NCBI GenBank assembly: GCA_020426325.1
Contig: JAGQQG010000012.1
Span: 1 to 64,000, forward strand
Source: Planctomycetaceae bacterium
Lineage (GTDB): Bacteria; Planctomycetota; Planctomycetia; Planctomycetales; Planctomycetaceae
Length of the DNA stretch: 64,000 nucleotides
Direction of reading: 5' to 3'
Shown: positions 1 through 64,000 of the stretch, in pieces
How the letters are laid out: each line of letters begins with the position of its first letter
Position numbering within the stretch: position 1 is the first letter of the stretch
Made by a program: the position numbers and the translations under genes
Notes under the pieces: generated by a model
Databases searched by the model: none
What the model was told of the DNA's origin: nothing
Seen by the model: the letters and a program-made list of their open reading frames with translations, nothing else

Positions 1-2
1 AA

Positions 3-392
3 GATGCAATCCTGAGACCAAACGCGATTTCAACGTGCGATTGCCGTGCCCCAACACCGGGCGCACTCAAGGCTGTCGATCCAGCAACACAATCACCCAT
101 CTTCTTGATCACGCCTCCGATCATCTCAGCGACCGATGTGGCAACTGTCCAACGCTCTGAAGATCCATCTGATGTTCATTCACTCACGGTCAACCTCACT
201 TCGAGTGGCTCCAAGAAACTGGCTGCGGCAACTGCCAAACCCGCAGGCATGCGAATTGCGTTCGTCGTCAATGGAGCTGTGATGGCTGCACCTGCCCTCA
301 AGGTTCCGCTGTCATCAGGATTTCGAATCACTGGTCACGGCATCAGCGACAACCGTGAGGGTCTCTTTGAGGCCTTGACCAAACGGCCGTAG
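3..392 (+). CDS. Partial protein ending in a SecDF P1-head-like domain
   Basis: The frame is open from the left edge of the window to the TAG at 390-392, so only the C-terminal part is present. A TTG at 105 could serve as a start, but the frame continues upstream of it without a stop, so truncation by the window edge is the simpler reading. The last 80 residues resemble the head subdomain of the SecD/SecF periplasmic P1 region: a strand-forming stretch (HSLTVNLTSSGSKKLAAAT), then MRIAFVVNGAVMAAPALKVP and a final GFRITG. No membrane segment is visible in this part, and neither secD nor secF follows it. I infer a secreted or membrane-anchored planctomycete protein using this fold outside the Sec machinery; its real role is unknown. 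Confidence 0.6.
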   Translation, partial: DAILRPNAISTCDCRAPTPGALKAVDPATQSPIFLITPPIISATDVATVQRSEDPSDVHSLTVNLTSSGSKKLAAATAKPAGMRIAFVVNGAVMAAPALKVPLSSGFRITGHGISDNREGLFEALTKRP

Positions 393-479
393 GGTACATT
401 CCATTCGGTCATGGAATCTGACCGACTGGCCTGAAGGTCTATCAACTGTCACGAATTCGTCGACATCACTGTCCGGGAG

Positions 480-1217
480 TCAGTTCTCCTCGGCGACGTC
501 CTTGATGCTGACGAGTTTCAGGCGACCGAAGGGGTTGTGGACAGAGCTTTCAATTGGCCAGTCGTCCGGGGGAGCCGACTTGGCCTGAAAGCGGGGGCCG
601 TGTTCGTCGCAGATCAGGTGACCGTCATCGAGTGGCTTCTCGCCGCTGCTTACATCGCGGATGACTTCAACGAGGGTGTCTGCGTCCGCTTCCAGGTCTT
701 CGTGCCGTATGATGAGGTCCGGGTAGCCGAGGACGTGCATGCCGATGGTCTTCAATTCGCGTTCGCTGCGCATCATGGAAACGAAGGCATAGCTCACTGC
801 GTCCGGACTGCCGTCTTCGGCCATTTCGAGCCAGAGTTCGCCACCATGTGCAAGGGCGCTATTGTCGATGAACACACCCGCTCCGCCAGCCTTCACGATC
901 GCTGCCCCTGCTTCGAGCATTGTTCTCGCTGCGTCGAGTGAACCGCCTGGACCGTTTAGGCCGATGTTGACCGAGTACCGCCCGACGACCGCGAGTTCCT
1001 CGTCGGTCGCAGGCTGGCGGCAGGAGGATGCAAACACCTCTGCAAACTGGCCGTCCGGGGGCATTGGAACGAATTCAATCTCAGTCCCGTCGGGGAGGAC
1101 CAGCAACTCCCCTGTCAGCCGATACCCTTCCGGCATCCGCTCGATGAGGGCTCCCGGATGTGCCCAGTCGCCGGGAATGCGGAGTGTTGTGACCACGGAT
1201 GGGAAGGTGTCTGTCAT
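480..1217 (-). CDS. Conserved protein of unknown function, 245 aa
   Basis: This is a 245-residue soluble protein beginning with ATG at 1217. It has no signal peptide or membrane segment. The middle holds an ordered alpha/beta-looking stretch: a helix with DAARTMLEAGAAIVKAGGAG, then VFIDNSALAHGG and later IGMHVLGYPDLIIR, followed by an acidic segment and a C-terminal HNPFGRLKLVSI. It resembles DUF4261-type proteins, but I could not confirm membership. The gene faces its left-hand neighbour convergently, and the 400 bases upstream contain only hairpins. The coding assignment rests on length and on the coherent protein composition; the overlapping plus-strand frames give low-complexity translations. 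Function not assigned. Confidence 0.7.
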   Translation of the reverse strand: MTDTFPSVVTTLRIPGDWAHPGALIERMPEGYRLTGELLVLPDGTEIEFVPMPPDGQFAEVFASSCRQPATDEELAVVGRYSVNIGLNGPGGSLDAARTMLEAGAAIVKAGGAGVFIDNSALAHGGELWLEMAEDGSPDAVSYAFVSMMRSERELKTIGMHVLGYPDLIIRHEDLEADADTLVEVIRDVSSGEKPLDDGHLICDEHGPRFQAKSAPPDDWPIESSVHNPFGRLKLVSIKDVAEEN

Positions 1218-1342
1218 TCGTGAGAGTTTCTGAGGCGAGCTGTCAGGTAGTGAACGATTGAGCCATCGTAGGCAACATCCTCTATTTGTCGATGCTGAGA
1301 ATCACCGGGGAGTTTGTGCGAACCCTTTCCCCTGCTGATCTT

Positions 1343-1360
1343 CGTCCGTCGAGACGGACG
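1343..1360. repeat. 8-bp stem hairpin
   Basis: CGTCCGTC, loop GA, GACGGACG forms a perfect inverted repeat. There is no T-run on either side, so it is not an obvious intrinsic terminator. It sits 45 bases from the dispersed palindrome and may belong to the same repeat-rich spacer. Confidence 0.45.
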
Positions 1361-1404
1361 GCGACGAGGTGTTGTTGAAATTATCACGACGTTCAAGGCT
1401 GGTC

Positions 1405-1431
1405 TGGATTCCCGCATTCGCGGGAATGACG
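1405..1431. repeat. REP-like dispersed palindrome (CTGGATTCCCGC type)
   Basis: The core ATTCCCGC-ATTC-GCGGGAAT at 1409-1428 is a perfect 8-bp stem with a 4-base loop, flanked by CTGG and GACG. This palindrome is widespread in bacterial genomes and is often mistranslated as VIPANAGIQ. Only one copy is seen in this window. In some genomes such elements are moved by REP-associated transposases; no such gene is present here. Confidence 0.7.
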
Positions 1432-1634
1432 GTGAGGGGAGGTGCTGACACCGTTGCTACACCTTCGTTTCGTCGTGCCAGTGTGGAGGCTACCCTGATT
1501 GAACGACTCTTTCGACGTGACAACTCACCACGAGTTGAATTCCTGTCTGGCAAATGCGATAAACTGAGCTGTGGGGACGTTTGGTTCGAATCAAGGTCGC
1601 GCCCCAGAACAGCGTATACGGGCTGGTTGCGGCG

Positions 1635-3509
1635 ATGTCTGAACGTCCTCAAAATCGGGATGAGTTAGCGGCTCAGGCCAGAGCCGCCGCTGAGCAGGCC
1701 TTGAAGCTGGCCAAGCTCGCGGAGGAATCCGCCCGCATTGCCCAGCAGCTGCATGCCCAGGCATTCGATGAGCCGGGAGCATCCCAACCGGGCCGCGATT
1801 CCGCTAGCGTTCTCGCTCGTCTCCCTGCTGAAGGAAGCAGCGAAGAGACCCATCCTTTCGTGGATGTGGCGTCCGCGACAGTCGCCTCTGCAAAGCGAAA
1901 ACCCCGTCGTCATCCTTCGTCGACACGAGGCAGGCTCGCGCCGGCAAAAATGGGTACCGCACCTGTTGATGTCCCCAAACAGGTTCGTATCCGCACGAAC
2001 CCGGAGGACCGTGAACGAGAGCACAATCCTGTCAAGGAATTCGCACGGCAGTGGAAGTCAATGTTCATCAGCACCGGAGTGCATATTCTGGTGCTGCTCC
2101 TGCTGGGATTTGTGACATTCGCCGTGAATTCGGAGAACCCGATTAACTCTGTTCTGGCTTCCTTCGCAGACGAAGAGGTGGTGGTCGAGGAGGCACTGCC
2201 GATTGAAGAGCCTGTCGAAGAGGAAGGAGAGCAGCTGGAAGACCCGATGCCCGAAGAGCAGGTGGAACCGGAGCCCGAGGAGGAGCCGCCTCCGGAGCAA
2301 CCTCCCGAGCAGCAGGAGCAGGCCGAAGTCGTCGAAGAGGCACCGCCCACTCCCGGACCGGAGGCTGCTGAGCAGTCTGCTGTCGATGTTGCACAGGTTG
2401 GCAGCCGAAGCGAGACCGGCAAAGCAGCACTCCTCAAGAAGTATGGCGGCACTGCCGCCAGCGAATCGGCTGTTCAACGGACGCTCGACTGGTTCGCGAC
2501 CATACAACGAGAGGATGGCAGCTGGAACTTCAATGATGTCGGCCAGTGCAGTCATGCGGGTGATACAGACAACCCGATGGGAGCAACGGCCTATGTGCTG
2601 TTGTGCTATCTGGGGGCGGGGCAGACTCATCAGGATGGCAATTTCAAGAAGCAAGTCCGTGCCGGTCTGGACTTCCTTGTGCGGAACGGAAAACGCGTTC
2701 CAGCCGGAGGAGACTTTCGCGGCCCCAACTGCGAAGAACACGACAACTTTTACGTGCAGGCCGCAGTGACGATGGTCCTCAGCGAAGCGTCGATGATGAC
2801 AAAGGATCGACGCATGGGGTTGCGGGAGGCAGCACAGGCGGCGGTCGATTTCCTGTGCAACGCCCAAAATCCGACCGGCGGCGGATGGCGGTACGAGCCT
2901 CGTGTTGACGGTTGCACGTCCGTCACCGTGCTGGTGACGATGGCCCTCGTCAGTGCTCAAAAGGCTGGCCTCAAGGTGCCTCCACCGGTGTTGGACGGCG
3001 TGAGCCATTATCTGGATTCGGTTCGTTCCGACGGTGCTCCCACGGGTCGTTACGGGTATCGTGTCGAGGAGAAAGGGTATCGGGCTTCATCGACCGCACA
3101 GGCTCTGCTCGCCCGGATGTATCTCGGTTGGACCAAAGACGACGAGGAACTTCAGCAGGGAATTGCAGTCCTGGACAAGCGGGGCCCCTACGAAAACCTG
3201 TACTACTGTTACTATGCCACGCAGGTCATGAAGCACTGGGGGGGCAACGAGTGGGAACGGTGGAACTCGGTCATGCGTGAAGAACTGGTGAGGACGCAAG
3301 TCAGCCAGGAGGGGCCCGAATTCGGAAGCTGGACCCCGCGTCAAAGCGGCGGACCGGAGAGTGCCGGCGGACGTCTTTTCATCACATGCCTTGCGACCAT
3401 GACGCTGGAAGTCTATTACCGATATCTTCCACTCTACGACTCACCTGTGGTTGACGACGCTGTTGCCGAAGCAGAACCAGCAGAGGAGACAGAAGTCGAG
3501 AGTGAGTGA
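1635..3509 (+). CDS. TM-anchored protein with a prenyltransferase/squalene-oxidase-type toroid domain
   Basis: The protein has 624 residues from the ATG at 1635; an upstream TTG at 1581 in the same frame would add 18 poorly conserved-looking residues. Order of parts: an Ala/Glu-rich coiled coil (residues 6-42), a basic stretch near 88-102, one membrane helix (about 143-163), a Glu/Pro-rich linker (about 181-239), and a C-terminal alpha/alpha toroid (about 276-598). The toroid shows repeated motifs such as TLDWFATIQREDGSWNF, AVDFLCNAQNPTGGGWRY and STAQALLARMYLG, as in the prenyltransferase/squalene oxidase family. The catalytic DXDD or DCTAE motif of true cyclases was not seen, so it is probably a protein-binding or degenerate domain on the outer face of the membrane. 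Many planctomycetes carry such proteins; the substrate is unknown. Confidence 0.85.
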   Translation: MSERPQNRDELAAQARAAAEQALKLAKLAEESARIAQQLHAQAFDEPGASQPGRDSASVLARLPAEGSSEETHPFVDVASATVASAKRKPRRHPSSTRGRLAPAKMGTAPVDVPKQVRIRTNPEDREREHNPVKEFARQWKSMFISTGVHILVLLLLGFVTFAVNSENPINSVLASFADEEVVVEEALPIEEPVEEEGEQLEDPMPEEQVEPEPEEEPPPEQPPEQQEQAEVVEEAPPTPGPEAAEQSAVDVAQVGSRSETGKAALLKKYGGTAASESAVQRTLDWFATIQREDGSWNFNDVGQCSHAGDTDNPMGATAYVLLCYLGAGQTHQDGNFKKQVRAGLDFLVRNGKRVPAGGDFRGPNCEEHDNFYVQAAVTMVLSEASMMTKDRRMGLREAAQAAVDFLCNAQNPTGGGWRYEPRVDGCTSVTVLVTMALVSAQKAGLKVPPPVLDGVSHYLDSVRSDGAPTGRYGYRVEEKGYRASSTAQALLARMYLGWTKDDEELQQGIAVLDKRGPYENLYYCYYATQVMKHWGGNEWERWNSVMREELVRTQVSQEGPEFGSWTPRQSGGPESAGGRLFITCLATMTLEVYYRYLPLYDSPVVDDAVAEAEPAEETEVESE

Positions 3510-3554
3510 TGTTGTGAATGTTGTTTGTTGTGAATCTCAATCCATCTGCAAACC

Positions 3555-4721
3555 ATGAGACAGCCCCCTATGATGCGCCTTCTGTTGCTGTTGACCGCTC
3601 TGCTTGTGCCCTTCCTGTTCAATCAAACGACAACCGCTGAAGAGACCGACGAAACGATGGATGTCTATTTTGGAACCTACACCCAAGGTGACAGCCGTGG
3701 CATCTACAAGAGTACGTTTAATTCGGAGACCGGTGCGCTGACCGCTCCGGAACTCGTTGCAAAGACGCCGGAACCCTCGTTCCTCGCATTGCATCCGACA
3801 CGCCCACTGCTTTATGCGGTCAACGAGACCTCCGACTACCAGGGGAAGTCGAGCGGATCGGTCACTGCGTTCTCAATCAACGAAGAAAACGGATCACTGT
3901 CAGAGTTGAACCAGCAGGCGTCTCACGGTGCTTCGCCCTGCCACATCGATGTCGACCCAACCGGCCGGAATGTCCTCATCGCTAACTATCACGGCGGAAG
4001 TGTGGCGGTACTGCCGATCAAGGAGGATGGCTCGTTAGCAGACGCCAGCTGTGTCATTCAGCACGAAGGATCGAGTGTCAACGAATCTCGACAAGAAGGT
4101 CCGCACGCTCACTCCATCAATCTGGATGCCACCGGTGAGTTTGCCTTTGTCGCCGATCTTGGATTGGACAAGATCCTCGTGTACCGCTTCGATCCAGTGG
4201 CAGGCACACTCATTCCACACGAGCCCCCTTCGACATCCGTCCCTCCCGGAAGCGGACCTCGGCATTTTGCCATGCATCCGTCAGCGAAATTCGCCTACAC
4301 AAATCACGAGATCACCTCGGAAGTGCGCTCGTTTCGCTACCATCCTCCCACAGCTGTGCTCTACGGATTTCAGACCATCAGCTCCATTCCGGAGGAAGTG
4401 CCGGGGAACTCGACAGCAGAGATTCAAGTCCACCCCTCGGGGAAGTTTGTGTACTGCTCGAATCGCGGACACGACAGCATCGCCGTTTATTCCGTCAACG
4501 AAGAGACGGGTGAGCTCAGTTTTATCGAAGCCGAGTCGACTCACGGGCAGACACCTCGCAACTTTGGCATCGATCCCTCTGGAAAGTTCGTCATTGCTGC
4601 CAATCAGTCCACCGACAACGCTGTTGTCCTGAGGATCGATCAGGAAACGGGTGCCCTCTCGACCTCGGGGCATTCGATCAAAGTCCCGTCAGCCGTGTGT
4701 GTGAAATTCCGCAGTCGCTGA
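3555..4721 (+). CDS. Secreted lactonase-family seven-bladed beta-propeller (6-phosphogluconolactonase-like)
   Basis: 388 residues with an N-terminal signal peptide (MMRLLLLLTALLVPFLF; ATG also at 3570 and 3573). After the signal the sequence follows the lactonase family: DVYFGTYTQGDSRGIYKS, the blade motif PSFLALHPTRPLLYAVNE, SPCHIDVDPTGRNVLIANY, GPRHFAMHPSAKFAYTNHE and TPRNFGIDPSGKFVIAANQ. In E. coli Pgl this fold hydrolyses 6-phosphogluconolactone in the cytosol. An exported version, as here, more likely acts on another sugar lactone or is structural, so I do not assign the symbol pgl. It starts 45 bases after the preceding gene and may be cotranscribed with it. Confidence 0.85.
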   Translation: MRQPPMMRLLLLLTALLVPFLFNQTTTAEETDETMDVYFGTYTQGDSRGIYKSTFNSETGALTAPELVAKTPEPSFLALHPTRPLLYAVNETSDYQGKSSGSVTAFSINEENGSLSELNQQASHGASPCHIDVDPTGRNVLIANYHGGSVAVLPIKEDGSLADASCVIQHEGSSVNESRQEGPHAHSINLDATGEFAFVADLGLDKILVYRFDPVAGTLIPHEPPSTSVPPGSGPRHFAMHPSAKFAYTNHEITSEVRSFRYHPPTAVLYGFQTISSIPEEVPGNSTAEIQVHPSGKFVYCSNRGHDSIAVYSVNEETGELSFIEAESTHGQTPRNFGIDPSGKFVIAANQSTDNAVVLRIDQETGALSTSGHSIKVPSAVCVKFRSR

Positions 4722-4837
4722 ACATTAAGCTTTGACAGACTCGCTGTGTTTCTGCCGTACATTCGGTCTCGTGCGGAAACGTAAACTGTGAAAGTGTCTA
4801 CTGGAGGCGGCTGTTGATGGTCTAAATCGAAACGAAA

Positions 4838-4869
4838 ACACCTCGATTGCTTCTCAGCAATCGAGGTGT
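4838..4869 (-). terminator. Intrinsic terminator of the PEP-CTERM gene
   Basis: ACACCTCGATTGCT, loop TCTC, AGCAATCGAGGTGT is a perfect 14-bp stem. Read on the minus strand it lies 26 bases after the PEP-CTERM stop codon and is followed by TTTTCGTTTCG, which suits an intrinsic terminator in that direction. It may also stop read-through from the plus-strand lactonase gene. Confidence 0.85.
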
Positions 4870-4894
4870 GAATTTCTACCTCTCGATTGGAAAC

Positions 4895-5686
4895 TCAGGC
4901 CGAGGCACCAAGTCTGCGGCGACGACGCCTCACGACAAACCCGCCGAAGGCGAGTGACCCGAGCAGGGCGAGTGATCCCGGTTCAGGTGTGGCGACGGGT
5001 TCACCTTCATCCCCTGTGATCATGATGTTGTCAAAGGCAATGTCTTCTCCGACCTCGGTCAGTCCGCTCATGACAATACGCAGGTCGAGCAGGTTCCCGG
5101 TGCCGGCGATATTGGCGACGAACTGTGTAAAAGTATCTGTGATCTCTGCCCCATCACCGAGTCCGTCAAAGTTCGTGTCAACTCGAGGTGCCGTGTTGGA
5201 ACTGCCGTTGGATGAGGACTGGATCCCGAAAACGTTGAAGAAACTCCCGCCGTCAATTCGAGCAGACACAAGGACTTCAGAATTCGGATCCCATCGGTCA
5301 GCCACACCAGGGTCATCATCTTCTGCAAAGAGACCGGAGAAGCTCAGATTTGTGAAACCTGAGATGTTGATCCCGGTCCAGCTGATCAGACCGCTGCCGA
5401 TGTTGGGGCCCGAGTTTAAGGCCGTTTGGCTGGCACCAAAATATCCGCCGCTGGTGTTCGTAAAACTAACACCTCCGCCGACAGTCAGCCCGCCCGCCCC
5501 GCCAATTCGACCGAAGTATGATCCGTTGGAATCGGAGGTCCCGGGGTCCGGCAATGTCGACGTATAGCCGATCGTTGAATCATTGAAGTCTTCGAAGTGG
5601 AGAACAATCGCATGTGCAGATTGTGTGCTTCCGAAGAGAATTGCGACCAGAGAGAATGACCCAAAAAGGGATCGCAGAGACGTCAT
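4895..5686 (-). CDS. PEP-CTERM sorting-domain protein
   Basis: 263 residues. The N-terminus is a signal peptide ending near AHA at residue 26. The C-terminus carries the tripartite PEP-CTERM signal: TPEPGSLALLGSLAFGGF, a hydrophobic helix, then VVRRRRRR. Proteins of this class are exported, recognised by an exosortase (EpsH family) and processed at the cell envelope. The body is rich in Gly, Ser, Asp and Asn and has predicted beta strands (ISGFTNLSFSGLFAEDDD, LDLRIVMSGL), like a jelly-roll or lectin-like extracellular domain. No exosortase lies in the window. The gene ends at a strong terminator, so it is probably monocistronic. Confidence 0.9.
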   Translation of the reverse strand: MTSLRSLFGSFSLVAILFGSTQSAHAIVLHFEDFNDSTIGYTSTLPDPGTSDSNGSYFGRIGGAGGLTVGGGVSFTNTSGGYFGASQTALNSGPNIGSGLISWTGINISGFTNLSFSGLFAEDDDPGVADRWDPNSEVLVSARIDGGSFFNVFGIQSSSNGSSNTAPRVDTNFDGLGDGAEITDTFTQFVANIAGTGNLLDLRIVMSGLTEVGEDIAFDNIMITGDEGEPVATPEPGSLALLGSLAFGGFVVRRRRRRLGASA

Positions 5687-6002
5687 TGGATCGGCCCTCC
5701 ATGTGATGATCGAAGGTTGGGAACACCTTCATATCCGCGAAGCCTAGTCAATGCGGACCTTCCTTGCAACGTAATCGGTCATTTCTGCCAAAAGATTTTT
5801 ATCCGCCCATTTTCCCTGATCTACAAAATAACCCTTGGACAGAATGACTGACCATCCCGCCAGAGATTTTACAATACCCCAGTCACATGCAACTCCCGAG
5901 GAATAGTGCCCTCTCGGTTGCGAGTTCATGGCCAGCGCGACAGACTGCACCTCTCGCTCCTCGATTCAAATTCTGCCGCCTCATTCTCAGTGGGTACTCC
6001 GG
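5687..6002. other. Intergenic spacer between divergent genes
   Basis: This spacer should hold the promoters of the PEP-CTERM gene (minus) and of the Nramp-like gene (plus). A 68-codon minus frame at 5744-5950 lacks any protein-like pattern. No clear promoter box, hairpin or small gene was found. Confidence 0.35.
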
Positions 6003-8047
<2,045 letters not shown>

Positions 8048-8090
8048 GATTCTGGAACGAAATGAGGATTCCTGTTAGGCTTTAACAATC

Positions 8091-8384
8091 ATGGCTGACT
8101 CCAACTCTCCTCCCGCTGATCGTCCTGATGACCCTGTCTTCCTGCATGCGAGGCGTGAAGCACTCGTGATTCTGGGACTCTGGGCTGCTGCAATGTTGTG
8201 GGTCGTGCCTTACTGCTACTTCTTCGGATACCACCCGGTTGAGAATCCTGAACAGCTGAAAACCATCATCGGAATCCCTGACTGGGTTTTCTGGGGCGTG
8301 TTCGTTCCATGGCTTGTGTGCTGCCTCTTCTCGTTCGTGTTCAGCTTCTGGCTTATCCAAGACGATGACCTCGAAGCCGAGTGA
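8091..8384 (+). CDS. Small two-helix membrane protein, YhdT/DUF997-like
   Basis: 97 residues with two membrane helices: residues 24-46 (EALVILGLWAAAMLWVVPY) and 65-89 (WVFWGVFVPWLVCCLFSFVF). The loop between them has the pattern YFFGYHP...GIPDWVFWG, and the C-terminus is acidic (DDDLEAE). This agrees with the YhdT/DUF997 family, small proteins that in many bacteria are encoded beside a sodium/pantothenate-type symporter. Here no symporter follows; the nearest SSS-family gene is 20 kb away on the other strand. Its role is therefore not clear from context. Confidence 0.7.
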   Translation: MADSNSPPADRPDDPVFLHARREALVILGLWAAAMLWVVPYCYFFGYHPVENPEQLKTIIGIPDWVFWGVFVPWLVCCLFSFVFSFWLIQDDDLEAE

Positions 8385-8603
8385 AGAGCTTGGAGAGCTT
8401 TTACCCTTCGAGGTGCTAGTGGTCATCCCCGTGCGACAATCCAGCTCGTGGGTATTGACCGAAATCAAGCGGTTCAGCGGCTTGACTCATTTCAATTGCT
8501 GACACTCTAAGCGATTCATGCTCAGCATTGCGTGAAAGATGTTCACCTCGATCGTCTCAGCGTGAGGGGCCTCATCGACTCAAAAGTTTCATCTGGCTGA
8601 TGA

Positions 8604-9710
8604 TCAGTTGTTCTCGACGCCGTACTCCTGGAGCGTTTGAGTTGCAGCCGCGCGACCTAAACGGAAGGCGTCGCCGGCTTCTCCGTTGAAGAAGTCGGAC
8701 AGGTCGACGAGTGCGGGACCAAGCAGGATCAAGAAGACCGCCGGCATCAGGCACAGAGCGGTCGGGAACAGCAGTTTGAATGTGGCCATGTTAGCGGCTT
8801 GATCGGCCCGCTGCTTTTGACTTTCGCGGATGTTGTCGCTGTGATCGGCCAACGCAGAGGAGACGCTGGTCCCCATTCTCTCGGTCTGGATTAGCGTCGA
8901 GGTGAAGGAGTTGACTTCGGGCACGTCGACCCGATCCGCGAAGTTCTGAAGTGCCTGTTCCATCGAGCCGACCTTGGCCTGATCGGAAACGATACTGAGT
9001 TCCTGCGACAGAGCCGGGTAGACCGATTTGAGTTCGTAGCTCACGCGGTTCAGCGAGGCAGGGAGTGTCATGCCTTGACTGACGCACATGTTGAGCATGT
9101 CGAGCATGTCGGGCATGGCTTTGCCGATTTGGTCGCGTCGATCAGCGGCTCGGCTGCGGACCATGAGGCCTGGCAAGGCCCAGCCCAGCATCACCGCAGC
9201 CACACCTGCGAGCAACACATACATCTCCAGTACGGGCGGGACCATCAGGAACACGATCCCGAAGAACAGGATCGGCAGGATCATGCCCAGGTAACGAATG
9301 GCAGCCAGGTTCAACCAGGCGTTGGGTTGATAGTAGCCCGCGTTTGCCAGCTCACGCTTCATGAGCCGCTTCTTCTCGTCGCTCTCGGGAAGCATGGAGG
9401 CGAGCAGCGGTGTCGCACCCCCGAAGATCATGTCGGTATGTCCGGGCACGTCGCCGGGCTCGACCTTGGGAAGAGGCTTGGTGCTGGCTGAAGGTGCGAG
9501 GGTAACACTTGCGACGGGTGCGACTGTCTCGGATAGCGCACCGATCTGAGTGACGGCTGATTTTGGCTGCTTGCGGAGGCCAGAGTTCTCTGATTTCAGA
9601 TTGCTCAGCCATCCCGAGCGACGGCGACGCAGGAAGACGAGGGTCAGCAACGCGGCCCCGACGATGCATGCTGCGACAATCAGGATGGTGCGAAGTTCTG
9701 GAGTAAGCAT
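8604..9710 (-). CDS. tadC: Tad pilus inner-membrane platform protein TadC (type II secretion F domain)
   Basis: 368 residues. One N-terminal helix (ILIVAACIVGAALLTLVFL), a hydrophilic linker, then two helices near 130-180 and a T2SSF domain with DMLDMLNMCVSQGMTLPASL and VNSFTSTLIQTERMGTSV, and two C-terminal helices. This order is that of TadC, which with TadB forms the membrane platform on which the CpaF ATPase works to build Flp-type pili. It is the last gene of the cluster, 75 bases after tadB. In the 219 bases that follow no clear terminator was seen. Confidence 0.88.
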   Translation of the reverse strand: MLTPELRTILIVAACIVGAALLTLVFLRRRRSGWLSNLKSENSGLRKQPKSAVTQIGALSETVAPVASVTLAPSASTKPLPKVEPGDVPGHTDMIFGGATPLLASMLPESDEKKRLMKRELANAGYYQPNAWLNLAAIRYLGMILPILFFGIVFLMVPPVLEMYVLLAGVAAVMLGWALPGLMVRSRAADRRDQIGKAMPDMLDMLNMCVSQGMTLPASLNRVSYELKSVYPALSQELSIVSDQAKVGSMEQALQNFADRVDVPEVNSFTSTLIQTERMGTSVSSALADHSDNIRESQKQRADQAANMATFKLLFPTALCLMPAVFLILLGPALVDLSDFFNGEAGDAFRLGRAAATQTLQEYGVENN

Positions 9711-9785
9711 GTCAGTTTGTCCGTCGTCGGATGTCAGTTCTCGGTGTCTCGTCGATGCTGTCTCATGTCGTGAAGAGAGTCGTCA

Positions 9786-10649
9786 TCAGGCCTTCTGGCT
9801 GCGGGTCAGGATTCTCAGCACGAAGAAGGAGCCGAGCAGCTGCAGGAAGAAGGCCGCCATCGTTGCCCGGAAGCCCCAGCGGGAATCCAGCAGGTCTGTG
9901 AAGTAATTCGGGTCACGCCACATGAAGAAGGCCACCACTGCAATCGGCAGGATGAGCATCAACAGGGCGGTTCCCTTGCTTGCAGCGGTCGCAGCCCGCA
10001 GTCGTCCCACAAACTGTGCACGATCGCGCAGAGTCCGTGACAGACGCTCGAGTACGTGGACCAGATCGCCACCCGTTTGTTCGTGGACTGCCAACGCGGT
10101 TGTCAGGACGCTGGTGCTGATCAGTCCGGTGCGAACGGGCAGTTCACGAATCGAGTCGGTGACGGACAGGCCCATGTCCATCTTGCGAGTGACCAGTTTG
10201 AGTTCGTCTCCTAACGGGGCCGGCGTGTCGTTCGCGACCATCTTCAGGCAGTTTTCAAGACTCCGCCCCGTGCGTGCGGCACGTGAGAGTTCATCAATCG
10301 CCGGTGGAAGCTGTTCAGTCATCTTGGCCTGTCGCCGTGAGCGGATGATTGTCACGATCGCGACCGGTGCGACGAAACCGACCAGAGCCCCCATGGCAGT
10401 CGCAATCAGACTTTCCTGCATCACAAATGCGAGTCCGGCCAATGCCATCGCCGAGCACGCACAGATGGCGAGCATCAAGGCGGGTGAGACACCAAGTCCG
10501 GACTGCATCATGAGTTGATCGAACCAACCGTTCAGCCGGTCCGCGAGGTCGTCCGGATCGCCATGAGCGAATGGCTCATGGTCCTTGAGAATGCCTGCAA
10601 ACTCTTTGCTGGGCTTGATCTTCGTCGGGTTCAGAACTTCAGTGGACAT
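9786..10649 (-). CDS. tadB: Tad pilus platform protein TadB
   Basis: 287 residues. Two helices near 55-95 (ALMLAICACSAMALAGLAFV), then the T2SSF domain PPAIDELSRAARTGRSLENC with GLSVTDSIRELPVRTG and TTALAVHEQTGGDL, then helices near 225-245 and 265-280. This is TadB-like: somewhat shorter than average because the N-terminal region is reduced. It partners TadC and lies directly after the CpaF gene with a 93-base gap, in the usual CpaF-TadB-TadC order. Confidence 0.88.
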   Translation of the reverse strand: MSTEVLNPTKIKPSKEFAGILKDHEPFAHGDPDDLADRLNGWFDQLMMQSGLGVSPALMLAICACSAMALAGLAFVMQESLIATAMGALVGFVAPVAIVTIIRSRRQAKMTEQLPPAIDELSRAARTGRSLENCLKMVANDTPAPLGDELKLVTRKMDMGLSVTDSIRELPVRTGLISTSVLTTALAVHEQTGGDLVHVLERLSRTLRDRAQFVGRLRAATAASKGTALLMLILPIAVVAFFMWRDPNYFTDLLDSRWGFRATMAAFFLQLLGSFFVLRILTRSQKA

Positions 10650-10742
10650 GGCGTTTTCGGCTGATTGCTAGTGGCTGATGGCCAGCGGGATTGTTACGGG
10701 CTTGTTACCAAACACGTACTCCCAATCCTGATTTCCGAGTCT

Positions 10743-12074
10743 CTACAGTTCCGGTTTGTATTCGTCGCGTGTCTTCAGTTCACGTGCATTGAACAGACGT
10801 GAGTTGAGTTCGAGTCCCTTCGTTGCCAGTCGTCGCAGACAGTGCGGCTCGTAGCCGGTCGCGTAGTACGAGCCGAGCACCTTGCCGTCGTTGTCGACGC
10901 CCGCCATGCGGAACACGAAGATGTCTTCGATATCGAACTCTCCATCGGTGACGCCGGTCAGTTCCGAGACCCGCATCACTTTTCGCTCGCCATTACTGAG
11001 CCGGGCAATGTGGACGAAGATCTGAATTGCAGAAGCAATGTATTGACGAGCAACATGCACGGGCAGTTCTGCCCCAGAAAGAGCGATCATCAGTTCCAGA
11101 CGATGCAGTGCATCACGCGTGTCATTGGCGTGCACAGTGCTCATGGAGCCGTCGTGGCCGGTGTTCATGGCCTGAAGCATCTCCAAGACCTCAGCACCGC
11201 GAGCTTCGCCGACGATGATGCGATCCGGTCGCATTCTCAACGAGTTGCGGAGCAACTCCCTCTGGGTGATGAGGCCCTTGCCTTCCACATTGGCCGTCCG
11301 AGTTTCTAACCCGACGACGTCCTGCTGTTGCAGCTGCAATTCTGCCGTCTCCTCAATCGTCACGACGCGTTCCGACGTCGGAATGAATCGGCTGAGGTTA
11401 TTCAACATGGTCGTCTTCCCGGCACCCGTACCACCGGAAAGCAGGACATTCAAACGTCCTTTGACGCAATGAATCAGAAAGTCAGCCATTTCGGGCGTCA
11501 ACGTCTGCATCTTCACCATGTCCTCGAAGAGCACTGCCTTCGTACGGAAACGGCGAATCGACAACGTCGGACCTCGCAATGCGAGCGGCGGAATGACCGC
11601 ATGCAATCGTGAACCGTCCGGCAGTTTGGCATCAACCATCGGCGAGACTTCGTCAATCCGACGTCCGGCCCGACCGACGAGTCGTTGAATGAACCGCATC
11701 AGATGGGCGTCGTCTGCAAAGCGGACATCCGTATGTTCGAGCACGCCGTTACGTTCGACGAAGACGCTGTCTGCTCCGTTCACCAGCACGTCGCTGACTT
11801 CCGGATCGTTCATCAGCTTCTCGATCGGGCCGAATCCATAGATTTCGTCCATGAGTTCGCTGACCATCGTTTGACGGTCTTCGGCGCTGAGGTTCACCTC
11901 ACGCTGATTGACCAGGTGGTTCGCCAGCGAGTGAAGCTGTCGACGGAACTCACTTTCCCCAAGCTCGCCCGCCTTGGACATGTCGATGGCGTCGACCATC
12001 TGGTGATGCAGACGAGTCTTGAGTTGCTGAAAGGATTTGCGGGGGTCGATCCCGGTTTGGTTCGCTGCCACCAT
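10743..12074 (-). CDS. cpaF: CpaF/TadA-family pilus assembly ATPase
   Basis: 443 residues, normal for the family. The N-terminal domain ends in LPDGSRLHAVIPPLAL; the ATPase core has Walker A GGTGAGKT (residues 214-221), the Asp-box region VVTIEETAELQL, Walker B DRIIVGEARG (284-293) and the His box STVHAND (312-318). The protein is the cytoplasmic secretion ATPase that powers Flp pilus extension, and possibly retraction. All catalytic motifs are intact, so the system could be functional. Located mid-cluster, between the TadG-like gene and tadB. Confidence 0.95.
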   Translation of the reverse strand: MVAANQTGIDPRKSFQQLKTRLHHQMVDAIDMSKAGELGESEFRRQLHSLANHLVNQREVNLSAEDRQTMVSELMDEIYGFGPIEKLMNDPEVSDVLVNGADSVFVERNGVLEHTDVRFADDAHLMRFIQRLVGRAGRRIDEVSPMVDAKLPDGSRLHAVIPPLALRGPTLSIRRFRTKAVLFEDMVKMQTLTPEMADFLIHCVKGRLNVLLSGGTGAGKTTMLNNLSRFIPTSERVVTIEETAELQLQQQDVVGLETRTANVEGKGLITQRELLRNSLRMRPDRIIVGEARGAEVLEMLQAMNTGHDGSMSTVHANDTRDALHRLELMIALSGAELPVHVARQYIASAIQIFVHIARLSNGERKVMRVSELTGVTDGEFDIEDIFVFRMAGVDNDGKVLGSYYATGYEPHCLRRLATKGLELNSRLFNARELKTRDEYKPEL

Positions 12075-12169
12075 GAGTAATGCCTCCGTTAGGCTGGGTT
12101 GACGCCGGACGTCAGTTCAAAGGGTGAGTCAAATCAAAGTTGTCAGGTTGTCGTGGGCGTCTTGCGTGT

Positions 12170-13393
12170 TTAGTGGGTCAATTGCAGGTTGTAGACATAG
12201 GGGTTCGCGAGCTCGTCGCTCTGGGATTGGTCGATGATCGCAGTTCGTGTGGCCATGACTGTGGGTTGAAAGACAATCTGTGTGGTTTCGGTGCCGGTTC
12301 CTTCGATCGCCAGAATCCGTCCGGCGACGAACTGTGTCGCCAGCAGTCGCTTGATCCCGGATCCGTTCGACTGACCAGGATCCTGATAGAGGACACAGAT
12401 CCGTTTGTGTCCGATCATCTTCACGAAGTCGTCGTTGAGTCCTGATAACAGTTTGTCTGTTCCCTCAATTGATACTGGGGTTCCCGTGAGGATGAACTCC
12501 CCGCCGAACGTCGTGAGGTCCTCCTCGTCCCAGCCTTCCAGGATCTGGCGACGACACTGTTTCTCGATCAGTCCGTTCCCCGCGTCGATGATCTGAAAGT
12601 TGGGAGAAGTCACCTGTGAGGCGGCCTCTTGTGTAGGATTCCCCTGACTCGATGACGAAGTCGATGTCAGAACCATCTCACGAATCCCATCAGGACTTTG
12701 TGTGACGGAGTGTGTAGTCTCGTCGTAACCGTACAGGTCCTGACCGTGTTGTTGGACGATCTGCCAGTCCCATGTGTCGTTTCGGGAACCAGTGGTGTCA
12801 GATTCCAGAATTCCAAGCGGCATGGCCGGGACATTCGCCCCGAGGATGGCATGGAATCCGATGACATGATTGTTGATCGATGCCTCGGCGATCGAGGCGA
12901 CATTTCCTGTCTCGACCCCTGTCAAATGGCGAAAGAACAGTGCGACTCCGTTGCCGCGTCGCCGAATGGCCTGTGCTCTCACAATGACTGATGACGGATG
13001 GTGATCCGTTTCCAGGAAGACTGGTTCACCTGTGGTAGGATCATCCGTAACCACACCGAAGCGAATGTCTCCATCCGGTGATGAGTCCAAGTGGACTTCG
13101 GAGCCGGCGACACGGTTATCGGCCGCGATGGCGACAGCGGTGAAACGGGCTGCCTCAATGATCGCTGTGGTATCCGCATTCGTCCGCAGTCGATCGTCGT
13201 CAGCCAGACGACCGGCAGCGGCAAGTGCGGCAGCTTCAGCAGCTGTGGTCAGTTCCACACGTGCTGCATCCAGCCACAATCGATCCAGAATCAAAGCGGC
13301 GGCCACTCCGATCACAAGGATCACCATCGCCAGGGCGGGCATCAGAGTACCGCCTCGCGTGGTTGTTCCGGATTGTGAATGAAGGCGTTTCAC
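12170..13393 (-). CDS. tadG: TadG-like pilus-associated protein
   Basis: 407 residues. The N-terminus has a TadE/TadG-type segment: RGGTLMPALAMVILVIGVAAALILD as one membrane helix (residues about 14-38), preceded by basic residues, then LTTAAEAAALAAAGRLADD. The remainder is a large extracytoplasmic domain without a von Willebrand motif that I can see. TadG-family proteins are minor pilin-like or envelope-anchoring parts of the Tad apparatus. The gene lies between cpaB and cpaF with gaps of about 100 bases on each side. Its exact role is inferred from the N-terminus and context. Confidence 0.75.
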   Translation of the reverse strand: MKRLHSQSGTTTRGGTLMPALAMVILVIGVAAALILDRLWLDAARVELTTAAEAAALAAAGRLADDDRLRTNADTTAIIEAARFTAVAIAADNRVAGSEVHLDSSPDGDIRFGVVTDDPTTGEPVFLETDHHPSSVIVRAQAIRRRGNGVALFFRHLTGVETGNVASIAEASINNHVIGFHAILGANVPAMPLGILESDTTGSRNDTWDWQIVQQHGQDLYGYDETTHSVTQSPDGIREMVLTSTSSSSQGNPTQEAASQVTSPNFQIIDAGNGLIEKQCRRQILEGWDEEDLTTFGGEFILTGTPVSIEGTDKLLSGLNDDFVKMIGHKRICVLYQDPGQSNGSGIKRLLATQFVAGRILAIEGTGTETTQIVFQPTVMATRTAIIDQSQSDELANPYVYNLQLTH

Positions 13394-13504
13394 GGCAAAT
13401 CAAATCCAAGGTCATTGCTTCGTTGGCCAGGAGGACGTCGGTCTGATCGCCATACGGGACACAGCGACACACCATTGATTCCTCAACATGAACTCCGTTG
13501 TGAA

Positions 13505-14536
13505 TCAGGCACCCTGACCCGTCGCCGGAGCGACCGTCCCGGCATCCCGAGAGACACGTCCGCCCCAGTAGCCACCGTTGTTTCCCGGAGCTGTCCGCTC
13601 GACGTCACCGGGTTCCATGGTGTTTGGGGGATCATGAAACTCATTATCCAAACCGCCGTTCCCTTGGCTGGCTCGTCCGTCGAGATCAAAGGTGTTCACT
13701 CGGCGGCTGCCTCCATCAAAAATCTCTGTCTGGAAGGGTGGTTTCGGCTTCTCGGGAGGAGTGAGTCCGAGCACTTCGTCGAGGAAGGCACGGTTTTCGT
13801 CCGCGACAGCCACGCCACCGTTTCCGAGACCGCTCGGGGTGTACGTCAGGTTGATGTTTCCACGATCGCGGGCGAGGAGCATAATGTTGGTTTGCTCAGG
13901 AGTGAGTTCCATCGTCACACTGTTTTCTCCACGGTCGACGCTGGAGGAACCGGTCTGGCTGCGATTGATCGCGAGCAATTTGACCCCCTTGAACAGGGTC
14001 ATCACCATTCCGCCACGATTGGAATAATTGCCGCTGGGGGTGAAATGCACATCGACGTAGTTGCCGGCCTCAATGAGTCCGTCAACCAACGCGGTCCCAT
14101 CAGAAAGTGACACCGAGATGGCTCGCATTCCGGGTGTGACTTCAAGGGGGGGACGCTCGCCGGGGGCGTAGAGGTCGGAGGTGCGAATCGGCTGAGCCCG
14201 CTCAACGGGATTCCTGACCACTCGGCCGACAACGACACGCGACGTTCGTAACACTTCACGATCGAGGTTATCACTCAGAGCCGGTCCCATCCCGATATGA
14301 GCATCGGTAATGACCGTTCCTGGTTTGAGGTCGGTCAACGCCATCGGGATTGTCACCCGGTCATCGACGACCGGAACTTCTTCCTTTGCGAACATACGCT
14401 TGGCGATGAACGCAGCCACCAGGCCGCCGATCACAAGCAGCATAATCATGGTTAACAGGGCGGGTGTAAGTTTCACGGCTGACTCTCCAAATGTGCGTTT
14501 CCAGTGGACTTGTCGATCGCTTTTGAGGGGGGCCAC
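13505..14536 (-). CDS. cpaB: Flp pilus assembly protein CpaB/RcpC
   Basis: 343 residues. An N-terminal helix (LLTMIMLLVIGGLVAAFIA, about 24-44) is followed by an SAF-like domain: VTIPMALTDLKPGTVITDAHI, RVVVGRVVRNPVERAQPIR and then the RcpC domain MRAISVSLSDGTALVDGLIEAGNYVDVHF. CpaB is a periplasmic component thought to gate or stabilise the secretin channel. The C-terminal 100 residues are rich in Gly, Asn and Pro and probably disordered. A CpaB without an adjacent CpaC secretin gene is unusual; see findings. Confidence 0.88.
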   Translation of the reverse strand: MAPLKSDRQVHWKRTFGESAVKLTPALLTMIMLLVIGGLVAAFIAKRMFAKEEVPVVDDRVTIPMALTDLKPGTVITDAHIGMGPALSDNLDREVLRTSRVVVGRVVRNPVERAQPIRTSDLYAPGERPPLEVTPGMRAISVSLSDGTALVDGLIEAGNYVDVHFTPSGNYSNRGGMVMTLFKGVKLLAINRSQTGSSSVDRGENSVTMELTPEQTNIMLLARDRGNINLTYTPSGLGNGGVAVADENRAFLDEVLGLTPPEKPKPPFQTEIFDGGSRRVNTFDLDGRASQGNGGLDNEFHDPPNTMEPGDVERTAPGNNGGYWGGRVSRDAGTVAPATGQGA

Positions 14537-14579
14537 GTCTCTGTGAGACTCTCCTGTGACCGTTCGTCCTGATTGATTT

Positions 14580-15017
14580 CTATTCTTTCACCATGTGTGA
14601 CTGGGACGTGAGGTATCTTCCGTTGAGGTCGAAACCGATCGGCCACAGCAGGTTGGGGGATGCAGCTCGCATGGGAACGCGAACCGCAACAATCACCGGA
14701 TCACCTGAGTGTTCAGCATCCGTCAAGCTGACTTCCGCGTACGGATACAGAGTTCGTCCGAGTGCATGTTTGATGTCTTGATGAATGTCCTCTTCGCCAA
14801 CTCCCTGCATCGTGGCCCGACGCGCTCCGAGCCTGCTGGCTTCCCTCACGGAGCCTTGGGCGAAGAACAGCATCGTGAATTCCAGGATGCCCATCAGGAG
14901 CACCATGACGATGGGGAGTGTCAAAACCAGTTCCATGCTGAGGACACCGTCGCGACGAGTCCGATGTCGCAGGTGATTTTCTGTACGTCGTGATTGCATG
15001 GCGAATCGTGAATGCAT
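14580..15017 (-). CDS. tadE: TadE-like minor pilin
   Basis: 145 residues. The hallmark is RRDGVLSMELVLTLPIVMVLLMGILEFTMLF near residues 20-50: a basic segment, a Gly, Glu at the TadE position within SMELVLTLP, and a hydrophobic pilin-like helix, followed by VREASRLGARRA. The C-terminal part is a small beta-rich domain. TadE is a pseudopilin processed by the cluster's prepilin peptidase, encoded 93 bases upstream. CpaB follows 43 bases downstream. Confidence 0.88.
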   Translation of the reverse strand: MHSRFAMQSRRTENHLRHRTRRDGVLSMELVLTLPIVMVLLMGILEFTMLFFAQGSVREASRLGARRATMQGVGEEDIHQDIKHALGRTLYPYAEVSLTDAEHSGDPVIVAVRVPMRAASPNLLWPIGFDLNGRYLTSQSHMVKE

Positions 15018-15110
15018 CGTGACCAGTAATTCCAGTTGCGAGGGGGCGGGAGTCTTATCGCGGCAGGGGAGTTTGGTCGCGTCGTCAATCGAGACTTTTG
15101 TTGATCTCCA

Positions 15111-15662
15111 TCAGGGCAACGTCGACAGGTTGAAGAGCATGACAAGCCAGGTGGCTACTGCCACCGGAACTGCATAACCCATCACGCGTCGTGTTTGTCG
15201 ATCCTTCACGGTCTCTTTGCGAACCGATTGACCCTTCTCGGTCTTGCCGGTCGCAAGGTATCGGTCTTGTGTCTTTTTGAAGCCTTGCGTGAGCACGCTC
15301 CATAACATGATGGCTCCTGTGCCCACGATCACCATCAGCGTGCTGACAATTAGCACCATGAGTGTGTGTCGATAACCCAGCCAGACGCTCAGCGCGCCCA
15401 TCAATTTGACGTCTCCACCACCACCGCCACCGACCATCCAGAGGATAAACAGCACGCCGAAGCCGCAGAGGAATCCCAGTGCCGCATCCCCCAACCCGGA
15501 CCATCCGTTGAAGACGGCCTGATAGACCCATCCCAGAGCGAAGGTGGGCAGAGTCAGCTTGTTCGGAATGCGCCAATGGCGCCAGTCCCAGAAGGCAGCC
15601 GCCGCGGTGAAAGCACCGACGACGATCACGAGTAACCAGGACTGTGGACTTGAGTCAAACAT
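15111..15662 (-). CDS. cpaA: A24-family prepilin peptidase (CpaA/TadV type)
   Basis: 183 residues, the short peptidase-only form. Both catalytic aspartates are visible: D26 in FWDWRHWRIPN and D84 in GGGDVKLMG. There are about five membrane helices. An inserted cytoplasmic loop of about 35 basic residues (FKKTQDRYLATGKTEKGQ) precedes the final helix. The enzyme cleaves the leader of Flp and TadE-type pilins in the inner membrane. It is the first gene of the minus-strand Tad cluster. No Flp pilin gene precedes it, although that is its usual neighbour. Confidence 0.9.
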   Translation of the reverse strand: MFDSSPQSWLLVIVVGAFTAAAAFWDWRHWRIPNKLTLPTFALGWVYQAVFNGWSGLGDAALGFLCGFGVLFILWMVGGGGGGDVKLMGALSVWLGYRHTLMVLIVSTLMVIVGTGAIMLWSVLTQGFKKTQDRYLATGKTEKGQSVRKETVKDRQTRRVMGYAVPVAVATWLVMLFNLSTLP

Positions 15663-16033
15663 GATTTCTCTTGCTACTATTTCCCAGTCTGTTCAGACCG
15701 TGTTGAAACGCTACCACACGTTTCCATTAGTGCCCGTCCCTGTTGCCGAATTGTTACACTTTTCCCTGCTCCATTTTTCAACGTGTCGGTTAAACCCGAA
15801 TACCGTCAGATCGCACGTTCCCCGCAGTTGGAAGAAAGTGTCCCGGTCGAATCGATGCGACCGTCAGGATCGCTACGACCGGATCACTCAGAGAGAAGGA
15901 GTCGACCCGTCAGTGGGACCAAAGCTGGTAGAGAATCTCAAGCCGATGGCGAAATTCGACAGTAACCGTTGACGGTCAACAACCGCAGCTGAGGGTGATT
16001 AGAGAGAAACGTGATGTGACGTTGAGATTGGTC
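15663..16033. other. Spacer upstream of the Tad cluster, no gene seen
   Basis: 371 bases that should contain the promoter for the minus-strand Tad genes. I looked on both strands for a Flp pilin (a short ORF with the G-A-T-A-I-E-Y-type motif) and found none. No convincing hairpin or sigma-54 box was seen. Confidence 0.4.
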
Positions 16034-16462
16034 TTATAACCAGGGAGGGTCGAATCGGACTGAGTTCACATCGAGAACGCGCAGTATGTCTCGTAATTCG
16101 GTTAAAGCAAACCCGTGTCCGGTCGCCCAGAACATGAAGTGCAGATTCTCCCAGCCATCATCCACAAACCGCTGCATCACAAACCGAACCACGGGACTGT
16201 GATGCAAGGCCGGATCTCTCAGAGAACCAAAACTGGCCTCATCGAACTCACGGATACGGCGTTTGCCCAGGACGTGTTCGAGTCGCCGATGACGGCAGAA
16301 CAGCCTCCAAAAGCGGCGGCTCCACTCACGATGGGCAATCGGTCCCACATCGTAGCCGCAGCGTTCGCTTTCATACCATTTGAAAGCGTCCGCTTCCCTG
16401 TGCGCAAGATCCCACAAAGAATGGGATAACGAGCAATCACCTGAGCACGTGATGACCGTCAT
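16034..16462 (-). CDS. Conserved protein of unknown function, 142 aa
   Basis: 142 residues, Trp- and Arg-rich, with no signal peptide. Distinct stretches are SHSLWDLAHREADAFKWYES, RCGYDVGPIAHREWSRRFW, HRRLEHVLG and a final LRDILRVLDVNSVRFDPPW. The combination of an EADAFKWYESE-like helix and a C-terminal N-S-x-R-F-D-P-P-W reads as a real, conserved helical protein rather than chance. It resembles part of the DUF4032 group only loosely, so no function is given. It stands alone, convergent with nothing nearby and upstream of no operon. Confidence 0.6.
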   Translation of the reverse strand: MTVITCSGDCSLSHSLWDLAHREADAFKWYESERCGYDVGPIAHREWSRRFWRLFCRHRRLEHVLGKRRIREFDEASFGSLRDPALHHSPVVRFVMQRFVDDGWENLHFMFWATGHGFALTELRDILRVLDVNSVRFDPPWL

Positions 16463-16828
16463 GATGACGATTGACCCCTGACCTGATCAGCCAAGTTGTG
16501 ACTGATGCGGAGCAAGTGCGGTAGTCACAATCCCTGCAACCCCAACAATCCGCGTCCCTCCATGAGTCTTGTATATCTTCGATGCATCCAGATCGCAAGA
16601 CGAAACTTGCTCCCTTACGACAAGATGATACATCTGTTCACATCAGGCGCACTCTTGTTACTTTTGTATTCATGCCGTTGACACAAGTTCTTCCCATCAA
16701 TGGTCCGGTGTACTTGAAGTTCGACAGAGTGATGGTCTGCTAGCCAGTCGTTCGGGAATTGGCTACTCTCATTTCCATCGGGAATCTCCGTGCGGTGTGG
16801 GTCACCGTTCATCAACAGGCACAATTCC
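16463..16828. other. Spacer upstream of nrdR, no gene seen
   Basis: 366 bases between the minus-strand unknown gene and nrdR. It must contain the nrdR promoter, but no clear box, hairpin or small ORF was recognised. A 71-codon minus frame here lacks protein character. Confidence 0.35.
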
Positions 16829-17308
16829 ATGCAGTGTCAATTTTGTCGACAAGGTGAAACTAAGGTCATCGACTCGCGTGGCAGCCAGGACTTTGTCATC
16901 CGCCGCCGCCGCGAATGCTTGGTGTGCGGCCGTCGATTTACCACCTATGAGAAGATCGAGGAATCTCCGGTCAAGGTCATCAAAAAAGATGGAACTCGCG
17001 TTCCTTTCGATCGCGAAAAAATCCGGGACGGACTCGACAAAGCCTGCTACAAGCGACCGGTCAGCCCTGATCAGATCGAGCAGATCGTCAATGATGTCGA
17101 AGCGGAAATTCTGGAGACCGGAGAACGTGAAGTTCCCTCACGGCACATTGGTGAAAGCGTGTTCAATGCCCTGCGATTGGTTGATCAGGTTGCCTTTGTC
17201 CGATTTGCTTCCGTCTATCGAGAGTTCAAGGATGTCAACGATTTCGTGGAAGAATTGGAGCCGATCCTTCGCGAGCAACGTCTCGACCGGGCGGGGGCAC
17301 TCGATTGA
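16829..17308 (+). CDS. nrdR: Transcriptional regulator NrdR
   Basis: 159 residues from ATG 16829, the usual NrdR start (MQCQFC); an upstream ATG at 16790 would add 13 residues ahead of the zinc ribbon. The zinc ribbon has C3/C6 and C30/C33 with the [17 protein letters not shown] motif. The ATP-cone domain follows from about residue 47 ([16 protein letters not shown]). NrdR senses ATP/dATP and represses ribonucleotide reductase genes by binding NrdR boxes. It is followed after a short gap by plsY, a common nonspecific pairing. Confidence 0.96.
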
Positions 17309-17335
17309 CCGTGAGCCTTTGTGTGGGATGATCCT

Positions 17336-18004
17336 GTGAACAGTTTGCTGCCCACAGTGATCCCCGTTCTCGCTTCCTACCTGGTCGGCTCCATTCCGTT
17401 CGGCCTGCTTGTGGCTCGGTTTGCGAAGGGCGTCGATATCCGCACAGTGGGGAGCGGCAACATTGGAGCAACGAACGTCGCCCGCTCGATCGGGAAATCG
17501 TGGGGGATTCTGGTCCTCATACTGGATGCAATCAAAGGCCTTGTGCCGACTCTTTTCTTTCCCCTCATGACAATGAGTGACGGAGACCCGGGGATCAATC
17601 ATGTCCACGTGTTGTGCGGACTGGCTGCCATTCTGGGACACATGTTCCCATGCTGGTTGAAGTTCCGCGGTGGAAAAGGGGTTGCTACCGCTCTTGGGGT
17701 TGTGGTGGTTCTGGTCCCCTTCGCATCCTTGGTCGCGACAGGTGTGTTCGCGTTGTCATTTGCCGTCTGGCGGATCGTTTCACTCAGTTCGATACTCGCT
17801 GCAATCAGTTTTGCGGGCTTCTCACTTTGGAATCTGTGGCCCGATCCTCTCTCTTCCGAGAAGTGGAGTCTGACTGCCTTCAGTCTCGCTATCCCTCTGT
17901 TGATCGTGATTCGTCATCGCAGCAACCTGGGACGGCTGCTCAAGGGGGAAGAACCGCGTTTTGGACAGAAGCCTGAACCCAAGCCCGCTGAATCGAAGAA
18001 ATGA
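17336..18004 (+). CDS. plsY: Glycerol-3-phosphate acyltransferase PlsY
   Basis: 222 residues from GTG 17336 (an earlier GTG at 17321 is also in frame). The family motifs are present: SYLVGSIPFGLLVAR in helix 1, GSGNIGATNVAR in the first cytoplasmic/periplasmic loop, and KFRGGKGVATALG in the second. PlsY transfers the acyl group from acyl-phosphate to glycerol-3-phosphate, the first step of phospholipid synthesis, in the inner membrane. Five or so helices fit. The tail is hydrophilic (EEPRFGQKPEPKP). Probably cotranscribed with nrdR. Confidence 0.95.
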   Translation: MNSLLPTVIPVLASYLVGSIPFGLLVARFAKGVDIRTVGSGNIGATNVARSIGKSWGILVLILDAIKGLVPTLFFPLMTMSDGDPGINHVHVLCGLAAILGHMFPCWLKFRGGKGVATALGVVVVLVPFASLVATGVFALSFAVWRIVSLSSILAAISFAGFSLWNLWPDPLSSEKWSLTAFSLAIPLLIVIRHRSNLGRLLKGEEPRFGQKPEPKPAESKK

Positions 18005-18011
18005 GTGAGGG

Positions 18012-19181
18012 TCATCGGCTTTCACGCCACTTCTGGATTCTTGACTGTGCTTCTTGATGTTCTTCGATCATCGAAGGATCAAGTGCGCAGCGAAATCCGT
18101 TATGAAAGCTGCCGGAAGTGAATTCACCCCGCATGCGGGCTGCACATCGATAGCCTGTGCAACTGTTGGTGTTACACATGAAAGAACCACCTCGCTGAAC
18201 TCGTTTGATCACGTCCGGTTCGTGGATGTCGCGACTATGATTCGGTCCTTGGGGGTTCCGACGCGGGCTCACAGCATAATAGTCGTCGTGATAGTAGTCC
18301 TGACACCACTCCCAGACATTCCCGGACATGTCATACAGACCGAGCAAATTCGGAGGGAATGACCGCACGGGCGACGTCGATTCAAAACCATCGAGATTGA
18401 GTCTTTCTGTTGGAAAGACTCCCTGCCAATAGTTGGCCAGATACTTGCCGTCAGGGTCTCGCTCGTTCCCCCACGGATATTTTCGCCCATCATGGAGAGG
18501 ACCGCCTCTTGCAGCGTATTCCCATTCGGCCTCGGTCGGGAGTCGCTTGCCTGCCCACTGACAAAAAGCCACCGCGTCTTCCCAGTTAACGTGCACGACC
18601 GGATGATCCATGCGATCTTCGATTGAGGAATCCGGTCCTGTGGGATGTCGCCAGTCGGCCCCTCGTTGTATCTTCCAGACTTGGTACTCCCAGTTCTGCG
18701 GTCCGACAACAAGATTCTCTCGATCAAACTCAGGATTGAAACACATCGAGCCAGCATACAGTTCTTCATCAGGAACCTGGCTCATGTCGAGCCCCGAGCG
18801 AGCGAGTTCCTCGCGCGTGGGAACCTTCTCTGCAAACGTGACGAACCCAGTCATTTCCACGAACTCTGCAAACTGCTTGTTCGTCACCTCGGTTTCGTCA
18901 ATCCAGTATCCGTCCAGTTCCACTTCATGTGCGGGCGTTTCGTCCAGCTTGATCCGATCCGGATTTGGTTCTCCCGGTCGAGGCAGGTCGGGAGTTCCCA
19001 TCAGGAACGTCCCGCCAGCCACCCAGACCATTCCCTCAGGTGTCTCAACGGGTTCTTCGATGATGAGCGTCGGACCGACCTTCGAGTCTGTTAGTGAAGT
19101 CGTTGGCGCCAGCGAGGCAAACAGAATCAGCCCTGTCAATAAGACACCAACAAACCCAAAGAGAATCAACCGCGATGTCAT
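18012..19181 (-). CDS. Exported formylglycine-generating enzyme (SUMF1/FGE family) with both active-site cysteines
   Basis: 389 residues. An N-terminal signal or anchor helix (residues 4-25) precedes the FGE-sulfatase domain, which begins at GMVWVAGGTFLMGT and runs to the end. The domain holds DGYWIDETEVTNKQFAEFV, HPVVHVNWEDAVAFCQW, RLPTEAEWEYAARGG and GNVWEWCQDYY. The C-terminal region has GGSFMCNTNSCTGYRCAAR, with C336 and C341 at the positions of the catalytic copper-binding pair of human SUMF1. Many bacterial SUMF1 homologues lack this pair, so this one is probably a true enzyme that converts a sulfatase Cys to formylglycine. No sulfatase gene is in the window. Convergent with plsY, separated by 7 bases. 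Confidence 0.92.
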   Translation of the reverse strand: MTSRLILFGFVGVLLTGLILFASLAPTTSLTDSKVGPTLIIEEPVETPEGMVWVAGGTFLMGTPDLPRPGEPNPDRIKLDETPAHEVELDGYWIDETEVTNKQFAEFVEMTGFVTFAEKVPTREELARSGLDMSQVPDEELYAGSMCFNPEFDRENLVVGPQNWEYQVWKIQRGADWRHPTGPDSSIEDRMDHPVVHVNWEDAVAFCQWAGKRLPTEAEWEYAARGGPLHDGRKYPWGNERDPDGKYLANYWQGVFPTERLNLDGFESTSPVRSFPPNLLGLYDMSGNVWEWCQDYYHDDYYAVSPRRNPQGPNHSRDIHEPDVIKRVQRGGSFMCNTNSCTGYRCAARMRGEFTSGSFHNGFRCALDPSMIEEHQEAQSRIQKWRESR

Positions 19182-19284
19182 AACGCAACGAGATCAGTCA
19201 GAGAAACGGAAAGAGGTCATCACCCCATCATAGCGCAGTGGACCATGAGGGGCAAACTGTGGGCACCCACGTGGAAGCCGAGGT

Positions 19285-20052
19285 TTAGCAGCGAATCGTC
19301 AGGCTATCTTCAGCGATCTGGGTGTTCGCGAAGATCGAACAGGCTCTCGCGATCCCAATGGGATCGTCTGACTCATCCTCCGGGTTCACATGGACCAGCA
19401 GCAGTCGAGTAACTTCCGCATTGCTTGCTAATCGTGCAACTGGTGTCGTATGACTGTGACCGGTCATCGCTGCCAGTTCAGTCGCGGAATCCGGGAAGTA
19501 GCATTCGTGGATCAACAGGTCGACGCCCCGGATGAAATCCGTGTAGGTCCCGTCGACAGTTGTGTCAGTCACGTAGGCCAACGATTGACCCCGCGTGCGA
19601 TCATTTCCAGACCAGTCGATGCGATAGGCCGTTGATCCTCCGGGGTGACTGACCAACGGATGATGCGTGAGCACAGCCCCCTGAGGAAGATGCACTTCAG
19701 AGATCCCGTCCAATGCCCGAAAGTCGAGATCGGGCAGAATCGGGAAGACCGGCTTCGCAAACAGATGGTTTCGAACCGCCTCGAGCGTCGGCGTGGTTCC
19801 GTAGACCGTCATTTTCTTGAGCTTGCCAGTTCCGATGGCAGGCAGCAGGTACGTCAGTCCTGCAATATGATCGAGATGAGCATGTGAGAGGAACAGCGTC
19901 AGTTCGTTGGACTCCAACCGGCTCGGCAGACGAAACATCGCGGTCCCGGCATCGAAGACAACCCCCAGATCCGGCAGGTAAATGCAGGCGGTTTGCCGCC
20001 GTTCGTTGGGATGATACCCCCCCGTTCCGAGAAATTGCACACGCATGACCAT
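19285..20052 (-). CDS. Metallo-beta-lactamase-fold hydrolase, RNase Z-like
   Basis: 255 residues. The metal site signature is SHAHLDH (H57, H59, D61, H62) in LTLFLSHAHLDHIAGLTYL. Later ligands are LVSHPGGS, VTDTTVD (Asp), HECYF and GHSHTTP. The start FLGTGGYHPNERRQTACIYL and the HSHTT motif place it near the RNase Z / ElaC-like group of phosphodiesterases, though it is shorter than canonical RNase Z and lacks the clear exosite. It could act on RNA, a cyclic phosphodiester or another small substrate. Its start is 14 bases after the stop of the upstream AAA gene, suggesting translational linkage. Confidence 0.85.
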   Translation of the reverse strand: MVMRVQFLGTGGYHPNERRQTACIYLPDLGVVFDAGTAMFRLPSRLESNELTLFLSHAHLDHIAGLTYLLPAIGTGKLKKMTVYGTTPTLEAVRNHLFAKPVFPILPDLDFRALDGISEVHLPQGAVLTHHPLVSHPGGSTAYRIDWSGNDRTRGQSLAYVTDTTVDGTYTDFIRGVDLLIHECYFPDSATELAAMTGHSHTTPVARLASNAEVTRLLLVHVNPEDESDDPIGIARACSIFANTQIAEDSLTIRC

Positions 20053-20066
20053 CCCTCCCCGGGGAA

Positions 20067-21062
20067 TTACACTTCCGGGTCCTCGAAGTCATCGTCATCA
20101 TCCGGATCAAGCATGTCCGGTCGCAACTGGCTGTCCGGGTCGAAAAAGAAGTCCGCCAGTCCCATCGGCAGCACGTTGCCTCCCAGCGACCGTTGTTTGT
20201 TCTCAGCCAGTGACTGCAGGTCAACCGCTTCCTCGCCGAGACAGTTAATCAATGCCTCCTGCCACATCATGTCCTTGCCGAGAGGATGATCGGGATCTTG
20301 AGCGATCCGCTTAAGTGCATACCGCAGGACATTGATGCCATCACGCGTCGAGAAGTCCAGTTTCAACTGATGCGCCTGCTGCAAAAACTCGACCGTCAGG
20401 TTCAGCATCTCAGCATCCGCAAACGGCAGGTGATACTGCAGGATGGCCATCTCCTCAGTCCGCTCAGGATGTTGCAAGGTGAGAGTCGGCTGCAGGCGTG
20501 AAAGAATGTAATCGGGAATCTCAAAGGTACTGTCGTCATCGTTCATGGTCACGGCGCAGCGGAAGTCGTGATGCGCCCGAATCGTGACCCCCGCGACGAT
20601 GGACTCGATGTACCGTCGATGATCGAGCAGGGGCGCGAGCGACGCCCAGGACTTCTCGTTCATCCGGTTCCCTTCATCCAGCACACAGACGCCGCCTCGG
20701 ATCATGGCTGTGACTAATGGGGAGGCCTGATACTGAATTTTCCCGCTCTCAGCCAGCACAGGCGTGACGAGCAGGTCTTCCGGACGCGTATCGGACGTGC
20801 ACTGATACACATACAATTCCTGCTCCCGCACACGGGCCGCAGCAATGCCGAGCGTGGTCTTGCCGATCCCCGGCGGCCCGAGCAATCGCGGCGCCAACGG
20901 AAGGTCCTTCTCATCCACCGTCAGCCAACAGGCGAGCAGTTGTTTGAGAATCTCTCCTTGACCAATCCACTCGCCTGCCGACGGATCCGGATGCCCGAGG
21001 TAGAGCCGCACGCCATCAATGTCTATGTGTTCCTGCATCCAGCTATCGTAGCTGTCGGCCAC
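20067..21062 (-). CDS. MoxR-like AAA ATPase
   Basis: 331 residues. Walker A is GPPGIGKT (62-69). Walker B is VCVLDE (D129, E130), followed by [19 protein letters not shown] as in MoxR/AAA_5 proteins, and a sensor-1-type [20 protein letters not shown]. The C-terminus is very acidic ([14 protein letters not shown]). MoxR ATPases act as chaperones that activate partner complexes and usually sit beside a VWA-domain gene; no VWA gene is seen here. Instead the next gene downstream, 14 bases away, encodes an MBL hydrolase. Cytosolic; client unknown. Confidence 0.85.
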
Positions 21063-21126
21063 GGATTCACAAAGTCGTCATCAAGGGGCGACAGTGGAGA
21101 GCTTCGTTGCTGCAATCGCATGGCGA

Positions 21127-22317
21127 TCAGAATCTCGACAGGATCGGCAGCACTTCTTTCTGAATCTCACCGCCGGTCACGTGGACGGTGCCGTCGAAGC
21201 CGATGAAAACATCCACCTCGCTGCGAACACCGAACTCTGGAAGGTAGATTCCGGGCTCGATGGAGAAGCACGTTCCGGGAAGGAGTCGCCGCTGGTCGCG
21301 GGTCTCAAGGTTGTCGATGTTGGCCCCGTTTCCGTGTGTTTCCTGGCCGATGCTATGACCGGTGCGATGTGTGAAGAACTCCGCGTAACCTGCTGCCGCG
21401 ATGACTGATCTTGTTGCATCGTCGACTTCTGCACCAGTCAGTGGCCGCCCGCTGGCGAAAGCTTCCCGGACGCAGGCAATCCCGGCATCCCGGGCCGCTG
21501 CCACGATGTGAAAAATCTCGTTGAACTGTTCCGGAACGCTTTCGCCGACAAATCCGACGCGAGTGAGATCGCTATACACTGCTCGTGGGCGATCAAACTT
21601 GGCCCAGAGATCGATGAGTACGAAATCCCCCTCGCGAATCAGTGTGTCATTCCCCTCGCCCGTCTCATAGTGGGGGAGTCCGCTGTGTGGACCGCGGGCA
21701 ACAATGGGCGGGTGATAGGTCGTCATCCCATGCACGGCAAAGTGATCCATGATGGCAGCCCGTACGTCGCTTTCCTCGATCCCCTCGCCCGTCCTGCAAG
21801 CCTCAGCAATTGCTCGCCAGGCGACATCAAATGCGGAGTTGGTATGAACGCTGACCTCTTGATGCATTTGCCACTGGGCTTCATCCCAGGTCGCTTCAAA
21901 ACGTTGGACCAGATCTCCGGAGGAAACGATCTCCACGCCCTGTTCGCGAACCAGTTCGACTGTGCCGGCGTCGACACGAGCGACATACGGGTTCCCTGCC
22001 CGTGGCGAATACTCCATCGCAACAGTGGACAAGCCTTTCACCAGCGATGCGACACCCTGTTCGAGTTCCTGCCAATGGAGGTAGATCGTCTTTTCCCCCG
22101 GCAGATGATCGAGTGCTCCCAACTCGATCCGGTGCACTAGCTTGTGAGGTTCTCCGTGTGCCGGAACCACATAGAACCATCGACGGGTTCCCACGTTGTC
22201 ATCCTCAATCCCGAGCATGCGACACGCCAGGGGATTGGTGCCGCGAAAGTCATACATCAGCCACCCATCAACACCAAACTCCTGAAGAACGGCCTGAACA
22301 GACTTCAGATCAAACAT
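21127..22317 (-). CDS. M24-family metallopeptidase, Xaa-Pro aminopeptidase type
   Basis: 396 residues from ATG 22317; the frame is open for 17 more codons upstream, but those residues look non-coding and MFDLKSVQAVLQ is a typical beginning. The pita-bread metal ligands are visible: D236 (LIDLWAK), D250 (YSDLTRV), H321 (TGHSIG), E354 (FSIEPGIY) and E367 (RSEVDVF). The N-terminal creatinase-like domain covers about residues 1-140. It should bind two Mn2+/Co2+ ions and remove N-terminal residues before proline or act as a related dipeptidase. Cytosolic. It is in the middle of a minus-strand run of genes. Confidence 0.92.
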   Translation of the reverse strand: MFDLKSVQAVLQEFGVDGWLMYDFRGTNPLACRMLGIEDDNVGTRRWFYVVPAHGEPHKLVHRIELGALDHLPGEKTIYLHWQELEQGVASLVKGLSTVAMEYSPRAGNPYVARVDAGTVELVREQGVEIVSSGDLVQRFEATWDEAQWQMHQEVSVHTNSAFDVAWRAIAEACRTGEGIEESDVRAAIMDHFAVHGMTTYHPPIVARGPHSGLPHYETGEGNDTLIREGDFVLIDLWAKFDRPRAVYSDLTRVGFVGESVPEQFNEIFHIVAAARDAGIACVREAFASGRPLTGAEVDDATRSVIAAAGYAEFFTHRTGHSIGQETHGNGANIDNLETRDQRRLLPGTCFSIEPGIYLPEFGVRSEVDVFIGFDGTVHVTGGEIQKEVLPILSRF

Positions 22318-22375
22318 GGCGAGTCTCTCGAGCTTGAGGAAGAGTGATGTTGCCCCTCGTCCTCTCACGAGGACT

Positions 22376-23587
22376 TCAGCGGGAGATCAGCAGGCGTGCG
22401 GCTCTCTTGTAGACGGCAGGCTGTTCTTCCTGCAACCTCTCGACAAACTCGCGGGCGGAGGCAAGGGCCTCCCGATGTTTCTGGTCCACCGTTTCCAGAT
22501 CCACCTGTGACGCCACAATCATGAAATTGACGATCGCCGTATCGATGTGCTTGTCCGGCGGACTCTGATAGCGAGCCAGGAGTTCCGTCGTGACTGACCA
22601 GTCTTCCCAGCGAGCAAGATCGGTTATCGACAGTTCCGGGAATTCAGTGATGTCCAACTGTTGACGCACCGACTGACGCAGTCGTTCCTTGTCGATACAT
22701 CCGTCGCCATAATCCCAGATGAACCGTAACGAATCGATCACTGCGTACCGGTCGCTGGAAGAGCACGATTCCTTCTGCAGAAACTCGCGGTCCAACACGT
22801 TGAGGCCTTCAGGCCCGGCGAGCAACAGATAGCCTCCCATCACTCCTGCGATGCCCAGGCGGAGTTCACCGGTCGTCTCCAACGCGAGGTCTTCGAGGCG
22901 TTGCCGATCGCTCGCGTCTCCACAGATGCCGAGGAGCATGCCGTAAACTCCGAGCTGTCCCTTGAGTGGCTTGTTACCGAATACCCAGCGGCGCATTTCT
23001 TTCCTCGGCAATTCCTCCCGCAGTGCAGATAATTCCTCATACTTTGAAGCAGCAATCACGGTAAATGCATCGGTCGCCACCATGTCGTCCTGAGACTCCA
23101 GATGTTTCAGCGCATGTCGAAGTCGCTCATCGGCAGAGGCCTCTGCCGACGGAAGTGTTTTTACGTATGACAGTCCGATCTGGCTGAGCGGAATGGCCCG
23201 ATCCCATTTGATGACGTCGTCCAGCAGACTGCCGGAGATGAGAAATTGATCTCCCGCCTGTCCCTCCTGATAACGGTCGATCGTCAGGGAGTCATTCTGT
23301 TTTAGGTCCCCTTTAATGACTTCCAGGATTGTGAACTCGGTCGTCGCTGGAATTCCCTGATCGAGATTGCCGGGGTCGCCCGTCTTCCATTCCACGATGA
23401 GCGATGCATCCGGCGAGTCCATGCGTTCGCGGAGCGTGAGCTGCTGACTCCCCAGGCAGAACGGACATGCCGTCAGAGCTGGGGAGGAAATTTGCACGCA
23501 TGCTGTGATGCAGAAGACCAGCAGGAGCAAGACTGCTAAGGATCGCAGTACGGACGTTAATCTTCCCTGAGAATGCAATTTCAACAT
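22376..23587 (-). CDS. Exported CPFC-motif protein of unknown function (paralogue A)
   Basis: 403 residues from ATG 23587, preferred over GTG 23611 because GGAGGAG lies eight bases before it. The N-terminus is a hydrophobic signal segment; FCITAC could be a lipobox with C30. The mature end starts with TACPFC (CPFC at 41-44), then TLRERMDSPDASLIVEWK. Downstream it aligns throughout with the next gene upstream: EGQAGDQFLISG, LGVYGMLLGICGDASD, LRLGIAGVMGGYLLLAG, LRFIWDYGDG and ITDLARWEDWSVTTELL. This is a tandem duplication that has diverged. No known domain was recognised; the CXXC could be redox-active or metal-binding. The M24 gene follows 58 bases later. Confidence 0.8.
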   Translation of the reverse strand: MLKLHSQGRLTSVLRSLAVLLLLVFCITACVQISSPALTACPFCLGSQQLTLRERMDSPDASLIVEWKTGDPGNLDQGIPATTEFTILEVIKGDLKQNDSLTIDRYQEGQAGDQFLISGSLLDDVIKWDRAIPLSQIGLSYVKTLPSAEASADERLRHALKHLESQDDMVATDAFTVIAASKYEELSALREELPRKEMRRWVFGNKPLKGQLGVYGMLLGICGDASDRQRLEDLALETTGELRLGIAGVMGGYLLLAGPEGLNVLDREFLQKESCSSSDRYAVIDSLRFIWDYGDGCIDKERLRQSVRQQLDITEFPELSITDLARWEDWSVTTELLARYQSPPDKHIDTAIVNFMIVASQVDLETVDQKHREALASAREFVERLQEEQPAVYKRAARLLISR

Positions 23588-23634
23588 CAATGGGTCTCCT
23601 CCTGAAACCACGACGTCTGTTTGGGCGTGTCGAC

Positions 23635-24825
23635 TCAGTTCACGAAGAAGAATCGCTCTGCCTGCTTGACGGTTTTGGGGTCCTGTTCTCGCAGCTGATT
23701 GAGGTATTCCTCAGCTTTGGCGATGTGAGAATTGTCAGCCCCTTCTTCCGGCTCGTCCTTGGACGCTACCAGCATGTATCGGACAATCGCCCGCTTGATG
23801 GATGGGATTTCATACCCCTCAGCTCCGTACAAATTCATCAGGCGGTCAATGATTGACCAGTCTTCCCAGCGTGCGAGATCTGCGATGACCAGATCGGCCA
23901 ATTCTGCCCGATCAAGAAGAATCCGCATCGACTCTCGCAAGCGTTCAGGGTCGATGCGTTGTCCGTAGGTCCACATGAAACGCAGGGCCTGCATGGCCGC
24001 ATAGGTTTCGCTGAACGGCACATCGCGGTTGGCCAGCTTCTGCTCGTCGATGACCGTCAACCCCTCCTCACCGGTGAGAAGCAGGTATCCCCCCATCACG
24101 CCATCAATTCCCAGACGGAAATCATCGCTTTTCTGGAGAATCTTCTCTTTCATCAATGCAGCGTCTTCCTCGGTTCCGCACAGTCCGAGCAGCAGTCCGT
24201 ACAATCCCAGTCGCGTGGGAGCCACGTCGGGATTTGTGAGCCATTCGCGAACTTTGTCCCGAGGCAGTTGTTCAGCCAGCGGAACGATGTCCTTGTAGGG
24301 AGCATTCGCGAACTCACCATAGGCGTCATTCGAGATGAGTTCGTCCGGGTACTCGAGAAACTGAACGAAGTAGCTCAGACGTACCAACGGAACCGCCTCC
24401 GGAGAGGGGGCCTGACGCACGTAGTTGAACCCCGTCTCGGTGATTTCAATGGGGCTGCCCCACTCCAGTTCGGTTCCCTTCGTTCCGAGCAGCAGGAACA
24501 GATCACCCTCCTTGCCGGCACGATAGCGCGGCAGCGTGATGGTGTCCCCTTTCTTCAGTTCGGTTTCACCTGCATTGATCACTTCGACAACACTGTAGTC
24601 AGTCGAACCGATATCCCCTGCTTCGCTGTTTCCCTGCGTCCCTTTTGCCCACTGGACCAGTGCGCTGGCGTTCGCCTGAGCGACCTGCTCAGAAAGCGTG
24701 AGTGACGGAGCTGAACAGAAGGGACAGGCTACGAGTCGCTCCGCGATCGTCCCGCTCAGGGCGACGACTGCGAGAACTGCCAGTGTGGCAAAGATCCGTG
24801 TTTGGAATCGATTTCGATCTGTCAT
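23635..24825 (-). CDS. Exported CPFC-motif protein of unknown function (paralogue B)
   Basis: 396 residues. A signal peptide (IFATLAVLAVVALSG) is followed by LVACPFCSAP with C34 and C37. The rest parallels paralogue A: TLSEQVAQANASALVQW, EGDLFLLLG, RLGLYGLLLGLCGTEED, FRLGIDGVMGGYLLL, ALRFMWTYG and VIADLARWEDWSIIDRL. The first 110 residues after the signal look like a beta-rich domain (STDYSVVEVINAG, LKKGDTITLPRYRAG), while the rest is helical. Residues around the CPFC are the best-conserved part between the two copies. Gaps of 47-61 bases to its neighbours suggest one operon with A and the two DUF3299-like genes. Confidence 0.82.
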   Translation of the reverse strand: MTDRNRFQTRIFATLAVLAVVALSGTIAERLVACPFCSAPSLTLSEQVAQANASALVQWAKGTQGNSEAGDIGSTDYSVVEVINAGETELKKGDTITLPRYRAGKEGDLFLLLGTKGTELEWGSPIEITETGFNYVRQAPSPEAVPLVRLSYFVQFLEYPDELISNDAYGEFANAPYKDIVPLAEQLPRDKVREWLTNPDVAPTRLGLYGLLLGLCGTEEDAALMKEKILQKSDDFRLGIDGVMGGYLLLTGEEGLTVIDEQKLANRDVPFSETYAAMQALRFMWTYGQRIDPERLRESMRILLDRAELADLVIADLARWEDWSIIDRLMNLYGAEGYEIPSIKRAIVRYMLVASKDEPEEGADNSHIAKAEEYLNQLREQDPKTVKQAERFFFVN

Positions 24826-24886
24826 GTCATCTGCCTTTGTCAGCCGTGTCTTGTGTCACGCGACTTCATTCATCGCGGCTGCGCCG

Positions 24887-25801
24887 TTATTGGTCAAGCA
24901 CCAGGGCGTCGTCGAGGAGGTAGAGCTGATACAACTCATCCTCATCAGCTTCCGGAAGAATGTGAAAGATACCTTCGACATCAAAGGCACGTCCCTGGAT
25001 GTAATCGGTCGTCACGCCATCGCGCATGGTGACTTGAATATGATCATAGATTTTGGCTCCCGGGCCGAAACAGCACTCCTGATTGTCTCGCACGAGAACA
25101 AATGTCCGTAATCCTGTGGATTGAAACGCGGGATACATGAAGCCGCGAATCCGGATTCGTTGTCCCTCCAGTCCCGCCAGCCAATTCGGGAAATACGTCT
25201 CTGCATCAACTGGAACTGGTTCCATATTGAGGATGTCGAGTAGATTGACATCATCGTAAGAAACACGGAGCGCGTCTGCGTCGCCTTCAGATGTGAAGGA
25301 CTTTTCCGGGATTAGCAGCTTGATCTCGCGTTGCTCCACGGGGACATCCGAGACAGCAAATAGATTGGGTTCAGATACGGGTAAATCAGCTGCGGGACTC
25401 GCCGCTGCATCATTCACCAGTTCGGGCGCGAGCGGCTCCTCAGGTGACGGCGGCGCTTCATTCTCTGCAGGCTCAGTCTGAACCACGTTTTCAGTCGGGG
25501 AGTTGTCCAGAGACGACGGAGGCTCTTCCGTCAGTTCATTCGTTGATGCATCTTCGGACTGCTCGGAGACTGACACCGCAATTTCATTGGGAACGGCTTC
25601 TGTTGCCGAAGAACCTTCTTCATCGGCCACCTCAGCGTCCAGGCTGCCATCCGCCAAACTGTCGTCCCCACTCCCATCAGACTCTTCGATGGCCTGATAG
25701 GTCTGGTACTCATCGCCGGGGCCATCCTGGCAGCCCGCGATGATCAGGCAGGTGAGCGCGAGACAGAGTGTGAGTCTCAGGCGATCCATCAGATAGGGCA
25801 T
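24887..25801 (-). CDS. Lipoprotein with a C-terminal DUF3299-like (CCFG) domain
   Basis: 304 residues from ATG 25801, which has GAGAGG nine bases upstream; a second ATG is at 25789. Lipobox LIIAGC with C24. Residues 25-150 are acidic, Ser/Glu/Pro-rich and probably unstructured. The C-terminal domain (about 205-304) has LEGQRIRIRGFMYP, LRTFVLVRDNQECCFGPG (C243, C244) and a DGVTTDYIQGRAFDVEG repeat typical of DUF3299 proteins. It is anchored in a membrane and faces outward. The partner gene upstream carries the same domain on three membrane helices. Function unknown. Confidence 0.8.
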   Translation of the reverse strand: MPYLMDRLRLTLCLALTCLIIAGCQDGPGDEYQTYQAIEESDGSGDDSLADGSLDAEVADEEGSSATEAVPNEIAVSVSEQSEDASTNELTEEPPSSLDNSPTENVVQTEPAENEAPPSPEEPLAPELVNDAAASPAADLPVSEPNLFAVSDVPVEQREIKLLIPEKSFTSEGDADALRVSYDDVNLLDILNMEPVPVDAETYFPNWLAGLEGQRIRIRGFMYPAFQSTGLRTFVLVRDNQECCFGPGAKIYDHIQVTMRDGVTTDYIQGRAFDVEGIFHILPEADEDELYQLYLLDDALVLDQ

Positions 25802-25847
25802 TCAGCAAAACCTCTCATCGTGTCCGTGATCTTCGAGGGATCATTGC

Positions 25848-26597
25848 TCAGAAGGAAGTTTGTGCTTCTGAGAAGTGATCCGCATCGAACATGAACAGGG
25901 CTTCCAGATTCCCGCCCTGATAGTTGGGATTGAGTTTGAGCTTGCCAGCAACTGCAACCCGCCGCGGACAATACTCGACACCATCAGGAGTCAGGACATT
26001 GATCATATCCTCCAGAGCCGGCTGTCCCCCGAAACAGCAATCGCCGCTGTCTTTCAACAACAGGAACTCGGTGATTCCGGACTGTTTTTGCGTGGGATAC
26101 ATGTATCCCTTGAGAAAAATCGGTTGGCCGACGAGGGCCTTCACATCAGGATGCACATCCTGAATCCCCTCTTCGACAATGAATGCTTTCTTGGAGATGT
26201 CTTTTGTGAAGCTGACCCGTTCGTACCCTTCGGGGACTTCGTGTTCGTAGAGATAGAACTGATGAGCAGTCCCGCCGATGGCTGACGTCCCGCTGAGCAG
26301 CAGTCCAATAATCGCGAACTTCATTCCCGCGAACGCTCCCTTGGATCGGCCGATCTTCCAACAGGCGAACAGGCTGACGAGTGTGCCTACGAAAGCCATG
26401 ATCACTCCGAACAGTCCGAAGTACGCGAGCAATGCAGTCAGCCCCAATACCGCGCTCACAGGAGCAACAACGGGCATCGGAACGTAGTCGAACTGACCAT
26501 ATGTCGGATCGTAACTGACTCGTGCTTCAACGGGGGCTGCTTCGGCCCCGCTCTCGGGGCCACTTACATCATCCACAGCGTCCATGATTTGCGACAT
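25848..26597 (-). CDS. Membrane protein with a C-terminal DUF3299-like (CCFG) domain
   Basis: 250 residues from ATG 26597, preceded by GGGAGG at ten bases; the frame is open 15 codons further. A cytoplasmic N-terminus of about 40 residues is followed by three membrane helices (about 42-62, 64-81 and 92-112). The extracytoplasmic domain has LVGQPIFLKGYMYPTQK and ITEFLLLKDSGDCCFGGQP (C187, C188), then VAVAGKLKLNPNYQGG. The domain matches the neighbouring lipoprotein, so this operon holds two DUF3299-like proteins plus two CPFC proteins. It is the first gene of the run. Confidence 0.82.
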   Translation of the reverse strand: MSQIMDAVDDVSGPESGAEAAPVEARVSYDPTYGQFDYVPMPVVAPVSAVLGLTALLAYFGLFGVIMAFVGTLVSLFACWKIGRSKGAFAGMKFAIIGLLLSGTSAIGGTAHQFYLYEHEVPEGYERVSFTKDISKKAFIVEEGIQDVHPDVKALVGQPIFLKGYMYPTQKQSGITEFLLLKDSGDCCFGGQPALEDMINVLTPDGVEYCPRRVAVAGKLKLNPNYQGGNLEALFMFDADHFSEAQTSF

Positions 26598-26925
26598 GGC
26601 AGGAATGCCTCCCTTGGAATACAGAACAACTCGGAGTCGCATCGCACTTCGCGATCACAACCATCACTACCGCGACGAGGAAAGCTGCTTTTAGCAGCGC
26701 ATAAAATGACTCTGAAATTATACTCGATCCCCCGCCTGAGCATACAACTGAGTCTTCGACAAAACGTCCTGTTTGTGGAAGTTCGTCAACACAAACGATT
26801 ACAGGATTTAGGGAATCGGCAGACGACCGGTCGGGGCGAATACGCGGATTTCGCTGCGGTGTGGACGTCAAGCGACGGGTCCTCTACCGTATTTCGGTCT
26901 CCTTCCAAACTGCCAGGATCGGCCC
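26598..26925. other. Divergent spacer, small hairpins only
   Basis: 328 bases between the DUF3299-like operon (minus) and the dehydrogenase (plus). Present are a 5-bp hairpin GCTGC-TTTTA-GCAGC at 26684-26698 and an inverted pair GTTTGTG/CACAAAC near 26770-26800. Either could be an operator; neither is convincing. No small gene. Confidence 0.35.
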
Positions 26926-27879
26926 ATGCAAGCCTATGTTTTGACTGCCCAAGGCCTTCGATTCGACCCGGATTATCCAAATCCACATTTACGAGACGGA
27001 GAGGTGCCGGTCCGGGTCCTCACCGCAGGGATCTGTGAAACCGACCTGCAACTGATCAAGGGATACATGGGATTCCAGGGCGTGCTTGGGCATGAGTTTG
27101 TCGGAATCGCAGAGGATGGACCCTACGCGGGCAAGCGAGTCGTCGGTGAAATCAACTGTTCATGCCATCGTTGCGACTATTGCAATGCGGGTCTCGCAAA
27201 CCACTGTCCGCACCGCAGTGTGCTCGGCATCCTCGATCACGACGGGGTGTTTGCAGAGACCGTCAACGTCCCGCAGGCGAATCTCCATCTTGTCCCCGAC
27301 AATGTCTCTGACGATGAGGCAGTCTTTACCGAACCTCTCGCCGCAGCCTTCCAGATTCCAGCTCAACTTGATCTCAGCAAGTTTCATTCGGCCATTGTGC
27401 TCGGCGACGGCCGATTGGGAAATTTGTGTGCCCAGGTCATCACTCAGGCTGGATGCGATGTCACGGTGATCGGCAAGCACGCGGAAAAACTGCGAGTCAT
27501 CGATGAACTCGGGATCCCAACCGCACCACTGTCAAGTGTCGAGTTGGAAAGGTTCGCTGATCTCGTCGTCGACTGTACGGGCTCTCCAACAGGACTCACG
27601 ACGGCGTATCAACTCGTTCGCCCACGAGGCACAATCGTCCTGAAGACAACCGTGGCTGGTGATGCTGGCCCGACACTTGCACCGGTGGTCATCGATGAGA
27701 TCACAGTGATTGGCTCCCGATGCGGTCCATTCGACACGGCACTCAAGGCTCTTGAATCCAACTCTATTCACGTCACGCCATTGATCTCAGCCAGATTCGC
27801 GCTCCAGGAGATTGAGCGTGCATTGACCGCTGCAAGGACCGCACCGAATCTGAAAGTCCTGCTGGACGTCTCATCCTGA
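26926..27879 (+). CDS. Zinc-dependent MDR-family dehydrogenase
   Basis: 317 residues, slightly short for the family. Catalytic zinc ligands C37 (GICETD) and H56-E57 (LGHEF) are present. The structural zinc lobe has C80, C83, C86 and C94 (CSCHRCDYCNAGLANHC). The Rossmann fold begins at SAIVLGDGRLGNLCAQVI, with a GDGRLG in place of the usual GxGxxG pattern. The sequence is of the threonine/alcohol dehydrogenase-like group with NAD(P) as cofactor; a substrate cannot be named. Cytosolic. It is divergently oriented from the DUF3299 operon and convergent with the symporter gene. Confidence 0.9.
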   Translation: MQAYVLTAQGLRFDPDYPNPHLRDGEVPVRVLTAGICETDLQLIKGYMGFQGVLGHEFVGIAEDGPYAGKRVVGEINCSCHRCDYCNAGLANHCPHRSVLGILDHDGVFAETVNVPQANLHLVPDNVSDDEAVFTEPLAAAFQIPAQLDLSKFHSAIVLGDGRLGNLCAQVITQAGCDVTVIGKHAEKLRVIDELGIPTAPLSSVELERFADLVVDCTGSPTGLTTAYQLVRPRGTIVLKTTVAGDAGPTLAPVVIDEITVIGSRCGPFDTALKALESNSIHVTPLISARFALQEIERALTAARTAPNLKVLLDVSS

Positions 27880-27926
27880 TCGCAGGAACTTCCTCACGGG
27901 GGCAACTTTGGTCGGAACTCGGTCTC

Positions 27927-29426
27927 TCAAAGTTCCATCACGGCTTCGATATCGTCATCCAATTTCGGAGTCCGGGAGAGCAGCGAAATGCTGACGAAAA
28001 GAACGAGAGACAACAACAGTGACAAGGCCCCGACGTCGAATCCCCAAGGCAGCTGAACCTGAAAGAATTTCACGCCAAAGTTGACCACAAGGCTTGTAAT
28101 GATGGCAACATTGGCTGCGAGAGGCGTCGCCCGCTTCCAGTTGAAGCCGATCGCGACCGTCGGCACCAGGGCTGCTGCAAATGTGCCCCATCCGAAGGCG
28201 CCCAGCAAGGCGACCATACGCTCGCCGGCGTAGAGACTGAAGAGCGAGGCAAACACCGCGATCAACACGGTCGCTGTCCGCGCCCAGAAGAGTTCATTCC
28301 CCAAGGATTCACCGCGAACGGCTCGGGGAATATCGTGAACAACGGCCGCTGCTCCGATATTCAGAAAACTGTCAGCCGTCGACATGATGGCCGCGAGCAG
28401 TCCTGCAAACACAAGACCGGCCAGGAGCGGATTCGTGTAACTCTGCAGGAACTGTGGAGCTGCGGAATCCGCATGCACCAGGTCGGGATGATGCCCTTGC
28501 AGGACGAGCGCTCGCATGGCAAGGCCAATGCTGATCCACAGCAAAGCGGTAAACGAGTAGCCGATGATCGAAAGTGGCAGCATCAGTCGAATATCGGAAA
28601 CTTTTTTGGTCATCATCATCTTTGTGACGACGTGCGGCTGCCCTGCCCCGCCGAGAGCAAAGACGAAATACCACGACAATGATCCAAGGATGCCCATTGT
28701 CCCCCAAGGGCTGATCGTCGCTGGATCGTCCTGCACGAGTGTCTCAGACATCCCGCGAAACCCGCCGTCCACCGCTGACATCGCTGCCCAGCAGACGAGA
28801 ATCGCTGCAACGACCATCATGACGCCCTGAACGACATCGGTGTACACGCCTGCGATGATGCCACCTGTGACGCAATAAAAGACAAGCACCGCACAGGAAA
28901 CGGCCACGCAAACTTCGAGCGGCACGCCGGTCTCGGACACATAGCCGCCAAGGATGTCGTCGAGCAGGTTCTTGAGAACGGTCGCCATCGCCCGGATTTG
29001 TGCAGCCAGATAGCCGATGACTCCCAACAGGATTGCCACAGCTGCCCAGAATGAGACGCTTCGACTTCGATAGCGAGAACCAACCGCATCCGGCAGTGAG
29101 ATGGAATCACGGAGTTCCGCAAACAGACGGATGCGCGTGGCGATGAGGTGGAACGACAGGGCAAACCCAATCGCGGTGCAGACCACCATCCAGATGGAAC
29201 TCATCCCCATCTGATAGACGAGACCGGGGCCGCCGACAAATCCGAAACCGCTCATTGTGCTGGAGAAGACGGCCACGCTGGTCACGAAGATCCCCAGACT
29301 TCGGCCTGCCATGAAGAAGTCGTGCGCGTCCTTGGTACGCCGCATCGCCCAGAGCCCGACCCCGATACACATTAGCATGTAGAGTGCGACGCTGCCGAGA
29401 ATGATCTGTGAGCGATAGGCTTCCAT
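27927..29426 (-). CDS. Sodium:solute symporter (SSS family)
   Basis: 499 residues with about 13 membrane helices. The family pattern is seen in YMLMCIGVGLWAMRRTKDAHDFFMAG (helix 1 and loop), SSTMSGFGFVGGPGLVY, VYTDVVQGVMMV and AIMSTADSFLNIGAA, which carries the sodium-site serines of helix 8. It imports a small organic substrate with Na+ across the inner membrane; the substrate is not predictable. The upstream gene on the same strand ends 30 bases before it and probably forms an operon with it. Confidence 0.92.
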   Translation of the reverse strand: MEAYRSQIILGSVALYMLMCIGVGLWAMRRTKDAHDFFMAGRSLGIFVTSVAVFSSTMSGFGFVGGPGLVYQMGMSSIWMVVCTAIGFALSFHLIATRIRLFAELRDSISLPDAVGSRYRSRSVSFWAAVAILLGVIGYLAAQIRAMATVLKNLLDDILGGYVSETGVPLEVCVAVSCAVLVFYCVTGGIIAGVYTDVVQGVMMVVAAILVCWAAMSAVDGGFRGMSETLVQDDPATISPWGTMGILGSLSWYFVFALGGAGQPHVVTKMMMTKKVSDIRLMLPLSIIGYSFTALLWISIGLAMRALVLQGHHPDLVHADSAAPQFLQSYTNPLLAGLVFAGLLAAIMSTADSFLNIGAAAVVHDIPRAVRGESLGNELFWARTATVLIAVFASLFSLYAGERMVALLGAFGWGTFAAALVPTVAIGFNWKRATPLAANVAIITSLVVNFGVKFFQVQLPWGFDVGALSLLLSLVLFVSISLLSRTPKLDDDIEAVMEL

Positions 29427-29456
29427 CAGCGGGATTCTCTCTGTCTCAGTGGCCGT

Positions 29457-30011
29457 TCAGTCGGGGTCGGCTGATTGTTCTGATGCGGATGAGCTGGACT
29501 GATTTGCTGCGACAAGTTCTTCAAACCGGGCCAGAGATTCCGGGGGAATGATCCAGCGGTCGAATCCAACCAGATATGCCAGCACGAACAACAGAGGGGC
29601 CGACCACATCCCGAATAACATCCAGGAAGTCGCTGCCGGAAACCATCCCAGGAACGAAAAGTGTTCACTACGAATGGCTGTGCGGTTCGCGATGGACATC
29701 ATTGTGAGCGATCCGGCATAAGCAAGTGTCCCGACTCCGAACAGAAACCACAGCGAGCCTCTTCCTTGACGGATTGAGTGCGAGATCCCCAGAGACATAC
29801 ACGTCACAAAGAATCCGATTTGTGTGAGACCGAACAGCCAACCCAACAGGAGAATCCGATCGGGAGGAGGTGTCGGGCTTCCCTTGAGCATTGCCGCATG
29901 CCCGTCGTGCGGTACACCATGTCCTCCGGCTGGCTCAGGTGTTGTGAGAGCCACCCCTATCACGAGACACATCAGTAGCAACCAGAACAGGAGCCATCGT
30001 TCAGCACTCAT
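29457..30011 (-). CDS. Membrane protein of unknown function upstream of the symporter
   Basis: 184 residues. The first helix (LLFWLLLMCLVIGVAL) may be an uncleaved signal; a His/Gly-rich outer segment (AGGHGVPHDGHAAML) follows, then three more helices near 50-75, 85-105 and 125-150 (SWMLFGMWSAPLLFVLAYL). The tail is hydrophilic and acidic. The spacing of 30 bases to the SSS gene suggests that it is an accessory protein or small subunit of that symporter, in the way YhdT-type proteins accompany PanF. This is inference from position; no family was recognised. Confidence 0.75.
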   Translation of the reverse strand: MSAERWLLFWLLLMCLVIGVALTTPEPAGGHGVPHDGHAAMLKGSPTPPPDRILLLGWLFGLTQIGFFVTCMSLGISHSIRQGRGSLWFLFGVGTLAYAGSLTMMSIANRTAIRSEHFSFLGWFPAATSWMLFGMWSAPLLFVLAYLVGFDRWIIPPESLARFEELVAANQSSSSASEQSADPD

Positions 30012-30343
30012 GCCGACACTTTGGAGTTTTTGACTGAGAGGAAGGAGAGATTGTGCATCATTTCAGACGGACGGCGTTCATTCGTCAACCCGCAGATGGT
30101 GTTTGAAACGAAAGACTCTGAAGATGTTGTGGTGCTCAGTCATCTCGCATTGATCATCTGCGTCATTTGTTTCGTCAGAGGATGACAGACGACGCGATCA
30201 GATGTTGATGAAGAATTCCTTTGAATATTGGGGAAGATTTGCAGGAACAGAGTGTTTAAGATGTTGGCGATCAACCACAGTCGTTGGCGCTCAACGGCTG
30301 AATCGACGTTCACTCCGAAGTTGATGCGAAAAGGGCAGGCAAC
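30012..30343. other. Divergent spacer, no gene seen
   Basis: 332 bases upstream of the WD40-caspase gene (plus) and of the symporter operon (minus). No clear promoter, hairpin or small ORF was recognised. The last 15 bases contain GGGCAGG, a weak ribosome-binding site for the downstream gene. Confidence 0.35.
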
Positions 30344-33274
30344 ATGCAAGGATCAGCCGGGCAGAGGTTTCAGGTACGTACAATCATCCGGAGTCTCAGT
30401 GTCATCGCACTCCTGGCCACCAATGTCGTGGCCCAGGATGAAGTCCCCATTCTGGCCCTCGACGCTCACGGGCATACGGCGGTCGTGAACAAGGTCGTCT
30501 TTACACCGGACGGGAAAGAAGTCATCACGGTTGCCGATGACAAGACGATCCGATTCTGGGACGTCGCGACTGGCGAGCCGCTGCGGGTTCTGCGACCACC
30601 GGTTGGAATCGGTTCGGAAGGGATGATCTATTGCGTGGCCATCTCACCCGACGGCCTCACACTGGCAGTCGGCGGCTACGGGTTTTCCGGAGGAGATCAC
30701 TGGGTCTCTCTGATCAATCCACAGGAAGAGAAAGTCAAGCGCGTGCTCAAAGGGCACTCGAATGTCATTCACGACCTGAAGTTCTCTCAGGATGGGAGCA
30801 TGCTGATTTCTGGTTCCGGCGACAACACGGCTCGCATCTGGAATGTGAGTACGGGAGAGACGATCCAGGTTCTCGAAGGCCATGAACTGGATGTCTATGG
30901 AGTGACTTTCGCTCCAGACGCGACCCGTTGTGCGACCTCCTCGTACGATCACACCGCGAGAATCTGGTCGGTCAACACGGGCAATCAACTTGCCGTCCTG
31001 GAAGGACACGAGGCTGAGATTCGCTGTATCGACTGGTCTCCCGACAACGTTCAGATCGCCACCGGCAGTAAGGACCAATCGGTCAGACTTTGGGCGCTCC
31101 CTTCCGGGCGCTTGATGAAGACCATCGACAATCTCGGCGATCACCATATCTCAGCGGTCCGCTTCTCAGCTGACGGCCTGAAATTGCTGTATGTCCACGG
31201 ATTTGGTCCGACGCAGGATGTTGCTGGTTTGATCGACTTAAAGACCGGCGAGCAGACTGTGCAGTTCCTCGGACATGACAACACCATCATGGACGGTCGC
31301 TTGTCACCGGATGGCGAACTGGCTGCCACGGTCGGTGGTAATGATGAGGAAACCTTCATTTGGAGGCTGTCTGACGGACAGCAACTTCAGAAGCTCGTCG
31401 GTCAGGGACGGGTCCCCTGGTCGGCTGCATGGAGTGCAGACGGAACGACGATTGCCTGGGGGAACAACAGCTCGGGCAGCTCTCTGGAAGCGAACAAGGC
31501 CCTCGAACGCTCCTTTAACCTCAAACTTCTGGAACACGGCGAACCGGTGACGGAGAATAACGAGGGTCGCTTTCAACGGGCCATCTTCGAGAAGAATGGG
31601 CTCAAACTTGAATCTTCCGGGATTTCGTCTGTCGATGTGAAACGCAATGGCCAGACAGTCACCGTTCTGGAACCCACGAGCGACTACGACAAAGCCTACG
31701 ATCGCGTCCGTTGTTTCACCCTGCTTGCGGACAACCGTGCTGTCGTCGGTTCTGGGTTTGCACTTTGGATCTATGACACCAACAGCGGCGAGCGTCTCCG
31801 ACAACTCGATGGTCACAGCGGCGCGATCTGGTCAATGAGCCCATCGCCGGATGGCAGGTATCTGCTCACCGGTTCCGGCGACATGACGCTCCGCGTCTGG
31901 GACGTCAATGCTAAAGGCGACGGTCCGATTGAGCCGCTGCTTAGCTTGTTCTTCGCAGAAGAAGAATGGATTGCATGGACTCCGCAAGGATACTACGCAT
32001 CCTCCCCAGGAGGAGAGCGTCTTATGGGCTGGCACGTGAACAATGGACGTGAGCAGCTGGCATCGTTCTTTCCGGCATCTCAGTTCCATAAGCAGTTTTA
32101 CCGGCCGGATTTGATTCAGGAAGTTTTGCAGACCGGAAGCGTTCAACAGGCTTTGAAGGGGATAGGTTCCAGCGAGCGAATCACCACGGTAAGCCAAAAT
32201 CTGCCTCCCGAGGTTGACATCGTCTCCCCGAGTGATGCCTCGACAGTGGCATCATCTCCCGAGATCACCGTTCGTGTCAGTGCGACGCAGACTGGCTCGA
32301 ATCCGGTGACCTCTCTGCAAATCCTGCTTGATGGGAGACCATTGAATGGACAAGACGGGATCGTCCAGTTCGATGGATCGTCCCGGACAGTCAATCACAG
32401 TTTCCATGTCCCGTTGGTTGCCGGCGTGGAGCATCGAATTGTCGCTCGTGCCAGCACGGCAGTGAACTTCGGCGTCTCGAAAGAGATCACTGTCGTCTAT
32501 CAGGCACCGTCAGAGACTGTGCTGCTGCCATCACTGTATGTCCTGGCAATCGGGGTCGCCGACTATGACGATGAATCGCTGAAACTCGACTTCGCGGATG
32601 ACGATGCGCGGCATCTCGCAGACGTATTGCAGGAACGGTCGTTCGGTCTGTTCGACAAGATTGACACGCGGCTTGTCGTCGACAAGGACGCTACACAAAA
32701 GGGCATTCTCGGCGGACTGTTGTGGCTCAAACAGCAGATGACCCAGCACGACATCGCAATCCTGTTCTACTCCGGTCACGGTGCCAAGGATGAGACTGGA
32801 AAGTTCTACCTGATGCCGTCAGATGTCGATACAAACCAGCCTCTGGTGCTCTCGGGAGTGGCCGAAGATCAGGTGAAGGGAATCTTGCAGGGCATCCCCG
32901 GCAGGCTGATCATGATGCTCGACGCATGTCATGCCGGTGTGATTGGCGGTGACACACGCAAGAGCTCCACATCACTCATGGACGACATTGTCCGCGACCT
33001 CGCAAACGATGATTATGGTGTGGTGGTGATGGCCTCGTCGATGGGGCGTGAGTATTCGCTTGAAAGTCCCGACAACAAAAGCGGCATGTTCACGTTGGCT
33101 CTTTGCGAAGGCCTCGACGGCAAGGCTGACTATAATGGTGACAAATATGTCTACCTGAATGAACTGGACACATACATCAGCCAGCGCATAAAAGACTTGA
33201 CAGGAGGGAAACAACACCCAACAACTGTCAAACCCGCCACCATTCGCATGTTTCCAATTTCATCGATCAAATAA
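30344..33274 (+). CDS. Exported WD40-repeat protein with a C-terminal caspase-like (C14) domain
   Basis: 976 residues. A signal peptide (IIRSLSVIALLATNVVAQ) is followed by WD40 repeats over about residues 40-530, for example HTAVVNKVVFTPDGKEVITV, HSNVIHDLKFSQDGSMLISG and HSGAIWSMSPSPDGRYLLTG, each ending in an RIWNV/RLWAL-type strand. A linker with an Ig-like segment spans about 610-725. The caspase domain begins at LYVLAIGVADYDD and carries the catalytic dyad H812 (YSGHG) and C862 (LDACHAG). Metacaspase-like proteins cleave after basic residues and often need Ca2+. Here the enzyme would act outside the cytoplasm. No toxin, transposase or immunity-like gene sits beside it. Confidence 0.92.
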   Translation: MQGSAGQRFQVRTIIRSLSVIALLATNVVAQDEVPILALDAHGHTAVVNKVVFTPDGKEVITVADDKTIRFWDVATGEPLRVLRPPVGIGSEGMIYCVAISPDGLTLAVGGYGFSGGDHWVSLINPQEEKVKRVLKGHSNVIHDLKFSQDGSMLISGSGDNTARIWNVSTGETIQVLEGHELDVYGVTFAPDATRCATSSYDHTARIWSVNTGNQLAVLEGHEAEIRCIDWSPDNVQIATGSKDQSVRLWALPSGRLMKTIDNLGDHHISAVRFSADGLKLLYVHGFGPTQDVAGLIDLKTGEQTVQFLGHDNTIMDGRLSPDGELAATVGGNDEETFIWRLSDGQQLQKLVGQGRVPWSAAWSADGTTIAWGNNSSGSSLEANKALERSFNLKLLEHGEPVTENNEGRFQRAIFEKNGLKLESSGISSVDVKRNGQTVTVLEPTSDYDKAYDRVRCFTLLADNRAVVGSGFALWIYDTNSGERLRQLDGHSGAIWSMSPSPDGRYLLTGSGDMTLRVWDVNAKGDGPIEPLLSLFFAEEEWIAWTPQGYYASSPGGERLMGWHVNNGREQLASFFPASQFHKQFYRPDLIQEVLQTGSVQQALKGIGSSERITTVSQNLPPEVDIVSPSDASTVASSPEITVRVSATQTGSNPVTSLQILLDGRPLNGQDGIVQFDGSSRTVNHSFHVPLVAGVEHRIVARASTAVNFGVSKEITVVYQAPSETVLLPSLYVLAIGVADYDDESLKLDFADDDARHLADVLQERSFGLFDKIDTRLVVDKDATQKGILGGLLWLKQQMTQHDIAILFYSGHGAKDETGKFYLMPSDVDTNQPLVLSGVAEDQVKGILQGIPGRLIMMLDACHAGVIGGDTRKSSTSLMDDIVRDLANDDYGVVVMASSMGREYSLESPDNKSGMFTLALCEGLDGKADYNGDKYVYLNELDTYISQRIKDLTGGKQHPTTVKPATIRMFPISSIK

Positions 33275-33295
33275 CTCGATGGAAAGTCTCGAGTG

Positions 33296-33311
33296 TGATC
33301 TCTAGAGATCA
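33296..33311. repeat. 16-bp perfect palindrome between convergent genes
   Basis: TGATCTCTAGAGATCA is fully self-complementary. It lies between the caspase-protein stop and the thiO stop, both converging. The lack of a loop and of a T-run makes an efficient intrinsic terminator unlikely; it may be a protein-binding site or chance. Confidence 0.4.
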
Positions 33312-33352
33312 TTCCCCTCGTAAGGGCGCAATCAATTGTCCACTGATTGGAA

Positions 33353-34465
33353 CTAAGCTTCGCTGACAGCGATCGCAGGTGAGAACCCAGAGACGTCCAA
33401 ATCAGGGTTTTCTCTATTGATCAACTGGCTGATGACGCGGGCGGTAATCGGCGAGAGATGGAGTCCGGCTCGGAAGTGCCCTGCGGCGACGAATAGGTTT
33501 TGTGTATCGGGGACTCTCCCGATAAAAGGCATGCCGTGCTTCGTGTGGGGACGCAGGCCAGCCCAGGCACGCTCGAATCTCGCGTCCTTGAGTGACGGGA
33601 CAAGACGTTGGGCAAAGGTGAGCAGTCTCTGAAGCCCCAAGGCGGTGTTCTGCTTGACGTATCCGACCCACTCTTCTGTCGATCCAACCAGAACCCTGCC
33701 ATCTTCCCGGGGAACAAGATATCGAGGTCCGCACTCGATGACATGTCGGAATGGTGGATTCGGATAGGACAAAAGGACAATCTGCCCTCTCACCGGCTCG
33801 ATCTGTAATTGACAGCCGGCACCTTTCAGGAGTTCTTGCGACCACGCCCCGGCAGCGACAACAACGGCCCCCGCCTCGAAACGGTCGTGGGTTGTCTGCA
33901 CACTCGTCACCCGAGCGTGATTGCGTTCAAAACCGACGACTTTTTGCCCCGGACGGATGTCGACCCCGCGAAGCTGACAGGCGACGAGCAATGCTTTGAG
34001 ATGCCAGGGGTTTCGGACCTGTGCCAAATCTGGCAGCCGATATGCTTGGTGAATCTCAGTGCTGACTGCCTGTTCACAAGATTGAATGTTCGAGTTGGTT
34101 AACGTTTCGACGACCGTGCCTGCCTGTTGCCACGCCTGAACTTCACTTTGAAGCGACTCCGTATCTCCGATATCGCTGACTCCCAACCCGCCGCAGCGGC
34201 GGAATCCGTTGTCGATCCCGGTCTTCTCTCGAAGTTCTGAACTCAGTTTCGGCCAGAGTGTGTTTGTCGCCCGAGTAAGACCGGCGAGAGGATGTGCAGG
34301 ATCGCCCGGGTATGCGGGAGGGAGAATGCCAGCCCCGGCCCACGACGCCTCCTGACCAGGTTGCTGCTGGTCGAGCAGAGTGACCTTGAACCCGCGGCCA
34401 GCCAGTTCGTACGCGGTCGTCAGGCCAATGACACCTCCTCCGATAATCACAACATCTTGAATCAT
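33353..34465 (-). CDS. thiO: FAD-dependent glycine oxidase ThiO-like
   Basis: 370 residues. The dinucleotide-binding motif is at the start: VVIIGGGVIGLTTAYELAGRG. Further signatures are LLDQQQPGQEASWAGAGIL, GAVVVAAGAWSQELL, VRGQIVLLSYP, RVLVGSTEEWVGY and the C-terminal HFRAGLHLSPITA. These are typical of the DAO family and closest to ThiO, which oxidises glycine to iminoglycine for thiazole synthesis. No thiS/thiG genes are adjacent, so a general D-amino-acid or glycine oxidase role is also possible. The upstream gene ends 24 bases before its start region. Confidence 0.85.
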   Translation of the reverse strand: MIQDVVIIGGGVIGLTTAYELAGRGFKVTLLDQQQPGQEASWAGAGILPPAYPGDPAHPLAGLTRATNTLWPKLSSELREKTGIDNGFRRCGGLGVSDIGDTESLQSEVQAWQQAGTVVETLTNSNIQSCEQAVSTEIHQAYRLPDLAQVRNPWHLKALLVACQLRGVDIRPGQKVVGFERNHARVTSVQTTHDRFEAGAVVVAAGAWSQELLKGAGCQLQIEPVRGQIVLLSYPNPPFRHVIECGPRYLVPREDGRVLVGSTEEWVGYVKQNTALGLQRLLTFAQRLVPSLKDARFERAWAGLRPHTKHGMPFIGRVPDTQNLFVAAGHFRAGLHLSPITARVISQLINRENPDLDVSGFSPAIAVSEA

Positions 34466-34489
34466 TCGCTGGATACACTTCCTTTTGAC

Positions 34490-36394
34490 TCAACGGCCAG
34501 ATTGAACAGAGTTCAGAAACGCAGTTCCAAACGTGTCGAGATCACTGCCTGCTGCCGACTTCATCGCGTCGCCGAAATCCTGACCGTCACGTACCGCTTG
34601 AATGAACTTCAACATAGTCTCACGGTTGGTCTGCTCTGAGAAGAACTTGACGATGGAATAGCCGACCGGCCCGATGTCAGCAGGAGCGAAGGTTCCGTCG
34701 GCGAATAACTCGGTAGTCGTCTTCACCTGCCTAAGTCGAGAGACAGCGGCTTCGGGAAGGGCCCGCAGATACGGATCAGTGGGCTCCTCAAGAGCGGTGA
34801 GATGAAGTCCAATCCCTTGTGTGAGGACCTGATTCGGCTCAGCTGCCCTCCTGAGATAAGCCTCGATCAGATGGGCTTGAAGATTCGTCCGTAACGATGG
34901 GGTGGTGTTCGTGGCCTCGTCACCCGTGTCCAGCAAGACAATACAGGCGTCGGAGGCCGACGGAGTCACGACTGTATCACCGAACAGCGTGTCCGACTGT
35001 CGCAGTGAACGGGCAGAGAGGAAGTATTCGGTCAGGCCAAACCGCTCTTTGAAGACCAGGATTGCGAGTTTGCCACGCCAGACTACCTCCCCCTCTGCGA
35101 ACGGGGAGTCGCCGAAGGTCTTTTGCACGGATTTCAACTGCTCAGACGCCCATTCACCAACCTCCCTCAAGCGTTCTTCTGGAACATCACCAAGGATCAA
35201 AAACTGATCTGTCTCAATGGTTCGATGTTCTACATTGGGAAGCGACTGCTTCCAGAGTTCCTCAGTACGCTCCTGTCGATGTGCCGCGATCTCTTCAGCA
35301 GCCATCTTGGTGAATTGTTCGGCTTCGAGATTCTCTGCGGACGGAACATAACTCGTCAGCAACGCACGTGGGTCGTCGCCATCGAAGACGTTTCCTTCAT
35401 CGAACCACTTGACAAGGTTCTCATAGTTTTCGCGAGTGAGCCTGCCGTCACTTGCCGGCATGCGGGGATTTTCGAGCCCACCGGTCAGGCGGAACAGTCG
35501 ACTTTCTTCTCTTTTGCCCGGCAGGATGACGGCACCACTGTCACCCCCGACCATTATGTTCTCGAATGTCGTCAGCGAAAGTCCGCCGCGAGGATTGTTC
35601 CCTGAATGACAGTTCAGGCACAGTCCCACGATGAACGGAGCGATGTCTTTGGTAAACGAGACGGTTTCCGTCCCCTTCGGGCGCGGGATCTCGACCTCTG
35701 GGCGTGGTTTGGCGAGTTCACTGAGCGGTGTCTCCTCGCTGGCCCCGTCAAATTTCGCCCCTTCGTTGATCCAGGTCCCAATTGTTTTCACCACCTCCGC
35801 GGACAGGGCATCCTTTCCGCGAGGCATACGGAACATTGGATCATTCGTCTGTAGCCGGGCAATGATTCGACTCTGCAACGGTGCCCCGGGAGTGAGCAGT
35901 ACCCCACCGACTCCCCCCTTCTTCCATCCGGTGAAGTTCGTCAGGTTCAGCCCCGCTCGCGGGTTCGCATCGCCGTGACATTCCAAGCAGTGCTTGACGA
36001 TGACTGGGGCAACATCGTTGGAAAAGCTGACTCCTTTCGGGGCTGGTTTTGCCATCATCCGCCCCCGAAGTGTGTCCAGTGCCTTCCGTCGTCCTGCGAT
36101 GTGTGCAGGAAGCCCCAGCAATCGACGACTGGTCTCAGGCACCTCTGCCGCCTGGATGATCGCCTTTAGCCGTTGTTCGGCATCAGCCAGCACGGACTCG
36201 GCTTCCTCCAGTTGCTTCTTCCGAAGAAGTGATGAGAGTTTTCCAAGGTCTTTCTTGATCTCACGGAGTTCCTGTGTCTGTTCGGGGGTTACTTCTGCAA
36301 TACAGACCGATCCCGCCCCGATCAACACGACCACGAAGGCCAGCGTAATTATGTACAAACAACGGGACACACCCATCTTCAGCAGTTTCCACAT
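34490..36394 (-). CDS. Exported protein with two planctomycete-type cytochrome c domains and a degenerate peptidase-like end
   Basis: 634 residues. A signal/anchor helix (CLYIITLAFVVVLIGAGSV) is followed by a coiled-coil segment (about 35-80). Two similar domains then carry heme motifs: CLECH in VIVKHCLECHGDANPRAGLNL and CLNCH in GLCLNCHSGNNPRGGLSLTT, each with a downstream MPRG/MPAS methionine that could be the sixth ligand. The C-terminal 250 residues resemble DUF1570-type gluzincin peptidases, but the HExxH helix is replaced by AHLIEAYLRR and the later EG by QGIG. It is likely a periplasmic electron carrier or binding protein with a pseudo-protease domain. Next to thiO and der. Confidence 0.85.
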   Translation of the reverse strand: MWKLLKMGVSRCLYIITLAFVVVLIGAGSVCIAEVTPEQTQELREIKKDLGKLSSLLRKKQLEEAESVLADAEQRLKAIIQAAEVPETSRRLLGLPAHIAGRRKALDTLRGRMMAKPAPKGVSFSNDVAPVIVKHCLECHGDANPRAGLNLTNFTGWKKGGVGGVLLTPGAPLQSRIIARLQTNDPMFRMPRGKDALSAEVVKTIGTWINEGAKFDGASEETPLSELAKPRPEVEIPRPKGTETVSFTKDIAPFIVGLCLNCHSGNNPRGGLSLTTFENIMVGGDSGAVILPGKREESRLFRLTGGLENPRMPASDGRLTRENYENLVKWFDEGNVFDGDDPRALLTSYVPSAENLEAEQFTKMAAEEIAAHRQERTEELWKQSLPNVEHRTIETDQFLILGDVPEERLREVGEWASEQLKSVQKTFGDSPFAEGEVVWRGKLAILVFKERFGLTEYFLSARSLRQSDTLFGDTVVTPSASDACIVLLDTGDEATNTTPSLRTNLQAHLIEAYLRRAAEPNQVLTQGIGLHLTALEEPTDPYLRALPEAAVSRLRQVKTTTELFADGTFAPADIGPVGYSIVKFFSEQTNRETMLKFIQAVRDGQDFGDAMKSAAGSDLDTFGTAFLNSVQSGR

Positions 36395-36418
36395 GATCGA
36401 CTGTCATCCCCGGATGCA

Positions 36419-37843
36419 TCACCGTGTCTGAGAAGGAACCGACTGTGCAAGGCTGGGAGCATCTTCGTCGAGGCTCGGTCCCAAGTCTTCACGATCGTCC
36501 TTGCCCCGGAAGTACACTTTGACCGGGACTTCCTGAAACGGCAACATCTCGCGAAACACACCGAGCAAGTAACGTTTCCAGTGACCGTCAAACAGACTGG
36601 GGTCGTTACATTTGAGCACAATCGTCGGCGGCTGTGTTGATACTTGCGTTGCGAAGTAGATCTTCGGTCGCCGATTCTTCTTGTGACGAGGAGCATTCGC
36701 TTGCACGGCTGCTTTCACAACCCGGTTCAACTGACCGGTTGAGACACGCTCACGCGATTGCTTGTAAATCGACTGAGACAGGTTGATGAGTTTCTTGACA
36801 TTCCGACCCGACTTGGCAGTGATGAATGCGATTGGAGCGTGTCGCATCCCAGGAAAGTTGTGAACCAGATACTCGGTCCATTTCTCCGTGGTCATCTCCA
36901 TGTCGAGCCCTTTGTCCCACTTGTTGACCACGAAGATGCACGGCTTATAGTTGGCCTCAATCTCATCGACCAGTTGCTTGTCGACACGGGAGATGGTGTC
37001 GGACGCATCGAACAACATCATTACCACATCGGCCCTGCGAATACTTCGTTTGGCTCGGATGAGTCCGTAATACTCGATGTCATTTGCCAGACTCTTTCGC
37101 TTGCGAACACCAGGAGTGTCGATCGCGACGAACGACTTGCCGTCCAGTTCGAACCGAATGTCCACGCTGTCCCGGGTTGTCCCCGCCACATCGCTGACGA
37201 TCATGCGGTCCGTTTCCGCCAACGCATTGATGAAGGTGCTCTTGCCAACATTACGGCGTCCCACAATCGCCAGCTTGAGTTCCGGTGTCGTTGCCAGAGA
37301 CTCACCTTCGGTCGCCTCATTTTCTGTTTCCGGTGGCAGACGGTGGAGGATCGCCTGTAATAACTCGGTTCGGTTGCGTTTTGCTTTCACACTGGTGATG
37401 ACCACATCATCAGCTTCCGACCCACCACCAATCAGGGCGTAGAATTCTGCAATCTCCTGATCGAGTCGGGTTGAGTCACACTTGTTGACCACAAGCAGCT
37501 TTGGAGTTTCCACCCGACGAAGTCGTTCGGCCACGTGACGGTCAAGCGGCGCCACCCCCGATTGCCCATCGACGACAAAGACCACCAGGTCGGCACTTTC
37601 AATCGCGATGTCAATTTGATGTTCAATGTCAGCTGTGAGATTATCCACATCCTCAACACCCATCCCACCTGTGTCGACCAGGTCGAAATAACGGTTCTTC
37701 TCATGGATCAAGTGGCTGACCCGGTCACGCGTGACTCCAGCAGTCGGATCGACAACCGAGACCCGTTTGCCTGCCAGCCAATTCAGCAGCGAACTCTTGC
37801 CCACATTGGGACGACCGACAATGACTACTTGAGGAACCGACAT
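36419..37843 (-). CDS. der: Ribosome assembly GTPase Der (EngA)
   Basis: 474 residues with two tandem GTPase domains. Domain 1 has GRPNVGKS (10-17), DTGG and NKCD; domain 2 has GRRNVGKST, DTPG and NKWD, linked by an acidic segment. A KH-like domain follows (PPTIVLKCNDPSLFDGHWKRY). Der binds the 50S subunit and is required for its maturation. All G motifs are intact. The terminal 25 residues are acidic and specific to this lineage. Confidence 0.97.
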   Translation of the reverse strand: MSVPQVVIVGRPNVGKSSLLNWLAGKRVSVVDPTAGVTRDRVSHLIHEKNRYFDLVDTGGMGVEDVDNLTADIEHQIDIAIESADLVVFVVDGQSGVAPLDRHVAERLRRVETPKLLVVNKCDSTRLDQEIAEFYALIGGGSEADDVVITSVKAKRNRTELLQAILHRLPPETENEATEGESLATTPELKLAIVGRRNVGKSTFINALAETDRMIVSDVAGTTRDSVDIRFELDGKSFVAIDTPGVRKRKSLANDIEYYGLIRAKRSIRRADVVMMLFDASDTISRVDKQLVDEIEANYKPCIFVVNKWDKGLDMEMTTEKWTEYLVHNFPGMRHAPIAFITAKSGRNVKKLINLSQSIYKQSRERVSTGQLNRVVKAAVQANAPRHKKNRRPKIYFATQVSTQPPTIVLKCNDPSLFDGHWKRYLLGVFREMLPFQEVPVKVYFRGKDDREDLGPSLDEDAPSLAQSVPSQTR

Positions 37844-38036
37844 TGCTTACGACTTCCAGATGAAATGCTGCCCGAAAAAATGGGAAGCGGGTGCTTGATG
37901 CTCAACAATCTGCACAAGCTCACCTTCAGTCTATCAGACTGTGACCGGCGATGCCCGCCCGGCATCGTCGCATCCGTTTTCAGCACAATCATGTGAGAAA
38001 TCGAGTCTTCTGCACGATAGCTAGGAAAACCCGCCT

Positions 38037-38807
38037 TCAGGCGAACGACTGCAGCAGGACTCCGCAGAGGTAGGCCAAACCGGCTGCACCGCTCCCCACC
38101 GCCAGCGTTTCGAGGCCGGACCAGGTCCAATGCTGGTCGACAAAATACGACTTGGCAGCACCAACGGCGAAGAAGGCGACACCGGTCATCATCGTACTCC
38201 ACAGATAGGGGGCGGAGAGTTCACTGTCTCCCAGGAGACGGACAAGGAACGGAAGCAACGGGATCATCCCGATTGCGATGAAGGCGACGAAAGTGGCAGT
38301 TGCAGATTTCCAGGGAACGGGTCCGGCCAGCGCGACCCCGTGCTCTTCTTTCAGCATGGTCTCAACCCAGCGTTGGCGGTCTCCGGTGATGATCTCTACC
38401 GCTCTGTTGAGATCGTCGTCCTCGAATCCTTGAGCGTTCATGATCTGTCGAATCTCCTCCCGTTCACCGTCAGGAATTCGGTCGATGTGTTCTTCTTCGA
38501 TCCGGCGGAGGCGATCTCGGTGTTGGGATTCAGCCCGTGTCCCCAGAAAGTTGCTGGCCGCCATGCTGAATCCATCGCCGACGAGGTTTGCGACGCCCAT
38601 CACTACAATGATCCCGGGTGGCAGGCCTGCACCAGCCACACCTGATACCACAGCAAACGTCGTTACCGCGCCGTCAATCGCACCGTAGACGAAATCCTTG
38701 AGATAACTGTAGCGAGGCCCGTCGGAAAGACGTGCACGAATTGCATCCGGCGAATGTGTCGCAGTGAGGACGTTCTTCGGAGCGTGGAGAGAATTGTCGT
38801 GATTCAT
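38037..38807 (-). CDS. VIT1/CCC1-family iron/manganese transporter
   Basis: 256 residues. Two N-terminal helices carry DFVYGAIDGAVTTFAVVSG and MGVANLVGDGFSMAASNFLG, the family signature. A cytosolic helical hairpin rich in Glu (RRIEEEHIDRIPDGEREEI) follows, with residues that bind metal in plant VIT1, then three C-terminal helices. Members export Fe2+ or Mn2+ from the cytosol. It lies beside the stress island, 100 bases downstream of the response regulator and in the same direction. Confidence 0.9.
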   Translation of the reverse strand: MNHDNSLHAPKNVLTATHSPDAIRARLSDGPRYSYLKDFVYGAIDGAVTTFAVVSGVAGAGLPPGIIVVMGVANLVGDGFSMAASNFLGTRAESQHRDRLRRIEEEHIDRIPDGEREEIRQIMNAQGFEDDDLNRAVEIITGDRQRWVETMLKEEHGVALAGPVPWKSATATFVAFIAIGMIPLLPFLVRLLGDSELSAPYLWSTMMTGVAFFAVGAAKSYFVDQHWTWSGLETLAVGSGAAGLAYLCGVLLQSFA

Positions 38808-38906
38808 GGCAGCACTCTTCGCTCATGTCTCAGAGTGTCATTCCGAGTGGTACGAGACACCTGTGAAACTTTACCTCATCAGTGTGAGCGGAAGGCGAAA
38901 TGATTG

Positions 38907-40262
38907 CTACCGATACGACGATTCGTCGATCTCGAATCTTTCAAGCAGTCGATAAAGTTTGCGACGATGGATTCCGAGACTGCGCGCGGCTTGAGCCTTG
39001 TTCCCTTTCTCCTGCTGCAACACATCGATGATGTGAGCTCTTTCGATGAGATCCAGCCGCTTGACTCCCGCGGTCACGAGGGCGACGCCGTCTCGTGGAG
39101 CAGTGTCCATGACCTCATGGGGGAGATCGTCAACGGTGATGTGGTGTTCATCGGCGAGAATCGTGGCACGCTCAAGAGCGTTGATCAACTGACGAACGTT
39201 CCCTGGCCAGTGATAGTTGACAAGCAATGTCCGGGCGTCCGGCTCGATCTCCCAGTCCGTACCGAGATAGTGGTCAATCAGCAGGTCGATATCGCCCTCA
39301 CGCTCGCGGAGTGGTGGCAACACCAGTGACATGACGTTGATGCGGTAGTATAAGTCTTCGCGGAACCGTCCCTCCACAACTTCTTCACCGAGGTCGCGAT
39401 TGGTGGCTGCCAGGATTCGCACGTCGACCCTTCGCTCCTGGTGTGAACCGACACGACGGAACGAACCATCTTCCAGGACGCGGAGTAATTTAGGTTGCAG
39501 ACTGGTTGGCAACTCGCCAATTTCATCGATGAAAAGCGTTCCCCCATCGGCCACTTCAAACAACCCGTTTTTGGTGTCCGTGGCTCCTGTAAACGATCCC
39601 TTTTCATGGCCGAAGAGTTCGCTTTCGACAAGTTGCTCCGGCAAGGCCGCACAGTTAATCGTGACAAGCGGCTTGTCGCATCGTTCACTCGCCTGATGGA
39701 TGGCTCGGGCGACTAACTCTTTCCCGGTGCCGCTTTCCCCCTGAATGAGAACCGCTTTATCGGTTGGGCCAACCCGTTCGACAAGTCTCAGCACTTCCAG
39801 CATGGCGCGAGACTTGCCGATCATCTTGACATCAGGACGTGATCTTCGAATCACCGCTCTGAGTTGCTGATTTTCTTTTTGCAGCAACCAACGTTCCTGA
39901 GCCATGCGGCATCGATGCTCAAGCTCACTGAGAGGGAAGGGTTTTGTGAGATAGTCACAGGCCCCCATCTTCATCGCTTCGACAGCATTTTCGACGGTTG
40001 CCTGCCCGGTCAGGAAAATGACTTCCGAATCGACTCCGTCGGCTTTCAGGCGTTGGAGCAATTCCAGCCCGGAAATACCGGGCATGTTCATGTCGAAGAT
40101 GGCGACTTGAAAATGCTTCCGTTCGCAATGCTTCAATGCCTCCTGACCGTTGGCCGCTCCCTCGACGTGATGGCCCTTGCGGTGCATCCATTCAACGGCC
40201 ATTTCGCGGAAGCCGTCGTCGTCTTCCACGATCAGCAGGTCGATGGGACGTAGTTTTGACAT
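38907..40262 (-). CDS. Sigma-54-dependent response regulator (NtrC family)
   Basis: 451 residues from ATG 40262; the frame runs 26 codons further upstream, but MSKLRPIDLLIVEDD is the usual beginning. The receiver domain has the acidic pocket ED(14-15) and the phosphorylation Asp D57 (FDMNMPG). The AAA+ domain has GESGTGKE, the sigma-54 contact loop as GSFTGA (usually GAFTGA), and GGTLFIDEIGELP. The C-terminal Fis-type helix-turn-helix is KAQAARSLGIHRRKLYRLL. No histidine kinase is encoded in the window. Three palindromes and five sigma-54 boxes in the next 9 kb make it the best candidate for the island's enhancer-binding protein. Confidence 0.95.
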   Translation of the reverse strand: MSKLRPIDLLIVEDDDGFREMAVEWMHRKGHHVEGAANGQEALKHCERKHFQVAIFDMNMPGISGLELLQRLKADGVDSEVIFLTGQATVENAVEAMKMGACDYLTKPFPLSELEHRCRMAQERWLLQKENQQLRAVIRRSRPDVKMIGKSRAMLEVLRLVERVGPTDKAVLIQGESGTGKELVARAIHQASERCDKPLVTINCAALPEQLVESELFGHEKGSFTGATDTKNGLFEVADGGTLFIDEIGELPTSLQPKLLRVLEDGSFRRVGSHQERRVDVRILAATNRDLGEEVVEGRFREDLYYRINVMSLVLPPLREREGDIDLLIDHYLGTDWEIEPDARTLLVNYHWPGNVRQLINALERATILADEHHITVDDLPHEVMDTAPRDGVALVTAGVKRLDLIERAHIIDVLQQEKGNKAQAARSLGIHRRKLYRLLERFEIDESSYR

Positions 40263-40305
40263 CCTACCAATTTCCAATGTTGAGGGACTGATGTCCAGAA
40301 AATGT

Positions 40306-40343
40306 GGAATGCAGGAGTTGATACTCTCTCTGTCCTGCATTCC
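40306..40343 (-). terminator. Hairpin between hsp20 and the response regulator gene
   Basis: GGAATGCAGGA and TCCTGCATTCC form an 11-bp stem with a 16-base loop. On the minus strand it begins 19 bases after the Hsp20 stop codon and is followed by ACATTTTCTGG, a short T-run. It may terminate or attenuate transcription before the regulator gene. Confidence 0.6.
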
Positions 40344-40361
40344 GAGTTACGCAGACCGTAG

Positions 40362-40835
40362 TCATCCTTTTACAGTGATCTTTCGACTGGCCGCCTCTGC
40401 GGTCTTGGGAAGAGTGACCGTCAAGACACCCTCTTTCAATTCAGCATTTACACGGGTTTGGTCCACAGCACATGGCAGCAGGACAGTTCGTGAAAACGTC
40501 CCTTTTCGGCGTTCCACCCGATGATACTTGCGATCTTCTGCTTTTGGCTCTTCAATTTCATCGGTATGAGAACCACTGATGGTCAGATAGTTTTCATTGA
40601 TCTCAATGTCGACTTCCTCCGGTTTGAAACCTGGTAGATCGGTCTCGACACGAATCTCATTGACCGTCTCGGAAAGATCAATACTTGGGATCATCTCGGC
40701 TTTCCCGCGGAACAATCCACGATCTCCGAGGATGTTATCGAATGCATCTTCCATTTCCTGACGCAATTGCCAGAAGGGATGGCGACCACTCTGGGAGTGT
40801 GGAACGGCAGTCTGTGATTTCATAGGGGTTGGCAT
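40362..40835 (-). CDS. Hsp20-family small heat-shock protein
   Basis: 157 residues from ATG 40835, chosen because AGGAGA lies seven bases upstream; the open frame starts 27 codons earlier. The alpha-crystallin domain runs from about 50 to 145, with IDLSETVNEIRVETDLPGF, FSRTVLLPCAVD and the AELKEGVLTVTLPK strand; the C-terminal tail has the I-x-V motif (KITVKG). Such proteins are ATP-independent holdases in the cytosol. The gene follows a hemerythrin-like gene by 117 bases on the same strand, so both probably use the sigma-54 promoter at 41450. Confidence 0.93.
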   Translation of the reverse strand: MPTPMKSQTAVPHSQSGRHPFWQLRQEMEDAFDNILGDRGLFRGKAEMIPSIDLSETVNEIRVETDLPGFKPEEVDIEINENYLTISGSHTDEIEEPKAEDRKYHRVERRKGTFSRTVLLPCAVDQTRVNAELKEGVLTVTLPKTAEAASRKITVKG

Positions 40836-40952
40836 AGCGGTGTCTCCTGCACAACGGGGAATCTGATTCCGCCTGACGAAAAACTGTTGACGCGGTACGG
40901 GATCAAACAACTCCAATGGTTAGCTCTTCTTCATGCTCCGATGAGACTCCTT

Positions 40953-41381
40953 TCAGCTGAATGACTGAATCAACCGCTCCTCGGCCAACTCATGCTCATG
41001 GAGTTGATCGAGGAAGCCTTCAACTCGCTGTCTCGCTTCCCCCCAGCAGACACCCGGCTGCAGTGATTGCAGTTCCTCGATGATGGCGTCAAGCTCAGCC
41101 AACAGTTCAGGATGTTCGCCTTGAAGCATGCAGATCTCAGAAGCGAGTTGAGGTTCAGCAATTGCAAATCCTGTTGCGCAACCACTTCGTTCCATTTCTG
41201 TGAAATGTTCACGAAGGTGTTGGCGAAAGTGGGCCAACCGTGCGGCCATCTCACCAAAATTTGGTTGCCCAAGTTCGCAAAGCTGTTTCCACCACTCGCG
41301 CCATTCATGGATCTCTTCGTGGAGACCGGCATGAGCCCTCTGACAGACGTGCTGGAGTTCTTGTAATTCCGTGGATGCCAT
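40953..41381 (-). CDS. Hemerythrin-like four-helix protein
   Basis: 142 residues from ATG 41381 (a GTG four codons upstream is also possible; GAGGG precedes the ATG). Helices carry the His/Glu pattern of the hemerythrin-like (PF01814) fold: HEEIHEW (H21, H25), HFRQHLREHFTEME (H55, H59, E62), GEHPEL (H90) and FLDQLHEHELAEERLI (H128, H130, E134/E135). Such proteins bind O2, NO or iron at a diiron site. One or more ligands need confirmation since the spacing is not canonical. Transcribed away from a sigma-54 box 70 bases upstream. Confidence 0.75.
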   Translation of the reverse strand: MASTELQELQHVCQRAHAGLHEEIHEWREWWKQLCELGQPNFGEMAARLAHFRQHLREHFTEMERSGCATGFAIAEPQLASEICMLQGEHPELLAELDAIIEELQSLQPGVCWGEARQRVEGFLDQLHEHELAEERLIQSFS

Positions 41382-41449
41382 GATCGCCCTCACCCTTTCT
41401 GGCTTGGATCCTCGATGAATTGAGGATCGTCGTCCGAAAACCTATGTAG

Positions 41450-41464
41450 GCAACTCGTATGCCA
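41450..41464 (-). promoter_or_regulatory. Sigma-54 (-24/-12) promoter, minus strand
   Basis: Minus-strand TGGCATACGAGTTGC matches the consensus TGGCACGNNNNTTGC with GG and GC exactly ten bases apart. The start of transcription would be near 41438, giving a leader of about 57 bases to the hemerythrin-like gene and then hsp20. A palindrome lies centred about 87 bases upstream. Confidence 0.75.
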
Positions 41465-41516
41465 ATCCTTTGTTGCCTCCTGAAAGTGTGGATGGAAGAT
41501 GATTGCCCCTCGGCGA

Positions 41517-41532
41517 TGTGCGAATTTGCACA
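41517..41532. promoter_or_regulatory. Palindromic enhancer candidate TGTGC-N6-GCACA, copy 1
   Basis: TGTGCGAATTTGCACA lies between two divergent sigma-54 promoters (41450 minus, 41657 plus). The same 16-bp layout recurs at 44340 and 47513. A half-site-like GTGCACAC follows at 41547. Inferred binding site of an NtrC-type activator. Confidence 0.65.
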
Positions 41533-41656
41533 CTACGGGTTCAGAGTGCACACTTTGATGGCCAGGCCAAGACTGAATGATCGCTTGGTGACACGGCTTG
41601 ACGATCGGATTGAGAGTAGAACGTCGCTTCGACTGAATAGAGCCTGTAGGACGTCG

Positions 41657-41671
41657 TGGCACGCGATCTGC
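41657..41671 (+). promoter_or_regulatory. Sigma-54 (-24/-12) promoter, plus strand
   Basis: TGGCACGCGATCTGC matches the -24 element perfectly (TGGCACG) and the -12 GC with ten-base spacing. Predicted start of transcription near 41683, upstream of the 42-codon ORF and the universal stress gene. Confidence 0.75.
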
Positions 41672-41748
41672 ACTTCTCCCTTAAGTCAGAGTGAATTCTG
41701 AGAATCATTTCGATGATGAGCGTATAGACAACCTGGTGGACATCAGTT

Positions 41749-41877
41749 ATGGAACTTCCTGAATACCTCTTACTCGCATTTGCTGTCATGCTGGGAGTAT
41801 TCGTTCGGCATTGGTGGCAGAGGCGTTCGTCTCGCACGTCTGTTCACAAAGTGGCAGATGAGAAACGTTCCCGATGA
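41749..41877 (+). CDS. Possible 42-aa single-helix membrane protein
   Basis: ATG 41749 to TGA 41875-41877. The product has a short acidic start (MELPEY), one hydrophobic helix (LLLAFAVMLGVFV, residues 7-19) and a basic tail (RHWWQRRSSR...EKRSR), which would give an N-out, C-in orientation by the positive-inside rule. It lies 66 bases downstream of the predicted sigma-54 start site and 13 bases before the universal stress gene, so it would be the first gene of that transcript. The ribosome-binding site is weak. It may be a leader peptide instead of a functional protein. Confidence 0.45.
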   Translation: MELPEYLLLAFAVMLGVFVRHWWQRRSSRTSVHKVADEKRSR

Positions 41878-41890
41878 GGACTTTTGGCAA

Positions 41891-42352
41891 ATGATCCAGA
41901 TCAAACACATCTTGGTGCCCATCGACTTTAGCGAATACAGCCGGTTAGCTGCGGTGTATGCTCGTGAACTCGCCGAACGGTTTGGGGCGACGGTACATCT
42001 GCTGCACGTTGTCCATGAGCCGCTCATCATGGGCCCGGATCCGGATGCCGGAGGGGCGATGGTCAACATGGAGGACGTCCGTCAGTCAACGGAACTGTCT
42101 CTGACCGAATGGGCGAACGATCACATGGGACATGACACGAAGATCGAAAGGGGCGTGAGAGTGGGGGCGGCTTACGTCGAAATTGTGCGGTATGCCCGTG
42201 AGCATGATATCGATCTGATCGTACTCGGCTCGCATGGCCGCACCGGATTGATGCACGTCCTCCTGGGAAGCGTCGCCGAGCGCGTGATTCGCAAGGCTCC
42301 CTGTCCGGTGATGACAGTCCGTCCTGAAGGTCAGCAGTTCGTCATGCCCTGA
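41891..42352 (+). CDS. Universal stress protein (UspA family, ATP-binding type)
   Basis: 153 residues from ATG 41891 (MIQIKHILVPIDFS), with GAGGA ten bases upstream; earlier in-frame ATGs at 41780 and 41858 give atypical extensions. The ATP-binding motif G-2x-G-9x-G-S is present as GSHGRTGLMHVLLGS, with the family's LIVLGSHG strand and a final CPVMTV. Such proteins dimerise in the cytosol and accumulate in stress or stasis. Downstream 48 bases away is the MFS gene. Confidence 0.93.
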   Translation: MIQIKHILVPIDFSEYSRLAAVYARELAERFGATVHLLHVVHEPLIMGPDPDAGGAMVNMEDVRQSTELSLTEWANDHMGHDTKIERGVRVGAAYVEIVRYAREHDIDLIVLGSHGRTGLMHVLLGSVAERVIRKAPCPVMTVRPEGQQFVMP

Positions 42353-42400
42353 GCAATCGAGCAGAGACGCTCAACGGTTCATGTCATTGATTGGACAATT

Positions 42401-43702
42401 ATGCAGACCGTCAACGGACCTGAGAGCGTTACTCGGCGTGAGGTCTTTGCCTGGGCAATGTACGACTGGGCGAACAGTGCTTACTCCACGATTCTCATTA
42501 CGATCCTGGTGTCATATTTGCAGGAAGACGCTTTCCCGGGTAAAGCGGGCATTGTTCTGTACGGTTGGGGGATCGGCCTCACCATGCTCATCTCAGCCGT
42601 GCTGCTTCCTGTGCTCGGTGCCATCGCTGACGCACATACCAACAAGCGACAGTGGTTGATCGGTACGGCTGTCGGTGGAGCAGTCTGCCTCATCCTGATG
42701 GGCCTCATCCCGACAAGTCAGACCTGGATGATTGCGGCGATGTTTCTGCTGACCAATCTGTGCTTTGAAGTCTCATTCTGCTTCTACAATGGCTTTCTCC
42801 CTGAGTTGACGGATGAGGAACATATGGGGCGGGTTTCTGCCCTGGGGTATGCACTGGGATACCTCGGAGGTGGTCTGATGTTGCTGCTGGCGATCCTGAT
42901 TCTTATGAAAGGGGAGGCGATAGGTCTGCCGCCGGACGTCGTTGTGCGGAAGCGAATTGTGCTTGCGCTGACAGGTTTCTGGTGGGCCATTTTTACGTTG
43001 CCCATTGTCTTGGTGCTGCATGACAGGACATCTCCTGTTCCTCGCTCACAATCGCTTGTAGAGACCTCCCGACATGCAATTCACGAAGTCCTGACGACCC
43101 TCCGAAACGTCAAGAACTATCGAATTCTCGCGTTATTTCTGCTGGCATTTCTGATGTATAACGACGGCGTTCAAACAATGATCAGCCAGGCGTCCGTGTT
43201 TGCCATTCAGGTGCTGGAGATGCAGGCTGCGGAGCTTGGACAGGTCATCCTGATGATTCAGTTCATTGCCCTGCCTGCGGCCTTTGCTGTGGGCTGGCTT
43301 GGGGATCGATATGGCCAGAAGATCACGTTGATCGGATGTCTCATCGTGTGGACGGTGATTGCTGTGACCGCATACTTCATCACAACGCGGCTTCAGTTCT
43401 GGCTCATGGCTGCGTTCGCTGCTATGGTCATGGGCGGGACGCAGACGGTCAGCCGCGCGATCATGGGGTTGATGACCCCTCGACGTCACTCCGCAGAATT
43501 CTTCGGGTTCTTCGGTCTCTCCGGTCGAGCGACAAGTATGCTGGGACCGATTTTCTTTTCCACAATCCTGGCAGGCACGGGAAACCCACACCTGGCGATT
43601 ACCAGTCTCGTGATCTTTTTTGCGGGAGGTCTCTTCCTGATGCTGCTTGTTGATGTCGCACAGGGACAGGCAGCGGCGCTGCGGGAGAACAAAAATTGTT
43701 AA
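42401..43702 (+). CDS. MFS transporter, UMF1/Atg22-like family
   Basis: 433 residues, 12 helices. The N-terminal signature VFAWAMYDWANSAYSTILIT is that of the UMF1 (Atg22-like) branch, and VSFCFYNGFLPELTDEEHMGRVSALGYALGYLGG is its second conserved region. Atg22 in yeast exports amino acids from the vacuole; for bacterial members the substrate is unknown. Located in the stress island, 48 bases after the usp gene and thus under the same predicted sigma-54 promoter. Confidence 0.9.
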   Translation: MQTVNGPESVTRREVFAWAMYDWANSAYSTILITILVSYLQEDAFPGKAGIVLYGWGIGLTMLISAVLLPVLGAIADAHTNKRQWLIGTAVGGAVCLILMGLIPTSQTWMIAAMFLLTNLCFEVSFCFYNGFLPELTDEEHMGRVSALGYALGYLGGGLMLLLAILILMKGEAIGLPPDVVVRKRIVLALTGFWWAIFTLPIVLVLHDRTSPVPRSQSLVETSRHAIHEVLTTLRNVKNYRILALFLLAFLMYNDGVQTMISQASVFAIQVLEMQAAELGQVILMIQFIALPAAFAVGWLGDRYGQKITLIGCLIVWTVIAVTAYFITTRLQFWLMAAFAAMVMGGTQTVSRAIMGLMTPRRHSAEFFGFFGLSGRATSMLGPIFFSTILAGTGNPHLAITSLVIFFAGGLFLMLLVDVAQGQAAALRENKNC

Positions 43703-43736
43703 TCAAGCACATGGTCTGTCAGACGACCGTCAGCGA

Positions 43737-44189
43737 TCAGTAGATGGGGTACTCAGTCGGAACCTGCGGTCTCAGACGATAATGTGACTGCAGGAACGCA
43801 ACGAGATCGATGAGCTGTTGCACGGTCATCGCGTCATTGTAATTGATCATCTTCGATTCGCCTTCGGTGGAAATTACATCGGGGATGTAGCCTTTGGCCA
43901 GCTTGTGCGATGGATTGATGATCGAAGTCACCAGTTCGCCATAAGTGCTGATGTGTGCGACTTCGCCCCCCAGCACAACTTCCTGTTCCAGATCCAACTC
44001 AACCTCCGGGAGTTCTACCCCTTTGACATCGTGGCAGGCATGGCACTTCAGAGAGACGAATGCCTCCTCACCACGTTTGACGTCACCATCAGGGAGCGTG
44101 AAACCAGACCCTGACTTCGGGCCAGGCTCACAGCCGAGAAGAGAAGTCAGCACGATCAGGCACACACAGGATGATAAAATGTGTTTCAT
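43737..44189 (-). CDS. Lipoprotein c-type cytochrome, single heme
   Basis: 150 residues. Lipobox LTSLLGC with the lipid-bearing Cys near residue 20. The heme motif is CHACH in FVSLKCHACHDVKG. The fold downstream has YGELVTSIINPSHKL and a possible axial Met in the SKMINYNDAMTVQQL stretch, as in class I cytochromes. GAGAGG lies five bases before the ATG. Anchored outside the cytoplasm, it may pass electrons in respiration. The sigma-54 box at 44264 and the palindrome at 44340 lie upstream. Confidence 0.92.
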   Translation of the reverse strand: MKHILSSCVCLIVLTSLLGCEPGPKSGSGFTLPDGDVKRGEEAFVSLKCHACHDVKGVELPEVELDLEQEVVLGGEVAHISTYGELVTSIINPSHKLAKGYIPDVISTEGESKMINYNDAMTVQQLIDLVAFLQSHYRLRPQVPTEYPIY

Positions 44190-44263
44190 GGCGACCTCTC
44201 TTTTTGACAGAGCCCTTCGCTCATCCCCATTCGATTACGATACGAACGACAACCAGTAAGGCA

Positions 44264-44278
44264 GCAATCGGCGTGCCC
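44264..44278 (-). promoter_or_regulatory. Sigma-54 (-24/-12) promoter, minus strand
   Basis: Minus-strand GGGCACGCCGATTGC differs from TGGCACGNNNNTTGC only at the first base. Predicted transcription start near 44252, 63 bases before the cytochrome gene. The palindrome at 44340 is centred about 95 bases upstream. Confidence 0.75.
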
Positions 44279-44339
44279 ATGTCCTAGTTGTTCAATCGAT
44301 GCTTGATCTCTATCTCCTTGTGAGCCAAAGTGGCATTGA

Positions 44340-44355
44340 TGTGCGTCGCCGCACA
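44340..44355. promoter_or_regulatory. Palindromic enhancer candidate TGTGC-N6-GCACA, copy 2
   Basis: TGTGCGTCGCCGCACA sits between the cytochrome promoter (minus) and the plus-strand operon starting at 44541. It shares the flanking GA...CTT with copy 1. Inferred activator site. Confidence 0.65.
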
Positions 44356-44428
44356 CTTGAGGGGTGAGTGTTTTGAGACGGCTATGCTTGCTAAGCACCG
44401 TCTTGGAATTCATCACTTTCGTGGGATT

Positions 44429-44443
44429 GCGCATGAATGTTGC
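44429..44443 (+). promoter_or_regulatory. Weak sigma-54-like box, plus strand
   Basis: GCGCATGAATGTTGC has a perfect -12 part (TTGC) but CG instead of GG at -24. It is the only candidate I found for the 44541-46836 operon, 97 bases before its first gene. Low confidence. Confidence 0.3.
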
Positions 44444-44540
44444 ACTTCATCGGGACCATGTAACGACACTGTTGAATTGACAGTCCGTTGAGCTGACAGG
44501 CAGATCGAATCAATCAATCCCATCTGACAGGAGCTTCAAA

Positions 44541-44804
44541 ATGAATCCGGACCGCAATCGGACTGAGGAATTAATCAGTTCGCTTAAGCAGCAACGAGAT
44601 GAAATTGGCTTGCGAATGCATCTTGCAGGCGCAGAAGCCAAACAGGAATTGGAGCAGCTTGATGACAAGTTGGCTCAACTGACCAGTAAGTTCGAGCCAC
44701 TCAAAGTTGCCGTCGGGGAAACAAGCGATGATGTCTGGACATCACTAACGCTGGTTGGTGAGGAAATTAAGAGAGGTTTTGAGAAGATCCGCAAATCCCT
44801 GTGA
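44541..44804 (+). CDS. Small coiled-coil protein of unknown function
   Basis: 87 residues with AGGAG seven bases before the ATG, which supports real translation. The sequence is helical and charged: heptads in ELISSLKQQRDEIGLRMHLAG and EQLDDKLAQLTSKFEPLK, and a C-terminal amphipathic part (EEIKRGFEKIRKSL). No Cys, no signal peptide. A cytosolic stress-island protein; the ferritin-like gene follows after 29 bases. Confidence 0.75.
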   Translation: MNPDRNRTEELISSLKQQRDEIGLRMHLAGAEAKQELEQLDDKLAQLTSKFEPLKVAVGETSDDVWTSLTLVGEEIKRGFEKIRKSL

Positions 44805-44833
44805 TGCGGAGATGTCTATCCGGAGACTGAGCC

Positions 44834-45286
44834 ATGCCTGCACATCAAGTTCGGGACATTCTGAAGTCTATCCGTGAAGTTCATCAGCAACTCGCGGCCC
44901 GGTATCGGGAGTTGGATGCGGAGTCTTCTGATGAGCGGATCAAGCTCCTGCTCGAAGATATGGAACGCCGGGAGGATGCGTATGATGCTTGCATCAGAGA
45001 GTACGAATCGTCCGAGTCAACTGCGATTCTGGAGACATGGTTACAGTTCGTACCCGATGAAGCAGTTCGAATCTCTCACATCAAGGAACAAATCGCAAAG
45101 CCCTGTTCGCTCTCTGAACTGGTTGACGAAACTCTGCAGCTGAACAGCCGACTCAGTGATGCCTATCTCACCTTGGCCAAAGAGGCCCCCATTCCAGAAC
45201 TACAAGAGCTTTTTGCCGATCTGGCACAGTTGGAGGAGGAAAACGATTGCCACTACGCCAAGGTCCTTCTCGGCGTTGATGAGTGA
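44834..45286 (+). CDS. Helical ferritin-like/rubrerythrin-like protein of unknown function
   Basis: 150 residues, almost all helix. Helix pairs RYRELDAESSDERIKLLLEDM and ELQELFADLAQLEEENDCHY have the look of the ferritin-like (PA2169/rubrerythrin-type) bundle, but the ExxH metal motifs are incomplete: the first helix pair has MERRED with no His, the last has EENDCH. It may bind no iron, or bind it atypically. The stop codon TGA overlaps the next gene's ATG (TGATG), so the two are translationally coupled. Confidence 0.7.
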   Translation: MPAHQVRDILKSIREVHQQLAARYRELDAESSDERIKLLLEDMERREDAYDACIREYESSESTAILETWLQFVPDEAVRISHIKEQIAKPCSLSELVDETLQLNSRLSDAYLTLAKEAPIPELQELFADLAQLEEENDCHYAKVLLGVDE

Positions 45287-46836
45287 TGTCAGATTCGTCT
45301 GTTCCTCCATTGATTTCCGGCCTGTTGAAACCGGCAGCTTACCCACATCAGGTCAAGGAGGTCCGCGTCCGACAGACGCACATCTCATGGGTCTTGTTGA
45401 CCGGTGAGTTTGCTTACAAGATCAAAAAGCCTGTCAATTTAGGGTTCCTCGACTTCAGCATACTGAATCAGCGGCGTCACTTCTGCGAGGAGGAACTTCG
45501 GCTGAATGGGCGCTACTCTGAAGATCTCTACCTCGACGTCGTCCCAATCGTGCAAACTCGGGAAGGTCCGCAGGTTGCAGGTTCGGGGGCGCCGATCGAG
45601 TACGCCGTTCGTATGCGTCAGTTCGATGAGCGGGAGCTGGCGACGAACTTGTTGAAGGAGGGAAAATTATCGTCGACTCTCTGCAATGAAGTCGCAGCAA
45701 TGGTTGCCCGGATGCATGGGTTGGCTGAACGAGTGCTCGGCAATGAATGGGGGACGCCTGAAAAAGTTGCCAAACCTGTGGCTGAGAACTTCACCGAGTT
45801 GCGACCTCTGGTCAGTGAGCCTGAGCGTCTCCGGCAAATCGACGAGGTGGAATTATGGTCGAAGGACTCTGCTGACAGGCTCACCTCAACATTCGAGATG
45901 AGACAGAAGCAGGGATTCGTTCGAGAGTGTCACGGTGATCTGCATCTTGGGAACATCGTTCGATGGCAAGATGCGATGACACCTTTTGACTGTATCGAGT
46001 TCAATGCAGCTTTTCGCTGGATCGACGTGCTGAATGAAGTTGCGTTCCTTGTGATGGACCTGGACGACCACCGTCGGAGCGACTTGGGCACTCGCTTTCT
46101 GAATACCTATCTCGAGCAGACGGGCAACTACGAAAGCCTCTCGGTGTTACCCTTCTACCTCACCTACCGGGCGGTGATACGGGCCAAGGTGCATACCATC
46201 CGCGCGAATCAGCCCGGACTTCCTTCAACCGAATCCGCGCGGCTCCGAGAGGAATGTCACAGCTATCTCAATCTTGCGCAGAGATACACACGGCAGATTC
46301 CTGGTTCTCTCACGATTACATATGGAGTCTCAGGGAGCGGAAAAACGACGGGTTCTCATCAGATCCTCAATCGCCAGCGATCGATCCACATCCGGTCAGA
46401 TGTCGAACGCAAGAGGCTTTTTGGATTGCGATCACAGGATCATGCAACAGCGAAAGTGGGAAAAGGGATTTACACCTCCGAGAATAATGCAGTCACCTAT
46501 GATCGTCTTCTCTCACTCTCCCGTTCCGTGCTAACGTCTGGATTCCCCGTGATTGTTGATGCATCGTTCCTCAGACGTGCAGAGCGAGAACGATTTCGGA
46601 AGCTCGCGGAACAGTTGAGCGTGCCTTTTCAGATTCTCCCGTTTCATGCAGACATCCAGACGCTTCGTGACCGTATTCAAACTCGACTCGAGTCCACTCA
46701 GGATGCATCGGATGCGACGATTGCTGTCCTGGAACATCAGCTTCAAATCAACGAACCATTGACAGCCGACGAACAACGATTCGTCATTTCACCAGCAGAA
46801 CCGGGCAGGGAGCGAGAATCGAAGATTGATAGCTGA
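45286..46836 (+). CDS. Fusion of an aminoglycoside-phosphotransferase-like kinase and a P-loop kinase
   Basis: 516 residues from ATG 45286, which overlaps the preceding stop codon. The N-terminal half is a phosphotransferase fold with the catalytic loop CHGDLHLGNIV (H216 onward) and CIEFN. The C-terminal half has Walker A GVSGSGKTT (347-355), then SDVERKRLFG and a late RTRLESTQDASDATIAVL stretch, like AAA_33 small-molecule kinases. Such fusions are common in stress clusters with Usp and Hsp20, but their substrate is not established. It shares 53 bases with the convergent universal stress gene at its 3' end. Confidence 0.88.
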   Translation: MSDSSVPPLISGLLKPAAYPHQVKEVRVRQTHISWVLLTGEFAYKIKKPVNLGFLDFSILNQRRHFCEEELRLNGRYSEDLYLDVVPIVQTREGPQVAGSGAPIEYAVRMRQFDERELATNLLKEGKLSSTLCNEVAAMVARMHGLAERVLGNEWGTPEKVAKPVAENFTELRPLVSEPERLRQIDEVELWSKDSADRLTSTFEMRQKQGFVRECHGDLHLGNIVRWQDAMTPFDCIEFNAAFRWIDVLNEVAFLVMDLDDHRRSDLGTRFLNTYLEQTGNYESLSVLPFYLTYRAVIRAKVHTIRANQPGLPSTESARLREECHSYLNLAQRYTRQIPGSLTITYGVSGSGKTTGSHQILNRQRSIHIRSDVERKRLFGLRSQDHATAKVGKGIYTSENNAVTYDRLLSLSRSVLTSGFPVIVDASFLRRAERERFRKLAEQLSVPFQILPFHADIQTLRDRIQTRLESTQDASDATIAVLEHQLQINEPLTADEQRFVISPAEPGRERESKIDS

Positions 46837-47215
46837 CAGAAGCCAGACTTTTGACCGGTTCGCTGGCATCGATGGTGTGTGAACTCATGATGATCAGATC
46901 CACATCGCGCTCATCGACGTACCGTACGATTTCTGCAACCGGTTTTCCCCATCGCAGCTTGTATTCCACGTCGACCCCAGCTTCAGCAAACCGTTGTGAA
47001 CGGCTCTCCAACTCAGAATCAGCTCGTTGTTGCAATCGTTGGTAGAACGCAGCTGTCTCGTCATCTTCAGCCGCTGCGTCAATCCGCTCAATGACGTGCA
47101 ACAAGGTCACACGGGCGGCATTCACTTCTGCAATCTCGAACGCAATCTCCAAGGCAGCTTCATTCTTCGGAGAGAAGCTCAGAGGAACGAGGATATGACG
47201 GAATCTTGGGATCAT
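46784..47215 (-). CDS. Universal stress protein lacking the ATP-binding motif
   Basis: 143 residues. The start MIPRFRHILVPLSFSPKNEAALEIAF and the core VDLIIMSSHTID are of UspA type, but the usual G-2x-G-9x-G-S/T loop is replaced by SSHTIDASEPVKSLASVSYQ, so ATP binding is not expected. It ends inside the 3' end of the kinase-fusion gene on the other strand. The ends converge with a 53-base overlap. The sigma-54 box at 47428 is the only promoter found, far upstream (about 200 bases). Confidence 0.88.
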   Translation of the reverse strand: MIPRFRHILVPLSFSPKNEAALEIAFEIAEVNAARVTLLHVIERIDAAAEDDETAAFYQRLQQRADSELESRSQRFAEAGVDVEYKLRWGKPVAEIVRYVDERDVDLIIMSSHTIDASEPVKSLASVSYQSSILAPCPVLLVK

Positions 47216-47300
47216 CTGACGTTTACTTTCGTGGTTGACATCGAGTTAGGGAGTCATTCTGGAGCATCTACGTTCAGCAACTCATTCGCTGACAATTCCG

Positions 47301-47414
47301 TTATCTCTCATTGCCTCGCTTAAATTCGATGAAATGGGGACAAGAACACATTCCGCATCCCGTACGAGCCTCTTCAAGAGATCTATCCAGCTCGGCTATT
47401 TCGGCTGGCTGCAT
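47301..47414 (-). CDS. Possible 37-aa Cys-rich small protein upstream of the stress gene
   Basis: ATG 47414 to TAA 47301-47303. The product begins MQPAEIAELDRSLEEAR and ends in TGCGMCSCPHFIEFKRGNER, with a CxxCxC cluster followed by PxF. The predicted sigma-54 start site (about 47416) is only two bases before the ATG, so the mRNA would be almost leaderless. The cluster could bind metal. It is short and has no ribosome-binding site, so it may be chance. Confidence 0.35.
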   Translation of the reverse strand: MQPAEIAELDRSLEEARTGCGMCSCPHFIEFKRGNER

Positions 47415-47427
47415 CCCGGTGAAAACG

Positions 47428-47442
47428 GCAATTCATGTGCCA
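47428..47442 (-). promoter_or_regulatory. Sigma-54 (-24/-12) promoter, minus strand
   Basis: Minus-strand TGGCACATGAATTGC has a perfect TGGCAC and TTGC with ten-base GG-GC spacing. Predicted start near 47416, upstream of the small ORF and the universal stress gene. The palindrome at 47513 is centred about 104 bases upstream. Confidence 0.8.
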
Positions 47443-47512
47443 GAAAGTTCAGGAGGAATGTCGAAGGGAAGCTGTTACTTCAACTCGCGTCCCGTGCCAC
47501 CTTGTCACACGG

Positions 47513-47528
47513 TGTGCAGTGTCGCACA
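47513..47528. promoter_or_regulatory. Palindromic enhancer candidate TGTGC-N6-GCACA, copy 3
   Basis: TGTGCAGTGTCGCACA lies between the divergent promoters at 47428 (minus) and 47580 (plus), about 86 bases upstream of the latter's predicted start. Third copy of the motif. Confidence 0.65.
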
Positions 47529-47579
47529 ATTCTGCCGGATCTCCAGTTCATGAAAAGCCCTGGCAGCGATTCGCGCGGA

Positions 47580-47594
47580 TGGCACATGGCGTGC
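47580..47594 (+). promoter_or_regulatory. Sigma-54 (-24/-12) promoter of the P-type ATPase gene
   Basis: TGGCACATGGCGTGC has a perfect -24 element and GC at the right ten-base spacing (GTGC instead of TTGC). Predicted start near 47606, 26 bases before the ATPase ATG at 47632. Confidence 0.75.
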
Positions 47595-47631
47595 AACGAC
47601 CACCAGCGTTCAGAACCTGGGACTGATTCAG

Positions 47632-50466
47632 ATGACTGCCCACGACCTCGCTTCGATTGACACGGATCGGGCTGAAAAATTCATCTGTGGGAGTGGATGG
47701 ACACCCCATTGTCCCCAAGCGAATGGATCTCAAATGACGTTGAATTCTCACCTGGGATGGCACCAACAGTCGGTTGACGATGTGTTGAGTGCTCTCCGGT
47801 CGAATTCCGAATACGGTCTCACGACCGCAGATGCAGAGAATCGTCTGAGAAGCCATGGTCGGAACGAATTAGTCGAGCGAGGACAACGGTCTGCGGCAGC
47901 AATCCTGCTGGAGCAGTTTCGTGGTCCGATGATTCTGATGCTCGTGATCGCAGCCGTGGTTTCGATCATTCTGGGGGAGGTTGTCGAATCGATTGCGATT
48001 CTGACAATCGTCGTCTTGAACGCTCTGCTCGGGTTCTATCAGGATTACCGCTCCGAACAGGCGATGGCAGCTCTGAAGAAGCTGTCAGTTCCCACCGTCC
48101 GTGTCCGGCGCGACGGCCAGGTTCAGAATCTGTCGGCTGTTGTTGTCGTCCCGGGCGATCTTGTGCTCCTGGAAACAGGCAGTACTGTGCCTGCCGACGC
48201 GAGGCTGCTGAAGTCAGCCGGATTGCAGACTCAGGAAGCTGCACTCACAGGTGAGTCGAATCCTGTCCTAAAGCAAGTCGCATCCCTCGAAGAGAAAGAC
48301 CTGCCGGTTGCGGATCGTAGCAACATGGTCTACCTCGGGACTGCGGTCACAACTGGACACGGGCTCGCAGTTGTGACGGAAACCGGGATGGCCACGGAAC
48401 TCGGTCGAATTGCTGAGTCGTTGCAGACTGTCAGAGAGGGGCCGACACCACTCCAACGACGACTCGGGCAACTGGGTAGATCCCTCGCGCTCGTCGCCCT
48501 TGGGGTCGTAACCGTTGTTTTTTTGGCTGGCATCATTCTTGGTGAATCACCTGAGTTGATGTTGCTAACCGCGCTCAGTCTCGCGGTAGCAATCGTCCCG
48601 GAAGGCCTTCCGGCTGTCGCCACCGTTGCCCTCGCTCTCGGCGCACGACGCATGGTCAAACGACATGCCCTCATTCGGAAGCTCCCTGCCGTCGAGACTC
48701 TCGGCTCAGTCACAGTCATCTGCTCCGACAAGACGGGGACTCTGACCGAGAATCGAATGGTCGTCGAGATCATGGACGTCGCTGGAGACCGGCGGTTGAT
48801 AAACGACAAATCTCAGGTCGCTTGCTCCAATGGGACCGGGCTCTCCTTACTTCTCGCTGCTGGGACTCTTTGTAACGACGGCGTCATGCAGGTCGATCAG
48901 GAACCCCCAACAGCTCGAGGCTTGGGAGATCCGACTGAACTTGCGATCCTTGAAGCGGCTGTTCAATGCGATTTTCCGAAGTCCGAACTTGACCAAGCAT
49001 TTCCTCGCGTCGCGGAGTTGCCGTTTGACTCAGATCGAAAACGGATGACCACGATCCATACTCAACGACTCTCTCCTGCCGATGAAGGGAAATGGCAGGA
49101 AAGCCTGATCGCAGTCCTCCCTTTGGCAGTTGGGGATCATCTTGTCTGTACCAAAGGGGCAGTGGATGCGGTCGTACAGCGGTCCGCGTATGTCTGGGAC
49201 GGTGAGGTGCCTGTCCCATTGGACGAGTCGTGGCATCAGAGAATTGTGACCGCAGAAGACGAATTGACCCAACAGGGAATGCGCGTCCTTGGACTCGGAT
49301 TTCGACTCATCGATGAGAAACCGGAAAACGACGTTGCGGAAGTGGAGCAGGATCTGATCTTTATCGGCATGATGGCGATGAATGATCCACCGCGTCCGGA
49401 AGTCCAAGAGTCCGTGCGAAGGTGTCGAGAGGCGGGAATCCGGCCAGTCATGATCACGGGAGATCATCCTCGTACAGCCCTGTCCATCGCCCGGCAACTC
49501 GGGATTGAGACAGACTCTCGATGCCTTACAAGTCAGGACCTCAACAGCCAGTCAACCAATCCGGACATCTCAAAAACCGGCGTTTTTGCGAGAGTGTCCC
49601 CACATGATAAATTGAAGATCGTCAAGTCGTTGCAGCGGGCAGGGGAAATCGTTGCCATGACGGGCGACGGTGTCAACGATGCTCCGGCCCTGAAACAAGC
49701 GGATATCGGCGTGGCGATGGGGAGAATGGGAACGGATGTCGCCAAAGAAGCGGCTGATATGGTGCTCCTCGATGACAATTTCGCGACGATCGTCAGCGCA
49801 GTCGAAGAGGGCCGCGTGGTGTTTGATAACATCCGTAAATTTGTCAAATACACGATGACGAGCAATGCGGGAGAACTTGGCGTCATGCTGTTCGGCCCTC
49901 TGTTGGGATTGCCTCTCCCGTTGTTGCCTCTGCAGATTTTGTGGGTGAATCTCGTCACCGACGGATTACCCGGACTTGCCTTGGCGGTCGAACCTGCGGA
50001 GCCGGGGACAATGCAGCGCCCCCCAGTTCCTCCGGAACAGAGAATCTTTGATTCGGAAATGATCTCCAGCATCATCTGGATTGGGAGCCTGATGGCTGCT
50101 CTGTCGTTGTTGCCCGGATGGCTTCTCTGGGTCGATGCGACCGCTGAGACTGCCCAATGGAGGACGATGGTGTTCACGGTGCTGACAATCGCTCAGATGG
50201 GCAACGCACTCGCGACGCGTTCCGCCCGCTGCTCGCTCTTCCAGATCGGCCTCTTCACGAATAAATCACTTCTGCTTGCTGTCCTCCTGACGCTCAGTCT
50301 GCAACTGGCAGTCATTTACATGCCGCCTCTGCAAGTCGTCTTTCGAACAGTTTCCCTCTCTCCCGCAGATTTAGGCCTGTGTTTCCTGCTGGGATCGGTA
50401 GTGTTGATTTCGGTAGAATTGCAAAAGCTCTGGCGTCATCAACATGTCACTTCACAAGCGACTTGA
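47632..50466 (+). CDS. Calcium-type P-type ATPase (P2 family)
   Basis: 944 residues from ATG 47632 (an internal ATG at 47734 is possible). Motifs in order: actuator LTGESNPV, helix 4 PEGLPAVATVALALG with the calcium-pump PEGLP, phosphorylation site D366 in SDKTGTLT, the nucleotide region DPTELAILEAA, the hinge MTGDGVNDAPALKQAD, and NLVTDGLPGLALAVEP in helix 6. This pattern fits Ca2+ pumps of SERCA/PMCA type; Mn2+ or Na+ cannot be excluded. It sits in the inner membrane and would export the cation with ATP. It has its own sigma-54 box 26 bases upstream of the predicted mRNA start codon. Confidence 0.93.
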   Translation: MTAHDLASIDTDRAEKFICGSGWTPHCPQANGSQMTLNSHLGWHQQSVDDVLSALRSNSEYGLTTADAENRLRSHGRNELVERGQRSAAAILLEQFRGPMILMLVIAAVVSIILGEVVESIAILTIVVLNALLGFYQDYRSEQAMAALKKLSVPTVRVRRDGQVQNLSAVVVVPGDLVLLETGSTVPADARLLKSAGLQTQEAALTGESNPVLKQVASLEEKDLPVADRSNMVYLGTAVTTGHGLAVVTETGMATELGRIAESLQTVREGPTPLQRRLGQLGRSLALVALGVVTVVFLAGIILGESPELMLLTALSLAVAIVPEGLPAVATVALALGARRMVKRHALIRKLPAVETLGSVTVICSDKTGTLTENRMVVEIMDVAGDRRLINDKSQVACSNGTGLSLLLAAGTLCNDGVMQVDQEPPTARGLGDPTELAILEAAVQCDFPKSELDQAFPRVAELPFDSDRKRMTTIHTQRLSPADEGKWQESLIAVLPLAVGDHLVCTKGAVDAVVQRSAYVWDGEVPVPLDESWHQRIVTAEDELTQQGMRVLGLGFRLIDEKPENDVAEVEQDLIFIGMMAMNDPPRPEVQESVRRCREAGIRPVMITGDHPRTALSIARQLGIETDSRCLTSQDLNSQSTNPDISKTGVFARVSPHDKLKIVKSLQRAGEIVAMTGDGVNDAPALKQADIGVAMGRMGTDVAKEAADMVLLDDNFATIVSAVEEGRVVFDNIRKFVKYTMTSNAGELGVMLFGPLLGLPLPLLPLQILWVNLVTDGLPGLALAVEPAEPGTMQRPPVPPEQRIFDSEMISSIIWIGSLMAALSLLPGWLLWVDATAETAQWRTMVFTVLTIAQMGNALATRSARCSLFQIGLFTNKSLLLAVLLTLSLQLAVIYMPPLQVVFRTVSLSPADLGLCFLLGSVVLISVELQKLWRHQHVTSQAT

Positions 50467-50564
50467 TCAACTGCCAGGTCGTCGGGAAACAAATCGGCAC
50501 GATCGTTACTGATACCGCCCGACTAACAGACACGTGTTACCAGTTTCACACTCAGGAGAAAATC

Positions 50565-51002
50565 ATGAATCGCCGATGGCTTGCAATCTTAATGGTGTGT
50601 GTGAGTGCATTGACTCTGGCAACCTTCTCAGGGTCCACTCAAACTTCAACTGCAGATGATACGAAGGAGTCGTCTTCCACGGATCGTGACCGCTGGATGT
50701 CCGTCAAACTCAACTCTGCCCAACAGATTCTGGAGGACCTCACCACGGGCGACTTCAAAAGACTGGAAACAGATGCCCGGCGAATGCAGGTGCTGAATTT
50801 TCTGGAGCAATGGGCTCGGGACAAATCGTTCAAGCAGGAATCAGAATATCAGGGTCAACTCAATGCCTTCGAATTCGCAACGAAAGAGCTGGTCCGCCAC
50901 GCAGCAGACAAGAATACAGAGGGGGCCCTCAAGTCTTACGTGGCATTGACAGAATCCTGTGTCCACTGTCATGAACTCATCCGTGATGGACAGACCGACT
51001 AA
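50565..51002 (+). CDS. Exported cytochrome c'-like protein with a C-terminal CXXCH
   Basis: 145 residues from ATG 50565, chosen because AGGAGA lies six bases upstream; the longer frame overlaps the ATPase end and has no signal peptide. The signal peptide is LAILMVCVSALTLATFSG. The mature protein is a helical bundle (SAQQILEDLTTGDF, MQVLNFLEQWARD, GALKSYVALTESCVHCHEL) with the heme motif CVHCH close to the C-terminus, the layout of cytochromes c'. Such proteins bind NO or O2. It is placed 98 bases after the Ca2+ ATPase and probably cotranscribed. Confidence 0.88.
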   Translation: MNRRWLAILMVCVSALTLATFSGSTQTSTADDTKESSSTDRDRWMSVKLNSAQQILEDLTTGDFKRLETDARRMQVLNFLEQWARDKSFKQESEYQGQLNAFEFATKELVRHAADKNTEGALKSYVALTESCVHCHELIRDGQTD

Positions 51003-51639
51003 GTTGCTGGTCGTGAATACGATTTGATGCGTTGACATGAACTGTGCAAACGCACCGCTTCCTGATCGTCAACGGATTTCGTTTCTTGCCGATGGTTCTC
51101 TCGCGCCTGAAGCGACGATTCAGTATCGTCACAATTGTTGTACGAAGTGGTAGCGAGCATCGCTTGTACGCTTGATATGACCCACGCCACTACATGAGAG
51201 TAGAAGCCCTCAAAATATCTTGCTCACCTCTGAGTTGGCTCGACATCAAAGAAGACCTGTCATGCATACGACATTGCAGCGATGATCCTCCGAAAGCTGT
51301 CAGAAGTTGTGGATCTCTTGTGAGGCAGACCAACTACTCCCATGATCACATGATGTGCAACGACAACACTCGATGCGGCTTGTGAAATACACTTCGACCG
51401 AATAAAACGGGAAACCATAGGGAGATTTAGTGCAAAAATGGTTTTCAACTGCATCGCAGAACTGACAATTCGAGCAGAAAGTTTCAAGATTTGACCGGAC
51501 TCCCCAACATCTTTGAGTTCGGTTATTGAACAAGTCGAGGCTTTGATGCCGATTTTGTAAATTCATTTCACATCATTTCCCGTCAGTCTGCCAGTGTTCC
51601 TGCACTCCATGTGCATGTCATTCACAAGGCCTCGCTTGC
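51003..51639. other. 637-base gene-free spacer
   Basis: The longest spacer of the window, at the right border of the stress island. I looked for a small ORF, the palindrome and sigma-54 boxes. None fits: only a spacing-four TGTGC-AAAC-GCACC at 51043 and a Cys-rich minus frame at 51300-51566 without a signal peptide or plausible start. Base use is AT-richer than in the neighbours. Confidence 0.4.
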
Positions 51640-52524
51640 ATGAGCGATCTGTATCTCGGCATCGCGATCCTGGTTGCATTGATGGTCGCTTCATTTCTTC
51701 TGGCGGCCTGGCTGACGCGGAGATCGTCCACGGTCACTTGTGATGTGTGGGCTGCGATCACAGTGATCGGCATCGCCGTATATGCCCGTTGGATTTGGGA
51801 AGACACGTTGATGGCACGTCTCTTTCCGTATTCAAATCTGATTATCCTCAGCAACTGGTTTCCGATTGCGGCTGGGTTTCTTGCGGGGTTGGTCTGGCAG
51901 CGGATACGAGATACTCCGGAACGTATTCCGGGTCTTGGAACGTTCCGTGGCCTGCCGCGACGGATCTTTGCGACAGTCATCCTTGCCGCTGCAGGATGCT
52001 CAACCCTCGTGGCCCCGTTGCTGGGGGAACCACCTGAGTGCGGGAATGAATGGGACGGAGACCTCTGTTACCAGACCTCCGGGGCAACGTGCAGCGCGGC
52101 AGCTGCGTCGACGTTGCTTCAGTTTTATGGCGTGTATGCCTCTGAAGGAGAAATGGCGGAGCGTTGTCTCACGCGTCGAGGTACCAACTGGAAAGGACTC
52201 TATCGAGGACTGACTCTCACTCTTCGTTCGCAACAGCGCAGGCCCGAAGTCGTCGATTTGGCGATTGACGAACTCAAAAAGCAATTTGCTGATCCGTGCA
52301 TTTTGCAGTGTGAACTCAAGATTGACGAAGACGGACCGACTCTGCCGTATGAACTTAACGGCTGGGTTCCCGGTCAGGCACACTCAGTCGTCCTGATGGA
52401 TATTCGCGGTGATCGATTTCAAGTGTTTGATCCCTCGGTCGGCATGGAGGTGTGGCCCAGAGATGCCATGCAGACGCTGTGGCATGGGCAGGTTTTCAGA
52501 GTCATCGCGGACAAAAAACCGTGA
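51640..52524 (+). CDS. Membrane protein with a C39-like papain-fold peptidase domain
   Basis: 294 residues. Three or four N-terminal helices (about 5-25, 36-50, 65-87, 107-127) are followed by a papain-like domain: CYQTSGATCSAAAASTLLQFYG with Q145 and the catalytic C151, then H248 in GQAHSVVLMDI and D264 in FDPSVG, forming a Cys-His-Asp triad in the expected order. C39 peptidases remove double-glycine leaders from bacteriocins or similar peptides. Here no ABC transporter domain is fused and no leader peptide or ABC gene is close, so it may cleave another extracytoplasmic target. Confidence 0.82.
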   Translation: MSDLYLGIAILVALMVASFLLAAWLTRRSSTVTCDVWAAITVIGIAVYARWIWEDTLMARLFPYSNLIILSNWFPIAAGFLAGLVWQRIRDTPERIPGLGTFRGLPRRIFATVILAAAGCSTLVAPLLGEPPECGNEWDGDLCYQTSGATCSAAAASTLLQFYGVYASEGEMAERCLTRRGTNWKGLYRGLTLTLRSQQRRPEVVDLAIDELKKQFADPCILQCELKIDEDGPTLPYELNGWVPGQAHSVVLMDIRGDRFQVFDPSVGMEVWPRDAMQTLWHGQVFRVIADKKP

Positions 52525-52618
52525 GCGAACAATTCCCGGCGTTCTGTGTCCGTCTGAAGTGGGGGCGTCACTCTCGATGATCGTATGTGCTGTACTGACA
52601 TCTCACGGAAGTTGAGTC

Positions 52619-54010
52619 ATGAACAAGAAACAATTACTCAAGCTGGGTGTTCCCGCGGACTGCGTGACGTCAGCCGTGGTTGGGATTCAGGCGGCTGCCC
52701 GAGACAACCAGTGGAGAGGCTCAAAAGCGAAAAAGGTGATCTCGTCGATTCTCGCTGCTCCGGAAAAACATCTGAGCGATCACTACTTTGGTGAGTTTGC
52801 TCGTGAGGTCATTGAAGACCACGAGTTCGTGCGTCCGGAGCCGGTCGCGTACCGGACTTGGGGAGCGGATGGGATCGATGAGCAGTCTCGCCAGCAGATG
52901 CAGCAGGCGTGTCAGCTTCCAAATGCGGTCGGGGCGGCTCTGATGCCGGATGCCCATGTGGGATATGGACTGCCCATCGGCGGAGTTCTCGCGTTGGACA
53001 ATGCGGTCTGCCCATATGCGGTCGGAGTCGACATCGCGTGCCGAATGAAACTATCCGTGCTCGACATGCCAGCCGAGTCACTCGACAACCTCGAAATGTT
53101 TCACGTCTTCCGTAAGGCGTTGGAGGAGGGAACCGTCTTTGGAACGGGCAAGGCACATGCTCAGCGGCAGGAGCATGCGGTCATGGATGCCGACTGGACC
53201 GTGACACGCGTCACACGGGAGCGAAAGGACACGGCGTGGAATCAGCTGGGAACATCCGGCTCTGGCAACCATTTTGTCGAGTTTGGACGGCTCACACTCG
53301 ACGAGCCTGAGTTAGGTTTGGATGCAGGTGAGTACGTCGCACTCATGAGTCACTCGGGAAGCCGGGGAGCGGGCCATGCGGTCTGTTCGACATACTCGAC
53401 AATCGCTGAACAAAAGCTGCCCAAGCGGTTTGACGACTTGCGACGACTCTCCTGGCTGTACCTCGACACGGAAGAAGGACAGGAGTACTGGGCCGCGATG
53501 AACCTCATGGGGGACTATGCGGCTGCGAATCACGATGTCATTCATCGGCTGGTCTCGTCACTGTGTGGTGCTCAGATTATCGCGGGCGTCGAAAACCATC
53601 ACAACTTCGCCTGGAAGGAGACGCATGACGGTAGAGATGTCATCGTCCATCGCAAGGGAGCGACACCCGCCGGGGAGGGAGTTTTCGGCGTCATCCCCGG
53701 GTCGATGGCATCGCCAGCGTATGTGGTTCGCGGAAAGGGCAACCCGGAGTCGTTGTGCTCCGCATCTCACGGTGCTGGACGAGTCATGTCTCGCAAGGCA
53801 GCCCGGGACAAATACCGATTCAAGGCGGTCAAGAACGATCTCGAAAAGAAGGGAGTGCACATTCTCTCTGCGGGTGCGGATGAAGTTCCCGGCGTCTACA
53901 AGAATATCGATGACGTGATGCGGGAACAGGCCGATCTCGTGGAGACGATTGCTCGCTTTGACCCGAAAATCGTCAAGATGTGTGACGACGGCAGCCGGGC
54001 CGAGGACTGA
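52619..54010 (+). CDS. rtcB: RNA-splicing ligase RtcB
   Basis: 463 residues. Metal ligands and motifs: MPDAHVGYGLPIGG (D111, H113), VGVDIACRM (C141), GSGNHFVEFG (H218), SHSGSRG (H245), NHHNF (H327/H328) and the guanylylation nucleophile H384 in SASHGAGR. RtcB joins RNA with 2',3'-cyclic phosphate or 3'-phosphate and 5'-OH ends using GTP and Mn2+. It works in RNA repair or tRNA maturation in the cytosol. No rtcA, rtcR or archease gene is adjacent. All catalytic residues are present. Confidence 0.96.
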   Translation: MNKKQLLKLGVPADCVTSAVVGIQAAARDNQWRGSKAKKVISSILAAPEKHLSDHYFGEFAREVIEDHEFVRPEPVAYRTWGADGIDEQSRQQMQQACQLPNAVGAALMPDAHVGYGLPIGGVLALDNAVCPYAVGVDIACRMKLSVLDMPAESLDNLEMFHVFRKALEEGTVFGTGKAHAQRQEHAVMDADWTVTRVTRERKDTAWNQLGTSGSGNHFVEFGRLTLDEPELGLDAGEYVALMSHSGSRGAGHAVCSTYSTIAEQKLPKRFDDLRRLSWLYLDTEEGQEYWAAMNLMGDYAAANHDVIHRLVSSLCGAQIIAGVENHHNFAWKETHDGRDVIVHRKGATPAGEGVFGVIPGSMASPAYVVRGKGNPESLCSASHGAGRVMSRKAARDKYRFKAVKNDLEKKGVHILSAGADEVPGVYKNIDDVMREQADLVETIARFDPKIVKMCDDGSRAED

Positions 54011-54057
54011 GTCGATGAACGAGGTCGACTCGGAATTGAGGCGATTCCGTAGAGGTA

Positions 54058-55332
54058 TTATTTGTCAGACTTCAAGTCTTCGACAAGGATGCTCAGGAAT
54101 GGTTGAACGTCCGTGACCAATCCCACCGTTTGAAATGTTCCTCGGTCGGCGAGCTTTGTCACCGTTGCGGGATTGATGTCGACACAAACTACCTTCACAG
54201 CTGCGGGCAGCAGATTTCCGGTGGCGATCGAGTGCAAAGTGGTTGCGATCATCAGGCAGAACGTGACGTCTCGGCAGAGTTCCCGCATTCTTCGTTGTGC
54301 CTCAATGGCGTCCGTGACAACATCAGGCAGAGGGCCATCATCCCGAATGCTCCCCGCGAGCAGAAAGGGAATATCGCGTTTGACGCATTGGTACATGATG
54401 CCGCTCGTCAGAATGCCCGACTCAACGGCCTGCCTGATGCTCCCCAGCCGACGAATGCGGTTGATGGTCCGGAGGTGGTGCTCATGTCCCTTCTCAACCG
54501 CACTTCCTTCGTGAACCGAGACGCCGAGACTCGTCCCGTAAAACGACTGCTCGATATCATGTGTCGCAAGCGCGTTGCCGGCAAACAGAACATCGACGAA
54601 CCCCTGTTCAATCAGCCAGGAAAAGTCATCACGGCTCCCTGTATGAACGACGGCTGGACCGGCGACCACAAGAATCTTGCCCTCCCCACGTCGAGCGGCC
54701 TTCATGGCCGCTGCAATCTCACGAACGGTGGCCCCTTTCGGTTTCTCGCTCGAGACAGTGCTGTCCATGAAACTGAACGCATCACGCTTCGTCGTGTCAT
54801 GAAACTCGGGATGCACGCGAGTCCCCTGACGCCCAATGACGACCATGTCACCCACAGCGACGTTGCTCATGGGCACGCACCTCGCGCTCTTCGCAGCCTG
54901 ATTAACCACAACGCCGCAGTCCATCTCCTGGTCTTCGACAGCGATCCATTCACCGTGGAGGCGAATGTCAGTCCGCTGATTCGTGGAGCAATAGAAGTCT
55001 TCTGGGAAAGCACCGGGAATGTCACACGGTCGCAACACACAATCCTTCGGATCACGAGGGACCGCACCATGTTGACCGATCGATGTGAGGATCTCTTCCA
55101 GCCTTTCACGACTGCCGGCTCGAACCGTCAGGCTGGCATGACTGGGATCATTCCTCTGTTGACCGATCGTGACCTGGTCAATGGAGAAGGAACCTTCGAG
55201 TGCAGTAATCTGATCGAGCACTTTGGGAAGCAAGAGACTTTCGATGATATGCCCGTTCATCTCGACATGTTCAACGAACGGCTCTGAATCCGGAGTAACG
55301 ACTCCGAGACTTGGATGTGATGACTGGGTCAT
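54058..55332 (-). CDS. TIGR00300-family protein (archaeal-type ornithine cyclodeaminase, LOR/SDH domain)
   Basis: 424 residues. The N-terminal LOR/SDH-type domain has VEMNGHIIESLLLPKVLDQI and a middle segment FYCSTNQRTDIRLHGEWIAVEDQEMD. The C-terminal nucleotide-binding half has VREIAAAMKAARRGEGKILVVAGPAVVHTG, LFAGNALATHDIEQSF and PAAVKVVCVDINPATVTKL. This matches the TIGR00300 family, of which archaeal members have ornithine cyclodeaminase activity (ornithine to proline). Bacterial members may share it. Convergent with rtcB, separated by 47 bases. Confidence 0.88.
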   Translation of the reverse strand: MTQSSHPSLGVVTPDSEPFVEHVEMNGHIIESLLLPKVLDQITALEGSFSIDQVTIGQQRNDPSHASLTVRAGSRERLEEILTSIGQHGAVPRDPKDCVLRPCDIPGAFPEDFYCSTNQRTDIRLHGEWIAVEDQEMDCGVVVNQAAKSARCVPMSNVAVGDMVVIGRQGTRVHPEFHDTTKRDAFSFMDSTVSSEKPKGATVREIAAAMKAARRGEGKILVVAGPAVVHTGSRDDFSWLIEQGFVDVLFAGNALATHDIEQSFYGTSLGVSVHEGSAVEKGHEHHLRTINRIRRLGSIRQAVESGILTSGIMYQCVKRDIPFLLAGSIRDDGPLPDVVTDAIEAQRRMRELCRDVTFCLMIATTLHSIATGNLLPAAVKVVCVDINPATVTKLADRGTFQTVGLVTDVQPFLSILVEDLKSDK

Positions 55333-55585
55333 GCGATTTCCCTCGTCGCGAGCTGTCTACCTGCCTGAAGCCGACAACAGAATTCTATGCAGGACTCGAA
55401 AGGGGATCGAGCAGCATTTTTGATTGGGTACTATAAACATGAATCCGATGAACCGGTGAGGATCACGGATGCGTTTGAGGTTCGAGACTTCAGTGCTTCA
55501 CCTGATTGCTGTTGTGTTTCGTGTGATTTATGATGCATCGGTACCAAGTTTATCACTGCGTCCGACAACGAAACTGCGAAGAGCA

Positions 55586-56560
55586 ATGCGTCAATTGCCA
55601 GTCGTCAATGTCGGAGTGATCGGCCTCGGAGCCGACTGGCAAAATCGCTACCTTCCGTCTCTTCAGCAAATGCAGCAGCGACTTCGAGTTGTTGCAGTCC
55701 ACGATGACGTGGCGATTCGTGCTGTCACAGCCGCTGAGTTGTTGAATGCAGCACCCATTCTCGGCATTCGCGAACTGCTCGAACGTCGCGATGTTCGTGG
55801 CTTTCTTCTTCTGGGAGCCAATTGGCGGGCAGACTGGCTGGCACACCAACTGGCCCAACGAGGTCTCCCAGTCTTCGTTGGGCGGGAGGTTCGCTTGTCG
55901 GTCGATCAGGTTCAATCCTGGCATCACCAGAGCGATGAGGAGGGAGTTTCGATTGTCCCGGACTTACCGCTTCGATTTCTCCCGACAATTCTCCGCTTAC
56001 GAGAGTTGATCGCGACTCAACTTGGTCCCATCGAATCCATCAGTGCATGTATTCAGTTGGAAGAGGACGAATGGTGGCCGCTGGGATCGCTGACAAACGT
56101 TCTCGACTGCTGCCGAGCACTTCTGAATCGCAGGCTGACAGACATCGAAGTCAAATCACACGATGATCCACCCGGTTCTGCTCGCCTCTTCCTGACATAC
56201 GCCAAGCGACCTGGATCGAAGTCAAACTCCGCAGATATTTCTGCCGAATTGAAAATTTCCCGCCATTGGGATCGCGGAACCCCGGGGACTTCGCCCCCCT
56301 CCATTGAGTTTGCATGTGAACACGGGACAGTGGCAATTGGAGGCTCCCGGGATCTTCATTGGACAACTGACGGTCAGACGAAGCAGGAATCCCTGCAGTC
56401 CGATCGCAGTGCCACCGAAGTGCTCTTGGATCTGTTCGCTCGACGGGTGATCGGCGGATTGATTCCCACACCGGATCTCAACGACCTCATGCAAGCGATC
56501 AAGGATGCGAACACTGTTCGGGACACGCTTGCGGAAAGACGGATCAATACGAATCGATGA
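55586..56560 (+). CDS. Gfo/Idh/MocA-family oxidoreductase-like protein
   Basis: 324 residues from ATG 55586; the frame opens at 55469 but the first 39 residues are unlike the family. The Rossmann motif VNVGVIGLGADWQNRYLPSL and LRVVAVHDDVAIRAVTAAELL fit the Gfo/Idh/MocA superfamily. The EKP motif is not clear: the corresponding helix reads LPVFVGREVRLSVDQVQ, so the catalytic Lys is replaced by Arg. It may be a non-catalytic relative. The function is not assigned. It is divergently placed from the ornithine cyclodeaminase-like gene and convergent with the TPR gene. Confidence 0.75.
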   Translation: MRQLPVVNVGVIGLGADWQNRYLPSLQQMQQRLRVVAVHDDVAIRAVTAAELLNAAPILGIRELLERRDVRGFLLLGANWRADWLAHQLAQRGLPVFVGREVRLSVDQVQSWHHQSDEEGVSIVPDLPLRFLPTILRLRELIATQLGPIESISACIQLEEDEWWPLGSLTNVLDCCRALLNRRLTDIEVKSHDDPPGSARLFLTYAKRPGSKSNSADISAELKISRHWDRGTPGTSPPSIEFACEHGTVAIGGSRDLHWTTDGQTKQESLQSDRSATEVLLDLFARRVIGGLIPTPDLNDLMQAIKDANTVRDTLAERRINTNR

Positions 56561-56568
56561 TGGAATCG

Positions 56569-57723
56569 TCAGCGTGCTACCCGGAATGGCTTGCCATCTT
56601 TGAACAGCTGCAAGCGTGCTTCGGCCGCTTCTCTCGAGTCTTGGTCGAGCAATGTGATCGCCTGCTCTTCGGTTTTCACGGCTGACTCAAAGTCACCTGT
56701 CTCAGCAAGTGCTGCGGCCAGTGTGTCCACATATTCTCCGTTCTGGTGCTTTGTGAGTTCACACGCATACTTCGCATACTCGACTGCCCGTTCGCCGTTC
56801 CTGAACTCCTCGTCTGGACAGGTCGCCATCAGCCAGGCTGCATCGTTGAACGCTTGAGGGGAACCGGGTGAGATTGTGACCGCCTGATAATAGTCTTGAA
56901 GTGCATCGGCATAATCTCCCAGTTGAACCCGTGCATATCCGCGATTCGCATAGGCATCGCCGTAACTCTCAAAGTGATGGATTGCCTCTGTGTAATCCCT
57001 GATCGCTTTATCGATGTCCCCTTGTTTCCGAAGGGTGACTCCTCGATTGTTGTAGGCTTCAGCGTACCGAGGATTGAGTCGGATGGCGTGTGTCGTATCT
57101 TCGATCGCTCGATCCAGATTGCCCATCGCTGCCCAGACGAGCGCCCGGTTGTTGTATGCCAACGAGTTCTCAACATCGATCTCAATGGCACGATTGTAGT
57201 CGTCCATCGCGGCTCGAAAGTCGTTCAGCTGGTAGTAGGCGTTGCCGCGATTGACGAAGACGGATGAAGTCGTGAGCCCCAATCGGATGGCTTCAGTAAA
57301 GTCTTCGAGAGCCTTCGCCGTCTCATTTTGCGCCAGTCGGGCAACGCCGCGATGCTGAAGAGCTTCAGCATTCGGCTTCTCATTCAGAATCGCATTGAAA
57401 TGGGATTCTGACCGCTCGATCGGCACCACCTGATCGCTCCGCACCCAGGCATTGACGCGCGGCACGAACAGCCACCCATCTTTCTCCTCGGTGTATCGGT
57501 AAACAGTTCCAAGGGGGACTTTTCCCTGCGATTTCTCCCCTAGAAACCCCTCCGCATCATCAGTGGTGACCTGGATGGTGTGTGACGCAGAGAACGGTTG
57601 TTTCTCTGCCTTTTTAGTTTCAACTGTTTCTTCAACCGCAAGCGCCGAATTAACAAAATTGAGAAAAATGGCAGATTTTACAAAAACAATCGCCACATGC
57701 TTGACTTGCCTATTCAGTCTCAT
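56569..57723 (-). CDS. Exported TPR protein with an N-terminal SH3-like segment
   Basis: 384 residues. The signal peptide is VKSAIFLNFVNSALA. Next comes an SH3-like stretch of about 60 residues (VPLGTVYRYTEEKDGWLFVPRVNAWVRSDQV). From about residue 115 six TPR units follow, each with the W-LG-Y-A-F-A-P pattern: ALEDFTEAIRLGLTTSSVFVN, AYNNRGVTLRKQGDIDKAI, AYANRGYARVQLGDYADAL. This kind of protein is a protein-protein adaptor in the periplasm. It ends 9 bases from the convergent oxidoreductase gene. Partner unknown. Confidence 0.85.
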   Translation of the reverse strand: MRLNRQVKHVAIVFVKSAIFLNFVNSALAVEETVETKKAEKQPFSASHTIQVTTDDAEGFLGEKSQGKVPLGTVYRYTEEKDGWLFVPRVNAWVRSDQVVPIERSESHFNAILNEKPNAEALQHRGVARLAQNETAKALEDFTEAIRLGLTTSSVFVNRGNAYYQLNDFRAAMDDYNRAIEIDVENSLAYNNRALVWAAMGNLDRAIEDTTHAIRLNPRYAEAYNNRGVTLRKQGDIDKAIRDYTEAIHHFESYGDAYANRGYARVQLGDYADALQDYYQAVTISPGSPQAFNDAAWLMATCPDEEFRNGERAVEYAKYACELTKHQNGEYVDTLAAALAETGDFESAVKTEEQAITLLDQDSREAAEARLQLFKDGKPFRVAR

Positions 57724-57807
57724 TGAAATAGCTATTGTTATCCGTCTACGTTTTGTGATTAATCAACATCTGCTACCCAGCTTTCCCATTGTAGTCTGGT
57801 AGGTTGT

Positions 57808-57842
57808 TTGGGGACAAATAGTTTCGTGAGCATTGTCCCCAA
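57808..57842. repeat. 9-bp stem hairpin upstream of the YTV gene
   Basis: TTGGGGACA and TGTCCCCAA form a 9-bp stem with a 17-base loop, about 105 bases before the YTV start codon. A second hairpin TGTCAG-N7-CTGACA lies at 57890-57908. Either could stabilise the leader of a highly expressed mRNA or bind a regulator. Confidence 0.45.
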
Positions 57843-57947
57843 CCAGTCACCTGACCGCAGCCGGAATAAGCCTTACCAAACGAAACGTCTGTCAGTCAGG
57901 CTCTGACACATTCCAATTTATTTTACGCCCCAAGAGGAGGACCACTG

Positions 57948-59468
57948 ATGACCCGAATGTTGTTTACGTTGACTGCCATGGCTGCCATGGTAGCAACATC
58001 CGCCCAAGCAGGAGACTGTGGCAACTGCTACAGCTCATGTGGAACCGCAGCGTGTGGTTCTTGCGGAGGATGTGACACTGGTTGCGGCGACGCCTGTGGC
58101 GGCGCACCGGCCAGTTGTGGTGACGGTTGCTATTCAACCGTCGAATGCACTGTGATGGTGCCCCAGCAGGTGACCGAGTACCGCACCGTCTGCCGGACTG
58201 CTTACCGTCAGGAGCAGCGTGAGCGGACCTACACCGTGTACAAGCAGGTTCCTCGCACCGAGACCAAGACTCGGACCGTGAGCTACCACACCTGGGAAGA
58301 TCGCACCCGCGAAGAATCTTACACCGTTTGTGAAAACGTGTGGGAAGAAAAGACCCAGTCTTACAAGGTTTGCGTTCCTTACACTGAAGAGCGTCAGGGA
58401 ACTCGCACCGTCTGCAAGCAGGTCTGGGAAGATCAGACTCAAGAGTACACAGTTCAGGTTCCTTACACCGAAGAGCGTCAGGGATCTCGCACTGTTTACA
58501 AGCCGGTCTGGGAAGAGAAGACCCAGGACTACACAGTCCAAGTTCCTTACACCGAAGAGCGTCAGGGAACCCGCACTGTTTACAAGCCGGTTTGGGAAGA
58601 GAAAACCCAGGAGTACACAGTCCAAGTTCCTTACACCGAAGAGCGGACTGGCTACAAGAGTGTCTGGGATACGGTTCAGGAAACACACTACCGTACCGTC
58701 TCTCGTGATGCCGGTCATTGGGTGACCCAGCAGGTTGCTGATCCTTGCAATCCGTGCTGCGTGCGTTGCTGCCGTAAGTGGTGCCCGCAAGTCGTTTGCG
58801 AGCAGGTTCCCTACACGGTCTGCAAGAAAGTCTGCCGTCAGGAGCCGTACACCTACACGGTGACGCTCTGTCGTCCGGAAGTTCGCACTCGGTCCTACAA
58901 GGTCTGCACGCAGGTCGCAGAGCAGCAGCCGTACACCTACACGGTCAGCCTCTGTCGCGCCGAGACCCGTACCCGGACCTACAAGGTCTGCACGCAGGTC
59001 GCCGAGCAGCAGCCGTACACCTACACGGTTAATCTCTGCCGTCCTGAGACCCGGACCCGGACCTACAAGGTCTGCAAGAACGTCTCGGTTGAAGAGCCGT
59101 ACACGTACACGGTCTGCCTGCATCGTTGGGAAGATCGCACTCGGTCCTACAAGGTTTGCAAGCAGGTTCCCGTTCAGAAGACTCGCGTCGTGAGCTATAA
59201 GGTTTGTGTTCCGCAAACTCGCGAAGAGTCCTATGACGTGACCGTTTACGACTCCGTTCCTGAGCAGAAGACCCAGGCTTACACCGTCTGCGTCCCCTAC
59301 CAGGTCCAAGAGCAGGTTCCGTACACCACCTGCAAGATGGTCCCGACAACCGTGACCAAGCAGGTTTACTCTGGTGGTAGCTGCGGCGGCAATGGCTGTG
59401 GCAGCTGCGGATCTTCCTGTGGTAGCTGTGGCTCATCCTGCGGTGGATGCAGCTCCTGCGGTAACTGA
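57948..59468 (+). CDS. Cysteine-rich YTV-repeat cell-wall protein
   Basis: 506 residues. ATG has a strong AGGAGG seven bases upstream. The signal peptide ends at AQA (residue 21). A Cys/Gly-rich segment follows (24-62). The core consists of YTV repeats with a 28-residue period: four units VWEEKTQEYTVQVPYTEERQ-type at 131-238 and four units EPYTYTVTLCRPEVRTR-type at 299-410, joined by a Cys-rich linker (CCVRCCRKWC). The tail is a Gly/Cys/Ser repeat (GSCGSSCGSCGSSCGG). Proteins with this YTV domain have been reported as major planctomycete cell-wall components, cross-linked by disulfides. The gene is monocistronic, with a strong terminator. Confidence 0.93.
   Translation: MTRMLFTLTAMAAMVATSAQAGDCGNCYSSCGTAACGSCGGCDTGCGDACGGAPASCGDGCYSTVECTVMVPQQVTEYRTVCRTAYRQEQRERTYTVYKQVPRTETKTRTVSYHTWEDRTREESYTVCENVWEEKTQSYKVCVPYTEERQGTRTVCKQVWEDQTQEYTVQVPYTEERQGSRTVYKPVWEEKTQDYTVQVPYTEERQGTRTVYKPVWEEKTQEYTVQVPYTEERTGYKSVWDTVQETHYRTVSRDAGHWVTQQVADPCNPCCVRCCRKWCPQVVCEQVPYTVCKKVCRQEPYTYTVTLCRPEVRTRSYKVCTQVAEQQPYTYTVSLCRAETRTRTYKVCTQVAEQQPYTYTVNLCRPETRTRTYKVCKNVSVEEPYTYTVCLHRWEDRTRSYKVCKQVPVQKTRVVSYKVCVPQTREESYDVTVYDSVPEQKTQAYTVCVPYQVQEQVPYTTCKMVPTTVTKQVYSGGSCGGNGCGSCGSSCGSCGSSCGGCSSCGN
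58338..58661 (+). repeat. Four 84-bp tandem repeats, block 1 of the YTV gene
   Basis: Each unit encodes 28 residues beginning VWEE or VWED and containing YTVQVPYTEERQG; the fourth unit has 24 residues. Units 2-4 are nearly identical in DNA sequence, so this stretch may change length by recombination. Confidence 0.85.
58842..59177 (+). repeat. Four 84-bp tandem repeats, block 2 of the YTV gene
   Basis: Each unit encodes 28 residues of EPYTYTV-x-LCR-x-E-x-RTR-x-YKVC-type. The period equals that of block 1, but residues and Cys placement differ, which suggests an ancient duplication followed by separate homogenisation. Confidence 0.8.
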
Positions 59469-59531
59469 CTGAAGCTCGGCTCACAACTTGCTCGGCCTGA
59501 AGGAGCGAGTTGGGAGTTTGAAGAAAACGTT

Positions 59532-59566
59532 AAAACGCCTCGTATGACAGTCATACGAGGCGTTTT
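59532..59566 (+). terminator. Intrinsic terminator of the YTV gene
   Basis: AAAACGCCTCGTATGAC pairs with GTCATACGAGGCGTTTT in a near-perfect stem of 17 bp with a minimal loop, ending in TTTTCTATTTG. It begins 64 bases after the YTV stop codon. Confidence 0.9.
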
Positions 59567-59753
59567 CTATTTGTCTCCATCACAGTTGAATCATGTCGGA
59601 GACCGGTCCTTTGTCGGACCACAACTCTTGCGACTGCCGCTCATCCGATATCAGCATCCAGTTCACATCGGCCTGCAGTCATTCCCTCGAATTGACAGAG
59701 ACGACTTTGCGCGAGAGCAGGAGATGGAAAGCCGCTGAGCCTTGCGATAAGAT

Positions 59754-59769
59754 GAATCGTATACGATTC
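59754..59769. promoter_or_regulatory. 16-bp perfect palindrome, possible operator
   Basis: GAATCGTATACGATTC is fully self-complementary and lies 75 bases before the LRR gene, in the region where its promoter should be. A regulator site is plausible; no candidate regulator is adjacent. Confidence 0.35.
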
Positions 59770-59843
59770 GTGAGACAGGTTTTGCCGGACTTCGTATCGG
59801 CAATGTTGTACTTGAACTGATCAGTGGAAGAGGAGGAGGTCCG

Positions 59844-60467
59844 ATGCGATTTCACATTGCAGCATGCGGGTTGGCGTTCGTGCTTGGCTGGACTGCGATG
59901 GGTCTTGCTGAAGAGAGTGAGGGACTCACGCCTGAACAACAACAGGCGGTCGACGCTCTCAAGGCACTCGGCGGAAACGTCATGCCAATCGCTCAGAACG
60001 ATGATCGTCTGGACATAACGCTGCATCTGGCAGACCAGGACGTCACAGACGAGCATCTTGCACTTGTTGCACAGTTGCCAAAAGTTGCGTGGCTCAATCT
60101 GGCGGGAACAAAGATCACCGACGCCGGACTGCAGCATCTGGCTGGTTTAACAACTCTGGAGAAACTCCATCTGGAGAAGACGGCCATCACCGACGCCGGA
60201 CTGGAACATCTGAAAGGCCTCAAATCACTGGTCTACCTCAACGTGTACGGTACTAAAGTGACCGATGCGGGTCTCAAGCATCTCTACGGGCTGAAGAATC
60301 TGCGTCATCTGTATGTTTGGCATACGGAGTGTACGCCCGAGGGGATCATGAAGCTGGTCGCCAAATTCTCGCCGCTTGAGGTGGTGGGAGCCCTCGAACT
60401 GACTCCTGCCGAGGTGCCGGCAGAAGAACCTGCTGCTGAAGAGGAAAAAACTGAGGGCGACAATTGA
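59844..60467 (+). CDS. Exported leucine-rich-repeat protein
   Basis: 207 residues with GGAGGAGG four bases before the ATG. Signal peptide LAFVLGWTAMGLA. After a short helix (LTPEQQQAVDALKALGGNV) there are four LRR units with a 23-25-residue period: LDITLHLADQDVTDEHLALV, LNLAGTKITDAGLQHLAGL, LHLEKTAITDAGLEHLKGL and LNVYGTKVTDAGLKHLYGL, an internalin-like pattern common in planctomycetes. The C-terminus is an acidic, Pro-rich tail. Likely a periplasmic or surface binding protein. Confidence 0.88.
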   Translation: MRFHIAACGLAFVLGWTAMGLAEESEGLTPEQQQAVDALKALGGNVMPIAQNDDRLDITLHLADQDVTDEHLALVAQLPKVAWLNLAGTKITDAGLQHLAGLTTLEKLHLEKTAITDAGLEHLKGLKSLVYLNVYGTKVTDAGLKHLYGLKNLRHLYVWHTECTPEGIMKLVAKFSPLEVVGALELTPAEVPAEEPAAEEEKTEGDN

Positions 60468-60483
60468 TGATGGTTCAAAAAAC

Positions 60484-60514
60484 AAAGGGCGCCTGTGAAT
60501 CACAGGTGCCCTTT
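60484..60514. terminator. Bidirectional terminator between the LRR and His-rich lipoprotein genes
   Basis: AAAGGGCGCCTGTG and CACAGGTGCCCTTT pair over 14 positions with one G-T wobble and a 3-base loop, flanked by A- and T-runs on both sides. It serves the convergent genes at 59844 and 60565. Confidence 0.8.
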
Positions 60515-60564
60515 TGACTTTCTCGTGGTTCAGCTTTCAGCAACATCTCTCACAGAGCAACCTC

Positions 60565-61128
60565 TCAGTGCTCGTGACCTGCTTCCCCCTCATGGTCATG
60601 CTCGTCGTGGTCATGTTCCAGCGCGCCCGTGTAGCTGTCTCCGTTGATCTCCACGGTGACGCTGCCGTGCAGGTCTTCGATGTCCTTGATCGCTGCGACG
60701 GTCTCTCCAGTCGCTGAAAACCTTGACGCCTGACCTTCCGCATCGCCCTCTTGTGGTTCAGCGGCCAAAGTAATCGGCTCTCCTCCTTCAACTGCAAACT
60801 CGATTTGTTCCAGCGGCACAGCCACAGTGTTCTCAGCATGGGCATCGAGTACGTAGACCACGAGACGCTCGTTGTTCGGCTCAAAAACAACCTCTGCATT
60901 GTAGAGATGGTCGCCCAACTCGATCAGGTGTCCCCCATGAGGAGCCTCGTGGTGATGGTGTTCGTCTTCGTGAACATGGGCTTCGGCCTGCTCCACTTCC
61001 TTCTCGGTGACGGGAGCATACCCCCCCCCCTGATCGCATCCAGACTGGAAAGAAAACCCGATTATCCCCAGGAGGGCAAACGAATGCGGAAGACATCGCA
61101 ATGATTGTGACAAGACTTGAAAACGCAT
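60565..61128 (-). CDS. His-rich lipoprotein with an efflux-adaptor-like segment
   Basis: 187 residues; AAGGAG lies four bases before ATG 61128. The N-terminal hydrophobic segment ends in FSFQSGC (possible lipobox, Cys near residue 31). A short Gly run follows, encoded by 10 G in a row. Next are the His/Glu-rich stretch HVHEDEHHHHEAPHGGHLIELG and the segment HLYNAEVVFEPNNERLVVYVLD, like the start of CusB/RND adaptors, where HGG-L-LG-H is a metal or lipoyl-side motif. The tail is again His-rich (EHDHDEHDHEGEAGHEH). Probably a periplasmic metal-binding protein for Zn2+, Ni2+ or Cu+. Confidence 0.8.
   Translation of the reverse strand: MRFQVLSQSLRCLPHSFALLGIIGFSFQSGCDQGGGYAPVTEKEVEQAEAHVHEDEHHHHEAPHGGHLIELGDHLYNAEVVFEPNNERLVVYVLDAHAENTVAVPLEQIEFAVEGGEPITLAAEPQEGDAEGQASRFSATGETVAAIKDIEDLHGSVTVEINGDSYTGALEHDHDEHDHEGEAGHEH
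61021..61030. repeat. Run of 10 C (G on the coding strand) within the lipoprotein gene
   Basis: Ten consecutive C on the plus strand encode the Gly run next to the lipobox Cys of the His-rich lipoprotein. Slipped-strand change by one base would shift the frame and abolish the protein. Confidence 0.9.
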
Positions 61129-61452
61129 AAGACTCCTTCATTACTTTACAAGAACGGGTGATCATGAATGGGAGATCGTCGCGAGCAGAGCCGCGCCGAT
61201 GGGCCTATTCTTGGAGCGAGTCCCGCTGACGTCAATGTCGCGGGGACCACAATCGGAACGATTGGTCCGAGCAGATCTGATCAAATCGCTTGAAAGGCAG
61301 TCTGAACCAGCAATCGATCGACCACAAACTCCATGTCCGGACCGTTTGGTAGATCAGCGAACGAATCCAGGATGTCGAAGTAGAAGAACGGTGAGCAGAG
61401 AGAGTCAGCCGTCTGTTCGTGATTTTTTGCGACGGGATCAATCCGACGAGAA
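61129..61452. other. Spacer between the lipoprotein gene and the 49-aa gene
   Basis: 324 bases upstream of the lipoprotein gene and downstream of the small membrane-protein gene, both minus. The 127-codon plus frame at 61199-61582 looks like a shadow ORF: it is Arg/Ser/Pro-rich and runs into the small gene's antisense. No clear hairpin. Confidence 0.4.
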
Positions 61453-61602
61453 TCAGCGGCGGACCGAATTCTTCATCAGGATCCAGCCGAACACACCGAT
61501 GCTGAGCAGGAGCATTCCATACTCTGATGGTCCCATATCGTTCCAGCCGTCGACAAAGAAGTCGCGATACCAGCGCATATAGTACATGAATCCCTGATAC
61601 AT
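61453..61602 (-). CDS. 49-aa conserved-looking small membrane protein
   Basis: ATG at 61600-61602, TGA at 61453-61455. The product starts MYQGFMYYMRWYRDFFVDGW, has NDMGPSEYGMLLL and a hydrophobic helix LLLSIGVFGWILM (residues 31-43), and ends KNSVRR. It is rich in Tyr, Trp and Met and has a net positive end, like a single-helix inner-membrane protein. The codon use and the amphipathic Trp/Tyr start look non-random. A weak GCGAGG precedes the ATG. The gene lies 137 bases downstream of the polytopic membrane-protein gene on the same strand. Confidence 0.6.
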   Translation of the reverse strand: MYQGFMYYMRWYRDFFVDGWNDMGPSEYGMLLLSIGVFGWILMKNSVRR

Positions 61603-61739
61603 CGGTCGACCTCGCAGCGAAGTTGGACTGTTGCAGTTGCAACGTCATTGGGCACAGTGAAGCAGATGCAAAATTGCAACACTCCGCAATAAACCTAGGT
61701 CGGAATCGGTCACTGGGCAAATCGCAGCCTGACGATTGT

Positions 61740-63335
61740 TCACGGAGTGGCCTGCTCGACCATCAATTCTGAAAAGTGAAACCCGTCGATCCGCAGGACC
61801 GTTACAACGCATACGACCATCTGGGCTGCGAGGAGCCACGTCGACATTGAAAGTCCCAGCCGGGATTCCTGCGTTTCGTTTCCTCGTTTCACGAGTCGTT
61901 CCATTGCGGCTGCCATACTCATGACGACCCAGGGCATCAGAAACACCCAGAGCCGGGCCGCTTCACCCATGTTCTTTCCCGACACGAGTAACAGCCCCCA
62001 CACCACACAGAATGCGAAAGGCAGGCTCGCTCGATGCGACCTCCACCTGCCCTCCTGCACCAAGTCCCTGAGTGACCAGACCACCATGACGACGATCGGA
62101 AGGCCGACGCTGAATGCCAACTCTCCCGGATTCAAGAGCAGCCACTTCCACCAGGTCCGCACGTTGTGATCGTAGAACAAGGCATGATTGGAAAGGTTCC
62201 ATCGCCAGACGTTGGTCAGGTTGATGTCGTATGCCCATGCCAAGAGCAGCGTTGGCAGGATGAAACCAGTTGCACCGGAGGCCAGGAGTAAGAGTTGTTG
62301 ACTGATTGTCGGCGAGACTCGCCCCTCGGACTCGTTAATGGAAATCGGTTGAGGTCGAGTAACAAACCATTCCCAAGCAGTCATCGCCACCATCAAGGCT
62401 GCCACGGTTACAAACGCCAGGCTGAGAAGCATCCCGACCCATAGCGTCACTCCGGCAGCGATCGCCCACATCAGTGAACGACGATCACAGGCCGTCATCC
62501 AGCAGGCTGCTGTTGTGACCGAAAGCATGGGAAAGAGTGTATCGGACTTGGGATGAAACACTGCGATGGCAGGAACCAGCGGCCACATCCCGGCAACCAG
62601 CCACGCAACACGTGCGGAGTAGTTTCGACGAGTGAGTTTGTAAACACCAACCACGGTCGTAGCGGTAGCGAACATCGTCAGGAGAGACGCCAGCCAGATT
62701 GTCGCCTCGTCAGCCGGTTTGACGATGACTCCGCTTCCTGCGGAGAACGACCGGATCGATTCCAGCGAGTCGTAAACGGACCTCGGACATGTCGACAAGA
62801 CCGCTTCGCTAAACTTGGGTGACGACTCACAGAGCTGAAGGAGTCCTTGATAACCCAGGGTCAAGCCGGGAGGATGAGTCCCGATGTGCAGATAGTCCTG
62901 CTCAGCCAACAACTCTTCATAGCTGGAGAGGAACTCAGCCGTACTCGACACGTCGTTCTTTGCCTGCCAGTAGTATCCGGACGAACGCGGATAGAACAAC
63001 ACATACGGGACCTTGCCCAGGTTGGCGGGAGCGGGCACACTCTCTTGTAGACACAAGATCCACGCGAACCCTGCTCCGACGAGCATCAGCAGCAACCCCA
63101 GCGTCGCAGTCCGAGTGGACGAATCGATTCGCCCACTCCCCCATGCCACGAACGCGACATATGCACTTCCGAAGGCCAGTCCCACGACGGTCCCGATGAT
63201 CAGATCCGGCCCACCCGAAATTCTTGGCCATGTCCACTCGCCGGGGATGCCAAGCGGAAGGGATGTCGCCCACAACAGCAGAAATGTTACGGCAACTGTC
63301 GCTGCCAGTGTGATGCCAAATCCGCGACGGTTCAT
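61740..63335 (-). CDS. Polytopic membrane protein, possibly a GT-C-type glycosyltransferase
   Basis: 531 residues with about 10-12 membrane helices. The N-terminal loops carry IPGEWTWPRISGG, an Asp-containing first loop, and a large outer loop around LHIGTHPPGLTLGYQGLLQL, which resembles the HPPG-bearing loop of GT-C glycosyltransferases and DPM-dependent mannosyl or arabinosyl transferases. Later helices have TNVWRWNLSNHALFYDHNVRTWW. No exact family is named; DUF2029-like and ArnT-like proteins are alternatives. Orientation and neighbours give no further clue. Confidence 0.75.
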   Translation of the reverse strand: MNRRGFGITLAATVAVTFLLLWATSLPLGIPGEWTWPRISGGPDLIIGTVVGLAFGSAYVAFVAWGSGRIDSSTRTATLGLLLMLVGAGFAWILCLQESVPAPANLGKVPYVLFYPRSSGYYWQAKNDVSSTAEFLSSYEELLAEQDYLHIGTHPPGLTLGYQGLLQLCESSPKFSEAVLSTCPRSVYDSLESIRSFSAGSGVIVKPADEATIWLASLLTMFATATTVVGVYKLTRRNYSARVAWLVAGMWPLVPAIAVFHPKSDTLFPMLSVTTAACWMTACDRRSLMWAIAAGVTLWVGMLLSLAFVTVAALMVAMTAWEWFVTRPQPISINESEGRVSPTISQQLLLLASGATGFILPTLLLAWAYDINLTNVWRWNLSNHALFYDHNVRTWWKWLLLNPGELAFSVGLPIVVMVVWSLRDLVQEGRWRSHRASLPFAFCVVWGLLLVSGKNMGEAARLWVFLMPWVVMSMAAAMERLVKRGNETQESRLGLSMSTWLLAAQMVVCVVTVLRIDGFHFSELMVEQATP

Positions 63336-63428
63336 CCAGTCATCACACTCTTGGAGGCAGGTAAAGTGCAGCCAGCCACATCATGAACGATGTGGCTGGA
63401 CTGTGATTGATGAAGGCAGAGGCGAAGA

Positions 63429-64000
63429 TCAGTCCACGACCCGCACCTCGAGGTCTGCCTTAAGAATCTGATCGATTCTGGCCTGACTGTCGAGCAAGTG
63501 GGCACGACTGTAGTCATCCAGCTTGAGTTTCTCTGAATCCAGCAGCTTTTTGGTGCGTTGGCCGAGAGTTCGCAGATGCATTCTCGCCAGCGTACGGGCA
63601 TCCTCAGGTGCCAGACGAGGAATCATTCGGAAATCGGCGTTCCCCTCCGTGACCAGTCGCCCCAGGTAATTGAGCGTTTCCCGCTGCAAGCCACGTCGAA
63701 AGCTCGACACAAAGGGCTCACGATTAGTGTATTCCCCTTCCGCCTGCTTGGGATTCCATTCCGAAAAGGCTCCATCAACAATGCGATCAAGGTGTTCTGC
63801 AAGTGTATAGACATCGGTATCATTCGGGACTTTGAATTCGCCGTCCTGTAATCGACGGAGCAGCGTCGAATCGAACAACTCACTCAGAACGATCCGATGC
63901 ATGCGACCAATGGTTTCGTGAATCGGGTAATCCAGCCGGTCCGGCTCGTTGATGCCCCAATGACTCCAGCGAGTTGCTGAGAGATAATTCAAAATTTCCC
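63429..64000 (-). CDS. Partial C-terminal part of a zinc-metalloprotease-like (DUF4953/DUF5117) protein
   Basis: The frame is open at the right edge, so the N-terminal part lies outside the window. The visible 190 residues are helical: SATRWSHWGINEPDRLDY, IHETIGRMHRIVLSELFDS, FVSSFRRGLQRETLNYLGR, LAPEDARTLARMHLRTLGQR and a final SRAHLLDSQARIDQILKADL. This pattern occurs at the end of large planctomycete zinc metalloproteases of the DUF4953/DUF5117 group, after the HExxH domain. The catalytic part is not present here, so the assignment is tentative. Confidence 0.6.
   Translation of the reverse strand, partial: EILNYLSATRWSHWGINEPDRLDYPIHETIGRMHRIVLSELFDSTLLRRLQDGEFKVPNDTDVYTLAEHLDRIVDGAFSEWNPKQAEGEYTNREPFVSSFRRGLQRETLNYLGRLVTEGNADFRMIPRLAPEDARTLARMHLRTLGQRTKKLLDSEKLKLDDYSRAHLLDSQARIDQILKADLEVRVVD

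Follow-up and report, generated by a model that had tools for sequence, protein, structure and literature searches.

We propose that four adjacent genes of a Planctomycetaceae bacterium, together with an ABC ATPase and a permease encoded elsewhere in its genome, are a planctomycete version of the Zrg/PA4063-4066 zinc-starvation system of Vibrio and Pseudomonas aeruginosa, without ZrgA and with an additional protein, here called CPFC. It is very likely that the ATPase and permease partner the four proteins, which probably serve, anchored to the membrane, as the periplasmic accessories of a MacB-type ABC machine with split genes that would handle a soft metal or its chelate. That the substrate is a metal or metal chelate we consider about as likely as not. 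Published readings of the Zrg-type transporter and its DUF3299 protein rival each other, the operon being credited either with zinc import (PMC9820375) or with MacB-type export of a cobalt-pyochelin complex (PMC11481552). The planctomycete version represents a natural experiment: comparing the retained ATPase, permease and DUF3299 with the exchange of ZrgA for CPFC delineates the machine's core. A testable role also emerges for hypothetical envelope genes present in nearly every sampled genome of this planctomycete family.

Four exported proteins form two paralogous pairs

The DNA analysed (hereafter the window) comprises 64,000 nt of assembly GCA_020426325.1 (contig JAGQQG010000012.1, positions 1-64,000). 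All four ORFs lie on the - strand in the order CCFG-tm, CCFG-lp, CPFC1, CPFC2, with intergenic gaps of 23-61 bp. CCFG-tm (25848..26597) combines three N-terminal membrane helices with a periplasmic DUF3299-like OB domain bearing CCFG, and CCFG-lp (24887..25801) has a lipobox (IIAGC, Cys24), a low-complexity stalk of ~130 residues and, again, a DUF3299-like OB domain with CCFG. CPFC1 (23635..24825) consists of a signal peptide, a predicted mature N-terminus of CPFC, a beta domain (~52-122) and a HEAT-like solenoid (~130-394); its paralogue CPFC2 (22376..23611) has the same layout. CPFC2 begins with GTG, with an alternative ATG start at 23587. The CCFG-tm ORF could start as far out as 26642, and its start is probably 26597 (MSQ...), because the family alignment begins there. 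Pfam and NCBIfam searches of the four window proteins returned no family above its cut-off. A gene for an M24-type peptidase (window 21127-22368) lies directly downstream of CPFC2 and is perhaps part of the run; CPFC is likewise followed by a gene of the M24 family at L228:2631-3896, L229:12988-14208 and L232:3404-4603, in three more genomes.

A first-pass annotation, made from the letters of this DNA, had described the four proteins as exported and as two paralogous pairs, and both descriptions stand, as do its gene positions, with 26597 as the likely start of CCFG-tm. CPFC1 and CPFC2 are 39% identical over 379 residues (E 2.9e-80) and share the blocks MGGYLLL, RFM/IW-YG and DLARWEDWS as well as the CxxC; the window's genome holds no third CPFC copy. 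CCFG-tm matches CCFG-lp over residues 168-253 (35% identity, E 8.3e-9), both proteins carry the motifs named for this pair, including CCFG, and the contrasting topologies read by the annotation were likewise recovered, namely three predicted membrane helices in one protein and a lipobox with a Ser/Glu/Pro-rich stalk in the other.

CPFC is an undescribed protein family in the libraries and literature searched and was found only in planctomycetes. Residues C34, P35 and C37 are conserved at ≥90% among 41 relatives, which share 11 invariant columns. In the AlphaFold2 model of CPFC1 (mean pLDDT 93.4), a signal helix and a beta domain precede a long solenoid of helices, and the best Foldseek matches of the model are mostly HEAT/ARM solenoids. 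A sequence search of solved structures with CPFC gave nothing significant. The beta domain weakly matches agrin NtA (1pxu, E 0.045) and TIMP-1 (7s7m, E 0.1), such that an NTR/TIMP-like fold serves only as a lead. These NTR/TIMP-like domains also have a cysteine motif at the mature N-terminus. They differ from CPFC in having CxC rather than CxxC, in lacking the added HEAT solenoid and in showing no sequence match.

The mature CPFC chain is predicted to start with Cys-Pro-Phe-Cys, because the CxxC sits directly behind the hydrophobic signal stretch in 160 of 170 distinct CPFC-family ORFs (as CPFC in 141) and the sites are mostly of the signal peptidase I type. Specifically, signal peptidase I fits 130 of the 160 sites, and Ala occupies position -1 of the CxxC in 118. 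We also considered CPFC proteins as lipoproteins, and rejected this since a lipobox fits 27 of these sites only; they are thus mostly soluble.

The CCFG proteins are divergent DUF3299 proteins

CCFG-tm and CCFG-lp are divergent members of the DUF3299 (OB-fold) proteins, in agreement with the label DUF3299-like that the pair had first been given. In the structure model of CCFG-tm, predicted membrane helices (59-75, 77-99, 107-135) are followed by a beta domain whose top Foldseek match is 4hsp, i.e., PA4066 of P. aeruginosa (E 2.2e-6, TM 0.61 on 4hsp), and the CCFG family profile finds the 4hsp chain by sequence (E 6.9e-5), making PA4066 the closest structure by both profile and fold. Against DUF3299 (PF11736), the two window copies reach 20.2 and 12.3 bits, below the 22-bit gathering cut-off, which is exceeded by their syntenic relatives at L265, L270, L278 and L280. 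The OB fold, GYxxP and the second Cys of CCFG are common to DUF3299 and the window proteins; in contrast, the latter have CCFG where 4hsp-type proteins have CIHVPPPP, and they carry extra transmembrane or stalk regions. Beyond the class, DUF3299 proteins beside an ATPase-permease pair bear CCFG, CCYG or CCIGVPP, and a Rhizobium DUF3299 protein stands alone without the ABC pair. In DUF3299-like proteins of family f3 (L263:8608-9363, L264:8573-9286), CNFC or CKFC stands in place of CCFG, giving a CxxC spacing, and the cysteine pairing is kept despite this change.

In relatives, an ABC ATPase and permease accompany the four genes

In sister families, the gene order is often CPFC-CCFGtm-CCFGlp(-CPFC) and the permease lies next to the CPFC/CCFG genes; in several of them, genes for an ABC ATPase and a permease (FtsX and MacB_PCD domains) are located directly upstream of the cluster. 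A profile built from the sister-family permeases was searched across the window's family, and 60 of its 61 genomes each gave a single strong match. Where both genes were present, the permease was ≤5 kb from CCFG-tm in 17/56 family genomes and unlinked in 39/56. Runs of ATPase-permease-CCFGtm-CCFGlp-CPFC occur at L224-L231, and those at L224-L230 end in a second CPFC gene. Among 80 named Planctomycetota loci, CCFG-lp follows CCFG-tm in 73 of the 74 with enough sequence, and CPFC comes next in 48/58.

The matching ATPase and permease of the window's genome, each intact and single-copy, are encoded on a different contig (G000:C2, locus L213:6716-8733; genes at 6716-7399 and 7399-8733). Because this pair is intact and away from the contig end, its separation from the four genes is real. 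In the loci examined, no replacement gene set adjoined the displaced pair, and no conserved neighbours of the four genes were seen in the first 20 family loci, because most of these had the ATPase and permease displaced. Immediately upstream of the displaced ATPase, a gene for PCMT (isoaspartyl methyltransferase; L213:5838-6542) clusters with genes in the same position at L215, L219 and L227 and is perhaps an old neighbour.

The partner pair has the FtsX and MacB_PCD domains and the LolD-type ATPase in common with the MacB/LolCDE/FtsEX superfamily. It differs in that the ATPase is a separate gene, scores against the curated subfamilies are low, and a MacA-like adaptor was not observed next to the pair. 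LolD is the best curated family of the ATPase (186.6 and 203 bits, against a cut-off of 307.75). Curated matches of the permease include LolC/E and FtsX, with 28-47 bits for LolCE (against a cut-off of 362.45), and its best matches among solved structures are MacB (52 bits) and LolE (43 bits). The permease profile scores 223 bits against the PA4065 homologue of a Pseudomonas plasmid and 216 bits against the Sulfitobacter permease. It is because the PA4065 homologue reaches 223 bits, versus 52 for the best solved MacB, that we interpret the six genes as a form of the Zrg/PA4063-4066 system.

Comparison with the Zrg and PA4063-4066 systems

Like the planctomycete set, PA4063-PA4066 of P. aeruginosa and zrgABCDE of Vibrio place a split ATPase and MacB-type permease beside DUF3299, with PA4066 adjoining PA4064/PA4065. 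The permeases match at 216-223 bits and the ATPases at 179-182 bits, and the DUF3299 fold and domain are the same. Plasmids were searched twice independently, the PA4066 domain being the query in one case and the planctomycete permease in the other (over 7.3 Gb of DNA); both searches led to the same Phaeobacter/Sulfitobacter loci, where the best plasmid relatives of that permease lie beside DUF3299. The order is ZrgA-ATPase-permease-DUF3299-DUF3299 in Sulfitobacter and ZrgA-ATPase-permease-DUF3299 on the Pseudomonas plasmid; generally, ATPase-permease-DUF3299 recurs outside the class with one or two DUF3299 genes, several of them above the Pfam cut-off. The planctomycete set differs in lacking ZrgA (PF10986 above cut-off in 0/59 genomes of the phylum, including the window's own), in having two membrane- or lipid-anchored DUF3299 proteins, in the addition of CPFC, none of which was found on plasmids, and, in the window's genome, in the transporter pair being elsewhere.

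According to published work, Zur controls the Zrg-type operon of both Vibrio and Pseudomonas (PMC9817125, PMC11481552), and DUF3299/ZrgE, ZrgB and ZrgC have been tied to Zur regulation and to zinc (PMC9817125, PMC11481552, PMC9820375). DUF3299 has been assigned no function in the published work on Zrg/PA4063-4066 (PMC9817125, PMC11481552, PMC9820375); the PA4066 crystal structure revealed no evident zinc-binding ability (PMC11481552), and a single zrgE deletion in Vibrio had no phenotype (PMC9820375). The statement of the first-pass annotation that it knew of no published function needs qualifying accordingly, in that a published context exists through ZrgE and PA4066, and it had missed the ABC ATPase and permease.

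Distribution and separability

In the window's family, CPFC is present in 60/61 genomes and CCFG in 58/61. The two lie ≤5 kb apart in 44 of the 55 genomes where both were located, a linkage far above chance. Among 392 genomes of the phylum, CPFC is almost restricted to one class. A working partnership of CCFG and permease predicts that genomes retain both or neither; in family f5, the permease was recovered in 6/6 genomes with strong CCFG and in 0/24 with weak or no CCFG (Fisher p 1.7e-6, which overstates independence, as the genomes are related and the genes adjacent where coordinates are listed); these f5 genomes contained no CPFC. In f6, another planctomycete family, CPFC has lost this machine, and genomes carry it without the permease or strong CCFG. 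Most f5 genomes and every f6 genome tested lack the permease, with f5 and f3 retaining permease and DUF3299, and f6 retaining CPFC. CPFC is, therefore, a separable module. Of the single envelope complex first proposed for the four proteins, the functional linkage stands; the pairs are separable, some lineages having only permease and DUF3299 and others only CPFC, such that a single complex, if it forms, need not be obligate.

In four f6 loci (L303, L305, L307, L308; domains were named at L303 and L308, and L305 and L307 were assigned by clustering), CPFC directly follows a His-rich DUF1980-type gene whose C-terminal domain bears NCCAADA. An ArsP_1 permease gene precedes the DUF1980-type gene wherever the contig reaches, an ABC-3 (ZnuB-type) permease gene is present at L303, L305 and L308, and a CbiM-like gene lies downstream at L308. 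An OB-like Cys-Cys domain, here that of the DUF1980/ArsP_1 (DUF318) pair, thus adjoins CPFC in these four genomes as well. The pair differs from the CCFG set in its permease and in its marginal match to the CCFG profile (11.6 and 8.1 bits for the two sequences tested). With its His-rich Cys-Cys membrane protein, the f6 cluster is possibly a metal uptake cluster; by guilt by association, both CPFC contexts point to metals. Metal handling by the four proteins, raised at first reading, is judged plausible.

Alternative explanations

The ATPase could instead belong to a LolCDE-like machine for envelope building or for sorting lipoproteins or lipids, with the lipoprotein and OB proteins as carriers and no role for metals. 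The LolD, LolC/E and FtsX matches, the near-universal, single-copy permease of the family and the tethered lipoprotein in the set speak for such a machine. However, scores fall short of every Lol cut-off, the permease is far nearer PA4065 than LolE or MacB, its absence from most of f5 and from every f6 genome tested sits poorly with an indispensable sorting route, and the other CPFC context is a metal cluster; we consider this reading improbable. Less probable again is an ABC-independent complex of the four envelope proteins, with the transporter linkage as an ancestral leftover. The unlinked permease in 39 of 56 genomes and the persistence of CPFC without it in f6 would suit this idea, but the permease is kept in 60/61 family genomes whatever its position, and the 6/6 versus 0/24 co-occurrence in f5 also argues against it, though linked genes get lost together.

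A thiol/disulfide redox pair of CPFC and CCFG proteins, with incidental ABC genes, ranks marginally lower still. CPxC resembles glutaredoxin active sites, and paired cysteines are kept as CC and, in f3, as CxFC. On the other side, the predicted folds (beta domain plus HEAT, and OB) include no thioredoxin-like fold, the CxxC sits at the extreme N-terminus before the beta domain and HEAT solenoid, DUF3299 proteins of Proteobacteria retain only one of the two CCFG cysteines, and linkage to the ABC genes persists outside the class. A thioredoxin-type redox pair was rejected on these predicted folds, and the suggestion of the earlier reading that the four proteins handle disulfides is not supported.

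Proposed mechanism

In the accessory-set model that we favour, ATP hydrolysis would drive the periplasmic domain of the permease through MacB-type mechanotransmission, with a permease dimer and the ATPase relaying movement to the periplasmic side. Of the two DUF3299 proteins, CCFG-tm would be held by its helices and CCFG-lp tethered by lipid and stalk, and both may dock on the permease, and the CPFC proteins may fill the place of the missing metal-binding ZrgA. The N-terminal Cys-Pro-Phe-Cys of CPFC and the Cys-Cys of CCFG could handle a soft metal (Zn or Co) or metal chelate, which CPFC would present or receive via its N-terminal cysteines. The machine might then move the metal or chelate across or out of the periplasm, in either direction, as with Zrg. 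Against this model stand the unlinked ATPase and permease of the window's genome, the occurrence of CPFC and of permease/DUF3299 each without the other in whole families, the absence of ZrgA, the lack of evident zinc binding in the PA4066 structure and the missing phenotype of the zrgE deletion. Furthermore, the near-universality of these genes in the family favours a housekeeping role over on-demand scavenging and, being unlike a condition-specific scavenger, also counts against the model.

More tentatively, and in our view rather unlikely, CPFC could represent a new class of periplasmic metal handler, in which the free N-terminal amine and the Cys-x-x-Cys released by signal peptidase cleavage would bind the metal. 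In the course of evolution, such a handler would have been joined to two metal machines that are unrelated to each other (MacB-type/DUF3299 and ZnuB-type/DUF1980), and it would replace ZrgA in planctomycetes.

Other genes in the window

Two further window genes are worth recording. A small His-rich lipoprotein (HEDEHHHHEAPHGGH...), encoded at 60565-61128 and matching no Pfam family above cut-off, is a candidate periplasmic metal binder. At 57948-59468, a Cys-rich protein of repeated YTV-type segments (YTVQVPYTEERQGTRTVYKPVWEEKTQ) is encoded, which we take to resemble the YTV wall proteins of planctomycetes.
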